Below, one piece after another: positions 1 through 64,000 of a DNA stretch of 64,000 nucleotides. The stretch lies in assembly GCA_963969365.1 (NCBI GenBank), contig OZ017746.1, forward strand, positions 496,001 to 560,000. Direction: 5' to 3'. Position 1 is the stretch's first letter. The number at the start of each line of letters is the position of its first letter. The translations under genes were made by a program, and so were the position numbers. A model generated the notes under the pieces. The model had not been told where the DNA came from. It was given only the letters and a program-made list of their open reading frames with translations, and did not search any database. This stretch comes from Asterochloris sp. CNOR1 (lineage: Eukaryota; Chlorophyta; Trebouxiophyceae; Trebouxiales; Trebouxiaceae).

Positions 1-223
1 TGCTTCCTGGCCACGCTGTTGCATGCTGAAGCTGAGCACGGACAGCTGCCTGGGCAACATATCATGTGATCAAGCCTTCGACAATGTCAAGCTTACCAGT
101 GTCTCCCTGGTCCCGTTGTGTTTGCTGATCCATGCGGAGGCGCCTGAAGGTGCAGGCCCACCAGACGAGAAGAAAAGGAGAAGGACTTTTTCATTTGCAG
201 GACTTCTTCTGCAGAGTGCACTC

Positions 224-954
224 ATGTCTGCAATCGGCACTGACCCGTCACAGTGTAGATGTCTACTCAATGCCAGCACCACACGAGGTCGCAGATCACC
301 CCCTGTGAAGTGCCATCAGGCACAGCATGAGCCAGGGATGTCCAGGCGTGGCCTGCTGGCATCTGGCCTGCTGGTTGCTGTGACATTGCCCTCCAAAGCC
401 CAGGCAGCAGGTTTAGAGCTTCCGCAGCTGCCCAAGCTGCAGCCCCCTGACCCCACCAAGACCGGGGGCGCAGCCAACAGGAAGAAGCTTGCTGATGCTG
501 AGGATACATTTCAAAACTCAGATCTGCTCAAGCGCATGAAGGTGAGGCGGGCACTCATGCATGCATGGCACCAGAGCCTGTGTGCAGCACAAATCATGCT
601 GTGTGCAGGAGCGCACACAGGCAAACTCAAGACAGAATCGTGTTGAGCTCCAGGTTTGGGCCTGTCAGCTGTAGCAGCCTGCGCTTGCACACTGCTGTGA
701 TGCCAGTCATTTGCCACATGCAGAACAAGTATTGCTACCGCCAAGCAGAGATGGGCGTGGGGGACTGTGGTGGCCTCAGAGTGAGCAGCATCACCGTGTG
801 CAGCTTCAGGTATTTTTATTGAAGTCTGCAGATTTGGTTGTTCTGTACTCTGCAGTTGATTCCAGGCATGACCAAGTCAGGGAAGCAAAAGACGCCAGAA
901 TGGCTGAAAAAGGTGTTGGGCCAAGAGGAGGGCAAGGAGGATGCAGCAAGATGA
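224..954 (+). CDS. Thylakoid-lumen protein with Tat-type signal (unknown function)
   Basis: Three exons (224-541, 724-780, 856-954) join in phase to about 157 residues. The N terminus looks like a bipartite chloroplast/thylakoid presequence: a basic, Ser/Thr-bearing stretch ends near a VKC motif, then MSRRGLLASGLL begins a twin-arginine signal with a hydrophobic core and an A-Q-A-A cleavage region. The mature part is small and ends in a basic and acidic tail (WLKKVLGQEEGKEDAAR). Its conserved-looking core, in exon 2, contains NKYCYRQAEMGVGDCGG with two Cys that could form a lumenal disulphide. The introns are GT-AG and the second acceptor is ctctgcag. ATG 224 was chosen as the first in-frame Met that leaves a normal transit peptide; codons further upstream stay open, so a 5' exon is possible. 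I do not recognise the family. Lumen targeting is an inference from the presequence. Confidence 0.6.
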
Positions 955-1063
955 GGCAAGGCAGCATATGGTCTAGAATCAGCAGTGACGCAGCGCACAG
1001 ATCAACTATGGATGCAACTTTGGCAGATTCAGTGTGTGGCCCTGACCAGGGAGATGGCTACAA

Positions 1064-3102
1064 TTATGTGACAGCGATTGGGATCTTGGTCTGACCAACT
1101 CTAAATCTCTGAATGAAATGAAGCAGCACATCTGCTGTCTTGTCTGCCTCGTCTTCATGCACGGCATGCCCAGCCTGCACATAGATGCAGACATGCCCTC
1201 AGTCTCATATATTCCAAGGCCTCTGCGGCAGTGCTCCAAGCACGGCATGTACCTGTGGAAGCAGGCTCATCTGGAACTTGCCCTGCATCTGCCCGATGGT
1301 CAGGGGCTTGTCCAGCCGGTCGGTGCCAGCCAAGATGAGAATTTTGGGAGCTGTCACCGATAAGTACATATCAGACAAGCCAGAGTACCAGCCTGTCCAA
1401 TACTGCTCACTTTGCCGCAGGTTGGTCCGCCACACCACAGGTGCTGAATAATGTAACAAGACCGGTGTCAAAAATCGATAGGGAGCAGCTTGGCAGCGTT
1501 TGAAGGTTTGACATACCATACAGCCCAGGAACTGCTGTCACCTTCATCTGACGAATTTTCAAACATGACACAGTCTGGCAGGGAAACACGTGCCGCCTCG
1601 CCACTTTTTGACATTCCTGCAGTAAGTGCACTGCTTGCCCGTCAGGCTGAGCTGAGGCCAGAAGCACGGTGTGAAGCTGCTGTCTGCATCAGCCGCTTAG
1701 CTCACCTGATCTCAATGCCCACTGCAGCATATGGTCCACACTCGCGAATTTGCCTGGCCGCTGATTCAAAACACTCGTCATGTGTGGCAGCGATGCCAAT
1801 GCTGTGCCCTCCACAACATCAATCACAACAAGCCCCTCCAGCGAAGAGATCCCCTGCAAGAGCAAAGCACAGTCCCTTGGTCGCCTTGCCAAAAGGGTTC
1901 CTCTTGCCAGCTCAATAAGCAGTGCATGGCTACACAGTCCTGGCAGAGTCAAGGGGCTACTCAGCATCAGGCACACCTTGCTGGCAGCTGCCCGCACCGC
2001 GACAGCACCACCCATGCTGTGCCCCAAAAGGACTGTGGGGGGCGCCTCGACGCCAAACAACTGCTGCCACGCTACAGTGGCATCCTGAGCAAGCGTGTCT
2101 GCCGAGAGATCTGTTTCTGGCTGGCAGGTAGTGTGGCCATGGCCCCGGAGGTCAAGCGCCACCAAGCGGCACCTGCAAGGTGCAGCAGCCTGTCTTGCAC
2201 AGACTCATATAAGTCTGGCGGCAGCTGGCACCAGGGAAGGAGGAAGTAAGAGGTCTGCTCAGCCGGAGCCCACCGTGAAGGTGCCAAGTGATGACTAAAG
2301 AGCTCGCACTTGCAGCAGCATGTGCCAGCTGGCAAATTGTGTGGCGCAGTGCCGCAGCTGGGCCGGCCCTCACCTATCCTTGAGCCTGGCGGCCAGCATA
2401 GACCAGGTAAGTCCGGTGTAGCCCGCGCCATGCAGGCAGAAGATGACTGGGCCATACTGCCCTGCTGAATAGACCCTGCAACCAAAGCCGTAGGGGCTCA
2501 AACCAGAGCTGTGGGGTTGTGCAACAAATTGCGGCACTGGCTGCAGGGTTCACCTGAAAGTGCCTGAGCGCCCAGGCAGAGTGATATCATCTGCTTTGTC
2601 GAAATAGGCTGACCAGGGCAGCGGGGTGAGATCAACTGGTGGGCTCCTGGGAGGGGCGGCATCCTCCTGTGTAGCTAGATTTTTTGCTGCAGCACCCTCG
2701 TGCCCTGCTGCTGCTCCTGCTGCAGCCTGCTGTGAGGCGTCCTCATCAGGAATCGTAGCTGTAATTGCAAAAATGGCATACGTGCACATCCAAGATTGTG
2801 AGAGGGACAAGCTGTAAGCAGGTCCTACCAAGGCCCCCTATGGCAGGTATGCTGCCGCCAGCAGCATTCTGCAGGGCAAGTGTGTGCATGGGGGTAACCC
2901 TAGCCTTTGCAGGACCTGCGGGGGCACAGGTTATCATGTGTCTTTGTGATTTTACTGCAGATGTGTTAGAGCTGTGCGAACAACACGGCATGATCTCATC
3001 CTCACGGGGTGGCCTGCTGGCAGGTGGTGGCATTGACTTCTCATGACGCTTTGCGGACTTGTCATTGTTCAGTCTGGACAGGTAGTCGAGCTTTGGTGCC
3101 AT
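1064..3102 (-). CDS. PPME1: Protein phosphatase methylesterase 1
   Basis: Eight exons on the minus strand (3006-3102, 2554-2758, 2374-2475, 1977-2172, 1706-1853, 1542-1616, 1253-1443, 1064-1174) join in phase to 374 residues, close to the 380-odd of animal PME-1. PME-1 is an alpha/beta hydrolase that removes the C-terminal methyl ester of the PP2A catalytic subunit. Visible family marks, in order: the N-terminal PLPWSAYFDKADD block, HGAGYTGLTWS (oxyanion strand), LVALDLRGHG, the nucleophile elbow GHSMGGA with the catalytic Ser, VVIDVVEGTA, the near-invariant LTIGQMQGKFQM, and a final GHAVHED with the catalytic His. The linker between the last two blocks is much shorter than the acidic loop of animal PME-1. 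The start codon lies 81 bp from that of the divergent anthranilate synthase gene, so the two probably share a promoter region. Confidence 0.95.
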
Positions 3103-3183
3103 ATGCTGCGCTAGAAAGTCCTGCGTGTTTGCTTTCTTGCAGCCGCAGCTGCAGCCTATTTCACATTCTCACAGGAGGCCTCC

Positions 3184-4767
3184 ATGTCGACAGGGTGCTT
3201 GTCTGCATTCAGCCACTCTGAATGCTGCAGCAGAACTGAGGCTGATCGCCATTGCAGATCTGGGGGCAGGGCTCTCTTGCCATGGCCTGCAACTGGTGAG
3301 GTACATTGCTTTGCAGTCCCACCTAGGCATCGGCAGCCATGACTCACCTGCTCCAGCATCTGCAGGCCCAGCGCTGCACCTCAAGGGTGCCAGGCGGAGG
3401 AGATTGACACGAGCCCTGAGCAGCCTGGCCGCGACAGCACTCTGTCATAGCATTTCACATGGGCAGAGCCAGCCGAGCAGGGCCACAGTATGCTGTGCTG
3501 CTGCAGCAGGAAGACTGGCTGCCAAGGGCCCTGTCGTGGTGATAGACAACTATGACAGCTTCACCTACAACCTTTGCCAGGTAGGGGGTGGCAGGAGTCA
3601 GCACAGTTCCAATCCGCACACTGCCTCAGCAGCACTTGCCCCGTTCACTGACCAAGTGCCCCTGTGTGTTCTGCTGCAGTACCTGGGCAACCTGGGCTGC
3701 AGTCACATTGTCCTTAAGAATGACGAGAAGACAGTAGAGGAGATCAGAGCAATGAACCCACTAGGGGTTCTGGTCTCGCCTGGGCCAGGTATGGTGTCCA
3801 CCAGCTGATCATAACAGTGCCTGCTCAGATGCAAGCAGATCATGCAATGCTTGACAAGGACAAACAGGCCGCTTGTGGCCTGCTCTGCTGCAAAACAACT
3901 GTGGGGTGCTCTGCTGCGTGTACAGCTGCAAGAGGCACCTGTTGAGTACCTCTGCTGCTGTTGCACAGGGCGCCCAGAAGACTCGGGTATCTCCCTGCAA
4001 GCCGTCAGGGAGCTGGGCGGTGATTTCCCCCTCTTTGGTGTGTGCATGGGGCACCAGTGCATAGGGCAGGCATTTGGGGGCAGGGTGGTGCGGGCACCCT
4101 GCGGCGCCATGCACGGCAAGACCTCCCTGGTCCACCACATGGGCAAAGGCGTCCTGCAGGTGAGGCGCGTCGTGTGCACTGTGATTCTGGGCCAGGCGGT
4201 TGCCTGCCAGCATGGCCAGGGCAGGCTGCCTTCCCGACTTGCTACAGCTGTGCCTGTTGCTGCGTCATTGGCACCTCCTGGAGACGGAGTTGTGCCCCAC
4301 ATATACTTGAGTTGTCACGGCAAGCTGGTCTGCCTGCTGCAGGGGCTGGAGAATCCTTTCCAGGCAGCTCGCTACCACAGCCTGGTGATTGCAGATGACT
4401 CTGTACCCAGCGATTTAGAGGTCACTGCCTGGACAGATGATGGGACCATCATGGCCGTCATGCACAAGCAGCATCCTCATATACAGGTTAGGCAGCCTCA
4501 GCTGTCTGTGCCAGCAAGCCTTCGTGCTTGCCTCAGCAGAACTTCACTGTGCAGCGATGGTGCAACAGCTTGAGCTTGACAGTGGTATTTTGAGCTGTGT
4601 CACTGTGCATGGCATGCAGGCTCATGGAAAGGCCATCCCTGCACAGGTTGCTCAAGACCCCTTGTGCCATGCAGGGAGTGCAATTTCATCCAGAGTCCAT
4701 CATCACCAGCAATGGCCTCAAGATTGTGGAAAACTTCATCTTGGGCATGCATCAGGCCACCAGCTGA
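3184..4767 (+). CDS. ASB: Anthranilate synthase beta subunit (glutamine amidotransferase)
   Basis: Six exons (3184-3295, 3366-3580, 3680-3788, 3969-4159, 4343-4486, 4675-4767) join in phase to 287 residues. It is a class I glutamine amidotransferase that supplies ammonia to anthranilate synthase alpha in tryptophan synthesis. Motifs in order: VVVIDNYDSFTYNLCQ at the domain start, VSPGPG, the catalytic Cys loop FGVCMGHQCIGQ, and GVQFHPES with the catalytic His and Glu. The first 80 or so residues are basic, rich in Ser and Ala, and lack conserved motifs, which fits a plastid transit peptide. The frame has no ATG in exon 2, so ATG 3184 in exon 1 was chosen because it joins in phase. Plant aminodeoxychorismate synthase fuses this domain to a synthase domain; here the protein stops after the amidotransferase, favouring ASB. 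Confidence 0.93.
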
Positions 4768-5277
4768 GCATGTACCAGTGCTTCAAGTGAAAATAACAGA
4801 AAGAGCGGCTTATTGCCTGTGCTCGGCTAACTTTCTCCCCCCTACCCTCTGCTCTACCACTTGCTCACCCCTAGCTGCCTCATGTGCTGTCCAGCAGGGA
4901 TGTTCATTTATCCATTGAATGCCTACTCTTACTGAACGTATACGAGGTGTACTCAGTGTCTTGCCCCAGCAAGGTCTTGAACACTACCAGCAACTCTCAC
5001 CTGACATAAACATGCCAGGGCCCACGAGCAGCTGTTGGTTAGCAGCTGTTGGTTGCCACCTGACAGTGGAGTAAGTAGTGTCAATCAAGCTCTGCATGTG
5101 CTGCACATCAACATGTCAAGCAATGCTGCTAGGTAGTGCACATCATACATTACATCATACATGTATAGGTCATGTTATCACAGGCCATGTGACACCCTGC
5201 AACTAGGTTTCACGCTTCATCTGCAAAACCCTCTTGCGCCCATGGTGCCCCAGAGTACGTACTCTTAAGCTAAGCCA
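4768..5277. other. Intergenic, convergent 3' ends, with a 14-bp tandem repeat
   Basis: This stretch lies between the 3' ends of two converging genes. I see no conserved coding signal. Positions 5027-5054 hold two perfect copies of agcagctgttggtt, and 5140-5165 has a small cluster of catcatacat-like words. Confidence 0.5.
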
Positions 5278-7789
5278 TCATTGCAGGTCCTGGCTGGTGG
5301 CAGCAATGGTCCACGATCTAATCTGCTCACTGAATGGTGTATGTTCAATGCTGTGAGGTGGACAAGACATGCCCAGTGACTTGTGTCCCTCTGGATTGCG
5401 CAACAGCCTATTCAATGCTGTACTATACTCAGCATCCACCTGAGGTCCCAGCATGGCATCTAGGCGCTGCCTCGTGCGCTTAGCTGATGCTGAGCGGGTA
5501 AAGTGCTGGGCCTGAGTGCCACTAGCCTCTCCAGCAGCATCTCCTGAGGCACCAGCATCCCCCTGACCTCCCTGTGAGGTGCCTCCATCCTCCCAGCCGC
5601 CCTCAGGAGCATCTGTTAACAGCTCATCGTCCTCATCGTCCTCCTCTGCCCGCAGGCCTTCGCCTGCAAGAGCTTATAAGCACCTCAATAGGAGTGTAAC
5701 AAAAGCTGCTAAAACTAATGAACTTCATTGGCAGGATGCAATCGGTGTTGCTCTTCTGTCATGCAATTATCTGCCAATGCCGGCAATGCCTTCTCTGTTC
5801 TCATGAGTCAAAGAAGCACCACTGCATGCTCTACCTTCAAAACAGCAGGTTGGCAGACCATTCCTTACCTGATGGCATCTTAGCTGCCGTCTCTGTCAGC
5901 AGGTGCCGCATGCAAGCCACAGCCACATGCCGATCAGCCCTGTTTGGCTTGTGGTACATCAGGTGCAGCTCCTGCCCAGAGTGGTGAAGGATGACATGGT
6001 CATTGAAGTCCCCTCCAAAGACTGGCACCTCGCTGTTGTCACGGTCGCCACTGTCCATGATGCGCATTTGCTGAATGGCTATGGCTTGAGCAGCCACCTG
6101 CGTCCACATGCAGCTTGCGCCACCAGACTCTGCGGCAGCAATATAGGAGCTGAGCTGAATGGGCCTGCTGTAGCTCATTGCAGTAAGCCAGATCATCCTT
6201 GCAGCTGTTTGCAGTCCATGCCTCTGAAGTCAGCACAGCTGCTCACCCTTCAAGCGTTTCGTGGTCTTAGCCTCATACAAGCCTGCTATGTACCTCAACA
6301 ACCTGATCAGCTGATTTTCACTTGGCTGCTGGTCTGTGCGCAAGTCCAGACTTGCTACTGCCTGCACTGCACATGGTGAGTGGCCTAGCCTTGATTGATG
6401 AGTGAGCGCCCAGTGCCTTCCTCAAACATAGCAGAATTAAGCAAATGCCTGACCTTTTCAGGCATCCACCCACCTGAGCTGACATGATCACAAAGTCTGT
6501 TTTGCTGCCATTGATGACCATATTGGCGTCCAGGAAGCTGGCTCTGAGAAATGACTGGTTGGTGACGGCCACAACATCTTGCCCATCAAGTGCGACGTGG
6601 TCTTTCAGCCACTTGACACCTGCTCTGACGTCATGTCTACTTGTCTCAGAAGTCATCCACCTGCATATCCATCAAACTGTCAGCATACCTGCTGTCAATA
6701 CACAAAAGTGCAATGAAGGGGATGGAAAGGCATCCACTGCACAGAGTGGTCTCACTTGAACTTGCGCAGTGTGACTGGCATCAACAATGCGTCTGGCGCC
6801 AGGCAGCAAGGCACTGTCCGGTCGCGGCAAGCTGTCAAGCTGAGGCGCCTCAGAGCCTCAAACATGTTAGTGCTGCTGCATTTTGAGGCCTGAAGCTCTA
6901 GCTCTTCCCTCATACTTGCTCTGAGACTGGTCAGGAACGGACCATACAGCTCGGCCCTCAAATCTTTCATGGTCACTGCAAACAAGACCTGGTGTCAAAG
7001 GAAGGTGATCAACTGCGCGATGTCAGCAAACATTGGCACTCACTTCCATGTGGGCTGGGACCTACTGTTGCTGTCTGGACAGGCGACACTGCGCCGAGTG
7101 CACCTGCAAGCACACATCCTGTTCAAACCGCTCTGCGCTAGTCAAACCACTTGCCTCGCCACTGGACATGTGGCAGCTGCAGGCAACCCTGCAGTTTCAA
7201 GGTTTTGCCTGCATCGCAGGAGGACATCAACGCTGGAGGGTCCAGCGACTGCTTGAGCCACTCCCGCTCAGAGACTTTTGGAACTGACGCTGTACCAGCA
7301 AGACCACAGCAGTGAGCAGTACATGCTGAAGTGCAGGCTGCTTTGTGTTGTGACCACTTTGAGTGCAAGACTCACAGGTACGACAAGCGCCTCCCACTCA
7401 GCACGCTCCCTGCCATCGCATGCGCTCAGACCACGTGTTGCCACATTGGCAAGCCACCCACCAGGTGCTCCAGCACATCTCAGCATGACGCCACACAAGG
7501 GGAGGCGCAATACGATTGCAGATTTAGGCTTGACTGCGCTCACTCGCCCTGACTGCGCCTTTCCAGGCCGGCATCCAGTAAACAGCTACACACCTGCTTG
7601 GTGCTCAGACAGGAAGGTGCTGACTGCCTCAGCCAGTGCAGGATCGTTGCGAAGTGGCAGGACCAGCTGCAGCAGACGTTGACGAACATCAGGGCTTGCG
7701 CCATAGAGCACACCAAGTGCGGTGCCCCTGGATTTTGCATCCTCCAGCTCAGTGAGAGCAGCTCTGGCCAGTTCTGTATCGTCCGCCAT
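5278..7789 (-). CDS. PD-(D/E)XK nuclease-like protein (predicted)
   Basis: An intron-rich minus-strand gene. Well supported exons: 7594-7789 (ATG 7789), 7376-7533, about 6763-6976, about 6475-6660, a micro-exon about 6249-6284, about 5871-6150, and 5278-5663 with the stop. One more exon probably lies near 7160-7310 but I could not fix its borders. The central exons read GSKTDFVIMSAQ followed across the intron by LYEAKTTKR. An Asp in a beta strand about ten residues before an E-A-K is the active-site spacing of PD-(D/E)XK nucleases. It is followed by a helix (AAQAIAIQQM) and a GGDFNDHV...LHLMYH strand pair, as in the 'TdG...W.F' part of such folds. The C-terminal exon encodes a very acidic linker (EEDDEDDE) and a low-complexity tail. 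I recognise no named family; Crinkler-type REase domains have comparable cores. The start is only 161 bp from the LINE tail. A different enzyme fold remains possible. Confidence 0.45.
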
Positions 7790-7950
7790 ATTCCAGAGCA
7801 AGCCACCCTGAGGACAGGTGCAGCTGTGCGCTCAGAGCTCACAAAGAAGTCACATGAAAGAGCGGATGATTGTTGTCAAGGTGCTCACCGGCTTACGGAG
7901 AACTTGGCTGCTGAGCCTTACAGTCACCAGCAGCTAGGTTCGTCACAGAG

Positions 7951-7965
7951 ATGATGATGATGATT
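7951..7965 (-). repeat. LINE 3' terminal (CAT)n tail
   Basis: Five atg units on the plus strand read as catcatcat at the 3' end of the minus-strand LINE. A simple-repeat tail in place of poly(A) is known in several non-LTR clades. It marks the insertion junction. Confidence 0.8.
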
Positions 7966-8509
7966 TAAATTTAAAGTCCGTAGCCTCAATGCACGGGCAT
8001 AGGACTATGATCATTTCATCCTACCAATGAACTTTGCTGAAGGTGTAGGGGTACAAAAAGAAGCAGTACAGGCATATCAAGCAGGTCACTGTACTTGGCT
8101 GGTAAAGAGGGAGCCGGCGCTCATAGCAGGCCTTGGCACTGTGCTGGGCTTCATCACCACGTTGGACTGCTAGCTGAGGTTGCTGCCCGAAATGCAAACA
8201 CCCTGGATCCTGTATGGCGCAGGGGGGGGCTCAGCCCCCCTGACTGGCTTGCCACGCCCTCTCAGCTCGTAGACTTCGCAGTCATGAGAGAGTTATGCTT
8301 GGGTATGACTGTGACCAGCAGTCTTCCCCTCGCAGGGCACCAGGCTCCAAGGCGGCACACCCCAAGCAACAACTCAGCATGGGGACCTTAGGGGAAGACA
8401 ATCATGTGATGAGTCTAGCGCATTGCTATGAAATTGGGGCTCTAATCAGCAGCTGGTAAGCTGGGGACACATCACGGCACATAGAGGGGTCACCCAGGGT
8501 GTCTGTTCC

Positions 8510-11500
8510 TCATTTAGGCCCAGATGTGCCCCCAGTGATGCCCAGCATAGTTGCGTGCTGGAGCAGTGCTGCCCTGATGTATGTGGCCACTCGGCTTGGT
8601 GGTTGTTCAAACAGCGTTGCCAACGACTGCTGCTGCTCCGCAAACAGGTGGCTGTGAGCAGACCGGAGGTCTGCAAGTCCTGGGCAGTGTAGCAGGATAT
8701 GGCTTTCATCCTCAATCTCATTCGGTGACCCACAGATTCGGCATGTCCGGTCCTCTCGCTTGAGCTGGGGCAATAGGTATCGCCCAGTCTGTACGCGCAG
8801 CTGGTGGCTGCTGCACCTGATGCTGGCATAGGCTCTGCGTAGCCTGAAGCCTCTGATCCTGGTCAGGTATGTCTGCATGGCATAGGCCGTGTTGGGACCC
8901 CGCATCTGCATGTAGGTGGCCACGGTGGCGGCCTGGCAGTCCCTGAAGCGCTGCTCATGCTGTTTCTTGCCAGGGGCTGTCTCTGCGCTGCCATGTGCCT
9001 GTAGTGCACAGAAGGGGGCCAAGGAGAGGTCGCGGTACAGCGGCAGGTAGCAGACGCCGTCATACATAGCCCATAGCAGGGGCTCCTTCTGAAGCTTCGG
9101 CTTGAGGTCCCAAATGCGTTGTCTGAACCTGTCCACTTGCCGCTGCCAATGCACTGCCAGGGGATATCTGCCAAACTCAGCAAGTGCAATCAGACTGTGT
9201 GTGTGGCAGTGGATGCCAAGCAATCTGCGCAAAAATTGTGCATGCAGAGACTCAAGCTGCGCTGTGGCTTGTGTGCCTGCTCTGTGGTCCCAGAACCAGA
9301 CCTCACAGCCATAGCTCAATATGGGCAGCACCAAGGCATCAAACAACTTGCAGATGCGGCGCGGGCACGTCAAACTGATCTGTGCACAGCGCCTGAGCAT
9401 GTTGTTCATGGTTTTACGCGCAGCTTCCAGGTGCTCGCCAAGGGATTTGGCAAAGCCCTCCTTGGTGGCTTCAAACCACAGGCCCAGGTACTTGAATGAA
9501 TCCGAGCGCGTCAGGGGGTGCCCACTGTATGTGAAGATGCTGCATTCTTGGCGCTGTGTCTCAAACACCACCACTTCCGTCTTGACCAAATTGACTCTGA
9601 GCCGCCTGTTTTCACAGAATATCTGTAAAGCATTCAGCAATCGTTGCAGTCCTTCTTCACTTGTGCTCATGAGCACCAAATCGTCTGCGAAGAGCAGCAG
9701 CGGCACATCATGAAACATGAGCGTGGGTGCATGGTTTCCTTTAACTTTGCGCATGACCTTGTCCAGCACATCGATCAGCAGTCCAAAGAGGAGTGGGCTG
9801 AGGGGGCTGCCTTGCTGCACTCCTTGCAGGCACCTGAATGCCTCAGATATGCCCCCTCCAGCCCTGACCGCTGCCGAGTCTTGGGCGTACATGCTTTGCA
9901 GGCAGCTCATGAAGTGTCCACACACCCCCAGGTTTTGTAGGACAGCCCACAGCACCCCGCGATCCACTGTGTCAAAGGCCTTCTCAAAATCAACAAAGCA
10001 GCAGAAAAGCTTGCTGTTGTGCCGCCTATATTTTCTTACCAGAATGTTCAGTGTGCTCAGCTGTCCAGCTGTGCTGTGGCCCCTGCGGAAGCCAGCCTGC
10101 GGTGGTGCTCTGAGATTGAGCGCTTCCGCCCACCGGGTCATGCGCTGCTCCATCACTGTGGCAAATAGCTTGGCCAGCACAGGAACGACCGTGATTGGCC
10201 GGTAGCTGTTCATGTTGAGAGGATCCCTCCGTTTTCCCTTGTACACTGCAGTGACTAGGCCAGTGCTGAGCGACGTGGGATAGGTCCCCTTGAGCATGCT
10301 GGTGAACAGCTTGGCTAGGCAGTGTTGCATGTGGAATGGCCCATGCTTCAGCAGCTCTGCACTCATGCCATCGATGCCAGCTGCTTTGCCAGCACTCAAT
10401 TTGCGCAGACCAGCCCGCACATCAGAAATGGTGCAGTCAGCATTCAGGAAAGCATCTGTGCCAATATGTACTCCTGTGATGGTGTCTTCAGGGAGCAGCT
10501 TTGGGACGGCAGCAGATGCGGGATGGCTGCCCAGCACCTTCTGCATGTGCGCAGCCTGGATGGCACTGGACAGCGGGCACCCAGGGCGCCTGCGCCACCC
10601 TGCTATGCGATGAAGATCCGGCAATGAGAGGTGATCCATGCGGCGCATCTCGTTGGTCAGAAACTGTCGATATTTGCGGCGTCGGACAGCCCGGTGCCTG
10701 CATCTTAAACTGTTAGCAGCAGCGTGGTGGGCAGTCAGCACAGGAGCCCTTGCTGCTGCTTTCCACTCACGCCATGAGGCCCAGCATTCTGCATCAAACC
10801 ACACCGGAAACTGGCGGGGTTTCTGGCCCCTTCCCTTCTTCAGGGCAAAAGTCTGCACAGCAGCGTCAGCCAAGCATCGTGTCATAGTCAGGACCCCAGC
10901 CTCTGGGTCTGCACAGGCCGCATCTAGCTGCTGCTGGTCTGCAGCACACAGAAAATGCTGCCAGTACTGCTCCTCCCTTTCGGCCTCAAACTTCACAGCA
11001 GGCACTTGCAGACACCCTGCCTTTGAGTGGGCTGGCTGGTCAGCCTGGCCATTGTAGGCTGGGGGCTCCTGTGCAGCAGGCAGCCTGAACCGTGCCATCA
11101 CAGGGTGGTGGTCTGAGCAGCTCATGTATGGTGTGCTTACTTTCTGCAGGACTTCAAGCCGCTCTGCCCAGGGGTAGAGGGCCGACGAGGCCATGTGGTA
11201 GTCCAGCGTGGTGCGCACCACACGCTTGCGGCCGCGCATGTAGGTGGTCCTGCCAGTTGGGTCGCCATGGACTCTGCCATTGAGAATGAGCAGGGAATTG
11301 TCCTTGCAGAACTGCAGTTGCTGGCAACCTCTCCTGTCTACTGCATGGGGGCACTCATTTCTTCTTTCTGGCACGTGCTCTGGCAGTTCATCTAGAGCCT
11401 GTACAGCATCAGGGATTTCAGGGCCCTCCAGCATCACATGGTCTGGCAAGGTCCCCGTGTGGGCATTGGTGTCCCCACACACCCAGAACTGAACACCTCT

Positions 11501-11962
11501 GGGCAACTCTTGAGAGAGTAATCTCATGTCTGCAGATAAATCCTTGAAAGTGGACAGATCTTTGTGCTTGTGGCCTGGGGGCATGTAGCATGTGGCAAAG
11601 GCAACGTGCTGAGGGTGATCACCCCCCAGGCGAACATGCAGCCACAGGTAAGTGCCATCTGGAGCACATTTCCAAACAGAACAGCGGTCAGCCCACTCGC
11701 GCTTTATGTAGACAGCAATACCCCCATGCGGTACCTTGCCACTTTGTAGGTGGCTGGGGCGCACAAGGTCATGGTAAACATATCCTTGCATGTCAGGCAG
11801 GTGTTCGCCATCGGCGTGCCAGGTCTCTGTCAGGCAAATGAATGTGCAGTTCAGTGCCACCAAGTTCTGTAGTGCATCAGGCATTGACAGGTGTGCTCTG
11901 CTGAGCCCCCCGCGCATGTTCCATAATACCGCGGAGAGCTCGGCAGCATGGGTCCCTTCTCC
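8510..11962 (-). CDS. LINE ORF2: APE endonuclease and reverse transcriptase
   Basis: The first ATG is at 11917 and gives 1135 codons, but the frame is open from 11962, directly after ORF1's UAG. The endonuclease shows the Asn strand LWNMRGG (the Asn lies before the first ATG), LTETW with the metal-binding Glu, GDTNAHTG and CSDHHPV. The reverse transcriptase shows YRPITVVPVLAKLFA, QAGFRRGHST, FVDFEKAFDTVDR, GVQQGSPLSPLLFG and the catalytic FADD. A CRICGSPNE...HILLHC knuckle lies near the C terminus. The protein would nick target DNA and prime reverse transcription on it. All catalytic residues I can check are present. Because the WN strand is part of the endonuclease core, initiation at 11917 would make a defective enzyme; I therefore extend the feature to 11962. 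Confidence 0.9.
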   Translation of the reverse strand, partial: GEGTHAAELSAVLWNMRGGLSRAHLSMPDALQNLVALNCTFICLTETWHADGEHLPDMQGYVYHDLVRPSHLQSGKVPHGGIAVYIKREWADRCSVWKCAPDGTYLWLHVRLGGDHPQHVAFATCYMPPGHKHKDLSTFKDLSADMRLLSQELPRGVQFWVCGDTNAHTGTLPDHVMLEGPEIPDAVQALDELPEHVPERRNECPHAVDRRGCQQLQFCKDNSLLILNGRVHGDPTGRTTYMRGRKRVVRTTLDYHMASSALYPWAERLEVLQKVSTPYMSCSDHHPVMARFRLPAAQEPPAYNGQADQPAHSKAGCLQVPAVKFEAEREEQYWQHFLCAADQQQLDAACADPEAGVLTMTRCLADAAVQTFALKKGRGQKPRQFPVWFDAECWASWREWKAAARAPVLTAHHAAANSLRCRHRAVRRRKYRQFLTNEMRRMDHLSLPDLHRIAGWRRRPGCPLSSAIQAAHMQKVLGSHPASAAVPKLLPEDTITGVHIGTDAFLNADCTISDVRAGLRKLSAGKAAGIDGMSAELLKHGPFHMQHCLAKLFTSMLKGTYPTSLSTGLVTAVYKGKRRDPLNMNSYRPITVVPVLAKLFATVMEQRMTRWAEALNLRAPPQAGFRRGHSTAGQLSTLNILVRKYRRHNSKLFCCFVDFEKAFDTVDRGVLWAVLQNLGVCGHFMSCLQSMYAQDSAAVRAGGGISEAFRCLQGVQQGSPLSPLLFGLLIDVLDKVMRKVKGNHAPTLMFHDVPLLLFADDLVLMSTSEEGLQRLLNALQIFCENRRLRVNLVKTEVVVFETQRQECSIFTYSGHPLTRSDSFKYLGLWFEATKEGFAKSLGEHLEAARKTMNNMLRRCAQISLTCPRRICKLFDALVLPILSYGCEVWFWDHRAGTQATAQLESLHAQFLRRLLGIHCHTHSLIALAEFGRYPLAVHWQRQVDRFRQRIWDLKPKLQKEPLLWAMYDGVCYLPLYRDLSLAPFCALQAHGSAETAPGKKQHEQRFRDCQAATVATYMQMRGPNTAYAMQTYLTRIRGFRLRRAYASIRCSSHQLRVQTGRYLLPQLKREDRTCRICGSPNEIEDESHILLHCPGLADLRSAHSHLFAEQQQSLATLFEQPPSRVATYIRAALLQHATMLGITGGTSGPK

Positions 11963-13234
11963 CTAGCAGCTCCTATCCAGGAGCCACCGGCCGCTGTCGG
12001 TGCGGATCCAAATGCGGTCCAGTCGGAAGCAGCAGGTGATGTTCTGCTTGCGCAAGTCGCGAAAGCGGCCCATGGCCAGGCGCTTCCTCATCTGCTGCTC
12101 AGGGGTCAAATCTGGCTGCAGATAAACCTTGTTAAATGCTGGATGGTGCTTGAGCTGACTTGCAGCACGTAGTACACTGGCACATTGATCTTTGCGGGCA
12201 ACCCGTATGCGCACAGGGGGAGTCTTCCCTGTCGCATTTCTCAGCTTGATGCGCTCTACCTTCAGCACCTCAACACCCTCAAGGTGCAGGCCATCCTTCA
12301 GCATGTCAGCAACCTGGTTCTGAAGCATGCCCACATCCTCAGTGCTGAAGTCCTGTGCATCAGGCCCCTCGCAAGTCATTCCATGTGCCACCACCACATC
12401 CTCATTAGCAGGTACACTCTTATCTGCAGGCTCCGCCGCTCTGTCTGCATCACGCTCCTGAATCACCCGTTCCAGCTGGGTCTGCTGCTCCTCAGTCCTC
12501 ATTTGCGTCTGCCGCAGCCCTGCCTCTACTGCCTGCATTGCAGCCTGGCTTGGCCCACTGGTGGCTGCCGTGGTCTGTGCCTGCTCAAGCTGTTGCACCC
12601 GCTGTAAGGTGGCTGCCAGTTGCGTCTGGGTATCTGTCAGCTTTTGTTCTACTGCACTGAGCTTCTGCTCCAGCTGCTGGTCCCGGCCGCGAAGCATGTG
12701 CTGGACCATTGCCCTTATGTCTGCTTCTGATAAGACCTTTGCAGGCCTCATGTCTGCAGCGGCGTCGCTGCCTTCTGCAGCCTGTGGTGCAGGCGTCAGC
12801 AGCACTGCGGGCCCCAACTCCCCCACCTCAAGGGCGGCAGGGGTGTTGTTACCAGCATCAGCAGCTGAGGCTGCTGAGGCTGGTGCCAAAAGCCCAGTCT
12901 CAGCAGGTCCAGACACCAGCGCATCAGGCTCTGCAGTTGATGCCAAAGGACCAACTACAGGCAATGGCGTCACGGCCATGCTGCCACCTGTCTTGCCACC
13001 TGCCCTGCCTGCTCTTGCATCAGGCAGGCGTGCCTGCTTGGCGAGTCTGCTGCTGTCTTGGCCTCCATCACATTCAGTCAAATCATCGCTCTTGTCGGCC
13101 CAGCGGTTCACTGTTGTATCCTTGCCAGCCCTCCCAGGCTGCACCCTGCTCAAAAGAGGCGGTGCTGCTGGTCGGCCAGGCTTTGGCGCCTCCCGGCCTG
13201 GGCTAGATCTGCGCTGTGCTGAGCTGAGCACCAT
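11963..13234 (-). CDS. LINE ORF1 protein (coiled coil, RNA-binding-like)
   Basis: An open reading frame of 423 codons from ATG 13234 to TAG. The first half is Ala/Pro/Ser-rich and low in complexity. The middle holds a heptad-rich coiled coil (LEQKLSAVEQKLTDTQTQ and onward), which in L1-type ORF1 proteins drives trimerisation. The last 110 residues resemble the non-canonical RRM and C-terminal region of LINE ORF1 proteins (RIRVARKDQCASVLRAASQL, then VYLQPDLTPEQQMRKRLAM). The role would be coating LINE RNA to form the retrotransposition particle. Its stop codon is a UAG after a Cys codon, and ORF2 continues in the same frame. Confidence 0.85.
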   Translation of the reverse strand: MVLSSAQRRSSPGREAPKPGRPAAPPLLSRVQPGRAGKDTTVNRWADKSDDLTECDGGQDSSRLAKQARLPDARAGRAGGKTGGSMAVTPLPVVGPLASTAEPDALVSGPAETGLLAPASAASAADAGNNTPAALEVGELGPAVLLTPAPQAAEGSDAAADMRPAKVLSEADIRAMVQHMLRGRDQQLEQKLSAVEQKLTDTQTQLAATLQRVQQLEQAQTTAATSGPSQAAMQAVEAGLRQTQMRTEEQQTQLERVIQERDADRAAEPADKSVPANEDVVVAHGMTCEGPDAQDFSTEDVGMLQNQVADMLKDGLHLEGVEVLKVERIKLRNATGKTPPVRIRVARKDQCASVLRAASQLKHHPAFNKVYLQPDLTPEQQMRKRLAMGRFRDLRKQNITCCFRLDRIWIRTDSGRWLLDRSC

Positions 13235-13302
13235 GCGATCAGTGTCAACAGCAGATCGCCTGAACTGAGAGTCTCAGTTTTTCTCAGATCCAGCTGTCCT
13301 GG

Positions 13303-13334
13303 AGTTGCCTCCCGACCAGAGTTGCCTCCCGACC
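13303..13334. repeat. 17-bp-period tandem repeat at LINE 5' side
   Basis: Two identical 15-base blocks (agttgcctcccgacc) start at 13303 and 13320. They lie between the LINE ORF1 start and the next gene and could be part of the LINE 5' UTR or of the neighbour's promoter. Confidence 0.6.
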
Positions 13335-13387
13335 TAAGTACTAGGTCAATAAACCCTAGCGCGCCAAAGTGTCCTAGATCGACCTTC

Positions 13388-16384
13388 ATGCAGCACTACC
13401 AGGTGCCATCTGTCGAGTACAGCAGCTACATCAACCATGTCATCAGCCTGGGGCTGGCTGAGGACTACACAGCACAACTGCGTGCCAGCTGCTCCTCAAA
13501 CAGCCCCCCTTCCCTCAGAGCGGCCATTGATCAAGCCTGCAGACACCTATCTGGAGTGGTGGATGATCTCCAGCCAGTGCTGGTCTCTGCCCCTGGTGTG
13601 CACAGTTTAGAGGCTTTGGGCCAACAGAATGGAGCACCAGTCTCAGATGCAGCAGTTGGCTTGGCAGCAGCAATGCCTAACACTCCTGAGGAGGAAGCTC
13701 GTATCCTACAGCTCACCCAGCTCATCAATGCCCGACATGGTGCGGCTAAGCCACAGAACACAATCCAGGCTGAAAAATCAGCTGCCAAGCTTTGGAGGGT
13801 AGGCACTGCATGGCCTTTTCTCCTGTTCTTATGGCTTCCTTGAGGCTTCCAAGGCCATGCCACTCACACACATGTGGTCCTGCAGAGATACTGTGAGCAG
13901 GAGGCGCACCGTTACCCTGATGGCGACCTCATGTCTCAGGCCAAGATTCTTGAGTTCTCGATGTGGCTTGTGGATGTGGCAGTGCAGCAGAATGGTGCTC
14001 GCTACTCATTCAGCAGCGTGGGGTGAGAGGCCCCTCCACTGCTGTGTCTGAGCTGCGCTCATGTCCCACCCTTCCCAACCCTTGGCCTGCTGCATGCAGT
14101 GATTATCTATGCCACCTCAAGGAAGTCCGCAGAGAGCAGTACTCAGAGGGCCGCATCACCTCAGATGTACCTGCACCCCTGGAGATTCAAGCAGTCAGGG
14201 ACTTGCTCCGTGCACGTGGCAGGGAGATGCAGGCTGAGAACCTCAATGCGCAAGTGGCAGCTCAGGTGGGTACCGGCCTGGTCAGAGCGTCTTGTGCAAA
14301 CAAAATGATGGCATGTCTGACACCAGCTTGTTGCTTGCATCTGCAGGTGGATGCCGCACTGAGTGCAGAGCAGCTTCGCCAGTCCCTGCAAGCAGCTTTC
14401 CAGCAGAAGCAATGGCAGTGGACCTATCTGCTGAGGATGGCAATGACGTTCATGCCAGCCACACTGGGCCGCTCTGATGACCTGCGCAAACTTCCCTGGA
14501 GCTGCCTGGCACTGAGGACGCAGGATAATGTGGGCCCAGTGCCCTCTGTGGCAATCTTGTTTGGTAGCATGCAGGGGAAGACTGTGAAGCCTGGGCAGGT
14601 GGATATTCCTGGTGTTGTCAGGTATGCGCATTCAAGCTCAGACATAGTTGAGCTGTGTGCTGCAGTGTGTTTTCACTTGTTATGCCTCCTCTGCCACAGG
14701 TACAGAGACCATCGCATCTGTCCTCAGGCAGCGCTTGCCGACCTGGCTGTCGCCACCTTCCACAGGGGCATCAAACTTGAGGATCTGGCCAAGTTCATTG
14801 TTGCCGCCCCTAGCATGCAGGGGAACCAGCCCATGAGTGGGGAGACTCTCAACGTTCACCTTCGGCAGGCTTTTGAACTTGCTGGTGAGCCAGTGCATCA
14901 ATGCTGCAGCTTTTGGACACAGCTGTCGGTAACATCTGTGGCTTATTACACCGCAGGCGTGCCCTGTGGCAGGCTTGATGGGTACTCAGCGAAAGGGGAG
15001 GTCAGCCACAAATTTAAGAAGCATGGTGTGGAGGCGGCTAAGAGCGTGGGCATCAACAAAGCGGAGATCAAGATGGCGGCGAGGTAGGCAACTCAGGCCA
15101 TGCTGTGCATCCTGAACAGTATTGTCTCCAGCTGGTTGACCATTGTCATGCCTTTGCAGGCATGAGTCCGACACCACAGACCTGTATTGCATCTTTGACC
15201 CGGACACAGCCCACAGGCTGGCTGGTTGGGGACGGGACTGGCATGAGAATCATCGCTTGGGCCAGGCTGATTACAAGGTAGGGTCACTGTAGTGCCAGTG
15301 CTTCTCACAGAAGTCACCAAAATCTTGGGAGGGGGGGACTGATCCGATTGTGTTCTGCAGGCTGAGCAGGACGTGCTGGACCGCATCATCCCAGGCTTGA
15401 CAGTGCTCCTGCGCCAAGCTGGCATGCGATGCCACCCTGCACATCCTTTGCTGGCGCCCTTGAGGGCCATCGACCACCTGCGGCAAGTGTTCGTGCAGAA
15501 TGCCAGCTTGAGAATTGATTCATATGGGGACCAGTGGCTCCGCACCATCCCGCCAGCCGCCAGCCGCCTTCTGCAGAGCGCTGTAGGCAAGCAGCTGCGG
15601 CAGGAGACATGGGATAAACACGTTGCTGCTGAGGCAGTTCTCAGCGACAGGAATTTGTTGTTCACCAACCCAACGGTGAGCGCTGCGGCCCCTAGGTGGT
15701 GTAGTCAAACATGCATTGCTCTGACCCTTTGCCCTTCCATGTCGCAGGCTTTCTTCTTCAAGACGCTGGGTGGAATGGAGGCCATGCCTATGCCTCTTGC
15801 CCCGGTTGTGATGCTGCCTCAGGTGCCTCTTTCCGGTGTTCAGCCCCCAGCATCAGCCAAACCCATCCCATGGGTGCCTCTGCCTTCACAGGCCAGCTAT
15901 GGCGTTACTCTGCCGCCTCAGTCCCTCAGTGCGCTGAGCGCCTTGGATGAGAGGGACTCCTTTTTGTTCGAGAAGCAGGTGTGTAGTCAATCGCCTTCCA
16001 GCTTGAGCGCCTGTCTACTGGTCAGACTGTACTTCCCCTTGTCAGCTGCAGGTCTGGAAGCTCTCAGAATTTCAAACAGTCCCAGAAGCATTTGAGGCGT
16101 TCTCCAAGATCTCAGCGGTGCCCTCAGACCTCCGCAGGTGGCATGGCAGCAAGAAGGATGCAAGGGCCAGCAGCACGGCCTTCTCGAGATTCAAGAACGG
16201 CCTTGCTGCTGAGGTCAGGAACCGCATGGCTGCCTTGGGAAGCACCATGGCTGTTGTTGTCGGGGCTTTAGAAATGGAACGTCGGCGCCTCCCCGCCACC
16301 AGGACAGTCAGCTCACTGCAGCAGCTATGCAGCAGGTACAGCAATGATTGCAAGCTACTTGGCAAGCGTAAGCAGAGCGGCTGA
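13388..16384 (+). CDS. Tyrosine-recombinase/NDC10-like DNA-binding protein (Crypton-related)
   Basis: Ten exons (13388-13798, 13886-14022, 14100-14265, 14347-14621, 14700-14884, 14957-15083, 15160-15277, 15361-15675, 15748-15978, 16052-16384) join in phase to 765 residues. The middle reads like the tyrosine-recombinase fold found in Cryptons and in NDC10/CBF3 domains: an N-terminal helical domain, an arginine box TLGRSDDLRKLPW, a strand FGSMQGKTVK with a Lys, then the HxxK-type block SHKFKKHGVEAAKSVGI with KAEIKMAARHES and a Tyr in TTDLYCIFD. The canonical second box is HxxR; here Lys replaces Arg, so recombinase activity is doubtful. The C-terminal 200 residues are Pro-rich, then basic and helical (RRWHGSKKDARASS). 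I infer DNA binding in the nucleus. Nine clean introns suggest a host-style or domesticated gene; an intact Crypton is the alternative. Confidence 0.65.
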
Positions 16385-16574
16385 GCAAGCCAATGATTGT
16401 TTGCTGATCTGCATTCACAATTGCTACCGCCATCTACCTGCACAGGTCACATTTCTGTGTTGAAAGTCATATTTTACTGAGTGGTGTAACATTTTACTCG
16501 TAAAGTGGCATTTCACGCCACAAAATCACATGTCATCTTGGGAGGCAAGCCTGCAGGCTTGCCCCCTGACAGAC

Positions 16575-16781
16575 TACACTTGAAACACTCTTGGTCTACA
16601 TGAATCGAAGATCTGCATTCCCGCGTAACCCTTTTCTCTGGGCCAATCAACCACTTCTGGCTAGCCATTGCACAACAAAGTTCCACTACACTTGAACTAC
16701 ACTTGAAGATATCAACCTGAGGGAGCTGGCCTCACCAACACATGTGGTGGCTTTTTGGACCTGGCATTGGCTACACTTGAA
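16575..16781. repeat. Four copies of TACACTTGAA
   Basis: The 10-mer tacacttgaa occurs at 16575-16584, 16687-16696, 16698-16707 and 16772-16781, all on the plus strand, between the NDC10-like gene and the HUH element. Clustered short motifs like this are typical of subterminal transposase-binding sites; here the role is unknown. The rest of 16385-16948 shows no gene. Confidence 0.6.
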
Positions 16782-16948
16782 TCCCTGGTGGCAAAAGAGG
16801 ACCTCCTGGGGGCTTGAAAAGGGCTGCACTTGCGCAATCTGTGCATCTGTTACAAAGTCATCTGGTGTGGGTACTTGGGTGCGCTTCCCACACCTGTGCT
16901 GTGGCATGGTGATTCAAACACTTTCACAATCTTGTAACCAAGCTTGCA

Positions 16949-17970
16949 TCATCTGGCCTTCATCACATCAGCAATGACAGCTGCCGGGAGGTTGTAACTG
17001 ACACATGCCCTTGCTGGGGCGCGGCCAGCCGTCCATCCAGGAGGTGGGTACTTCCCAAACAGATTGATGAATCCCTCCTCATAGTGCTGCCTCAGCTTGG
17101 CGATGGAAAGGTTGCCACCTCCAGATTGTAACTTCCTGACAGGCTCAAGCAGCCTGAATCGATAAAAGTCAGGAGGGTGCGCCTCTAAAAATTCATGACG
17201 AACCACCAGTTCCTCTCGCAGGCATCCGTTGGGCCCTTGCAGGTACTTCATGGAGCGCTTCCGCTGGATAGTCTGCTGCTCCTTTGGGAGGGCCTTGAAC
17301 TCGTCCTCATCATAGGCAGGGTTGCGAATCAGGTCGCCTTCCTTGGCACAGTACCAAAAGAGCTCTCGGCCAACACACTCGGCAAGGCGCTCCCTGTGCA
17401 ACCCACACTCTCTGCGGCAGCTTTCAGCAGACGTTGGCACTCCTCATACGTCTTGCATGCAAATTCTGGAGTTCCTGCCTTGATGGCTGCTGTGGCCACT
17501 TGCACTGGGCCTTGGCGCCCAGAACCAATTCTTGCGCCTCCATGCGAGATCCCCCACTCTCCACTGCACATGAACTCCACTGTCCGGTGCTCAGCATCCT
17601 TTGGGCGGTAATTTGGATGGTCGTTGTTGTTCACGTACAGCGACCTGTAGTCGCCAAGCCCCTTCAAGCCGTGAGCCGGTCCAGCCTCTGCTTTCAATTC
17701 ATTGAACATCTTGACCTTCACCAGCCCACTCTCTGTGCCAAATATGAGTGCCATGGAGTCAACAATACGAGCTTTGACAGCGCTGTTGGTCTTGGGAGCC
17801 TCAGACATCACCAGGAAATGTACGTGCTTGTTGCCTGGCTTGTGGTGAAGAGTGCCTGAGCACTTCTTGATGTTGTGTTCAAAGACGTCGTTCAGAGCCG
17901 CCATGCTCTGCCGCGAGACCTGAGGCAGCTGGTCTTCGTTGATGGTGGATGTGGTTGACAACAATCTCAA
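16949..17970 (-). other. Rep-like reading frames with HUH and Tyr motifs
   Basis: Two overlapping minus-strand frames. The first (17970 to 17329) has KHVHFLV about 50 residues in, then a long conserved-looking segment with GDYRSLYVNNND, TVEFMCSGEWGIS and FACKTYEECQRLLK. The second (17440 to 16949) has FWYCAKEGDLI followed by a basic segment (KRSMKYLQGPNG), YEEGFINLFGKYPPPGW and a C terminus. A third, further upstream frame (18154 to 17879) carries RNFEIVVN, which would be motif I of a Rep. Whether introns or decay separate them cannot be settled here. The role, if intact, would be site-specific nicking of single-stranded DNA. Confidence 0.5.
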
Positions 17971-18129
17971 AGTTGCGGTCTTGCCTCTTGCCGCTGCCTG
18001 GCTTAGACTTCATCATAGCCTGCTTTCCCATGGAGTGAGATTGAAAAGCTCTAAGTAAGAGTTCAATGTTGCCGTTGATCCTCTCGCTGCTGCCTTGCTT
18101 AGACTTCATCGTAGCCTGCTCTAAGAAAG

Positions 18130-18725
18130 CAGCCAGCTCTGTCTGCCTGAGCACAGACTAATGCTGAGCAGAAAGGACTGGCACGCCCATGCAAGCCCCT
18201 CCCCCCTTGACTTTTGGTGAATTTGGTGGTGCTCACCTGTCAAGACCAGCTGTATTTGCCAGGAAGATGGGTAGCACAGATTCATGTCAAGCAGAAGGGA
18301 TGGACAGGAGCACATGACAAGGGCATACGAGCCCCCACCCCTCCTGACATGAGGTCCCCCTCCCCTGACTTTTGGTGATTGTGGTGGTGCCTGCAGAGTT
18401 CAGCTCTGTCTGCCACAGACTGAAGTCAGTCAAGAAGGTTTGGCGCGCCCGCATGAGCCCTCCTCTTCTGTTCCTTGGTGTTCATGGTAACAATTGCCTG
18501 CCCAGACCAGCTTTGTTCGTCCTAGCACAACTTGATGTTGAGCAAAAGGGATGGACATGAGCACATGAGCCCCCGTCCCCTAAATTTTGGAGATCTGGTG
18601 ATGCTCAGCCACTGAAGCTTCATCTACTTCAGCACAGACTGTGTTGAGCAGGACAATCACTGGAAGACATGAGCCCCTCCTCCCCTGGAATTTGGTGATT
18701 TTGGAGCACTCACCTGCCCCTATAA
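18130..18725. repeat. Degenerate satellite-like repeat array
   Basis: Four diverged copies share an anchor of the form gagcccc(t)cccc...ttttggtgatttggtggtgctcacctg, at about 18192-18242, 18351-18398, 18562-18614 and 18665-18718. Between anchors, blocks built on a cacagact...gagcagaaagggatgga theme recur (for example 18155-18175, 18285-18303, 18532-18556). Period is irregular, 100 to 200 bp. The array sits inside the HUH-element block. Confidence 0.6.
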
Positions 18726-18947
18726 TAAGTCACATCCTCTGCTCACCTCAATGTCCTTGAAGCGGATGCGTGATGGCTGTGACACAGCTGCTTGACGCCT
18801 GAGCACTCTGCTTGGCCTGGACTTCCTCCTCCCGCTTTCTGCAGGGCAGTGAGAGCTGTGGGCCTGCTGGAGCCAAGGCCCTTCGTGAGCGGAATGCCAG
18901 CTTCCACAACACACCTTCTGCGCCTTTGCTGCAGCCAGTGCCTCCTC

Positions 18948-19163
18948 CTATTCTTGCTTCGTGATGTAGTACCTGTCTGGGTCTTTCTCAGCGTCTGTCA
19001 GGAGGTCCCACCCCTTGCAGTTGAATTTGCGGGGCTTCATGTGCGCCACGAAGTGTCCCCGCTGGTCACTGAAGTGGTGGCAGGCAGGGCAGCGGAATGG
19101 CATGGTGGCCAGTGCACCCGGGGTGCCGGTCAGGAGGGAATCTCTTTGACTTTCTTTTTGCAT
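18948..19163 (-). other. Frame with a C2H2-like zinc finger, probably part of the HUH element
   Basis: A minus-strand frame of about 70 residues containing FRCPACHHFSDQRGHFVAHM, a C-x2-C-x8-H-x3-H pattern with a further Cys in KPRKFNC. A basic, Arg/Ser-rich coding-like frame follows at about 18730-18914 with a plausible donor after FKDIE. Position and strand suggest that both belonged to the N-terminal, DNA-binding end of the HUH element's protein. Expression and integrity are unknown. Confidence 0.4.
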
Positions 19164-19340
19164 ACTTCAAATCTATCATCACTCAAGAGGTCTAGGTGGG
19201 GCATGGGCACCATGAGTGAGCTCTGCCGCCAAGCAGGCCTTTAAGCGTCACGCCTTGTCGCAGGGTGTTACATGGCTTACTTTAGGTCGTCATTATATTT
19301 TACGCTGGGCCCAGCACTGTGGTGTACAGGGGTATCAAGC

Positions 19341-21346
19341 ATGCCCAAGGCAAGATCGGGGGCCAAAGATACCAAGGGAAAAGCCAGAAGGAGAGAGGGT
19401 GTCAGCCTGAAAGCCTCCTGGGCGGAGGGCGACTACCATGCACAGCAGGGCAGTGATGAGTCAGACTCACATGACCCTGGCAACACGCAGGAGATTCCAT
19501 TCAGGCTGGTGACCAGCATGCCATGCCTATTCAGCAAGCTGCAGCCCATATGACATGCAATGGCAGCCTGCAACAGCGCTCTCTGATCACCCCTGTGCAC
19601 ATCTGCCCCAAGGTGCAGTGCATGGCTCCTGCCTGCTCCCACGTCTCGCCAAGCAACCTCCAGCTCGCGCACAGCAGGCAGCTACCAAGCTGTGGCCTCA
19701 GTGGCAGAAAGCCACCTTGCCCCACCACCTGCAGGCGATGTGGGACCTGGGGCACTGCGACAAGAAGCGCTGCACAGGCACCCGCCTGATGCGGCTGCAC
19801 GTGGTCTCAGAAATACGCTTGGGCACCCCCTTCCCTGGCGTCATCCTCAGCCCCAATGGGAAGCGCTGCGTTTCTGTGGAGGACCAGGAGCTCATTGCAG
19901 CCAAGGGGCTGGCAGTGGTGGACTGCTCCTGGAACCGCCTGGACGACGTGCCCTTCAGTGAGCCAGGGCGTGGTTGACCAGGGTGCTGAGGGGCTGGCAG
20001 TGGGCTGGCAGTTGCAGACTAGTCCTGAGGCCGGCTGGGGAGGACCGTGCCCTTCAGTGTGCCTTCTTGTTGGCCTGTTCTCAGATTGACTGGAGGGCTT
20101 CAGTATGCCTTGTGTGGGTTTGTAAGTGGTACCGAGCCTGGCTGCTTGCAGGCTTGGGCCTGAGTTGGGTGCCCTGAGGGTCTGCACTGTTGCACTCACA
20201 GTCGCCACCGCTGTTCTGAGGGCTGGCAGTGCTCCAGTGACTGGTGCTCCTTCAGTGAGTATGTACACGGAGGTTGGCCGCTGCAGGCCTGAGCTCGCGG
20301 TGCACGGTGCCCTGCACGATTGCACCCTAGCCCCTGCACTTGCTGCTGCTTTCTCAGTGAGACAAGCTGCTGAAGGCTTGTGCTGCTGAGAATTTGCGCT
20401 GCATGCCATGCATGACTGCACTGTCACGCTTACTTGTTTGTTGACTGCACCGCTGCTCTGCCTGCAGATCGCATAAAGGGCGCCGCACCCAGACTGCTGC
20501 CCTGGCTGGTCGCTGCCAACCCTGTTAACTTTGGTGAGAGCTGCTGCGCAGCAAAAGGTTTCGGTCTGGCCAAGCGTGCATGCATGTCACTGCAGAGGTG
20601 CAGTCTGCCTGCCACAGCCTGCTGCCACCCGTCTGGCCTTCCTGCAGGCCGCCCCTGTAAACTATCCTGCGCAGAAGCCTTCGCGGCGGCACTCTTCATC
20701 TGTCGCTTCAGTGATGCTGCTGTCGCTGTCATGTCGAGGTTCAAGTGGTGAGCCCCAACAAGCACCGTGCAGCTCTGTTCTGCAGCTGTTTGGGGCGCAT
20801 TCTGTCGTCTTCTGTTGCCTGTGCAGCTGAATACCAATGGGGTGCAGTGAGCGAGCAAGGCCACCCGCCCTGCCCCTGCAGGGGGCACAGCTTCTTCTCC
20901 ACCAATGCAGACTTGCTGGAGAGATATGCAGCCTGCCCCTCCTCTGTGGCTGTCATAGAGGTACAGACCAGCTTCTTGGAGCAGCTGCAGAATGCGCCGC
21001 CCAAGGCCCCTGATGGTGAGTATGTCTCTATATTTTGTGTCATGTCGTGTGTCACAGCACAAGTTGGCAATTTTTCCCTTTCCTGCCTGCAGCTGACGGT
21101 GACTACATGAGCAACATGGACCTGCCGCCTTCTGGTTCAGACTCAGACACAGATGCTGCCGAGGGCATTGACAAGCAGAATGCCTCAGCATCAACCACCG
21201 ATGTCTTGACTGACAAGTTCTTTGGGGTGCACTTGGAGGGCTCACTGCAGGCACCAGCTTTGCAGCAGCATGTTGAAAATGACTTGGAACATGGCAAGCA
21301 GCATGTTGGAACTCACTCATTGAAAGACAATGAAACACTGTCCTGA
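19341..21346 (+). CDS. TSR3: 18S rRNA aminocarboxypropyltransferase TSR3
   Basis: Exons 19341-19508, about 19675-19957, 20468-20533, 20648-20747, 20882-21016 and 21093-21346 join in phase. The second acceptor could equally be 3 bases later. TSR3 transfers the 3-amino-3-carboxypropyl group of S-adenosylmethionine to a hypermodified pseudouridine of 18S rRNA late in 40S maturation. Family blocks in order: WDLGHCDKKRCTGTRLMRLH, GVILSPNGKRCVS, GLAVVDCSWNRLDDVPF, RLLPWLVAANPVNFG, GRPCKLSCAEAFAAALFI, FKWGHSFFSTNADLLERYAA. These match the SPOUT-like TSR3 fold almost without gaps. A basic N-terminal extension (KARSGAKDTKGKARRR) and an acidic, Ser/Asp-rich C-terminal tail flank it, as in yeast and animals. 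The last exon encodes only this tail. Confidence 0.95.
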
Positions 21347-21497
21347 TAGATCACCCCTGAACAAATGTCTTTCAGATGCAACATGACATGACCCTAAAGT
21401 AGATGGCAGATGAAATGGGCTGCTGCAAAACACTGGTCTTGAAACAATGCCTGATGATGTGTATCCCTGGTACAATTGGTGCCAGTGGTCATAACAT

Positions 21498-23287
21498 CTA
21501 AGACTGCTTCCTGAAAGTGGCATGGTAGTGCAAGCTCCTCAACACTGTGCCATTGCTCAAGGAGGAGTGTGAGGACCCAGCCTTCATTTCAATCAGGCGG
21601 AACCCCTCTGCACATTTCTGACGCACATTCTCATTCAACTCCTGCAGTCAGTCACAAAATCTTCAAGGGGAGGTCAGGTAGAGCAGAAGAGCAGATGTTT
21701 GTGCAAAAGCCCTGCCCATCAGAGGCACAAGCTTGTGTGGGCGGTACTGGCAGAGCACAGCAATGGCCAGGGAACTGCGCACGCTCCACAACACAGATTT
21801 CCAGGCCGTAATGGGTTCCCAGTAGGTATGTACTGCTGTCTGCAGTAGCGTGCATGCACGGCCAGCACCGAAACACCCATTACAAGGGTGACCTGACCTG
21901 CATGACCTGGACTCTCTGAGCCTCAAGAGCGTCTGAGGTCTTCTGAAAGCTGGTCTCTGCATACACGCTGTCAAAATTGAGGGCCTCCCGAGCTTGCTGG
22001 CGCCTGGGCCCGGCCAGGCTGTCCATGTGTGCTGCTCCTGAGCACAGCGCCAGTTGCTCTCGAATGGACTCCACAAGCCCAGGCAGCCCAAAGAACTCTG
22101 CCTGCAGCCATGACACAATGCTGACGGACCTGAACACATCCACCGCTTGACATGTGCACACAAAGCATGACAGTGATGGAGGCCAGTAGCGTGTGGCGAG
22201 CAAGCAACCCGAAGGCAGTCATTGCACAGCCAGAGGAAGGCGGTTGCCTCATGTGCAGGCACCAGGCGCCAATTCAAGCCAGTCAAGCCGTCATTGCGTG
22301 TAACGGAGGCAGGCGGCGGCCCAAAGGTTGATGAGAGCACACCTCATCATCCCCAGCTGCACCCAGGTGACTTATGCTGGAGGGCAGGCTGATGCCACTG
22401 GCTACCTCCAGGGCGTCTTACCTCTCTCTGCAGCTGCTGGAGGCGGAAAGTGTCCTGTGGCAGTGGCGGGGGCTGCTCGGGGCGCTCAAAGCGGGCAGAA
22501 CGGTGATACTCCAGCACTGACTCAAAGAGCTGCACAGGCAGCGTGAAGTGCACTCAGTCCACAATCTGGTAGGCACTGCTGCAGGAGGGTGGTACCCCAG
22601 CACAGACAGCATGAGACCAACTTCGTCCACATCTTGGTGGGCTTCCTCAAAGGGTTTGCCTGCCTTGGCAGATGCAGGGCATGGCTGGACCCAGCATGGC
22701 TCCTGAGCTGCCAGTCTCCCAGACTCTAGCAGCAATAGATTTCATTCGCAGTGGCCTGGCGTTTTGCAAGTGAAGATGCCAGACTTAGGAGCCTGTACAT
22801 AGCCAGCCACATCCTGCTACCATCCATGGTGCTGTGCCAGGCCCCAGCAGGGTCCTGAAGGTGCCATACCGCCTGTGGCGATCAGACCTACTCTCAAAGA
22901 GAGCAGTCACATCAACAGGCATTCTCAAGCCCAGTGTGTACGGCAGCTGCCCTGCGTCTCTTGACTATATGCACTCACGCTGCCATTCCTGTCAATGAAG
23001 AATTCTGCTCCAGGCTTGGGCGTCCCCGCCGCCTGCTGCACAGAGATCAACTTCCACAAAAAGGAGCCCTCCACAGCCAACAGGGTGGCGGCCGTCGTCA
23101 TGAAGCGCCGGCCACCTACATTGAGCACCACTGCCTCCTGCACAAGGGGGGCACCCAGCAAGGATTTGAGAGGGGTGTTGCGTCCCCCACAGGGGAGCTG
23201 AGCACACAGCTGCAACTGGGGGTGGCCACAGCTGCAACTGGGGACAGCCACAGCTGCTGCAGCGGGAGCCACAGGATGATGTCTCAT
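21498..23287 (-). CDS. BTB/POZ (T1-type) domain protein, KCTD-like
   Basis: Four exons (22979-23287, 22422-22529, 21898-22101, 21498-21641) join in phase to 254 residues. The BTB/T1 domain begins VVLNVGGRRFMTTAATLL, continues FFIDRNGS into LFESVLEYHRSARFERP, then LPQDTFRLQQLQRE and AEFFGLPGLVESIREQL. This is the order of the potassium-channel T1 / KCTD fold: VLNVGG start, F-I-D-R-x-G, the 'ILNYLR' helix, the 'LLREADFYGL' helix. There is no channel segment, so it is KCTD-like; such proteins usually oligomerise and act as Cullin-3 adaptors. The N terminus is Ala-, His- and Cys-rich; the C terminus is a predicted helix followed by a Ser-rich tail ending FRKQS. The first ATG in frame is 23287. 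Confidence 0.85.
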
Positions 23288-23656
23288 GGGGATGCTGCCT
23301 GTCAAGGGCCAGCTGCAGCAGCTGACATGCTGCTCACAGGCTTCAACCCAATCCGCGGTGCTGCCAGACCCTGTAAAGAGTTAATGACGAGGCCAGGCAG
23401 ATTTCCAGCTTGCTGCCAGGTGTGCAAGCGACAGCTGCCATGCCTCACCTGGTGGGGCGTCTGGGACCTGGGTAGGCAGGAGCGGTGCAGAGGCGAGGGC
23501 GTGAACTGCGTGGACTGCTGAGGGGTGGGATGGGCTGGTCGCTGCTGCTCCACCCTTGGCTGGAGGCTCTACAGGGTGCACACAGTTACCACTCAGGAGG
23601 TTGGACTATGCCAGGCAGGCACATGGTTGCCAACACATTCGCCTCTCACACATTTG

Positions 23657-24610
23657 CCTCTCAGCTGATGAACTCTATGCGCTGGCTGCAAAGCAATATC
23701 CCAGCAAACCTGCACCAGACCTCCATATGCGTGAAGAGAAGGCCTTTCAGTGGCCTACTGTATTGGGCACCAGCATCCAACCTCAACAGGAGCAACCTGC
23801 AGACCTCCAGATGCCGAAGGGAAGTGCAGGCTTGAGACAGCTGCACAACCAGTGCAGGAGAAAGCCCCACCGGTGCCAGGCTTGCGTGGGCGCTGGGAGT
23901 TGTGTGCATGGCGTCCCCATTGGCTGAGGCTGGGTGGTGGTGCGCTTCCACCATCAGATGGGCCGCCTGCTCCGAGGTCATCACGTCTGCAGCAAGGCCA
24001 CCTGCACCCAGATGGTTCTGCACTCTTGGCAGCTTTGCACTGTTCCCTCGCTGAGGTATCTGCAGCCCGCCTTGCCATGCGCCACAAGCTGCAGTGGGCA
24101 GGCACCGTGCAGGGAAGAGCCGCTGCAGGCCTAGGCTGGCTTGACCTGCCCCTCCAGTGCAAGGCCGGTATATACCTTCAGCGTGTTGCAAGCTGCATGT
24201 CTGCCTGGCTGGCAGTCCCCAGCACAGGCAACCACAGGGGACGCAGTGCTGTGCTCCCTCCCAACTACGAGTGGCAGGGTGCTCCATTGCCCTACAGCAC
24301 AGTTGCAAAACAGCAAATTGGGGGCCCACAGTGCACGTCAAGGTGCTACATTTCACCTTCTATAATCGGAGCATCTGCTGCTGCGTCTGCCAGGCTCCTC
24401 AGGGAGTTGCTCTGGTCGCCGGCCAGGGGTCCGCTGTGCTGCGGCGCCAGCACTGGCTGGGAAGTCCCCGCCCCAAAGTCTGCACAGGAGACAGGCGAGT
24501 CCTCTTACTTTGGGCACTACCAGCCTGGGAAGCTCGCCCTTGCAGCAGCTGCCAGTCTGATTGCAGCAGCAGCTTATCTGGCAAGGCATGGGACGCACTG
24601 CCAGCAATGA
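23657..24610 (+). CDS. Possible gene of unknown function, exons unresolved
   Basis: Two pieces look coding. A segment after a tctcag acceptor at about 23667 reads DELYALAAKQYPSKPAP and continues for some 60 residues. A C-terminal exon from about 24392, after ctgccag, ends QPGKLALAAAASLIAAAAYL and a short HGTHCQQ tail at the stop 24608-24610; this hydrophobic stretch could be a tail anchor. The part between is open in one frame but reads like GC-rich noise. I recognise no family, and I cannot show that the two pieces are one gene. The 23288-23656 interval upstream contains no feature I can support apart from the likely promoters of the flanking genes. Confidence 0.25.
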
Positions 24611-25259
24611 CTTGACTGAGCATCCAACCTCCCAGCGCCGGGGACCTGCGTTTTCAGACACTGCAGGGTGTGCACGACTGCAGGGGCACTCACTGGGAGT
24701 CAGAAGGCCAGTGTTCTGACGCTTGATGGCAGCCGGAGGGTTAGGGAGCAGCAGTGCCCTCTTCATGGGGTCCCTGGACAAGCCGCCTGCAGTCAGCAGC
24801 CACCAAGACTGGCCCCTCCGCTGCAGGACCAGTACAATGCAGCAACGTGCACCCAGGTTGCACAAACAGGGCTATTTCGCCTCCAGCCAGTTGCTCACAG
24901 CCCTGTGCAGCCCATCATCAGCAGGCTTCCTTGGCCCTTGCCAATCTGCTCAAAGCCCTGTGCAGCACCAGCAGGCTGCTGTACACACAGCCTCTGCCAT
25001 CCAGGCTGCCCTGCCCACAGCAGCAAGGGCGGGCCCCTCACCGCGAATGCTGCACTCATCGTGGCAAGTCTCAATCTTCCACAGCCATGGCGTGCAGCAT
25101 TCTGCACCCCAACCATTCTGCAAGCTAGGGGCAGCAAGCCCACCCCTTTAGGCATACAAGCAGCGGCTGGCCCTCCCAGATGTCCTGTTGGTCACACTTG
25201 TCCCGTCACAGGCTTGTGCTGGCTGTCGGTGACACGCCAAGCACCAGGGAGTTCCCACC

Positions 25260-27511
25260 GTGTATGTCGCGCTTGGTGCGGTGGTCCCACCACTCCTCAC
25301 AGAAGGCCGCCAGGGCCCGCAGGTCTCCTACCAACGCATTCAGAGAGGAGCCCTCCACAATCCAGGGCTCCACATGCTCCAGTGCCTGCTGGACTGCCTC
25401 CCACTCCTGCTCAGCCTCGGGCAGTCTTGCGCCCTGCAGCCGCCAGAGGTGCTGTGGGAGTGGAATGAATTTTTCCAGCAGGGGCGCCTGCTACATGGAC
25501 ACCCAACCCAGCTCAGAGCAGCTGAAGGCCCTGCAGAAGCCCCCCCCAGCTTTGCAGCAGGGAGCTGTTTTGCATGAGAGGGGCTGGCAACGTGCAGGCT
25601 GGCTGCCGTGCCTGCACAACTGCCCCCCACTCCTGCTCAGCTGCAGGAAGCCTGACGCCCCGCAGGCACAAGACATGACCTTTGGGCCACAGACATGTCA
25701 GGTGCTGTGTCTCATGCAGCCTTTGAATCCATGACCACAGCATCTCGCATGCATCGTGCCGATTTTCTGGGTCACCAAAAAGGGCACTGCAGCACTTGGC
25801 AGCCTGGCTCAAGGAACTCATGGAGCAACACTGCTGCGCTGCCGTAGGTGTCCTGCTGCGGTGCAGCGAGTGAGAGGCAAAGCGTTGCCCTGCACCAAGG
25901 CTAATGAAGCGCGCCCGGCAAGCCGTGCAGAGCGCTGAGGAGGCAGACCGCCTCCCAGCTGCGCACTGCATGGGCGTCTTGCAGCTGCTTTGAGATGGAG
26001 CACCATTGGGGCAATCACCACCTCCCAGGTGTCATGCAGGTGCCAGCTTGGCTGCTATCCAGCTCATATACAACACAGCAGATGAGCTCATAACACTTCT
26101 GAACTTCCATTGCATCATGGCCTTCCAATGCGGGTTCCTTCCCAAGCAGACAGTCCTGCTGCTGTACAGAGCTCATGCACAATGAGTGCTCCAGACTCTA
26201 CTGACCTGCAGGGCTTTGAGCTGGACTCCATTCACGCGCGGCCGCCAGGTCTCTAGAGGAGGGCTGTACATGGCCCTGATCACCTGCACGCCCAGCAGAA
26301 GTGCTGAGCTCCAGGCTCGCCACATCTCGCATCATGGGCACTGCCCTCACAGCTTAGCCAGCTGCATGCCAGCAGCCCGGCTGGAAGGTGCCCCATTGCC
26401 ATCTCTGGACAGCCGGCTGCTTGCAAACCGCTGCGGCCAGGCAACTAGAGCCAAGCTTCCAGAGCCTGCTCCCCAAAACAGCAGAAAGCAGGCAGCTGGG
26501 AACCAAGTTGCAGAAGCGCGAACATCATCCATGCAGCTTGCTGGCAATCGCCGCAGCCAAGCCATCAGGGCACACTTGCCAGAGCCTGCTCGCACTAACA
26601 GCAGCATCCAACATTGTCTTGCCACAGTTGCCTGTGCGACAGAAGCAGCCTGGTAGCTGGGGCCCACCTTCCAGAAGCGCTCAGCCCCGATGAGGATGTC
26701 GGGGCGAAAGTGTTTCTCCACCACGCCATAGGGGTTGGACTTCTCCCCCTGAAGGGTGATGACTGGGGCCCTAATGGATCCGTCAGTGCTGATGATGATG
26801 ATGCTGGCACCAATTCTGCACGGAAGAAGGTGGGGAGCAAGCTTTGCCATTGTGTGCGGGTGCAGATAGGCTAGGAAAGATCGTCCTGATGCACAGACCA
26901 TGCTGCCGCCCATTATCATGCTGGCGCAGGTGATGCAGAGCAAGGCAGCAGCTGGGCGTCACATTCATGTGCTGGCTTGACAAGCTGCCTCAACAGACCG
27001 GCAGAAGCATGTGGAGGACAATACTCCATGTGCTGCAGCAAAGGATTGTTTCATGCATGCGTTGGGCTGCGGTTAGCTCCTTGGCTGCCAAGAATCAGCA
27101 TCAGTAGCCATACAGACCTGCTAGCAGCCGTACTGTCTGGTGGAAGGCACAGAGCTGAAGTGACAGCCAACCCCATCTTTTGGCAGCAGAGGCTGAGACA
27201 GCCACCCTGACAGCAGAGTGCGCATCAAAGTGATGCTGATATGATGCCTTGGCGGCAATGCAAAAGCAGAATCTCTGCAGCCAGCTGCGACCTGATAGCT
27301 TCATTATATGCCAGGCATGCCTCTCCCAGGCGCTGGGGAATGAGGCGTGCAGCTGGCCAGGAATCTAGTGTGCGGCAGCTCACGCACCAGTCCACTTGAA
27401 AGCTGATTGAGCTTTGGCAGGCAGCAGTGTAGCAGTGTGGCAGTCTCACCGCTTGGCCACCTCATCCTTCTCCTGTGCCAGCGACGCCTTGCTCTGGCCC
27501 CGACTGGACAT
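25260..27511 (-). CDS. Intron-rich gene of unknown function (partial model)
   Basis: Coding-like minus-strand exons in one direction. Exon 27450-27511 starts with ATG and reads MSSRGQSKASLAQEKDEVAKR. A second exon ending near 27250 reads ARLIPQRLGEACLAYNEAIR. Exon 26668-26815, with good acceptor and donor, reads IGASIIIISTDGSIRAPVIT, then NPYGVVEKHFRPDILIGAERF. Around 26050-26140 comes EGHDAMEVQKCYELICCVVY. About 25730-25830 reads GDPENRHDACEMLWSWIQRL. About 25260-25470 reads RLPEAEQEWEAVQQALEHVE and EEWWDHRTKRDIH. Not all phases could be matched, and the 3' end is unknown (it may lie as low as 24.7 kb). I do not recognise the protein; more than one gene may be present. Confidence 0.35.
25394..25645. 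repeat. Duplicated exon-like segment
   Basis: On the minus strand, 25394-25436 and 25610-25646 both encode an R-L-P-(E/A)-A-E-Q-E-W-(E/G)-A-V segment, and the DNA is about 85 percent identical by eye over the shared 40 bases. This suggests a local duplication of about 215 bp inside the unknown gene. Confidence 0.5.
26417..26608. repeat. Two diverged tandem copies, period about 117 bp
   Basis: 26417-26490 and 26535-26608 align over about 73 bases, sharing blocks such as ccagagcctgct, followed by aacagcag. They lie in a presumed intron of the unknown minus-strand gene. Confidence 0.55.
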
Positions 27512-28039
27512 TGTCAATGCTTTGATGCCTGCACAAAGTGTGCCAATGTCCTGCTGGCTGCCCCAGCACTAGAGGGTTGCTACTGGCATACGAGCTGCAT
27601 AAGGCAGCTGCAGGGAGGTAGGTCATTCATACAGGCATTGACCTGGCCTCAGGGAGGCGATCCTGGGATGCCCTCGAGTGACAACAGCTGAGTATGCCAG
27701 GCACAACTGATGGTCTCCAAACTATGGCGACATCGAGGAAACAGCATGGTTACATCAGGGCGATCCAGGACTCCCAAGCGCTGCCACAGCGCCTTTCATT
27801 GCAAACAGAGTGTGTTTCGCTCGAAAATAAGCAGTGTAGGAGGATCCACCCAGCGGTGGCCCAGGCCCCACTTTGGCATCCAAATCTTCTATCATCAGCG
27901 AGGTGCAAGATATGGATAGCCTAGGGAACTGACAGATTCATCAGCCATCATCGCTCAATCTGAGACGGTATGCAAGAAAATCTACGCTCGAGAATTTGGT
28001 TCATTTTGGAGCAGGTATGTCACTGGAAGCTGCTGCTGA
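27512..28039. other. Intergenic, nothing recognised
   Basis: This stretch lies between the 5' end of the unknown minus-strand gene and the 3' end of the TROL-like gene. Short open frames on both strands have no domain signal and no convincing splice context. Confidence 0.4.
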
Positions 28040-31000
28040 TCACTTCGAACGCTCGCGCCACTGGTTGATCCAAGCTCTAGCCTCCTTGGCCTGATTCTTG
28101 ACGTCCTGCCCGCTGGGTGCACCATTGCTGCTGGCCTTCTGCAGCAAAGGAGATCATTCATCAGCTGTGCTACTGCAGTCCATGATACAGCGATGCCTCT
28201 CAAGCATTGCTCCTGTAGAACATTATGACAAGCATTGTGCCAGTGATGGCCCCCAACAGAGCAGAGGACACAACAAGTGGCAGCGGTTGCAACCTTTGTG
28301 TCCTTTGCCATGGCGTCCTCTGCCTCTGCAACATTCTCCTTGGTGGTCTGCACAATCTTCGACTTTGCTGCACCCAGGTTCTGGGGAGGGCGAGGGGGGG
28401 CACTGCTCTGCAGGTGGCGCCAAGGTATGGGTCAGCACCTGCCGACGCTTTGCCAGGTCACCAGGATGTCCAGCCCGTCATCACACCAGCCTAGCAGCAT
28501 ATAAGGCAGGGGCCTGCCCATGCACCGTGTCACACTGGCAGGCTGTTCCGCACATTGGAGGTCCAGCTTGCCCACACTGCCTCGAGCACTTTGATGCAGC
28601 ATGACGACATGAAGGCGCCGCACTCAGTCTCTGCCCTTGTCAAAAGCTGAAAAAGCCTCACCTCCACCTTGGCGCCACCCTTCTCCATGCCCTGCTTGGC
28701 GTCCTTGCTTGCCGCCTTCACATCCTTTTTGACCTCCTTGCCCGTGTCGGCTGCCTCCTTCTGCGCCTTGTCAGCTGAGGACGCCACCTTCTTGCCTGCC
28801 TGCTTGGGCGAAGCAGGGGCGTCCTTGCTGAGTTGCTCCCCAGCAGAGGCAACTGACTTCTTGGCGTCCTTGGCCACCTTGGGAGCCTGCTGGGCAGCCT
28901 TCTCAGCCTCCTTGGCCACCTTTGGGGCAGCTTTCTCTGCCTGCTTGGTGGCAGCCCCCGCTCCTGCCTTGATGGTCTTTGTTCCCTGGCTCAGGGAGTC
29001 TGCGCTCTCCTTCACAGCCTTGTCCAGCTGCAGCCCAGCATTGAGCAGCAGGAGTCAGTAGAGTGCAGCAGCAGCAGGACAGATGTAGAGAGCTCTGCCG
29101 GCTCTGCTCCGTCTGGGATACAAAGACAGCACTATGCAGTGATGGCATGTTGCTGCCTACTCAAGACAATGGTGCAAATCATCAGATCACCTGCCTGGAG
29201 CTGATCAAGCCCAGAGCACAGCTGTTTGCCACATGGCGGAGGGAACCTGCAGGCTCAGGTCCTTGAGACCCCAAGTTTCAGTATACCTGCTTGGAGCTAA
29301 TCTCCCCACGAGAGAACCTGTCGGCCACGTTGCGTAGGTCTTTTGGTAGCTCGTCCAGGGCCACCTGGTCCTTCACCAGCTTCCTGCAGGCATATGAATG
29401 TGCTTGTTCAGGCAAAGTACTCAAGCCACAGAAACGGCAGCAACTTTCGCATTTGGACAGCAGGGCACATCTGCAAACAAGAAGGCAGCTTTTAGCATAA
29501 GAGCAGCAGAACCGTCTTAAGCTATTGATAGCCATCGTGCTTTGCCAAGGGCATCAATGCTGGGCGGATCAACGTGGATACGCGACGACAGCCCACACAT
29601 AGGCAGCCAGTGCAACGCAGTAGGCTGGACGGACCACTTTGCATGTATGAGGATGACAGGCTGCACACAGGCTGCCAGTGCACCGCCGATTGGTGGCAGC
29701 TGCAATGGGACTCACTTGATCTCAGTGAATGTCTTTTCCCTGTCCTGGGCAAACAGCAGCCGCTTGAGTGCAAAGTTGCCAGCTGCTGCAGCACCCAGCA
29801 CCTCCAGCACAATCTCTGCCTCCTGGAACAGTGCAACAGCTGCGAGGCCAATGGCACCCACTGCCAGCCCAGCCTTCGTGGTCGTTGGCTGCTTCTGCAG
29901 GATGCAGCAGCCACTCTGCTTGGCACAAAAGCCAAGATCAATCATGCAAGAAGAACACTTGGCATGTAGGCAGTTAGGCACCTGGCAGGTGAACATGCAT
30001 GCAGCCAAGAAGTCAGTCACTGGGCAGTATTAAGGTAGATCTGTTGCAGCTGTGCACCTTGAAGTCCTCCGCTAGGTCATCCACAGTCTTGGACAGGTTG
30101 CCGAGGTTCAGGCCAGACAGGTCCAGGCCCCTTGACGGCTCCCGCCACGGCAACTCGGCAGCCTGCATAATGTTTGATGGGGGTTGCTGACGACTCTCAG
30201 CCCATCTAGACATGGCATGCTAATGCAAATTGGGGGCCAAGCAGCAGGAATCTGCATGATCTGCTCGTCAGAGAAGAGTGCTGATGCTATGCACATGCCT
30301 GGCCAGTGACTCGACATATCAGAGACAAAAGCAATACTAGGCCGCAGCCAGATGGCAGGAGCCCACCTTCCAGCTCTGAGCTCCGCCATTCACATACAAC
30401 ACTGCCTGCACCAGTGGCTGCACCAGCGCGCCCACTGCCTTGGCTTCCTGGCCAGACCTGCACACAGTTTCAGCAGGCAATCTCAGAGTCTGGGGATGCT
30501 GGATACATTCTGCATGTGCCCCGCCAAATGCAGGCCCATTGCTGGGGCCAGCCAAAGGCCTCATACATGCCCGTTTTGTGGTTCATGTACGAATAGCCGC
30601 AGAGAACAGGCATGGCAGCCTGCTGTACAGCTCACGTGTCCAGCAGGATGACAGTGCTGTCCTCCTTGAGAGCTGACAGGCGCTCTAGCTTGCCCTGGAA
30701 GGACTCCTCCTCCACAACTTCCCCCTTGACCACCTGCAGTGTGGATGGAAGGCCGAGTGCCAGTCAGAGGCGAGAATGGCTACCTGAGCATTCCAGCACA
30801 GAACAGGACATCGTGTACAACAGGACATCATGTAAGAAGCACAGGCAGCAGGCTCGCAGGTTCCTTTGAACAAAAGGGCTGAGGTAGCAGGGAGTGCCAC
30901 ATGCCCAGGTGCTTGCCAGCGGTCATGCCGCCAGCGCAAGCTTTGAAGAAGCCGCCGTCAGTCACCTTTGTGAAAGGCAGACTGGTCAGGCGGGCCTTAA

Positions 31001-31571
31001 CGCTCCTGAGGTCGGGGGAGCCCTCCTCCTTCACATCTGCCTTGCTGCGCAGGTCAATAATGACAGCGCTGGGGTTATTGGCCAGCTCGTCCAGCGCCTT
31101 GGCCGCGCTGACTCCTTTGACCTTGCTACCACTGCCAGTGAGGCCGATGGCAATGAGGGGGATGGCCAGCAGAGCCACGCCGCCAACCACCAGCAGGGGG
31201 TTGTCCAGAAGGCTGTCTGCCAGGCCGCTGGGTAGAGAGGGCAGCTGGACATCTGGCAGGGAGATGCCAGCAGCATCTGCTGCTGACTTGACGGCCTCTG
31301 TGCCAGGGTAGGCTTCCTTGGGGCCTGAGAACTGGTAAGGCGATCTGAGGGATTCCACAGCCTGCTGCCCTGCCTCATCGAGATCCTCAGCCCAGGCTGC
31401 CGGCACCAGTGCCAGCAATGCAGGGGGGATCAGGTGCAGCTGGGCTGGCCTGCTGCCTCTCTTGCCTTGCCCAGTATGGGCTGAGCATTGCACATGATCA
31501 AAGGTTTTCGCCCATCTGCATGCCCCTGGCCGTGGCAGAGTATGACTGTGCAACTTGCATGATGTTTGCAT
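28040..31571 (-). CDS. TROL: Thylakoid rhodanese-like protein (TROL-like) with LEA-like tail
   Basis: Nine exons (30966-31571, 30636-30733, 30367-30457, 30058-30162, 29716-29894, 29287-29383, 28662-29027, 28294-28380, 28040-28138) join in phase to 575 residues. N terminus: a transit peptide, then a lumen-type signal ending VPAAWAED. Residues about 90-130 include a membrane span (NPLLVVGGVALLAIPLIAIG), followed by a rhodanese domain (AVIIDLRSKADVKEEG, TVILLDT, then AVLYVNGGAQSWK). The active-loop Cys is absent (LLDTSGQEAKAVG), as in TROL and CAS, so it should be non-catalytic. A second span (residues about 315-345) leads to ALKRLLFAQDREKTF, as in TROL. Plant TROL ends in a short ferredoxin-NADP-reductase-binding motif; here about 180 residues of Lys/Ala/Glu-rich LEA-like repeats follow instead. 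A tether in the thylakoid membrane is the likely role. CAS is the closest alternative. Confidence 0.82.
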
Positions 31572-31710
31572 AGTCGACACTGTCACAGTGATCGAAGGCT
31601 AGCAATATCGGATCAGGGGGTTAGATTCACAATCCATTTGGCAGGAGCTCTATCCTTCAAACATTTGTAGCCTGCAGGAGGATCTACAGCAGACGAACCT
31701 ACAGCAGGCA
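31572..31710. promoter_or_regulatory. Compact bidirectional promoter region
   Basis: The start codons of the TROL-like gene (minus) and the SDR gene (plus) are only 139 bp apart, so both promoters and both 5' UTRs must fit here or overlap neighbouring sequence. I see no clear TATA box. Confidence 0.5.
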
Positions 31711-33071
31711 ATGCACCTTCTGGCAGGCAGGCCATGTCGCATGGCCGCAGTGCATGCCAGGCAGTCACAGCCAAAGAAGCTGTTTGTATTTGGACTGGGG
31801 TACACTGGCACAGCAGTGAGCCACCAGCTGCAGAAGGCAGGCTGGTGAGACAAGAAGCCTGCATGCAACTTGGAGCACTCAAGCCGACTGTGTCTCTTCA
31901 TGGCCACTGCCTGCGTGAACAGGAGCGTCAGCGGCACATGCAGACCAGGCCAGTTGGACAAGCAGCAGCACTTAAAAGCCAGGGGTGTTACAGTTCATGA
32001 TTTTGACCCTGACAATCTACAGTGCCTCAGGTATGTGCATCAAAATGCAGACTCTGCCCGCCCTCATCTTCTTGCACTGACAGCAAGATCCCCTTGCTGT
32101 TCAAGCAATGCAGGCATTGAGCAGCTGCAGGAGGCCACTTGCATCTTGACAACAGTACCTCCCAAGGGTGACTTTGATCAGGATCCGGTGAGTTGATGTC
32201 TCCATCCAGGGAGCATCCTGATGGGCGTCAGCCCCTACTGTACTCTGCAGGTCTTGCAATGCCACCAGGAGCTGCTAGCCTCGCTGCCACATCTGGCACG
32301 GGGTGGGCCTGCCTGGGTGGGCTACCTCAGCAGCACAGGCGTCTATGGCGACCACAAGGGCGCAGAGGTCACAGAAGAGTGAGCCTCATAGCATGCTACC
32401 TGAGCTCTACGCTTGAAGCATCGAGCTTGCGATTGGGTCACGGTGAGGGGTATCACCACCATTCCTTTCTTCAGGTCTGAGCTCTTGGCCACCGACAGCA
32501 CTGGCAGTGCCAGGAGGGCTGCAGAGACGAGGTGGCTGTCACTGCACACCCAGCACGGGCTGCCAGTGCACATCTTCCGTCTGGGCGGTATTTATGGGCC
32601 AAATCGAAGCGCGTTAGATGCCGTGCAACGCAAGGTCAGCCTCGGTGCAGCCATGCTGGCCGCATGCAGACTCACAAGTGTGATCTGAACTCTGAGGCTG
32701 CTCTGCAGGGGCCGCCCTCAGCATCACAACTTCGCAGGAGCAAGCGGCCTTTCACAGCGCGCATCCACGTGTACGACATATGCCGGGCGCTCTCTGTCAG
32801 CATAGATCGGCCATCAGCAGGCAGCGTCTATAACCTTGTTGACAACGACCCAGCAGGGCGGGAGTTTGCAGTGCAATGGGCACTGCAGCTGCTGGGGAAT
32901 GGCCAGCCCCAGGCCGGGAACAACACAATGGAGGAAGTAAGGGCAGTTCCATCAGGGAAGCGAGTCTCTAACAGAAAGATGCTCTCGGAACTTTGCAGCC
33001 TGGAATTCGCCAGCTACCGGGAGGGGCTGGATGCCATCTTTGCTGGAGACATGAGGCCCTTTGATGTTTGA
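31711..33071 (+). CDS. NAD(P)-binding epimerase-like protein (atypical SDR, YeeZ-like)
   Basis: Exons 31711-31844, 31923-32030, about 32107-32187, 32251-32378, 32475-32634 and 32709-33071 give about 320 residues. The third exon's acceptor is the least certain (a caag acceptor keeps phase). The Rossmann start is KLFVFGLGYTGTAVSHQL with the glycine-rich nucleotide loop, then ILTTVPP, GYLSSTGVYGD, VHIFRLGGIYGPNR, ARIHVYDICRAL and VYNLVDNDPA. This is the pattern of extended/atypical short-chain dehydrogenases near bacterial YeeZ, whose substrates are unknown. The STGVYGD block holds the active-site Tyr region. A short N-terminal extension with Arg could be a plastid or mitochondrial presequence. 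The gene is divergent from the TROL-like gene. I infer nucleotide-sugar or related oxidoreductase chemistry only from the fold. Confidence 0.8.
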
Positions 33072-33455
33072 CTTTGACCAAAGCTAAGCTTGGCTCTCAG
33101 AGCTGCTGCAAAAAGCACTCCGACATGGCGGCCCCTATAGAGGATGGGGTTCTGGCAAGATTTACAGTAGCTCTCAACGAGCACTTGAGCATCGCCGTGG
33201 TGATGCCAAAGACCTCACCTGTGCTGGTGGGATCTGTTGTCCATTTATGCACGAACGCAGAAAGCTGTTCAGTGAGGACGCAGCTCAGCCGCCGGGGCCC
33301 AGCATGATGGGGGCTGTCAAGCTCGCATGCAAGGGAGCTGTCAGATGTCCTGCATTGCCCATGCTGCATCTGTCAGGCTGGTTGGATGTCAATTTGCCAG
33401 CTAGCATGTCATGTGGCCCACGTGTGGAGGTCCTGACAGCCAGCTGTGCTGTACC
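33072..33455. other. Intergenic, nothing recognised
   Basis: The stretch contains the 3' UTR of the SDR gene and the promoter of the AP2 gene. An open frame from the ATG at 33247 continues past the AP2 start in another phase and shows no domain. Confidence 0.4.
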
Positions 33456-35021
33456 ATGCAGAATGATTGCGCTGCAAGGGCATCAGTTGTCAGCGCTGCT
33501 GAGTTTGAGGCCAAAGAACACGCTGCAGGGCGTTCAAATGCCAGTGGTCCAGAACTGCAGGCCAACGATGCCACTGCTGGCAAGCCCCGGGGAGTGACCA
33601 GGCACAGGTGAGCTGCGAGGCGTGAGGCGTGGGAGCACACCTGCCTGATCGCAGAAGCAGTTGCGTGCTTGCCAACACACACCTACCATGTTATCAGACC
33701 CCCTTGAATGCTGGACATGCATGCTGCTGCCCTCTCCTTGGTGAGGGCGGCGGCCTCAAGCCAAGGCATCCTGTAAAGCCACTAATGTTGTGGGGAGCGA
33801 CCAGGCGGCTCATGTCAGTGTTCATCTCCTGCAGGCAAACAAGGCGATGGGAGGCACACATCTGGTATTTGAAGAAGCAGGTGACTGCTGTGCTGCTGAA
33901 ACGTTGGTTGTCAAGAGCCAAGCGGCAGAGGGCATTTGCTCAGACCCCTGGATCATTGCTGTTGCCAATGTAACAAAGTGTTAATGCCACTTGTGTGTGG
34001 ACGCCTGCAGGTCTACCTTGGTGGCTATGATTCAAGGGACCAGGCTAGCAGAGCTCATGACATCATGGTGAGAGTTCCCAGCAGCTGCATGCTGCCAGCC
34101 ATTCCCAAAAGGATCGTGACAAACATCGTGCTGATGTTCAGGAGTGTGCATGCCTGCCTGGGCTGCATGTCTGCTTGAGGTTTTAAGTCAAGGCCTCCCT
34201 GCTGGTGCTTGCAGGCCCTCAAGACACGGGGCACAGGCTGCCAGCTGAACTTTGACGAGGCTGTCTACTCAAAGCTGATGTCCCTCCTGCCCAGCGTGAC
34301 AGCGGTGAGCATGCTGTCAGTTGAAAGCTGCGCTGCAGCGCACTGCTGCTCGTCAAGCTGTGCAGTCTGAACAAGGCTTGCTGCCGTCCCTGCTTGTCCT
34401 AACAAACAGGAAAGTCCTGCAGGAGGCTCAGCCGCATGCCACCCGCAGCAAAGCTTCAGCAGGCTCCATGTGTGCATGTGGCCTGTGCTGCAGGACCAGG
34501 TGGTGGAGGCTCTTCGCCACCAGAGCAAGGGTCAAATTGCTGTACTAATTGATCTGGAGCAGCCCCCGGGTTTCAGCAGGAGTGGCAAGGTGAGCAATGC
34601 CCAGAGCTGCAGGCCAGGCTGATCATGCACAGGGTGCAGCCTGGTGTGCCAGCTCTGGCAGCTCCACTCTTTGACAGGTGCAGCTTTGCCTGGGGACCAG
34701 CCTATGCCAAGCATCACACCAAACGGCAGACTGTGACATTCTCTGTCTGCCGCAGATGGACTCATCGGCCAACAATGCTGGGGCAGGCTGCAGTGCAAGC
34801 GCTGGAAGCAGGCGCTCAGGTGCAGGAGCCAAGGTGAGCAGGGCTGCCAACAGCCCCTGCAATCTGAGAGACATTTCAGGGCTGTCTGCATTTCTTTCTG
34901 TTGGAGTCTCCTCCTTCAGCTGGCAGGGCCCTTTATCTTGGAGACAGGCGCTGGCATGCAGCTACGCCTACCACCGAGCCCCAGAGAGGCCCTGGGAATG
35001 CTGTTCGGACAACACGCCTGA
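33456..35021 (+). CDS. Small AP2/ERF-domain transcription factor
   Basis: Seven exons (33456-33607, 33835-33880, 34011-34067, 34215-34304, 34494-34589, 34756-34833, 34920-35021) join in phase to 206 residues. The single AP2 domain spans four exons: PRGVTRHR, QTRRWEAHIWYLKKQ, VYLGGYDSRDQASRAHDIM, ALKTRGTGCQLNF. It keeps the beta-sheet residues that contact DNA (RGV, R..WEAHIW, LGGYD) and the helix (ASRAHDIMALK), close to the ANT/AIL type repeat. A helical segment (DQVVEALRHQSKGQ) and a low-complexity tail follow. One micro-exon of 46 bp lies inside the domain. Plant ANT-type factors have two repeats; here only one is present. The role is presumably nuclear, sequence-specific transcription control; targets are unknown. 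Confidence 0.88.
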
Positions 35022-38000
35022 TGCCTGCAATTGCCCACTGCAGCGAACCCGAGAGGGTCTCAGTGATGGCAAGCCCATCAGGTCGCGGAGCAGTGCGACG
35101 GACCATGCCAGCAGGAGCGGGCAGCCGCCTCAAAAGCGGCCATCGACTCATGCTCGGGTCAGTGCCATCAGCACTCCCAGGCATGCACACGCACGAGAGC
35201 TATCCCCTATTGCTCAACAACTGGGCCAGCATGTTACAGCTCCTCACGTTCTTCCGGGGGCACGGGGAGGCTCAGGAGGGCCAGCATACCTGGCTACGGA
35301 CCTGGCTGCACACAGCCTGCTGCACATGCGGCCTGAGGTGAGGGCCTTCCTCGACCCCGCACTCCACGAGGAGTGTGCATAATGAAGGCATGACTGACTT
35401 TCTTTGTGACGCTGCTTGGTATCAAGGAAGCAAGGAGGGAAGTGCCTGAGCTGTGCTGCATTGCCGCTTGAGCAAAAGCGGCTGTACCACAGCCTGCTGC
35501 ACAAAAGGGGCTGTAGGCAGGCGGGCGTCATGCTAATCAAGCCAATCGCCACTTGCATCAAGCAGTGTCACACAAGCATGAATGTTGAGCCCTGCTGCCT
35601 GGCAAGCTCATGCAGGCCACCGCAGCGTCCTCCAAACCCTCCTGCCGGTCTTGCATGGCCTTGGCTGCCCACCCTTTGCTGCCAAAGCTGCACTGCATGT
35701 TGTGTTGTGCAGACCAGCACCGACTCCCTGCTGACCTCCTTCCAGCCTGCCGTCCCCATGGCTCCCCACTACCTGGCCAGCTACAATCAAGGCCTTGAGC
35801 AGCTCCAGAGGCAGCATCAAGCTCTGCAGAGCCCGCCAGGTGTGGCTCTCAGAAGACTAGCCCTGCATCTGCTGTCCACTGTTCTTCCTGGGGAAGAGAA
35901 CCATGCATGATGCCGCAATTGTGCACCTGTTGAGCGTTGGCAGCTGCCCAGGCGTTGCAGCAGGCCTGGCCCTCCTTGCTGCTGCTGCTGTATGTCACTG
36001 CATTGTGCTTTGCAGCCTTGTCTTGTGGTCATGGCGCCACAGCATCCTCGGTGCTGAAGCGAAGTCCAGTGACCCCTTGCACCTGCTGGCAGGGGCTCTA
36101 CCTGCTGCTCTGCCCGACCCTGACAGCTTAGACGCTCTGTCAGGCATGAGCGCAGCAGCATCCAGCGTGCAGAATCACAGCTGGCGGACGCCTGCTCAGC
36201 AGCAATATGCGGAGTGGGCAGTCTACGCAGGCGGCTCCCTGCAAGGCGCAAGCCAGCAGAAGGGAGCCAGCAGCTGCCTCAGCAGAAGCATTGCGGTGCC
36301 TACATCCGCGGTGCTGTTTCAGGACGGCGCCCTGCCTGTCGCGGCGGCCTTCAGCTTTGCTGCTGCTGGCAACGGTGAGGGAGGTGAGGTTCAGGGAACT
36401 GCCCACAGCTGGGCCACCCCTGAGGCGTCTGCTCTCCTGAGGCACCTGGGAGGTGAGCCTGGGTGCTCCTCCAGACGCAGCAGGTGTCCTGGCGCTTCCT
36501 GGCGGCAAGGCTTGCCTTGTGCAATGGCTGCTGCACTGGTGCCTTGCAGTACCTGGCAGTCGCTGGTGGGAAGAGCTCCACCCACCTCTACTGCGTGGAA
36601 GGGTGGGCAGTGTCCCGTGCACAGCTGTCATGTGTGAGTCTGCCTGTAATGCTGCCTCACCATTTCAAGCACTTGACAAAAGCGGCAGTGCCCTGTGTGC
36701 AGGCAGCCCTTACTTGGAGGTGCCTCGGCTGTCTGCACCCACGCTGTTCATGCCAAACCCCTCTCGCCTCCACTCCATTCCATGTGTGCTGCCCCTGAAC
36801 AGCCCGCCCCAACCCCCTGGCAATCTCAGTGCTGAGGTGCTTGCAGCCTGCCTGGCATGCAGTTGTATCTGTTCCCGCATCTGCTGCATCGGGCTGTGCC
36901 CACCTTGCAGCATGTCTGTCACGCACTGTGCCTTCCACGCCTGATGCCGCCTGTCGCCCCTGCCCCATCACCAATCACATGGCTGGCCCCCTGGCAGTGG
37001 CATGCCTGCCTTGCCCCTGCTGCACTCCCGACACGGGGCTTCTGCAGCCGTCTTCTCACTGACCTGCACTGCTTTGCACCCCCCTGCCTACAGTGCTCCC
37101 TGGGCTCAAGCCGCCACCCCCTGGGCCCCTCTGCACCCTGCCCCAGCACCTGTGTCCACCCCAGACAGCCAAGCCACTCTGTTCCCCTCAAAAAGTGCGA
37201 TGGACAGGCTCCCTGCCCGGCACAGCCTGGCCCACCAGCTCAGCAGGCCTGCAACCCCTGCGGCATGAGCCACTCCCCGGGGTGGGACAATCTGCAGAGC
37301 AGCAGGTGTGAGTCACTTCCCCTCAGCTCCTTGTGGCAGCCAGCCTGCGCTCGCTGTCCCTGTCCTGCCCCCACACCTACACATCTGGGTGGACGTGCTG
37401 CCACGCAGACCCCGTGCCTCCAGCAACACTCTACCAGCGTGCTGCAGCAAGGCTGGCTTGCACCACGTCTGTCCTGGTCAGCCACCCAACGACATGCTGG
37501 CGGCAGTGAGCTGCACGGGTGCATCTGGCCCCTGCCCCCAGGGGGTGGGTCAACAGCAGTTCCTCCACGCCAGGGCAGTCTCTCCCGCCAGGTCGGCCCT
37601 GCAGCACCTCGCACACGATGAACCCCGTCTCCCTGCAGGACTGCTGCTCAGTCGCCAGCCCCCAGCAGCAGCAGCAGCATCCTGTCCGCTGCCCACAGTG
37701 ACATGGCCTGTGAGCTGTTCAACATCCCCCAGCTCCCCCCAGAGCCTTCCCCACCGCCCCAGGTCTGTCAGTCGTCTCGTCAGGTGCCAAGCTGTAGGCG
37801 CCCTACTGGACAGCTACTGGACAGGAACTCTGCTGCCGCAAGGATACCCTGCTGGCCAAGCTCCCATCCCCTGCCCTGTGCAAACCAGATCAGCACGCAG
37901 CAAGAGTAACATGTGCTGTGCTGCGGCGCCATGATGAAGCAGCCCTGTGCTGGCTGAGCTTCCTCCACAGCCACCACCAGGCCCCAACCAAGAAACAGTG

Positions 38001-38793
38001 TGACGACCCTTGCAGCACACGCCACGCACTATCCTGTGTTGAGCTTTCCTTGTTGGGATGAGCCTGCCAAATTTTGCCAAGGATGTGGCCTGCAGCGTCA
38101 GAGCATGGCCCATGTTGTCCAGCTCCCAATAGCTAGCTTGTTTGTGTTTGTGTGCAATTCTCTCAGATACACACCCAGCTGGTGCAAACTCAAGCAGCGG
38201 GGGCATGGCTTCATGCCCAAGGAGTGGGGCCCCTGACACGATGTTGCCCACATGCTGGCCTCCTCTCTGAAAACAGATGCTCTCCATCCGCTGCCTCTCA
38301 CCACCTGAACTCTTATGTTGCTCAGCAAGCTGATATGTATCTGAGTGGCAGCCCTATGACTGCAGCTGTGTCTCCAGGACTCGTGTTGTTTACTGAGTGC
38401 CGATATGGACTGCAGTTTGTTGCACCCCCTCATTATTTCTCTGAAAATCCTAGGCTTCCTGCATGTCTCCCTCGTGGCAGATCACTCAGCCCCAAGCCAA
38501 ACCCATTCATGTTGTCTTGTGCTGTGAATAGTCTGATCAGGAGTGTCACTCAGGCCTCTACTGGAGGCTGGCATGTGAGTCGCATAGAAAGCGAGTGGCA
38601 CCCCCGCTGTTTGGCTCTCAGCTTGCGCAATCTGTCCATCAGCCCTCAAGAGCACATTGCTGGCAAATTCTGACCACCAGACAGGCCTGTTGCTGCTTTT
38701 CATCTGAGGAACATCACCTGTGGAGCGTACTCAGTAGTGCCAATCAGCTGGCTAGCATTGGGGAGGTGAAGGGGCTGGCAGTAGGACCTCAGC
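35022..38793 (+). other. Unresolved stretch with scattered coding-like segments
   Basis: Several plus-strand segments look like exons. About 35710-35840 reads MAPHYLASYNQGLEQLQRQH after a gtgcag acceptor. About 36040-36450 reads GMSAAASSVQNHSWRTPAQQ and a long Ala/Ser-rich run. About 36545-36610 reads LQYLAVAGGKSSTHLYCVEG, resembling a beta-propeller blade. About 36675-36840 is Pro-rich (APTLFMPNPSRLHSIP). Further downstream a Pro/Cys/Gln-rich region runs to about 37900. I cannot chain them in phase and recognise no family; one large, low-complexity, WD-like gene is possible. 37.9-38.79 kb shows nothing I can support apart from the AP-2 sigma promoter. Confidence 0.3.
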
Positions 38794-40082
38794 ATGATTC
38801 GCTTCATCCTGTTGCAAAACAGAGCTGGCAAGACCAGGCTAGCCAAATACTACATCCCTCTGGATGACACCGAGAAGCACAAGATGAATGATGAGGTGCA
38901 CAGACTCATCTCCACAAGGGACCCCAAATTCACAAACTTTGTCGAGGTGAGCTAATGCGTGTGGGGTGGGGCAGATGGAAGGCTGCACATAATGCTGTGC
39001 CATTTGCCGCACCCATGCGGCCAACTTCTGAGGAGGCTCAGCACTCACCATCCACGCTCTGAACCATGCCACAGGCAGCACACAGGCGCCTTCCAGGCTC
39101 CAACCTTGCCACATGCAGCTATGGAGGGCTTGGTGCCAGGCTCATGTAGCGCTGCCTGCACCTTCACCTACAACAAGCTGTGCTCGTGCCCTGTGAATGC
39201 CACCGCGACATGGCCCTGAACAATGCTGCAAGGCTTTGCCTGCACCTGCCTCTGCAGCTCAACACTCCAGGAGGCCTGTCCCTGTACTGCAGTTCAAAAC
39301 CAACAAGATCATCTACCGGCGATACGCCGGCCTCTTCTTCTCCATGTGTGTAGACGTGACAGACAATGAGCTGGCCTACCTGGAGAGCGTGCACTTGTTT
39401 GTGGAGATCCTGGACCACTACTTCAGCAACGTGTGTGAGCTGGACCTGGTGTTCAACTTCCACAAGGTGGGCTGCTGGGGGAAGCTTTTGTTTCAAAGGG
39501 ATGAGCGTCACTCCCAGTGGGTTACAGTGCTGGCGGTGCCTGCCATGGTCTGCCGGCAGCTAAGGGCTGACAGGCAGATTGCATCTGCGGCCGGGGTGGT
39601 CTGACATCTGCCTGCAACTTGTGTGAACTGGACCTGCTGTCGGGTTTTACAGGGTTGGCACAGGGCAGCTGTGCACGCCTGGCCTTGTGATGGTGCGGCA
39701 GCCTCTGCGCTCGGAGAATATCACTTCAGGAGCAGCAAGGGCACTAAAGAGTCTTGTGTGGCCACTGCAGGTGTACCTGATCTTGGACGAGTTCATCATG
39801 GGCGGCGAACTGCAGGAGACCAGCAAAAAGGTCAGTGCAACCAGCAGATGGACCTCTGTCTGGACACAGTCGGTGCCTGGGGCTTCAGCAGACATGATGC
39901 GGGCCTCCATCTGAGCACTGCCGCATCTGAGGCTATGTGCAGCTTCAATGTGCATGTGCTAAGCCGTAGACCGGACAAGATAGCAGTGCTTGAAGCTCTG
40001 GGAGGTTGGTCGATGAGCTGGCCCCTCTGCCTCGCAGGTCATCCTGGAGCGGCTAGCAGAGCTCGATAGAATCGAGACATGA
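38794..40082 (+). CDS. AP2S1: AP-2 clathrin adaptor complex, sigma subunit
   Basis: Four exons (38794-38946, 39293-39466, 39771-39830, 40038-40082) join in phase to 143 residues, the length of the family (142). The sequence is nearly collinear with plant and animal sigma-2: [126 protein letters not shown]. It forms a longin-like fold and with alpha-adaptin makes the acidic dileucine cargo pocket of the AP-2 endocytic complex at the plasma membrane. The FTNFVE/FRT-like junction separates sigma-2 from sigma-1 and sigma-3. All introns are GT-AG. No oddities. Confidence 0.97.
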
Positions 40083-40420
40083 CCTTCTTGTCAGATGCGC
40101 CCCCGCTGCGACGCGGTGACTTGACTTGTCAGGCTTGGCCTTCCTGGGCCGGAGTGATGACGCTAGCTGTTTCGATAGCAGCACCTGACATCGATGTTCA
40201 TTTCATTTGGAGAAGCAGCTGGAGGGCAAAGCATCAATGGCTGGGGTCTGCTCCATTTTGAGCAAATTCTGAAACACATGCCTGAGACTGAAGTAGATGT
40301 AAGGATTGAGGGACTGCTGCTCTGGTGGGTAATGCAACTGGCAGGTGGTGGAGTCATGCAGGCTTCTTCCTCTCTCATCGTCTCGGCCTGTCTGACATTC
40401 TCATGAAATGGGAAATGTGC
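40083..40420. other. Intergenic, convergent 3' ends
   Basis: This stretch holds the 3' UTRs of the AP-2 sigma gene (plus) and the FAM135 gene (minus). Nothing else is recognised. Confidence 0.4.
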
Positions 40421-43400
40421 TCACAAGAGGCCCCTGGGGTCCAGCACACTCCGCAGCAGAAATTTGACATATGAGGTAGACTGCAGGAATTCAATGTGGG
40501 CGGTGCGCCCAACAACATTGCTGAGGGAGTCCCACTTGCGGATAGGGAAGTCGACGTCCACAGACAACAGCTGGGTCTCATGTGGCTTCCCAACGTGCTG
40601 CAGGAGCCTGTCCACCATGGCTGCATGCAGCTGGATCTTCTTGCCTGGCCGGTGTTGCGCAGGGTTGCCAGGCTGCGGGGCAGGCGGGCGCTGAATCCTA
40701 GTTGAGTCGTATGGGACATAACGGTCCTGCACGCGCAGCTGCGCTCACATGAGGGCTCAATGCAGGAACCAGATTCACATTCCCCTGGCTGCATGTGTCA
40801 GGGCATCTTTGTCATAATGGTCGTGCATGTGCAGCATGCGCTCAGAGGGTATGATACTGAACCTGGGTTGTGTCACATGGGGTTTGCAGGCATGCACCTG
40901 GCAGAGGCCTGCCAATGGCGGAGAGGAAGCACGCAGCACAGCGGATGGCCTTCAGCAGGGCACATTGAGCCAGCCCACCTGCTGGCTAGCTGGCCCCACT
41001 GGGCAGGGCCAGCCATTGGCTGTCAGCAGCGCTTCTCACCTGAGGAGAAGCTATGAGCACCACCCACTTGAAGAGCTCCAGGCAGGGCTGGAAGGCCAGC
41101 TTGTAGAGGCAGCACTCCTTCAGCAGGGGGCTGTCAGTGTAGGTGAGTTGATGGAGAGTCTTGCCTGCAACACAGCAATGGATACTTCTGGACAGCACAA
41201 GACCACAGTGGCACAATCTCATGCACAACACCCAGAAAAGGTGCAGGCTGGCTTGGCAGAGGCCATCGCAAGCAGCAGGAGACAGAGCCCCGGCACACAT
41301 CTGCCGAGAGGGGGCTTCAGTCTTCACCTTGCCGGCTGCAGGTCTTCAAAAGCCACAGGCCGCTGCTGAAGAGCTTATTACTTGGCGTCAGGTAGCCCAG
41401 GTGCGGGCCACTAATGGACAGAAACATCCACAAGTACTGCAGGAAGGGCTGCATGGCATCTTGACTCAGGGCTGCTCTGATGATCAGGTTGCCTGCAGCC
41501 AGAACAAGGCAAGGTGTAGTTGCAAGGCATCCTGGGCCTGGGCTGCTCTCATGATCATGTTGGCTGCAGCCAGGCCTAGGAGATGACTGCGGCAGCAGCG
41601 CACAGCAAACACAATCTGCAGCTGCAGGGCACAGGTCCATCCTGTACGTTCAGCTCCAGCTCACCGATGGAGTGCCCAACAAATGTGATGCGCCCCAGCC
41701 GCTTGGTGCTGCCTTCCACCTTCGCTGCCGATGTGTAGCTCTGCAGACAGGAGGGCGCAGAGTTTGCGGCCTCAGCATAGTGGACCCATGGCTTGCTGCC
41801 TCAGAATGGTGGACGCATGGCTTGCTGCCTCAGTTTACTGGGTCCGTAAACAGCTGCAAAGTCCACATGTGGCTTTGTAGGCCCAGCAGCGAGACCAGCC
41901 ACTGTCCGTCAAGACCGCAAGCCTGCAGCCTGAGGTCTGCTGTGCCTCCCCAGAAAGACTGCAGGGCAATCCTCACGCACCACAGCAGACTCTTGCACTG
42001 CCACAGGCAGGGCGCTGAGCAATACACACCCTCACCAGCTGGTGGGCTGCAGACCGCAGAGGGTTGCTGGCAAATCATTGTGCCTGCAGGCATGCTGTCA
42101 TGTAAACTATGAAGTTGCCATGGGCTGCGTGGCCTCCCAGTCGCCGTGGCACATTGACCCATACTCACTTTGTATGAGCGGGGACCCTGCCATGTTCAAC
42201 TAATGCTTTGACACCGCTGGGTGCTGAGGCCTCAGCGCGGGCTGCTGCACTTGCAGATGCTGGGGCACACCCGCCTGCAGGTACTCCGCAACCTCCAGCG
42301 CCAGGCGAGCCCCCATGGACTCAAAGCCGTCGCCGGTGCGCCCCTCGTTGGACTTGCACAGCAGGAAGTCCATGCCCGGCTGCATCAGGTGCAGCTGGTC
42401 CCGCACCAGGCGCAGGTCGGTGGCCGCCCCCTGCAGCGCAGGCGCAGGCTGAGTGCCCGTGCTGGCATAATCTGAGCTACTATGGCCAATTTGTCACCAC
42501 ATGTTGGTGGCTAGCACACCAGACGCTGATGGCTGGGGTCGGTGGCCGCTTTCCGCAGCACAGGGCAAGTGGACAGACCCTGCAGCGCAGTGGAGGTGCA
42601 GGCATCATAGCCATGGCGCCAGAGCGCATGTTGGGAGTGGCTGCTGCCATCTGGTGTTGCTGCTTGCTGCATGTGCTGGGCAGCCAGCAGGCCAGGGTAG
42701 GTGCCGTAGCTGTCTCTTGGTGGCTACGGAGCATGAGCCCTCATCCCAGCCCTTCTTGAGAAGTGCACTGCCGCAGCATCAGGGCAGGCCTGCTCGTCTG
42801 AGCATCTGCCCACCTTCTTACTTGCCGACAGCCTCACCTGAAAGCCATGCACAAACACGTATACGTGCGCCCCAGGCGGCACAGGCGGCCGGTGCCCTTG
42901 AGCCAGCTTCAGACCCAGCCCTGGCTTGGACCCCAATGAGGCTCGCCCCTGCCACTGCACACTGGCCACGCGCGAGGCTGCCTGGCTGTCTGCAGGGCTG
43001 TCGTGGCTGGACGCAGGCTGCGGGGGGCTCCACTTGCCATAGCTGAGCAGCCCTGGCCTCAGGCCAATGGGTGGTGAGGCCTCCGGCCCTGCAGCGCTAG
43101 CTTCTGGCCTCTCCTTGCGGGACCCATCAGGCACCCCTGCCCTGCCTGCAGCTGACTCCGACTGCTCGGGGACACCACTTGGGCTGGAGCAGTTGCCGCT
43201 GCATGCGCACATGGCTGGCTGCTCCTGCCGTTTTGGGTTGCCAGAAGCGCCCACAGCAGTGGCTCTGCTGCTCCCTGTCTCCGCTGCAGCAGCAGCTGCC
43301 TTCGCTGGCACAACTGCCTGCTGCTGGGGGGCTGCAGCTGAGGTGGAAAGGCGCGAGAGTGGGCTCTGAGCGGATGCCTCCGGGGCCGCTTCGACAGCAG

Positions 43401-46400
43401 GGCCTGCCACAGTACCAGCATCAGGAGGCGGCAACCTCTCAGCAGAAGCTCTCCTGGGTGCACTGGCGGTGCCCAGAGGTGGCAGCCTCTCAGCAGACAA
43501 CTTTCTGAGTGCCACGGGCCCCACCACTGTGGTGCTGCGCCTCAAGCCGCGCCCAGCAGCCTCTGAGCCATCTCCTGTGCCATCCCCGGGGCCTGTCAGC
43601 CCACAGGGCAACTTGGCCTCAGCGGCGGGCAGGCCACCCCCTGGCGCCGGGAGCTGCTCCTCGGAGGCTGCAGCTCTGAGCGGCGTGGATGGAGGGGTCG
43701 CCCACACTTCATCACCAGCCAGAGTGTCGGCGCCGACCTGCTGCTGCAGGGTGGGGCCCCCTGGGGCCGCCACGGCTGCCGCTGGCGCTGCAGCCTCGCG
43801 CTGCTGGCGGTGCAGCCTCAGCTCCTCAGCATCATGCACATGTAAGTCTGCATCGCAATAGCAGGCGGCTCTGTCAGAGCCTGCTGGCAGAAAGGGTGTG
43901 CAAGCATGCACATCACAAGAGCTGGGGGCTGCTGGGGCCCAGCACAGTCCACTCAAGGTAAAACTGCATCATTTGCCCTGAAGGTCTGCCACAGGCCGAG
44001 AGGCCACGGCATGCAGCCATAGTCAACAGCAGGTTGCTAGCGCGCAGCTGAGACGGCGACACAGCAAACGCCGTACAAGCACACAGAAAAGGTAATGCTA
44101 TGCACCTCTGGCAAGAAGGGCGCAAGAAGGGCGCAATCACATCGCCAGCAGTCCTCACCTGCTGAGCCGTCCGCTGAGCCTGCATCTGCCAAGTTGGCCA
44201 GGTCAGCCTGCACACAGATGTCCACCGCGGCTGCTGACAGGGGGCTGTCCTTCACCTGCTCCACACTCAGTGCGTGGGTGCCCACAGGCCGCACCGCTGT
44301 TGTCTGAGAGGGGTGGTAGCTTCCAATCAGACCGGTGCAGTTCCTGCCCTCTGGCTGCAAGCAGATACATGCTGAATCGAAACAACTGCCCATCTGGCGG
44401 TGGCTAGACAAGACCCTGAGGGACAGGTTACTTCTTGGAAGCATCACCCCTTGAGGCACAGGAGCAACCCCAGCCCTTGACACTGGTGACTCAGGTTCTG
44501 CCCCGCATGACGACTTCTCCAGGAAGGCACACGCAAAGCTGATGCCTGCCCATGGCTGCCATGCGTTGGGGACACACACAGAACCTGACCTCGCCCACTG
44601 GCTGCATCTGGCAGTCGGGTGCCTGGCTGTCGTCCACAAACAGCAGCGGCTGCTGGTGGGGGTTGCTGTACAGGGTCAGGTCCTGCACGCGGGGCGGCTG
44701 GAAGGAGGAACCCCCACGCTGAGCGTGCGGCTGCAGCACGTCAGCCGCCAGCGACTCCCTGAAAGCCTGCAGGGCAGCACATTGCAGGTGTGAGGCTGTG
44801 AGGAGTCCCTGGCTGAAGGGGAGTGAAGTGAAGGAGAATGGAGTGAAGCTGAGTGAAGTGAACAGCTGCATTGGTCTGGGGAGGCCTCCCACCGTGCTGC
44901 TCAGCCCAGTAAGGACAGGGCAGCACCACAGCTGGTAGTGAGAGAGGCAGGTGCCGCAGATGTGCCTGCAATCAGGACTGCAGACTGCATCAGGCATCCG
45001 CCACTTAGGAACTGGCCTGCGACTTTCATGCGATGTGGGACTGTTCCATTGACCGCCCTGCCGTCTCGCTCTTGCAGCTTCACATCTTCCAGAACTGCAC
45101 CCACCTGAGGGCTCTGGTGCCTCACTTCTGCAGCCTCGCATGTGCACAGCTGCCCCCACCTGGATGCTCTGCTGGGTCAGGATGCTGTGGCCACGTCCTG
45201 TGTGCATCAGCTTGCCCAGCGCCCCCACCCCCGCAGCTGCCTGTGGCCCACTTGGTCCCCCGTCTGCGCCAAAGCCCTCATCGTGTGAACGCTGTGCAGC
45301 CTCAGCTGAGGCCTGTGCCCGTGCCCGCAGTAAGTTCCAGAAGGACCAGAGGCTGGGCCAGTTCTTGCCTGCAGGGCAGACAGATGCTTGCTGGGGGTCA
45401 TTTGCTGCTCGCCAAATGCAAGACAGGTGGGAGTCTGGGCCAGAGCCAGGCATGGACAGGCTTGCCCTGCTGGCAGTGGTGGTTGGGTCAGAAAGGCAGA
45501 CAGGCAGCATCTGCCTCCACTGTGGAGGGCCAGTATAGGAGACATCCTGCTCACTGACGTGCGCATCTGCAGCAGATGTATACCTGGGACCCATTGAACC
45601 CTTTCTGCATGAGAAGCAGCAGGAGGAGAGGGCATCAGGAGAGGCTGCTGGCTCGCCAGTGAGCTGCTGGACGATGGTGCAGCCTGGCCTGGCAGGGGCT
45701 TGCAAGGCGCAGGAGAGGTGCCGCCCTGCTGGCTTGAACAGCCTGAGCACCTGGTCTGGGTACATGTTGTTCAAGGTCTGAAGCTCCTTTAGGAAGCTGT
45801 TGGCTGCTGATCCCCATCAATCTGCCCTACATCTCCTGAAGCTACCGGCTGTTGCTCCCACAGCACCTGTCATGCCTGCTGCTTCAGGGCATCAGCTGCG
45901 GACGTCTCACCCGGGCAGGCGGCAGTGTCCATCCCAGGCTGTTGGTGGGCGGTGGCCCCAGTCCTCAAGCCTCCACTGGAGTCCGATCCCGAGTCGGGGC
46001 GAACCATGGGCCACCCCAGGCAGGAAGGGGAGGACCGCACCACAGAGTTAGCACGTAGGCGCAGAGCTGACACTGAGGCCTCCTCCAGGTTTGCCCGTAT
46101 GAGCTGCAGGCAGGGGAGAGTGAGCTGTCTGTCACACAGTAGCCACAGGGGTGGCAGGCGCAAGGCTGAGCGAAGCCTCCTCATTGCGCCCAATGAAGCT
46201 GCTGGTAGGGAGGCTGCCTTTCACGTGTAAGCAAGGGCATCCTCTTGGGTTCTGCTGGTGAGCTGCGAGCGCGGAGCCACCTGAAGTGGACCTTGGGCAA
46301 CCAGCTAAAAGTAACAGTGCAACCCCAGCTGGGCCCAACAACGTGACATGTAGTGATAGTACTGCAGGATCCCCATCAACGGCCTCGTTCATGCTGGTTG

Positions 46401-49400
46401 TATGCATGGTGCGATGAGAAACTGCATCTTGCAGCTGCTCTGCACAAGGGCAGACTTAGAGCAAGTGGGCATGCGCCTGAACAGATGGATTGCAGCCCCA
46501 CCTTGGCCGTGTGGCGGTCACTCACGGCAGCCTGCAGCACAGAGGCTGGGCGGACCCAGTTGCTGAACTCCACTGCCTGCTGCTCAGCCCAACCTGCACT
46601 CAATGCTGCCATCACAGCTGCCCCATGGTTGACCAGCAACCAGAGCAGGCAGGCCCACATCTCAGCAAGGAGCGCAGCTGTGTCGCTGCTGCGCTGCATT
46701 GCCAGCTCAACCCCTGCAGCAGGTGAGCAAGGCAGTAGTCAGTGCACCCATTCACTGTCTCATGAGCCTTCGCATGAGTGAGGCCACTTCAAGGCACAGC
46801 AGCACGGCAGCAGCCAGTCTGCATGTCCAGACATCTGTCCTTGACCAGACGCCTTTTCGTGATGTCGGAGCTATGCAGAAGACTGGGCATGGCAAATTTT
46901 GCGCAGAAGCGTTGGCCTGCACCCCAAACCCACCTGCTGATGCCCAGTCAGAGCTGCTGTGCCCCTTTGCGACACCCTTCTGCTGCTCCTTGAGAGCTGT
47001 GTCAGCAGCTGCCTCCAGCTTGAGGGACTGCACCAGCTGGTCCAGTGCCTCCCTCGACTGCTGCAGGAGGCCTGCACCACCACAGCGGTTGTGGAGCTCT
47101 GAGGGCGCCGTCCAGGATGCATGGCCACTGCTGCCTGCCATGTGCTGCCAAAGCTTACAGATGCTGACAAGCTTCATCACTGTGCATGCACCATCACACA
47201 CAGCAAATGGTCTGAGCAGTCAGCCTCTCACCTGAAACTGCATTGAGCCTGTTGCCGCCCTTGGATCTGCGACGCTGCTGCAGAACACGCTGCACCTGTG
47301 GAAGCTGAGACGGCGGAGCCATGGCAGCCCTGCATGAGCAAGCTGTGCACCATCAGAATGCACCATGCATGACCGTTGTGAGAGGATCATCATGCTAGCA
47401 CCAACCTTGCACACGAAGGGGATGCTGCGGCCAGCAGGAGGTGCACAACAGATCTGCACTGTGCATTCTCCACAGCCAGTCCCTGGTGCTCTGGCACAGG
47501 CTGGTTGCAGTGAGGCTGCCAGGTGGCCCTGCCGGCTGGGGCAAGTGGCAGCACAGCGTCCAACATATGTGCAATCGTTTGCACATATTGACATGGCTGT
47601 GCCAGGTATGCACACAGAGCGTGCCCTGTGTCCACCCAGCCCGTTGGCAGATGCAGGCCCCAGTGACTGCTGAGTGCCATTGTTGCCTTGCATGAGGTGC
47701 AAAAGAGGAATGATTTCATAAAAGGCAGCCTGCACAGCAGGCAGCATGCAGGACAGCCACCTGGCCTGCTGACAGATGCCTGCCACCGTGAGGCTGCAGC
47801 TTGTCCCAACATGCTGGGGCGCCGGTCCAGCTGGCGTGAGCACCTCCTCTTCCAACTGGTCCAGCTGCAGCAGGTCTGCGAACTGCTGCCCCTCTGGCTC
47901 CGCCCTCCTCTTGGAGGGAGCCTGGGGCCTGCACAGGCAGCTGCTCCTCATCATGTGCTACATGCAGGCTGCCAACTGCTGCCCTGGGGTTTGGCAACAG
48001 AAGACGACTGCTCAATGGTTGGGATGCAGAGCCTGCAGGAGCAGCACCCTACTGGGCCTGAAGATCCTTGAAATAGATATGCTGCCCACGGGCTTTGACT
48101 CAGACAATGCATGTTCAACTAGGAACAGGGCCTGGAGGACCCTGCAGGGTGCAGAGCCCCCAGTGAGACTGAAGCTGCCCAGAACTCCAGGCCATGTGAC
48201 GCCGACTGAAGGCTCTGGCTCAGGCAAGGGGGCCCCTGTCTTGGTGGAGCCCTGCAAGCACCTGCCTTCATGCTTCCAAGCCTTCCCAGGGAGAGAGGGC
48301 TGCTCAAAGCTGACAGAGGGCTTTGGCTCAGGCAAGGGAGTTCTGACTTGGGTGGAGCCTGTAGCCCAGCAGGAAGAACTACCACCCGCATGAGTCTGAG
48401 ACTTCCCAGGGCTGCATGGCTACTGACAGCTGCACCACAAACTGCACGCAGTGTTGACTTGCAGCCTGGGGTTAGGTCTCCATGCCACAGCTCTCATGAC
48501 TGCGGCCCCGCAGTCTCTATGAAGCTTGCTGCACAGTGAGGCTGGAATGAGCAAACAGTATGTGGTTGTGCCGGCAGTGAGGCTGACCTGGCAGGCTGGA
48601 CAGGCACACTCTGCTGCGCTGGCTGCCTGGGAAGCTGCAGCTGCAGCTCCCTGACATCAGTCCACCCTGTGCGGCTGATGGAGCACCAGTCAGGCAGGTC
48701 TAGGCCAGCACCAAGCTCAGCATGTGGCCTGCAAGCAGCGACCAGATCTCCATGACAGCGCCAGGTGCTGGGAGGCAGCTCACAGCCAGTGCCTGTGGGC
48801 ACCAGCAGTATGCGCAGTATAGTCTACCAGCACGTGAGCTCACAGGCAGCAGTGCTTCTGGTGTTGTGCTGCCGTTGGCAGTCCTTGTGCGCGGTGCCAA
48901 TGGCAGGGAGGCATTGTCGACAGCACCTCAAGCAGCAAGATGCCGTATGGCAGTCCTAACCTGCACATCACAGCATGCAGCTCACCGCGGCAGGCCCAGA
49001 CTGAGCCCCAGTGAGGCGGCATGCACTGTGGTGGGCAGTGCCACCAGGTACTCAGCATCAAAGTTGACGGGCATGAAGGCGTGCAGCCCCTCCCCCACAG
49101 CCGTCAGCCGGAAGCGCTGCCGGGCCACAGTGCGCAGCTGAAGCTGCTCTGGCAGATCAATGCTCCTGCAAGGGACATGATCTAGGGTCGCAGGCAGGCA
49201 GCTGAAGCAACGCAGGCACGTCTACACGTCTGCAAGGCATGCAGGCAAAATGCTCACTACAGGCCCGGGGGCCATGCTGGCAGTTGTCCGCTAACAAGCA
49301 GACAAGTAAGCATCATGTATAAGGCGGCCAGAGAGCACATGTCAAGTGATGCCGGCCCGCCTCCTGGTCCTGAGCCATGCAGCTGTACAGGCAGACAAGA

Positions 49401-50172
49401 CAGGCATCCTCATGTTTGCATGGCCCACCAGAGCCTGGGCCGCATGCTGAGAAGTAGCAAGCTCTGCTGCCCCCACCTCGGCTTCACCAAATCCTGGAAC
49501 AGGAGCCTGAACTCCAGCACGCAGTCAGTCTCTAGCAAGTCCTGCAACACAAACACAGCCTCCCTCCTTGCTTCTGTGTGTCCATGCAGGCAAGAAGCGC
49601 ATAGCTCAGCAGAAGTCACCTGATTGACCGGTTGCAAAACCCGAAAGCAGACTGTCTGATTCAATGGTACCTGCTTGGGGCAGGCTGACTCAGCGTGTGC
49701 ATACCTCGAGCCGCTTGTCTTGCTTATTACTGTTGAAGGCAGCAGAGGGTCAAGCAGCCCTACCTCTTCATGTGCATATCTAACGGGAAAGACGTGGGAC
49801 CGAAATGCTGCAGCTTTTGCCTGTGCTTGTAGAACGGGGAGAGCAGGCACCCCTGCACACGAAGGCAGCCACATGCAGCAGCAGGGCCATTGGCAGCTGT
49901 GGATGGCGATGAGAATGACAAACAGCTGCTTGTGTCTCAACCTACCTAATGTGTGCACACGGATAACGCTGGCCACAGCCTCCTGCTGATCAGGGATCAG
50001 CTTGATTTGCACGGCATACCACCTGCAGGGGCATCAAAGGCATCAACCCGACATTGCATTGTGAAGCCCCAATCCAGCATCAGACTCACCCTTGACTGCA
50101 CAGAGCTTCATTGGCGAAATTCTGGAGGCGGACCGCAATTTCAAGGGAGAGTGTCACCTGCTCCCCTGGCAT
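40421..50172 (-). CDS. FAM135-family protein with DUF676 serine esterase domain
   Basis: One minus-strand gene of nearly 10 kb. N-terminal exons 50090-50172 (ATG 50172), 49946-50022 and 49764-49807 join in phase and read SLEIAVRLQNFANEALCSQG, WYAVQIKLIPDQQEAVAS, FRSHVFPVRYAHEE, the FAM135 N-terminal (DUF3657) pattern. Many middle exons follow (49.5, 49.1, 48.7, 47.9, 47.7, 47.3, 47.1, 46.6, 46.1, 45.7, 45.3, 44.7 and 44.2 kb; borders approximate). A large low-complexity exon of about 1 kb (42838 to about 43847) ends HVYVFVHGFQ. The esterase core continues DLRLVRDQLHLMQPGMDFLL, then ITFVGHSIG (nucleophile Ser), SISGPHLGYL, VVLIASPQ/DRYVPYDS (Asp) and VVGRTAHIEFL (His), with a stop at 40421-40423. 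DUF676 proteins are alpha/beta hydrolases, likely acting on lipid esters; substrate unknown. The identity is firm, the exon count is not. Confidence 0.85.
41781..41833. repeat. Tandem duplication in FAM135 intron
   Basis: Two 24-base copies (tggacccatggcttgctgcc and onward) start at 41781 and 41810, differing at one base, period 29. Confidence 0.7.
44815..44868. repeat. Purine-rich gagtgaagtgaa repeat in FAM135 intron
   Basis: Irregular copies of g(g)agtgaagtgaa, interrupted by ggagaat and gctga. The other strand is a pyrimidine tract. It lies in the intron between the exons near 44.7 and 45.3 kb. Confidence 0.6.
48208..48338. repeat. Diverged direct repeat, period about 108 bp
   Basis: ggctctggctcaggcaaggg at 48211-48230 recurs as ggctttggctcaggcaaggg at 48319-48338, with weaker similarity around both copies. 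It is intronic in the FAM135 gene. Confidence 0.55.
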
Positions 50173-50756
50173 GATGCCCCGAAGATGTATCGGCAAGGAT
50201 GGGGCCCCAGAATGAAACCCAATGCCATGACCCAAGCCATGAAACCCATGCCAATGTATGTCACATCTCTATCACTGGCATTGCTGCGTTCAAACCTGCT
50301 GTTTCGTCCGGAAATTGCCTAGTTCCAGGCTCAAGCTGGCTTACTATCAGGCTACCAGATCGTGGCTCCTGCCGGCAAGTCGCCAGCAAGTCAGGCACTC
50401 TTTTGTCAGAGATGTCCGGGCATGCAGTCAGCACCATGATCAGAAGCCCTTTTCCATCACCATGGATGTCAGAGACTCTGAACTGGATCAGTTTGGCGTA
50501 CGTCTGCTCCACCAATCATCAGTCACGCTGAGCCTTCTGGTGACAGCTGCGATGCTCATGCACAGGTGGTAAACAACAGCTATTACATGGTTTACACACA
50601 GCATGGTGAGCCAGCCTGTTGCTTCCAGCAGTCGCGCTGCCTTCTGGCAGGCTGATGCAAGCTGCCCCTGCCTGCAGTCCGGCATGAGTGGCTGGCGTCA
50701 CTCGGCGTTGACGGGAGGCGCTTGCACAGTCAGGCAGGGCATTTGCTCTTTCCGAG
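50173..50756. other. Intergenic between divergent genes, nothing recognised
   Basis: The FAM135 start lies on the minus strand and an unknown gene starts on the plus strand at 50757. Open frames here show no domain and no exon-like borders. Confidence 0.4.
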
Positions 50757-51102
50757 ATGAACCTTAAATTTTGGCACCCCCTGCGATCCCGGCAGCGCTT
50801 CAGGGGCACCGCCAAAGTGGCCAGGATGGGTGCTGCAAGTCTGGTGGTTGAGCAGCAGCTGCTGTTGCTGCCAGATGGCACCACTGGGAGCTCTTCAGAG
50901 ACGGTAGGAGGCAGTGCAGTGTTCAGTCTGTTCTGCCCCCTGAAGCTCAAGATTCAAGCCCCTTATTGGCTGCTGCAGGTTGTGCTAGATGCTGTTTGCA
51001 CCATAGTGAACCTGAATAAGCAGTACAAGCCCATTGCATTTTCTTCAGAGCTTCGCTGCCAGGTGCAACTTGAAGCTGCACTCAGAGGGTCACCAGAGCC
51101 AG
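50757..51102 (+). CDS. 5' exons of an unknown gene
   Basis: Exon 50757-50903 starts with ATG (MNLKFWHPLRSRQRFRGTAK, then LVVEQQLLLLPDGTTGSSSE). It joins in phase to 50979-51102 (TIVNLNKQYKPIAFSSELRC, VQLEAALRGSPEP), with a donor gtaagc. The expected next exon after ttttgcacag at 51238 has a protein-like frame (ARQTESALIANFGSGLATES) in a phase that does not match this donor, so an exon may be missing from my model or the gene may be damaged. I do not recognise the protein. The N terminus is basic. Confidence 0.4.
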
Positions 51103-52659
51103 GTAAGCCAACCCTGAACATGATGTCAAAGATATCTGGGAGGGCACTGCAAAGGGCTGTCCAGTGTGTTGATGCTTGCTTTATTTGGGACCCCACTAAC
51201 ATCTCCCATGTCTCACCTGACGCTATTTTTGCACAGGCCAGACGCAAGTATCTCTGCCCAAATGGCAAGGCAGACTGAGTCTGCGCTCATTGCCAACTTT
51301 GGGAGCGGGCTGGCAACCGAGTCTTTTGGTCAGCTCGTCCATACTGGTGCAGTAAAGATTGGCTGCTTCTTTGGGCAGCGCATATCACCAATCATGCGCA
51401 GACAGGAGCATAGCAGGTGCTGAAGGCAGCCCAAGTTGGCGACTTGGACCTGCTTTCATAAAAAACAGGCTGAGAGAAAAGGCTGGATGTCGTCCAGTTC
51501 AAACCCTGAAGATGCTGTGCCTGAACTTGCGCAGGTCGGCAGCCACTATCCAACCAGCTTGGAGCTTGGGTTGTGTGGGTGCAGATGTAAAGTCTGCCAT
51601 GGTAGGCAGGATGCTAGAGGGGTGAGGCTCCAGAGGTGGACTCGGCACAGTCTGCTCAAAAGATCACCTTCCTGAGCTGCTCCAAGCAGCCAGACACCAG
51701 TCCTTCTGCAGAGAGTGTCCCCTGTGTTGTCAAAAGAGCAGTCTCCAGCCTGTACATGGATGCAGTGTTGACATGGTATTAGAATGGACTCCCGCCTTCC
51801 TGGTCACAAACATTGTGGAAGCTGCGCCGGCTACGCAGCGGGCAGAGTCTCGCTAGCCAGCCGTACTGTTGCAGCCCCAATCCCTGAGCTAGCGTGAGGT
51901 GTCAGAGAGCTGGATAAATTCGAAAGTCGGCAGCTTAGCTATGTTCACATGTCTGCCACTGCCAAGCTGCAGATAGTCAAGGTGGTTTAGTGTTGGCAGG
52001 TGTGCAATGGATTGCCCTGGCAGTGCTTTACTCCACCTCCTCTAAGATGCAGGACAGATGCCTGCATAACAGACGGCTGCTTTGAGCTGTACCCTGAGAG
52101 GCTGCTAAGGTCTGCGAGCAATGACACAATTGCTGGCATTCTGCGTCAACGCACACCACCCCCAACAATGTGTATGGTAGTTGCTTCAGCTTAGATGGTG
52201 CAGATCCCCCAACTGAAAAGGCTGGCCCCCAGCCAGTGTAGCTCTTCCCATGGCTGCCTTCAGCCATGGCTGCCTTCACTCAACATCACAGGATGCCAAT
52301 GCCCCTGAGAGCAGCATGAGGCTCAGCTTCTCCTTTGATGATCCTTGTGCACCAGTATGTGGCCCGTGTTGTCAGGGAAGTCTGCATGTGAGATGCATGG
52401 CCTGTTGGAGCCCATATAGTGCCCGAAAGCACTGTATGAGGGGTTGCCCCTGACATCATGGCTCCCTCCTGCTCCAATTTGATCAAACTTCTGCAGGCTG
52501 ATCCATCAAGGTGCAACGCTGCCACTGCCGGTCAAAGTCACTCCTCCTTCTGGATCGATCACAGCAAGTGTACTTCCAGTGTCATAGCAGGCTGCTGGTC
52601 CTATCACTGCTTGTGCCCAGAGCATCACGCTGTAAGGCCTCCGTTTGCTTTCGAAAGTC
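51103..52659 (+). other. Scattered exon-like fragments, no family recognised
   Basis: Plus-strand fragments look coding. 51243-51375 is described with the previous gene. About 51536-51601 reads GSHYPTSLELGLCGCRCKVC between ttgcgcag and a gtaggc donor. About 51706-51775 reads ESVPCVVKRAVSSLYMDAVL after cttctgcag. About 52040-52190 reads DACITDGCFELYPERLLRSA. The Cys-rich CGCRCKVC motif suggests metal binding. They could be later exons of the gene at 50757 or remains of a mobile element. Confidence 0.3.
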
Positions 52660-53912
52660 ATGAGCGGCAGAGGGGGTGAGACTAAAAGAGGGAGAGGCAG
52701 AGGCCGTGGCAGGGGAGCCAAGGATGGCCGTGGCAGAGGGCAAGCAGGTGCAGCATCCCCATGCGCAGCAACTTGTGGCAGCACGCGCCTGGTCTCTTAC
52801 CTCTGCGGCACTGCCTTGCAGATGAATATGAACCTGAGCGCCTGGTGCCTCGCAAGAGGGGTCTCTTCTCCAGGGACTGTGAGCAAGCTTGCTGCTTGCA
52901 AATTCAGGGATGCGCCTGCTTTGATTTGCTTGTCACATCTGCACCCTGCAGTGAGTGAGATGATGCATGGGTTTGGTGATGGCAAGCCCCCCTTCACTGA
53001 ATCTGTGGAGCATGTAGAGGTGAGACACATGAGCTGGGACGCATGAGCAGTGTGTGTTCCAGGACTAGGTCCCAGCTCAGCATGTGCTTTGCTGCTGCCT
53101 GTAGGAGATGTGTGTGGATTATATCACAGCTGTCATGCAGAAGGCCACAGAGCTTGCCACCTTACGCGACGTCAAAGTCACAACAGAGGACATCATGTTT
53201 GTTATGAGAAAGGCGAGCCTGGACATCTGGCAGCCATCAGGCAGAATGGTTTGCAACTAGCCTGCTGGAAGAAGGGCCTATGCTGTCAGCATTGTGTTCG
53301 CAGCCTGGGCGGAGTCTCTCAGAAGATGTTACAGGCGCCTTACTGGCGCAACGCCGGACATGGCGCCCCTGGTTCTTGCAGGACACCAAGAAGTATGAGA
53401 GGGCCAAGGAGCTGCTGCAGAAGGACAAGGAGATCAAGGCTGCCAAGAAGGTGAGCACTGGCCACTCAGGCGTGCCAAATACAAAAGACAGGACTGGGCA
53501 CATTCGAAGCTACTTTTGCTGCAGACTTGGCTTCTCCGCTGCCGTTGGGCAGCAGTGAATGTTTTGTGGCTGGCTGGCTCTGGCTTGCAAGCTGCACACC
53601 CCTTATTAGCACCAAAACTTGGCACAGCTTGTCAGCATTTGAAAATGACCTCCTGGGAAAGCCCAGGAAGCCGCAGGGAAAGCTGTTTGTCCCCTATCCT
53701 CTGTGAGCTGTGCCTGCTTTCACTGAGCGTCTGCAAGGAGGGTGCCAAAAGGTGCTGCAGTGGCGTCAAGGTTGAAACGCTGTCTTGCGCGAAAGTGGCT
53801 GTTTCAGCCAGGGTGTGGTGTGCTGTGTACACCTGTTTGACGCTCACAAACTTACCTGTTGCAGGACATGGATTTTGATGAACGAACTCTTGCAAAAGAG
53901 GAAGGTGACTGA
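52660..53912 (+). CDS. TAF13: TFIID subunit TAF13
   Basis: Six exons (52660-52747, 52822-52878, 52952-53019, 53105-53212, 53382-53450, 53865-53912) join in phase to 145 residues. TAF13 is a histone-fold protein that pairs with TAF11 in TFIID. The fold reads RKRGLFSRD-LSEMMHGFGDGKPPF (helix 1), TESVEHVEEMCVDYITAVMQ and KATELATLRDVKV (helix 2), TTEDIMFVMRKDTKKYERAK (loop 2, helix 3 and the TAF13-specific extension). The N terminus has an unusual Arg/Gly-rich run (TKRGRGRGRGRGAKDGRGRG). The C-terminal exon encodes an acidic DMDFDERTLAKEEGD-type tail. The fourth intron begins gcgagc, so it is a GC-AG intron; reading through it would end in a few codons, which supports splicing there. Confidence 0.93.
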
Positions 53913-54979
53913 TGTTAGGAAGCACAAGATTGGTCACCGTCTTGCAGAGGCGTGCCTGGAAGAGAAGGACATGACATACCTGATGCTGCAATTTGCCTCT
54001 CTAAGGCCAACAAGGGTCCACAAGGCGCCATCTACGGCTGGCTGCTCCCCTTGCCATTGCACAGCCATCAAAGTGGCTGTGCAGAAATCGCCCTGGGCAA
54101 ATGCAGATAGAGCCCACACAGGCCAAGGCAGCCTGGGCTTGATCATCACATGCTGAGCTTTGTGATGTGGCCAGAGGTTGCTTGAATGCACAATTTTCAG
54201 CTGAAGCTTTTGAATGGGTTTGGTGATTCGGATTGGACTAGTGTAAACTTCAAGCTAGAAGTCTGAGGTGTACGACGGCCTAGGCTGCAGCATGCCAAGT
54301 GGTTGTGATTGACTGGAGTCATGCAGTCAATGCTTGCCTCCTGCATGGCCATCTCTGCCTTCTGCTCCGTTGTGTTGATGTTATGAACAGTATGGCCCCC
54401 GCCTGGCCTCTTGCAGCGCGCGTAAGCTCATCTGTGAGTAGCCCATGTTTTCCATCATCACAGTGCAGGACACACCCTTCAGATGCTATATGGCCAATAG
54501 CTCCATGCGCAAAACGGCCAGCGTTTGCCATGCAGGAGTGTCTGCTGTAGTCAAGGCGTGCCCTCTGCCCCCAGTACCATAGCGCAGCAGTTCTTGCTGA
54601 CCTCCTGCTTTACGTAAACGCTTGGCGCCAGTTTCCCGTTGCGAAACAGCAACGGGGGACATGGCCACATTGTGCAAGCCTTTGTCTTGATTCATTCAGG
54701 TCCGATCTGAAGCCTTCCTAGATCTACTGCATTCCGGTGCCTGAGGCCGTAAGCGCGCCACATCGCTGCCTGACCTGGCGAGTCACAGCGAACATTCACG
54801 CAGAGACAGCCCAGCTGGTAATGCCCCAGTGATCTGTGTACTGACACAACCTATACATGCTAGGCAGAGCACACCTTGCTGCCAACGTGAGTCTGTGAAG
54901 CCAGCAGCATGGCAAAGCCGCTGTGCATTGCAGGGCACATGCCTCCTCCATGATGTGTCAGACAGGCTGCTGAGAGCGC
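53913..54979. other. Intergenic, about 1.07 kb, with one hairpin
   Basis: This stretch holds the 3' end of TAF13 and the promoter and 5' UTR of the cry-DASH gene. A 7-bp perfect hairpin (cccgttg ... caacggg, 54635-54656, 8-base loop) is the only structure I noted. There is no tRNA-like fold. Confidence 0.45.
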
Positions 54980-57900
54980 ATGCAGCATGCCGCATGGCGC
55001 ACATCAGACAGACCCCAGACTGGTGGTGCCCTGCAGGCCAGCTCCTGCTTCAAGGCAGCTCACTTCTGCAAGGGACACCTGCGTCAGCCGCTGAGCGCAG
55101 GCAGAGGCAGGCGCATCTGTGTAGCAGCCATGGCCAAGGGCACCCAGAGCAAGCGCGTGGTGCTGTGGTTCAGGGATGACTTGCGCCTTCACGACAACTA
55201 CACTGTTGCCAGTGCTGCCAAGATGGTGAAGGCTGGCCAGGCTTCAGAGGTGCGCAGTCAGCTGGTCTCCGCTGCCCCGTCTGTTATGCTGCCTGGGTGG
55301 GTGATTGTGCTGCACTGACTCCTGGATGCAGAGCATGACCCAGAGCAGATGGACTATGCCAGCTGCCTGACATGTCCTGATGTCTGCCTTGCCTCACCAG
55401 CCTGCTGCAGTGTGAGCGGCGTGCTGCCTGCAGAGGGAGATTCAATCGGCATAGTGCAGAGGAAGCAGACTACCCAATGCTCGACGGGTCCTGACCAGAT
55501 GCACGGCGCTGGCCCCTGCAAGCATGTGTTCACCCCAATGGCATGTTGTAGAGGAAGCTGGAACCTTTTGCCCGCCAGCAGTGGTTAAGGTCCCTGGACG
55601 AGGCATTTGCCCAGCCTTCTGCATTGCCTGCAGGACCTGCCAGAAGATGGCCACAGCGCTGTCTGCATGCCTGTGCAGGTCCTGCCACTGTACTGCTTTG
55701 ACCCCCGCAGCTTCGGCACCACTCCATTTGGCAACCCCAAGACTGGGAGCCTCCGCGCCAAGTTCCTGCTGGACTCTGTGCAAGATCTGAAGGCCAACCT
55801 GAGGTACAACTTCCCGCTGTCACTGGCCTTCTGCAGCGTGACATGTTGTCCTGCAACCCACTGACTGGTCACTCACCCACTCACTTCTGCTGCCTCATAT
55901 GCAGGAAGGTTGGCAGTGACCTGCTTATTCACATGGGGCGCCCTGAGGAGGCCATGGCAGGTGAGCCCTGTTGTGTGGGGGCATGCCAGAGGCAGTTCTG
56001 ATGCCCCAGCACATTAACTCTGCTCCGTCATGAAGGCGCCGGAGGCAGGGGTCTGCAGGCTGCTGCATGGCAATCGCCAGAGGCTGTGAGGGCAGTGTGC
56101 CGCTCTGGGTAGCTGTCAAGCATGTAGGACAACGCTTTGGGTGGCTGCGAGGCCTTTGGCACGCCACCGTGGGTGGCTGTGCAGGCCCTCAACCCAGCCT
56201 GCACCTGTTGTGGCACAGCCAGCTGTCAGCCTCTGCTGCACCTGTGTGCAGAGTATGTGCCAGAGGACTCCGACTCGGTGGTCCTTGCACAGGAGCAGAT
56301 CACTGGAGAGGAGCTCGATGTGGACGCCAAGGTCAGTCACAATGCTATGCCACATTGCTGCAGTGGGAGCTGCCACCTCAGCATGGTGCACCATGGGCTT
56401 CTCGTTTGACAGCAGGGCACGCGTGCACAGTGGCATTGTCATAAGAAGCAGCTGAAGCGTCTTAACCCATGCACAGCATGGCACTGACGTGGCGGCTTGC
56501 GATGCAGCAACAGCAGCCACCGCGCAGTCTGCTGTGCAAATCTTATCGTGCAGCCTGCAGAAGAGGTCCCTGCCCAGCTATCAGCGTCTGAGCTGATGTG
56601 CTGACTCCCTTCCCCCACAGTTGTTCTGCTCTCCTGCCTCTCGGCAGCTATGCCAGATCTCAAAAGATGATGGGCACATCCTTATATGCCCCTTGCATTG
56701 CTGCCGCAGGTGCGTAGGGCTCTCAAAGGCAGGGGCAACCTGAGTCAGGTGTGGGGCCACACCATGTATCACAAGGATGACCTGCCCTTTGACCCCAAGA
56801 CCATGAAGGACACCTTCACGCCTGTCAAGCAGCAGGTTTGGGACATGTGACAGCCGCATGACCTGCCTTGTACCTCTAAGTCAGTTTTTGATGAGTACAG
56901 GTGTGCACCGATGGTAACGAACAAGGGTAGCCTCGGGCAGCTTTTGATGAGACACCCCCTGCCTTCTTTGCTCCGCCTGCTGGCATTAGAACATGCATGG
57001 CAGGTACGACACGACCAACCCAATGACCAGCCCACACCTGCAATGCCAACATGTCCACATGATGCCCTTTTGGCAGTCTGATGTGTGAAGCTAGGCCTCA
57101 TGCAGATTGAGGCCAAATGCTTGGTGCGCAAAGAGGCGCCGACGCCGCAGAAGGGGGACCTGCCCCTGCCAGCTGGCCTGGAGCAGAAGCTGCAATTTCA
57201 GCCCAAAAGCGTGGAGGATCTAAATGTGGTGGTGCCCGAGGGCGCCGCAAAGCTCAGCACGCCTCAGTATGATCACAATGTGAGCCATGGGGTTGATGCA
57301 GCATGCAGACCCCTTACCTGCACCTGCCACCATTCATATAAGCAGCAGCGTCAGTCCTGCGCGGCGAGAAAGTTGCTGAACAGAGCACATCTGTTCTGGG
57401 CCTTGGGCCCAGCGAAGCACCACCACGTCTGGCTCCTGTGCAGCTCTTCTCTTGTGGCACTGCTGCAGTCTGTGCTGCAATGGAAGGGCGGCGAGACTGA
57501 GGCGCTCTCGCGCCTGCACTACTACTTCTGGGAGTCCAAGCTGCTGTCCAACTACAAGCAGACCCGCAACGGCATGCTGGGTGGCGACTACAGCACCAAG
57601 TTCAGCGCCTGGCTAGCACATGGCAACATTTCTCCCCGCACAATCTACCACGAGGTGGGAAGCAGCTGGTCAGCGAAGCACTGTAAGCCTGAGCATTGCA
57701 CGAAGTGAGTTTTACCCTGCACCGTCTTGGGCAGACTGCGGGCCGGGCTTGGTGGCTTCAGGTCCGCCTGCAAGCTTTCCTCACAGATGATGCTGCCTGA
57801 CCTCGCCATCTGGAGGCCCAACCCTGACAGCTCGGCTCCTCAGCATGGGAGATGCGTGAAAGTCAGGTTGGCCCTAGCGAAGCGATGTAATTAGAGAACT

Positions 57901-60744
57901 GCCAGCATAAGGCGTCCTGCTAGCTGCACCTGTGGCTGTCAGAGACACCAATCAGCTGAGCGCGCCAGCATCAGTCAGGCTGCAGATGGGGTTTGCCAGT
58001 GAGACAAGGACTGCCAGCTCTCGCCCAAGACAGTCTTAGGACCACTGCTTTCGTTCTTGGAAGCCCAGCTGTGTCCAGTAAGTATGAAGCAGCCTGCTGG
58101 CTGTGCCTGTCCCTTCTCCAGAGCTCTCTGCAACCTGCCACAGCATGATGCTATTGGCTGACAGCAAGCTGGTCCCTCAGCAGTGCACGTGAGCTGGAGC
58201 CTTGGTCGACAGCAGCTGACATGTCCATTCCGTACCTGCAGATCAAGCGCTATGAGCAGGAACATGGCAGCAACCAGTCCACCTACTGGGTGAGGGCCTG
58301 CACACATGGACTTGAGGGTGTGCTCTGCAGCAGCACTATTGCTTCCTTGATCGAGGTCCTGACTCTGTAGTGACTTTTTTGCAGGTCATCTTTGAGCTCA
58401 CATGGCGGGACTACTTCAGGTGAGGAATGCTTTAGAGGGCTCAGTTGCAGGTCAACAAAAGACCCCTACAATGCATGCTGTGCAGCAAGCAGTCCTGCAC
58501 CTCGACACATGTTCACGGCACCAGGCTGCCCGAGTGGCATTGCCAGCTGTGCAACAGCGGCCTCACAGGAATGCAGCATGCCCCAGCCTGACCCACCCCT
58601 GCCCTGTGTGGCTGCCACAGGTTTTTCACGATCAAGTACGGCAACAGGATCTTCTTTGAGTATGGCACCACTGGCAAGAAGGTGGAGTGGAACGCCAACA
58701 TGGAGCTGCTTAAAAGGTGGAAGGAGGGCACCACTGGGCTGCCCCTGGTGGACGCCAATATGCGTGAGCTGGCGCGCTCAGGTCAGTGCAGGCTTTCTTG
58801 AAAGAGCCTTTGTGCAGGCTGTGAGGTGCACGGTGTGAACTCAGACAGGTGCAGGCCCCTCCCTGTTGCTCTGTGCAGGGTGTGGTCTGCAATGCGTGGG
58901 CAGAGCATGCACTGAGATGCTCAGGTGGGAGCAAGCGCCAGCTGGCGCCCAATTGCTCTGTGCAGGATATGCAGTGCAGAGTGGCCAGGCCCTTGAGCTG
59001 GTTCGCCATGGTGGCTGCCTCTCAGCATGGGGATGTGCCAATTGACTGAGCCAGGAGGGCCTACAGAGTATGTTGGCTTCACTAGTGCTGTGCTGCACCA
59101 CTTAATCTGTTGCACTAGTTGCTGTGAGTTAACCAGCACACGTCTCCGAGCAGCAGCAGCCGCCTGTTTCCAGTCAGCCTCCTGCTCCCACCGTCTAGAA
59201 GCAGAGGGTCAGCTGCCGCCCGCAGCTGACCTGCACATAAGTGTCGCTGTAGGTGCAAGAGCCCTGGGAGCGCCTCATGTCCTGCAGGCTTACTGTGCAT
59301 TCAGTGCCAGCACAAGCTGCATGCATTCCCCATATGCTGCATGGACATCCAAGTGCAGGATCCCTTTCAGGGCACAAGCTGCCCTCACAGCCCTGCAGGT
59401 TTCAGATGCAACCAGGTCCTGGAGTGACAAGGTGCATCCCAAAATTCCCTTGGCCCCTGCGTTTGGTCAGCCAGAGGCGTCTGCCCAAACTGCCACAAGG
59501 ATACACAGATGTTATGCTCAGTCAGGTGCTGGAGGCACAAGAGGCATCCTGAGAATCCTTGGCCTCACGCCCTGCAGGCTTCATGAGCAATCGCGGACGC
59601 CAGAATGTCGCCAGCTACCTGGCATTGGACCTGGGTATCGACTGGCGGCATGGGGCAGACTGGTTCGAGTCAGTGCTGGTGGACTACGACGTCTGCTCCA
59701 ACTGGGGCAACTGGGTGGCCGCCGCAGGCATGACAGGCGGGCGCATCAACCACTTCAACATCATCAAGCAGAGCAGGGTGGGCCAAGTGCTCATTACTGG
59801 CCACAGATCACAGCCGGGTTGCTAGGTTGAGGGGCGCAGGGCTGCCTTGTACTAAAGAACGGCTGGATCAACTTTGAGCCAGCTGGGTGAAGCAGAGGTG
59901 GAGCAGGATGTTGCAGCGTCATAGCAGGGCTTGCTGAATGGCAATCTGCTCATCACACAGCAAGCTGAACTGGTTGGGTGGGCAAAGTGCCAGTGCTGGG
60001 CAGCAGGCTGCAGGTGGGTGGGGATGAGTGCTGGCAGCCTTGCCCAAAACTCATGCCGTTGATGAGACAGGCAGGTTATTGGGGGGTGTGAGGTACCCTG
60101 CTGTGCGCCGTGAGGCTTATTGAGCAGGGAGGGCCGCCCCATCCTTGGAGCTGCTAGATCTCACCAAGCCCTGGGCTGCAGAGTCCCTTGCAAGGAGTTG
60201 AAAGCTGTACCAGTGCCAGGCCACAAGGATCCTCAGATGTGCTTGAGGTGCACACAGCTACAGGAAAACAATGGTGCCTGTGCAGGACTATGATGAGAAT
60301 GGCGACTATGTCAAGACCTGGCTCCCGGAGCTGAAGAACGTGCCAGCCAGCCGCATATTTGAGCCAGCAGGGATGAGCAAGCATGAGCAGGAGCAGAGCG
60401 GTGTGCACATAGGGCAGGACTACCCAGCGCCCATTCCACGCAGTCAGTGCGTGCAGATACACAAAGGTCAGGCCCAACAGCGATGTACCTCATAGCAGCC
60501 CTGGACCTGCTGAGTCGCACAATCTGTCGTTCTAAGATTTGCTGTTCTCTGAGTGTGCGGCAAGCTTGCCGTTGGGCTGTGCAGGCTGCTTGCCTGTTTG
60601 GACACAACCCAAAAGCACAGTGGCTATGAACTTCCTGCTGCAGATTCAGGGCCTGGCAGGTCTGGCGGCCAGGGAAGACGGCGAGGCGGAGGCCACGGCA
60701 GCGGGCGGGGCACCAGTAATCCAAAGTTCAGGAGACATCACTGA
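54980..60744 (+). CDS. CRY-DASH: Cryptochrome DASH, organelle-targeted, with RGG-like tail
   Basis: Thirteen exons (54980-55249, 55679-55803, 55905-55960, 56252-56331, 56710-56835, 57106-57279, 57469-57654, 58242-58289, 58385-58419, 58621-58781, 59578-59777, 60286-60466, 60644-60744) join in phase to 580 residues. A basic 48-residue presequence ends RRICVAAMA, consistent with plastid or mitochondrial import. The photolyase domain starts [15 protein letters not shown] and continues [14 protein letters not shown]. The FAD-binding half shows [50 protein letters not shown] and the DASH signature [16 protein letters not shown]. It ends [25 protein letters not shown] enzymes repair cyclobutane dimers in single-stranded DNA using FAD and an antenna folate. 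The last exon adds a Gly/Arg-rich tail ([13 protein letters not shown]). The unusually short link between the antenna domain and the [14 protein letters not shown] block is in phase. Confidence 0.93.
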
Positions 60745-61531
60745 TGCCATGCTTTGCTGGCACTGTGCTGGAGTTGCTGCGCATTCTGGGCCATCCCACC
60801 TCAGTCCGGGCCAACTGCCACCGCTGCCATAGCATCACAACAATCATGCACACAGTGATGCGCTGGCAAGGCAGAAGTGAGCCTTAGCAATCCGTTCAGA
60901 CAGACTTGAGACGTCATGACATCGACCTGCTGCTGTGAATGTGTGGACTTGACCTTTCCAAAATTGCTTGGGAGAAAAGGCGGTCCGCTGTTGCTTCAAC
61001 ACCTAATACATAACCATCCAATTTCAATGCTTGAGGTGCAGGCAGGCTGCCATCAACTAGACTTGGCACAGCAAGTCATTGTGGCACGTGCACCTCAAGG
61101 CAATCAGAAAGACAGATAAGAGGCTAACAAATGGTGGTTGTGTTTGCAAGCAAGTGGCATTGGCAGTGGCCAGGGCGAGTCGCCTGATGAACATTGGCCA
61201 TAGCTCCCAACCAGCGGAGCATCCCACAGCACATGCAGAAGTTGTGGGTCTGCTCTAGCGGGAGTGCAGTGGAATGCTGACATCAGCAACAGCAACATCT
61301 GCACACTGGTAAGGGAAGGGCTTGGATGCAGTACAAATGTTGTGTACATCAAAGCATCTGTGTACACAGCACTTGTGTATATGCAGGGTGGCCACGCATG
61401 ATATCAGAGACATCACTGGGGATGGAAGGACAAATAGGTGCGGTGCCCTTGACTAGCTGCTTGCTATGCGGACAGTCAGGAAGTCTGGGGGGCCCTATAC
61501 AAAGCCTGGACTCTGAATTGGCAGGGGGCGA
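60745..61531. other. Intergenic, convergent 3' ends, nothing recognised
   Basis: Between the 3' end of cry-DASH (plus) and that of a small minus-strand gene. Short frames show no domain or splice support. Confidence 0.45.
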
Positions 61532-61981
61532 TTAGACAAATCCTGGACTGGATATGTAGACTGGCATTATGCCGAAGGCTCCTGGGCAGGCTGTCATGCC
61601 CATCTGAGCAGCCCGGGTCGGATAGACGTTTGCATAAGCCTCTGGGGCAGCCTGCACAGGAGTGAGAAGCTGTTCGATGGCTGGGTCTCTGGCTGGCCAC
61701 AGGAAGTGCATATCCTCCTGCGTCATGCTCATCAGGCAGCCGTCAGAAACGTCAAGGCGCACACGATGGACGCTGCTCACGCTGCTCACCTGGGCGCCCA
61801 TGTAGCAGGCAGTGAAGGGCGCTGACACGCGCCTGCACATGCGCTGGCCCCCCTGCTTCAACAACTTGCTGGCGCGCTGCAGCTTGGGCGCTGGCTTCAT
61901 GGCTTCTGGGCCAAATCCTGACAGGATGCCCGCCTCGGCATCAGTGATGCCGTGCTCGCACCTGCAGCCGGTGGTGCACAT
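61532..61981 (-). CDS. Small single-exon protein of unknown function
   Basis: An open frame of 149 codons from ATG 61981 to TAA at 61532-61534, with no intron needed. The N terminus is Cys-rich (MCTTGCRCEHGITDAEAGIL), a CxxxCxC pattern that could bind metal. A basic stretch (KLQRASKLLKQGGQRMCRRV) and a hydrophobic C-terminal half without conserved motifs follow. If the ctgcag at 61962-61967 is used as an acceptor, this would be the last exon of a longer gene that starts further upstream. I do not recognise the family. Confidence 0.4.
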   Translation of the reverse strand: MCTTGCRCEHGITDAEAGILSGFGPEAMKPAPKLQRASKLLKQGGQRMCRRVSAPFTACYMGAQVSSVSSVHRVRLDVSDGCLMSMTQEDMHFLWPARDPAIEQLLTPVQAAPEAYANVYPTRAAQMGMTACPGAFGIMPVYISSPGFV

Positions 61982-62265
61982 CACTGAGAGGTGTACTGCA
62001 GCTCATGCTTGTAGCCCTGACTTGTGGCCAGGGGTTCACAAAGCACAAGCTTGAGGTGCAGGTGGCAGGCGCGTACATAAACCTAAACTACAACCGGGAT
62101 GGGTCATCAACCACCAGAACTGGGGCTGAGCCCTGAGCTGAAAGAGGCATGGCACACCTGAGAACATACCTGAGTGACACAGAGACTCCCGGCGTCCCGA
62201 GGCCTTACGTATCTCGCCTGATTTACTCTTAACCTTAACAAACCACTGCGGCTGCTAGCTGCATC

Positions 62266-63247
62266 TCACGCCTGTCTTGAGAGCCCAACAGCCTGCAACT
62301 GAGGTAGACAGACTTGCCTCCAAGCGTGAATGCGCCCTTCCATTTTTCTGTGCCGCTTGAGCTTCGATTGCAACAACTCCTCCCCTGTGATGGGGCAGCA
62401 CCCCTTGTCAGCCACAAAGCTCTTGATCCGCTCCTTTTCAAAACACTGGTCTGTCTGGACCAAGACAACGGGCTGCATGGCAAACAAGGGTCCAATGTCA
62501 GGTTCCAGTTGCCAACAGCTCACTGGCATGGTAGACAGGCGCTGCGAAAGCCTGCTATTCGGCAGTCTTGCATGAGCACATCCGGGACGGCGGGGACACT
62601 GCCAAGTCCAGGAGGCAAGCTTTGCAGGGCAGGCAGCAACCTGAGCCCTAAGCTGCAGAGTTCAGCATGCAGCAATCTTGCTTTGCAGTACGCCATGCAA
62701 GTGGGTGCTGTGTGGGGACTGCACTGGCCAGGCGGCAGGCAGGTGGGCTGGTCACCTTGAGCATGAGCTTCCTGGCGGAGAGGGGGCAGCAGAGCTCGCT
62801 GGGAGGCACTGGCAGCTCCTGCTGGTCCCTTGGCTGGCACTCGAACTTGTCATGCTTGTTCAGCAGGGCCTTGATGTTCAGAACGCGTGCAGAGTCCCAG
62901 ATGGCAGGGTGGCCAACCATGCTGATCTGAGAGTCGCCCTTGCGCAGAAACAGAGATCAGGATTGGCTGCAGGCCAATTGTAGCAAGCCGCGTGAAACCT
63001 GAACTATGGTAGAGATTTTCATGAAAAGCTGCACAGGAGCAGCTGCCTGCGATCTGACCTCTGCAAAAGGCAGCAACGGCCATGCCTTGCAAAGTGAGAT
63101 GGATGGGCTGCAAGTCTCACCTTTCACTGGCTGAGCGTCGAGCTCAGCCTCGACACTGTGTGATTTGGCAGCTTCTGCCTTTCTGCATGAGGGGATCGCG
63201 AACGCGTCCAGCTTTATCATCAATAAAATTAGATCCAATAAATGCAT
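62266..63247 (-). CDS. U-box-like (RING-fold) protein, putative E3 ligase
   Basis: Four exons (63121-63247, 62999-63060, 62756-62938, 62266-62472) join in phase to 192 residues. The C-terminal half reads SELCCPLSARKLMLK then PVVLVQTDQCFEKERIKSFV and KGCCPITGEELLQS. This is the U-box layout: CPL/CPI at the first loop, 'DPVVLVQTG.TYER..I' in the middle, 'CPVTG..L' at the end, without zinc ligands at the RING positions. The N-terminal half is helical with VRSQAAAPVQLFMKISTIVQ and IKALLNKHDKFECQPRDQQE. U-box proteins are ubiquitin ligases that recruit E2 enzymes; the partner and target here are unknown. The third acceptor is gcgcaag. A second in-frame ATG at 63220 could be the start instead of 63247. 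An NSE2-type SP-RING is a less likely alternative. Confidence 0.65.
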
Positions 63248-63360
63248 GTGAGTCTTGGGTTGCAAGTAGGGAGTAGCATATGGCTACACTTCATCTGCAT
63301 GCATGAGGACCAGATGATGGGAATGAAATGGAAGGATGGCAGTTCAGTCACACAAGTCTG

Positions 63361-64000
63361 CTAGATCCGCAAGTATGGAGTCACAACGGCTTTGTCAAAC
63401 CAGTCCAGGGTGAAGTGCATGTGCATCCCAGGAGCATCTGCCCTGATCAGCCGCCCACTTTCTTGGAGCTCCTTCAGGCCAATCCAGTCCTCCTGTAGGT
63501 GTCACAAGTCAGAGGCTCAGACTGCAGCACATGTCACGTGCAGCACAGTGCAAAACAGACCGGAGCTCACCTGGTAAAGCTGTGTGTCTTCCATAGGCTG
63601 CAAAGTGCTGCCATTGAAGTAGCCGAACCAGGCAGAGTCTCGCGGCACCACCAGGAGATCGTCAGTGAAGCGGAAGAGCACCAGCTTGTCCAGCGACTGT
63701 AAGTTTTTCTTGTACTGCTCATTCTTGGCGGCGCGCTCGTTGTTGAGGTCTGCCAGGAATACATTTGAGGACACATACTTGTCATAGTGAAAGGGGTCCT
63801 GCAGCCGAGCAAGCAGCTTGAAGGCTATCTATCATGTGCTGCACTTGGCGGCCTACAGGTTGGTAGCCCACAGCAGTGGCCTGCAGATCACTGGCATACA
63901 GCGTTGTGCCAGGACGCTGCAAGGCGTCCAGCCACAGCTGAGCTCAGCAGCCTGGCCTAGCGTGCCGTGCCGCACTGAGCTGCAGTGCACTGCGCCATCC
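63361..64000 (-). CDS. PPT1: Palmitoyl-protein thioesterase (3' exons, gene runs off the window)
   Basis: Two C-terminal exons, 63571-63798 and 63361-63492, join in phase to 119 residues with a stop at 63361-63363. They match PPT1: DPFHYDKYVSSNVFLADLNN, NEQYKKNLQSLDKLVLFRFT, VPRDSAWFGYFNG, MEDTQLYQ, then EDWIGLKELQESGRLIRADA and the catalytic-His segment ending HMHFTLDWFDKAVVTPYLRI. PPT1 is a lumenal alpha/beta hydrolase that removes palmitate from cysteines of proteins in the lysosome or vacuole. The nucleophile Ser and N-terminal signal lie beyond the window edge; 63799-64000 looks intronic. Confidence 0.9.

Follow-up and report, generated by a model that had tools for sequence, protein, structure and literature searches.

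Single-frame ORF1 and ORF2 of LINEs in Asterochloris sp. CNOR1 are separated by a conserved UAG, which suggests translation of the endonuclease-reverse transcriptase by stop codon readthrough

The window analysed here is a stretch of 64,000 nucleotides from Asterochloris sp. CNOR1 (contig OZ017746.1, positions 496,001 to 560,000), and its minus strand carries a nearly full LINE (Table 1). The 3' end of this element bears an (ATC)n-type tail and its 5' end lies at or beyond the limit given in the table, which is that of the longest stretch common to other unlinked copies. ORF1 ends with the codons AGG AGC TGC TAG. Reading of the open reading frames confirmed the claim of a first-pass annotation that the frame of ORF1 continues behind this UAG, stays open for 15 codons up to an ATG and then runs through the whole of ORF2, so that the UAG is the sole stop of the shared frame ahead of ORF2's own stop. 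The 15 sense codons read ...SAVLWN, with TGG AAC (the W-N motif) as the last two, and the interval originally marked (11918-11965) comprises exactly the UAG and these codons.

Table 1. Features of the LINE, of its ORF1-ORF2 junction and of other retroelement clusters
Feature	Position	Strand	Basis or remark
Family A LINE copy	7950..13297	minus	stretch shared between copies; ends and tails
ORF1, 423 aa (interval includes the UAG stop)	11963..13234	minus	ORF reading; homologous to family B ORF1
ORF2 (LINE endonuclease, reverse transcriptase, Cys-rich C-terminal end), 1150 codons from stop to stop	8510..11962	minus	
UAG between ORF1 and ORF2	11963..11965	minus	present in 37/37 collected spanning copies, three families
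15 codons from UAG to first in-frame ATG	11918..11962	minus	first endonuclease strand and W14-N15
Run of 10 purines (GGAGAAGGGA) immediately 3' of UAG	11953..11962	minus	as in type III contexts, available text of PMC3542737
Out-of-frame AUG that a ribosome scanning past the UAG encounters first	11947..11949	minus	second at 11922-11924
Predicted hairpin downstream of UAG	11898..11946	minus	weak support
AAC codon, catalytic Asn (N15 of ORF2)	11918..11920	minus	
First in-frame ATG of ORF2	11915..11917	minus	adjoins the catalytic Asn codon
Reverse transcriptase clusters (genome G000)	C2 2.275-2.295 Mb; C4 3.178-3.197 Mb; C9 2.161-2.192 Mb; C13 0.578-0.605 Mb; C15 1.099-1.125 Mb		

ORF2 matched the Pfam families RVT_1 (E 1.4e-33) and Exo_endo_phos (E 1.8e-8, beginning at the W, residue 14), and the best ten PDB matches of its reverse transcriptase were LINE-1 ORF2p, R2 and other reverse transcriptases. 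It thus encodes a reverse transcriptase of the LINE kind, preceded by an APE-like endonuclease at the N-terminus that has the W-N, E and SDH motifs. The copies are dispersed, frequently 5'-truncated and end in a simple-repeat or poly-A 3' tail, as is characteristic of APE-type LINEs. A site-specific LINE was ruled out, since the flanks differ between copies. For ORF1 no PDB match was obtained up to E 1; against Pfam, the member tabulated had nothing above a curated cut-off (best E 0.016 among three). With Rfam, nothing in the window reached the gathering threshold, and searches for relatives in viral contigs, genome contigs and phages yielded no confirmed match. A bacterial promoter scan was uninformative for this eukaryote.

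To find further copies, we searched the genome (56.4 Mb, 21 contigs); the searches score the best candidates only and, thus, all copy numbers are lower bounds. Three LINE families were found, and their comparison is one within a single genome: family A, which includes the copy of the window, family B (ORF2 55% identical to A) and family C (endonuclease at 31-35% identity). ORF1 is homologous between A and B (29% identity), and ORF1 of A was aligned to family C at 24%, a value that carries no significance test. At least 20 places match a 701-nt junction query of family A; 18 of them span the UAG and two (C12; C1:3.71 Mb) are 5'-truncated within 60 nt past it. The family A copies are nearly identical to one another, and at least 12 have both ORF1 and ORF2 complete and open. 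ORF1 was open in frame over 498 codons in three (L045, L049, L050) of six B copies inspected upstream and broken or truncated in the other three. In family C a break or truncation was present in each of the three copies whose ORF1 was read far upstream, and frame shifts further up ORF1 also occur in some decayed B and C copies. A search for a fourth family brought no gain: five WN-motif matches (L060, L064-L067) were read as chance, and two diverged reverse transcriptase copies (L080, 79% to A; L075, 48%) had no recognisable ORF2 start in the short segments retrieved around the expected position of the junction.

Several observations concern the surroundings of the copies and other repeats. 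The 5' flank of the LINE in the window (13322-14601) recurs at 88-93% identity beside other A copies (L028, L032, L038) and, thus, several A copies lie in or beside another repeated element; three ORFs tried in this flank matched no Pfam family at E 0.01. The 5' ends of family A copies (13243-13297 in the window) differ from one another, some having a repeated CAGCTTTGGAGGGTCC leader, and this suggests that 5' UTRs are changing among young family A copies. A second kind of reverse transcriptase (L084, L085, L087) reads by eye like that of LTR (gypsy-like) elements and is concentrated in dense groups on a number of contigs, which recalls the retroelement clusters of centromeres.

Thirty-seven collected copies span the ORF1-ORF2 junction (18 of family A, 15 of B, 4 of C). 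All of them carry C-UAG-G, and a sense codon, UAA or UGA was found in none. The frame is kept through W-N in 36 copies. The exception is a decayed C copy (L069) with a 1-nt insertion at the W-N codons and a GTG replacing the ATG before W-N. Family C thus shows ORF1 meeting the UAG in the frame of the following codons in all four copies, and continuation of this frame through W-N in three. The first-pass annotation had expected the UAG and the frame to be conserved while synonymous sites vary, with neither a sense codon nor a frame offset in other copies. This is what we observed, except for the frame offset between UAG and W-N in the single decayed C copy.

When we counted identical codons among identical amino acids, we obtained 269 for A-B, 66 for A-C and 58 for B-C, as compared with 219.5, 54.4 and 53.2 expected at saturation; synonymous sites between the families are near saturation. 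Because the same UAG stands in three divergent families with near-saturated synonymous sites, its conservation reflects more than recency or chance. The tail of ORF1 differs between families (that of B has an extra proline-rich stretch before the stop). Despite these differing tails, the UAG and the frame are kept, and in A and B the distance to W-N stays at 13 codons. A chance nonsense mutation amplified from one source copy would be in line with the near identity of the family A copies, but it is contradicted by the same UAG in B and C at such divergence, and we assign it a practically negligible probability.

The open frame across the UAG could also be explained if UAG were a sense codon in the host and ORF1 and ORF2 formed one ordinary ORF. 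Histone H3 ends in GERA, and the eight histone H3 genes have five TAA, two TGA and one TAG at their ends, with the TAG directly following GERA. Moreover, there is no in-frame TAG in ORF2 of family A (1150 codons), B (1148) or C (457). UAG is a genuine stop in this host, and the sense-codon explanation is exceedingly unlikely.

The codons between the UAG and the ATG belong to the endonuclease. W14, N15, E46 and S283-D284-H285 do not vary in an alignment of the three families, and a family profile aligns W-N with the W-N of the exodeoxyribonuclease 5cfe (B. subtilis ExoA, E 1.6e-4). An AlphaFold model of modest quality (mean pLDDT 55, pTM 0.62) found its best PDB matches in human LINE-1 endonuclease structures (best E 3e-9), and its first strand consists of residues 8-15, all of them before Met16. 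These data support the earlier proposals that the first APE strand and the catalytic Asn are encoded between UAG and ATG, and that a start at the ATG, which directly follows the Asn codon, removes this residue. According to the model, translation from the ATG would give an ORF2 product devoid of the first strand as well as the Asn.

Comparison of A with B over 13 of these codons gave 9, 8 and 4 identities of 13 at the first, second and third codon position, respectively, and 7 of 12 residues were identical in the ORF2 frame, as compared with 3 of 12 in either of the other frames. Of 12 within-family changes located before the W, 6 were synonymous versus 26% expected (P 0.06); the numbers are small and this excess alone is not significant at the 0.05 level. 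Read in the ORF2 frame, the stretch from UAG to W-N looks protein-coding and, thus, a conserved stop is followed by an in-frame extension apparently conserved as protein, as expected for type III readthrough.

Re-initiation at the first in-frame AUG (11917) would yield an ORF2 protein without first strand and Asn. Such a start is compatible with the presence of an AUG directly after W-N in every family A copy (18) and in 14 of the 15 from family B, but the upstream codons are conserved as protein between A and B, and out-of-frame AUGs come earlier. It would also sacrifice a residue that is required in other LINEs: according to the accessible text, Asn mutants were cut to 1% of wild type in LINE-1 and to under 5% in Zorro3 (PMC1965478). 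We therefore regard this start as very unlikely. In the remaining B copy, the decayed L053 (G000 C2:2309740), CTG replaces the ATG after W-N and the UAG is intact.

No start codon that would keep the Asn is available in families A and B. Between UAG and W-N neither AUG nor any of the nine near-cognates (CUG, GUG, UUG, ACG, AUA, AUC, AUU, AAG, AGG) occurs in frame, and the in-frame AUG is preceded by two out-of-frame AUGs in A and by one in B. A re-initiating ribosome could therefore retain the Asn only by way of an exceptional start. In family C, three of four copies have ATG, and the fourth GTG, in frame two codons ahead of the W; hence, the initial expectation that no in-frame ATG lies upstream of W-N held for A and B but failed for most C copies. 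In one C copy (L068) the stretch from the UAG to W-N contains TTG, ATC and ATG in frame, so that family C alone does not decide about re-initiation.

Termination followed by re-initiation at a non-AUG codon shortly past the UAG would give a separate ORF2 protein that keeps its Asn. Coupled termination and re-initiation has been reported for the LINE SART1, as far as the available text goes (PMC5972666), and the in-frame codons of L068 would permit it. However, an overlapping or adjacent stop and start of the SART1 kind is absent from A and B, in which no in-frame start lies within 13 codons, and re-initiation would not require a shared frame. We consider this explanation quite unlikely. The first-pass annotation had named readthrough or non-AUG re-initiation as the simpler readings; the former is the best supported explanation and the latter is weakened by the lack of near-cognate codons in A and B.

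ORF2 might also be translated from a separate mRNA, either a spliced form with an intron ending at the UAG or the product of an internal promoter with its own leader. CUAG|G fits the consensus of 3' splice sites, and C-UAG-G is present in every spanning copy of the three families. A promoter at the junction has been described for Tca2 (PMC2194720). However, a separate mRNA leaves unexplained why ORF1 and ORF2 share one frame at the UAG in three families, and a promoter alone would be insufficient because A and B lack a downstream start codon that keeps W-N. None of the loci read has foreign sequence abutting the UAG precisely at its 3' end, and the nearest break (C12) lies a few nucleotides further on. 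Taken together, these findings make a separate mRNA unlikely.

According to the available sections of PMC3542737, type III readthrough generally involves a UAG followed by G or by a purine-rich octanucleotide, together with some RNA structure on the 3' side; the context is UAG-GGR in tombusvirids and UAG-G in gammaretroviruses. The junction reads UAG-GGA in family A (10 purines), UAG-GAA in B (11 purines) and UAG-GGG in C (3 purines); A and B thus have both the 3' G and the purine octanucleotide, and C has UAG-G only. The resemblance of UAG-GGA to leaky stops, which had been pointed out before, therefore fits the type III class as outlined there (PMC3542737). The two strands of the window together contain 718 UAGs, two of which precede at least nine purines, and the junction UAG is one of these.

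A hairpin downstream of the UAG was predicted in A and B from differing sequences. In comparison with synonymous shuffles, the signal was clear in A only, marginal in B and not supported in C (4, 39 and 281 of 1000 shuffles for A, B and C), and it was weaker in a 30-codon window (83, 113 and 269 of 1000). Among ORF2 windows the junction ranked fifth of 76 in A, with four windows scoring lower, and it was absent from the six lowest windows listed for B (of 76) and C (of 29). The predicted hairpin begins 16-18 nt past the UAG versus the usual 8 nt given in the available text (PMC3542737). A stimulatory hairpin is thus weakly supported, and we do not take it as proof of readthrough.

Programmed readthrough of the UAG in a type III-like context, which would produce a minor ORF1-ORF2 fusion protein in gag-pol fashion, is the explanation we consider highly probable on the basis of the sequence comparisons. 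In this reading the LINE has been active recently, and the dozen or more family A copies with both ORFs complete speak for the reading. Most ribosomes would stop at the UAG and release ORF1p, and a minority would insert an amino acid there and continue into a fusion of ORF1p, endonuclease and reverse transcriptase of about 1570 residues. Readthrough would thereby set a high ORF1p:ORF2p ratio, similar to retroviral gag/pol readthrough. We infer that readthrough takes place at a rate that would keep the fusion minor, and that the fusion would be the active enzyme. The three purines after the UAG in family C and the in-frame ATG before W-N in three of its four copies are points against readthrough. 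With less confidence, although we still favour the idea, all endonuclease-reverse transcriptase may be made as such a fusion, a gag-pol strategy independent of retroviruses, in which the polymerase would be brought into the RNP by the ORF1 domain that it carries, and the stoichiometry would depend on the leak rate.

In the literature covered, the sole proposal of readthrough for a LINE that we found concerns Group 3 of Paramecium; subscription literature was thinly represented, so that an earlier report is possible. In Paramecium UAG is a sense codon, and the stop of this group should therefore be UGA. As in the present LINE, ORF1 and an APE-RT ORF2 of Group 3 lie in one frame and read-through was suggested, but the group belongs to a ciliate clade and the proposal was made from consensus sequences, as stated in the available text (PMC5405496). 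Gammaretroviruses and tombusvirids share with the present LINE the UAG followed by G and purines, and an abundant upstream product with the polymerase as its extension; these systems are viral and use a nearby pseudoknot or long-range pairing, whereas the hairpin of the LINE is only predicted (available sections of PMC3542737). SART1 and mammalian LINE-1 also have bicistronic LINE RNAs, for which coupled ORF2 translation was proposed, but SART1 has an overlapping stop-restart site and LINE-1 a 63-nt spacer, and neither is described as in-frame readthrough in the portion of the paper available (PMC5972666).

Zorro3 of Candida albicans is likewise a LINE with an APE endonuclease and a required Asn; in contrast to the present element, multiple stops separate its ORFs and its ORF2 needs its own ATG, according to the accessible text (PMC1965478, PMC7175516). 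Candida Tca2 has a comparable layout, its stop being UGA with a potential pseudoknot; when placed in a yeast reporter, the Tca2 junction did not direct readthrough, although pol came from the long RNA, as far as the available text reports (PMC2194720). New in our data is a LINE lineage with a conserved UAG-G, with no alternative start in two families and with three families to compare.

The translation of the second ORF of LINEs is unsettled, and families A and B leave few options besides readthrough. The many near-identical and apparently young copies make readthrough directly testable. If it is true, the type III UAG signal of viruses would extend to a cellular LINE, and the element would provide a natural ORF1-polymerase fusion.
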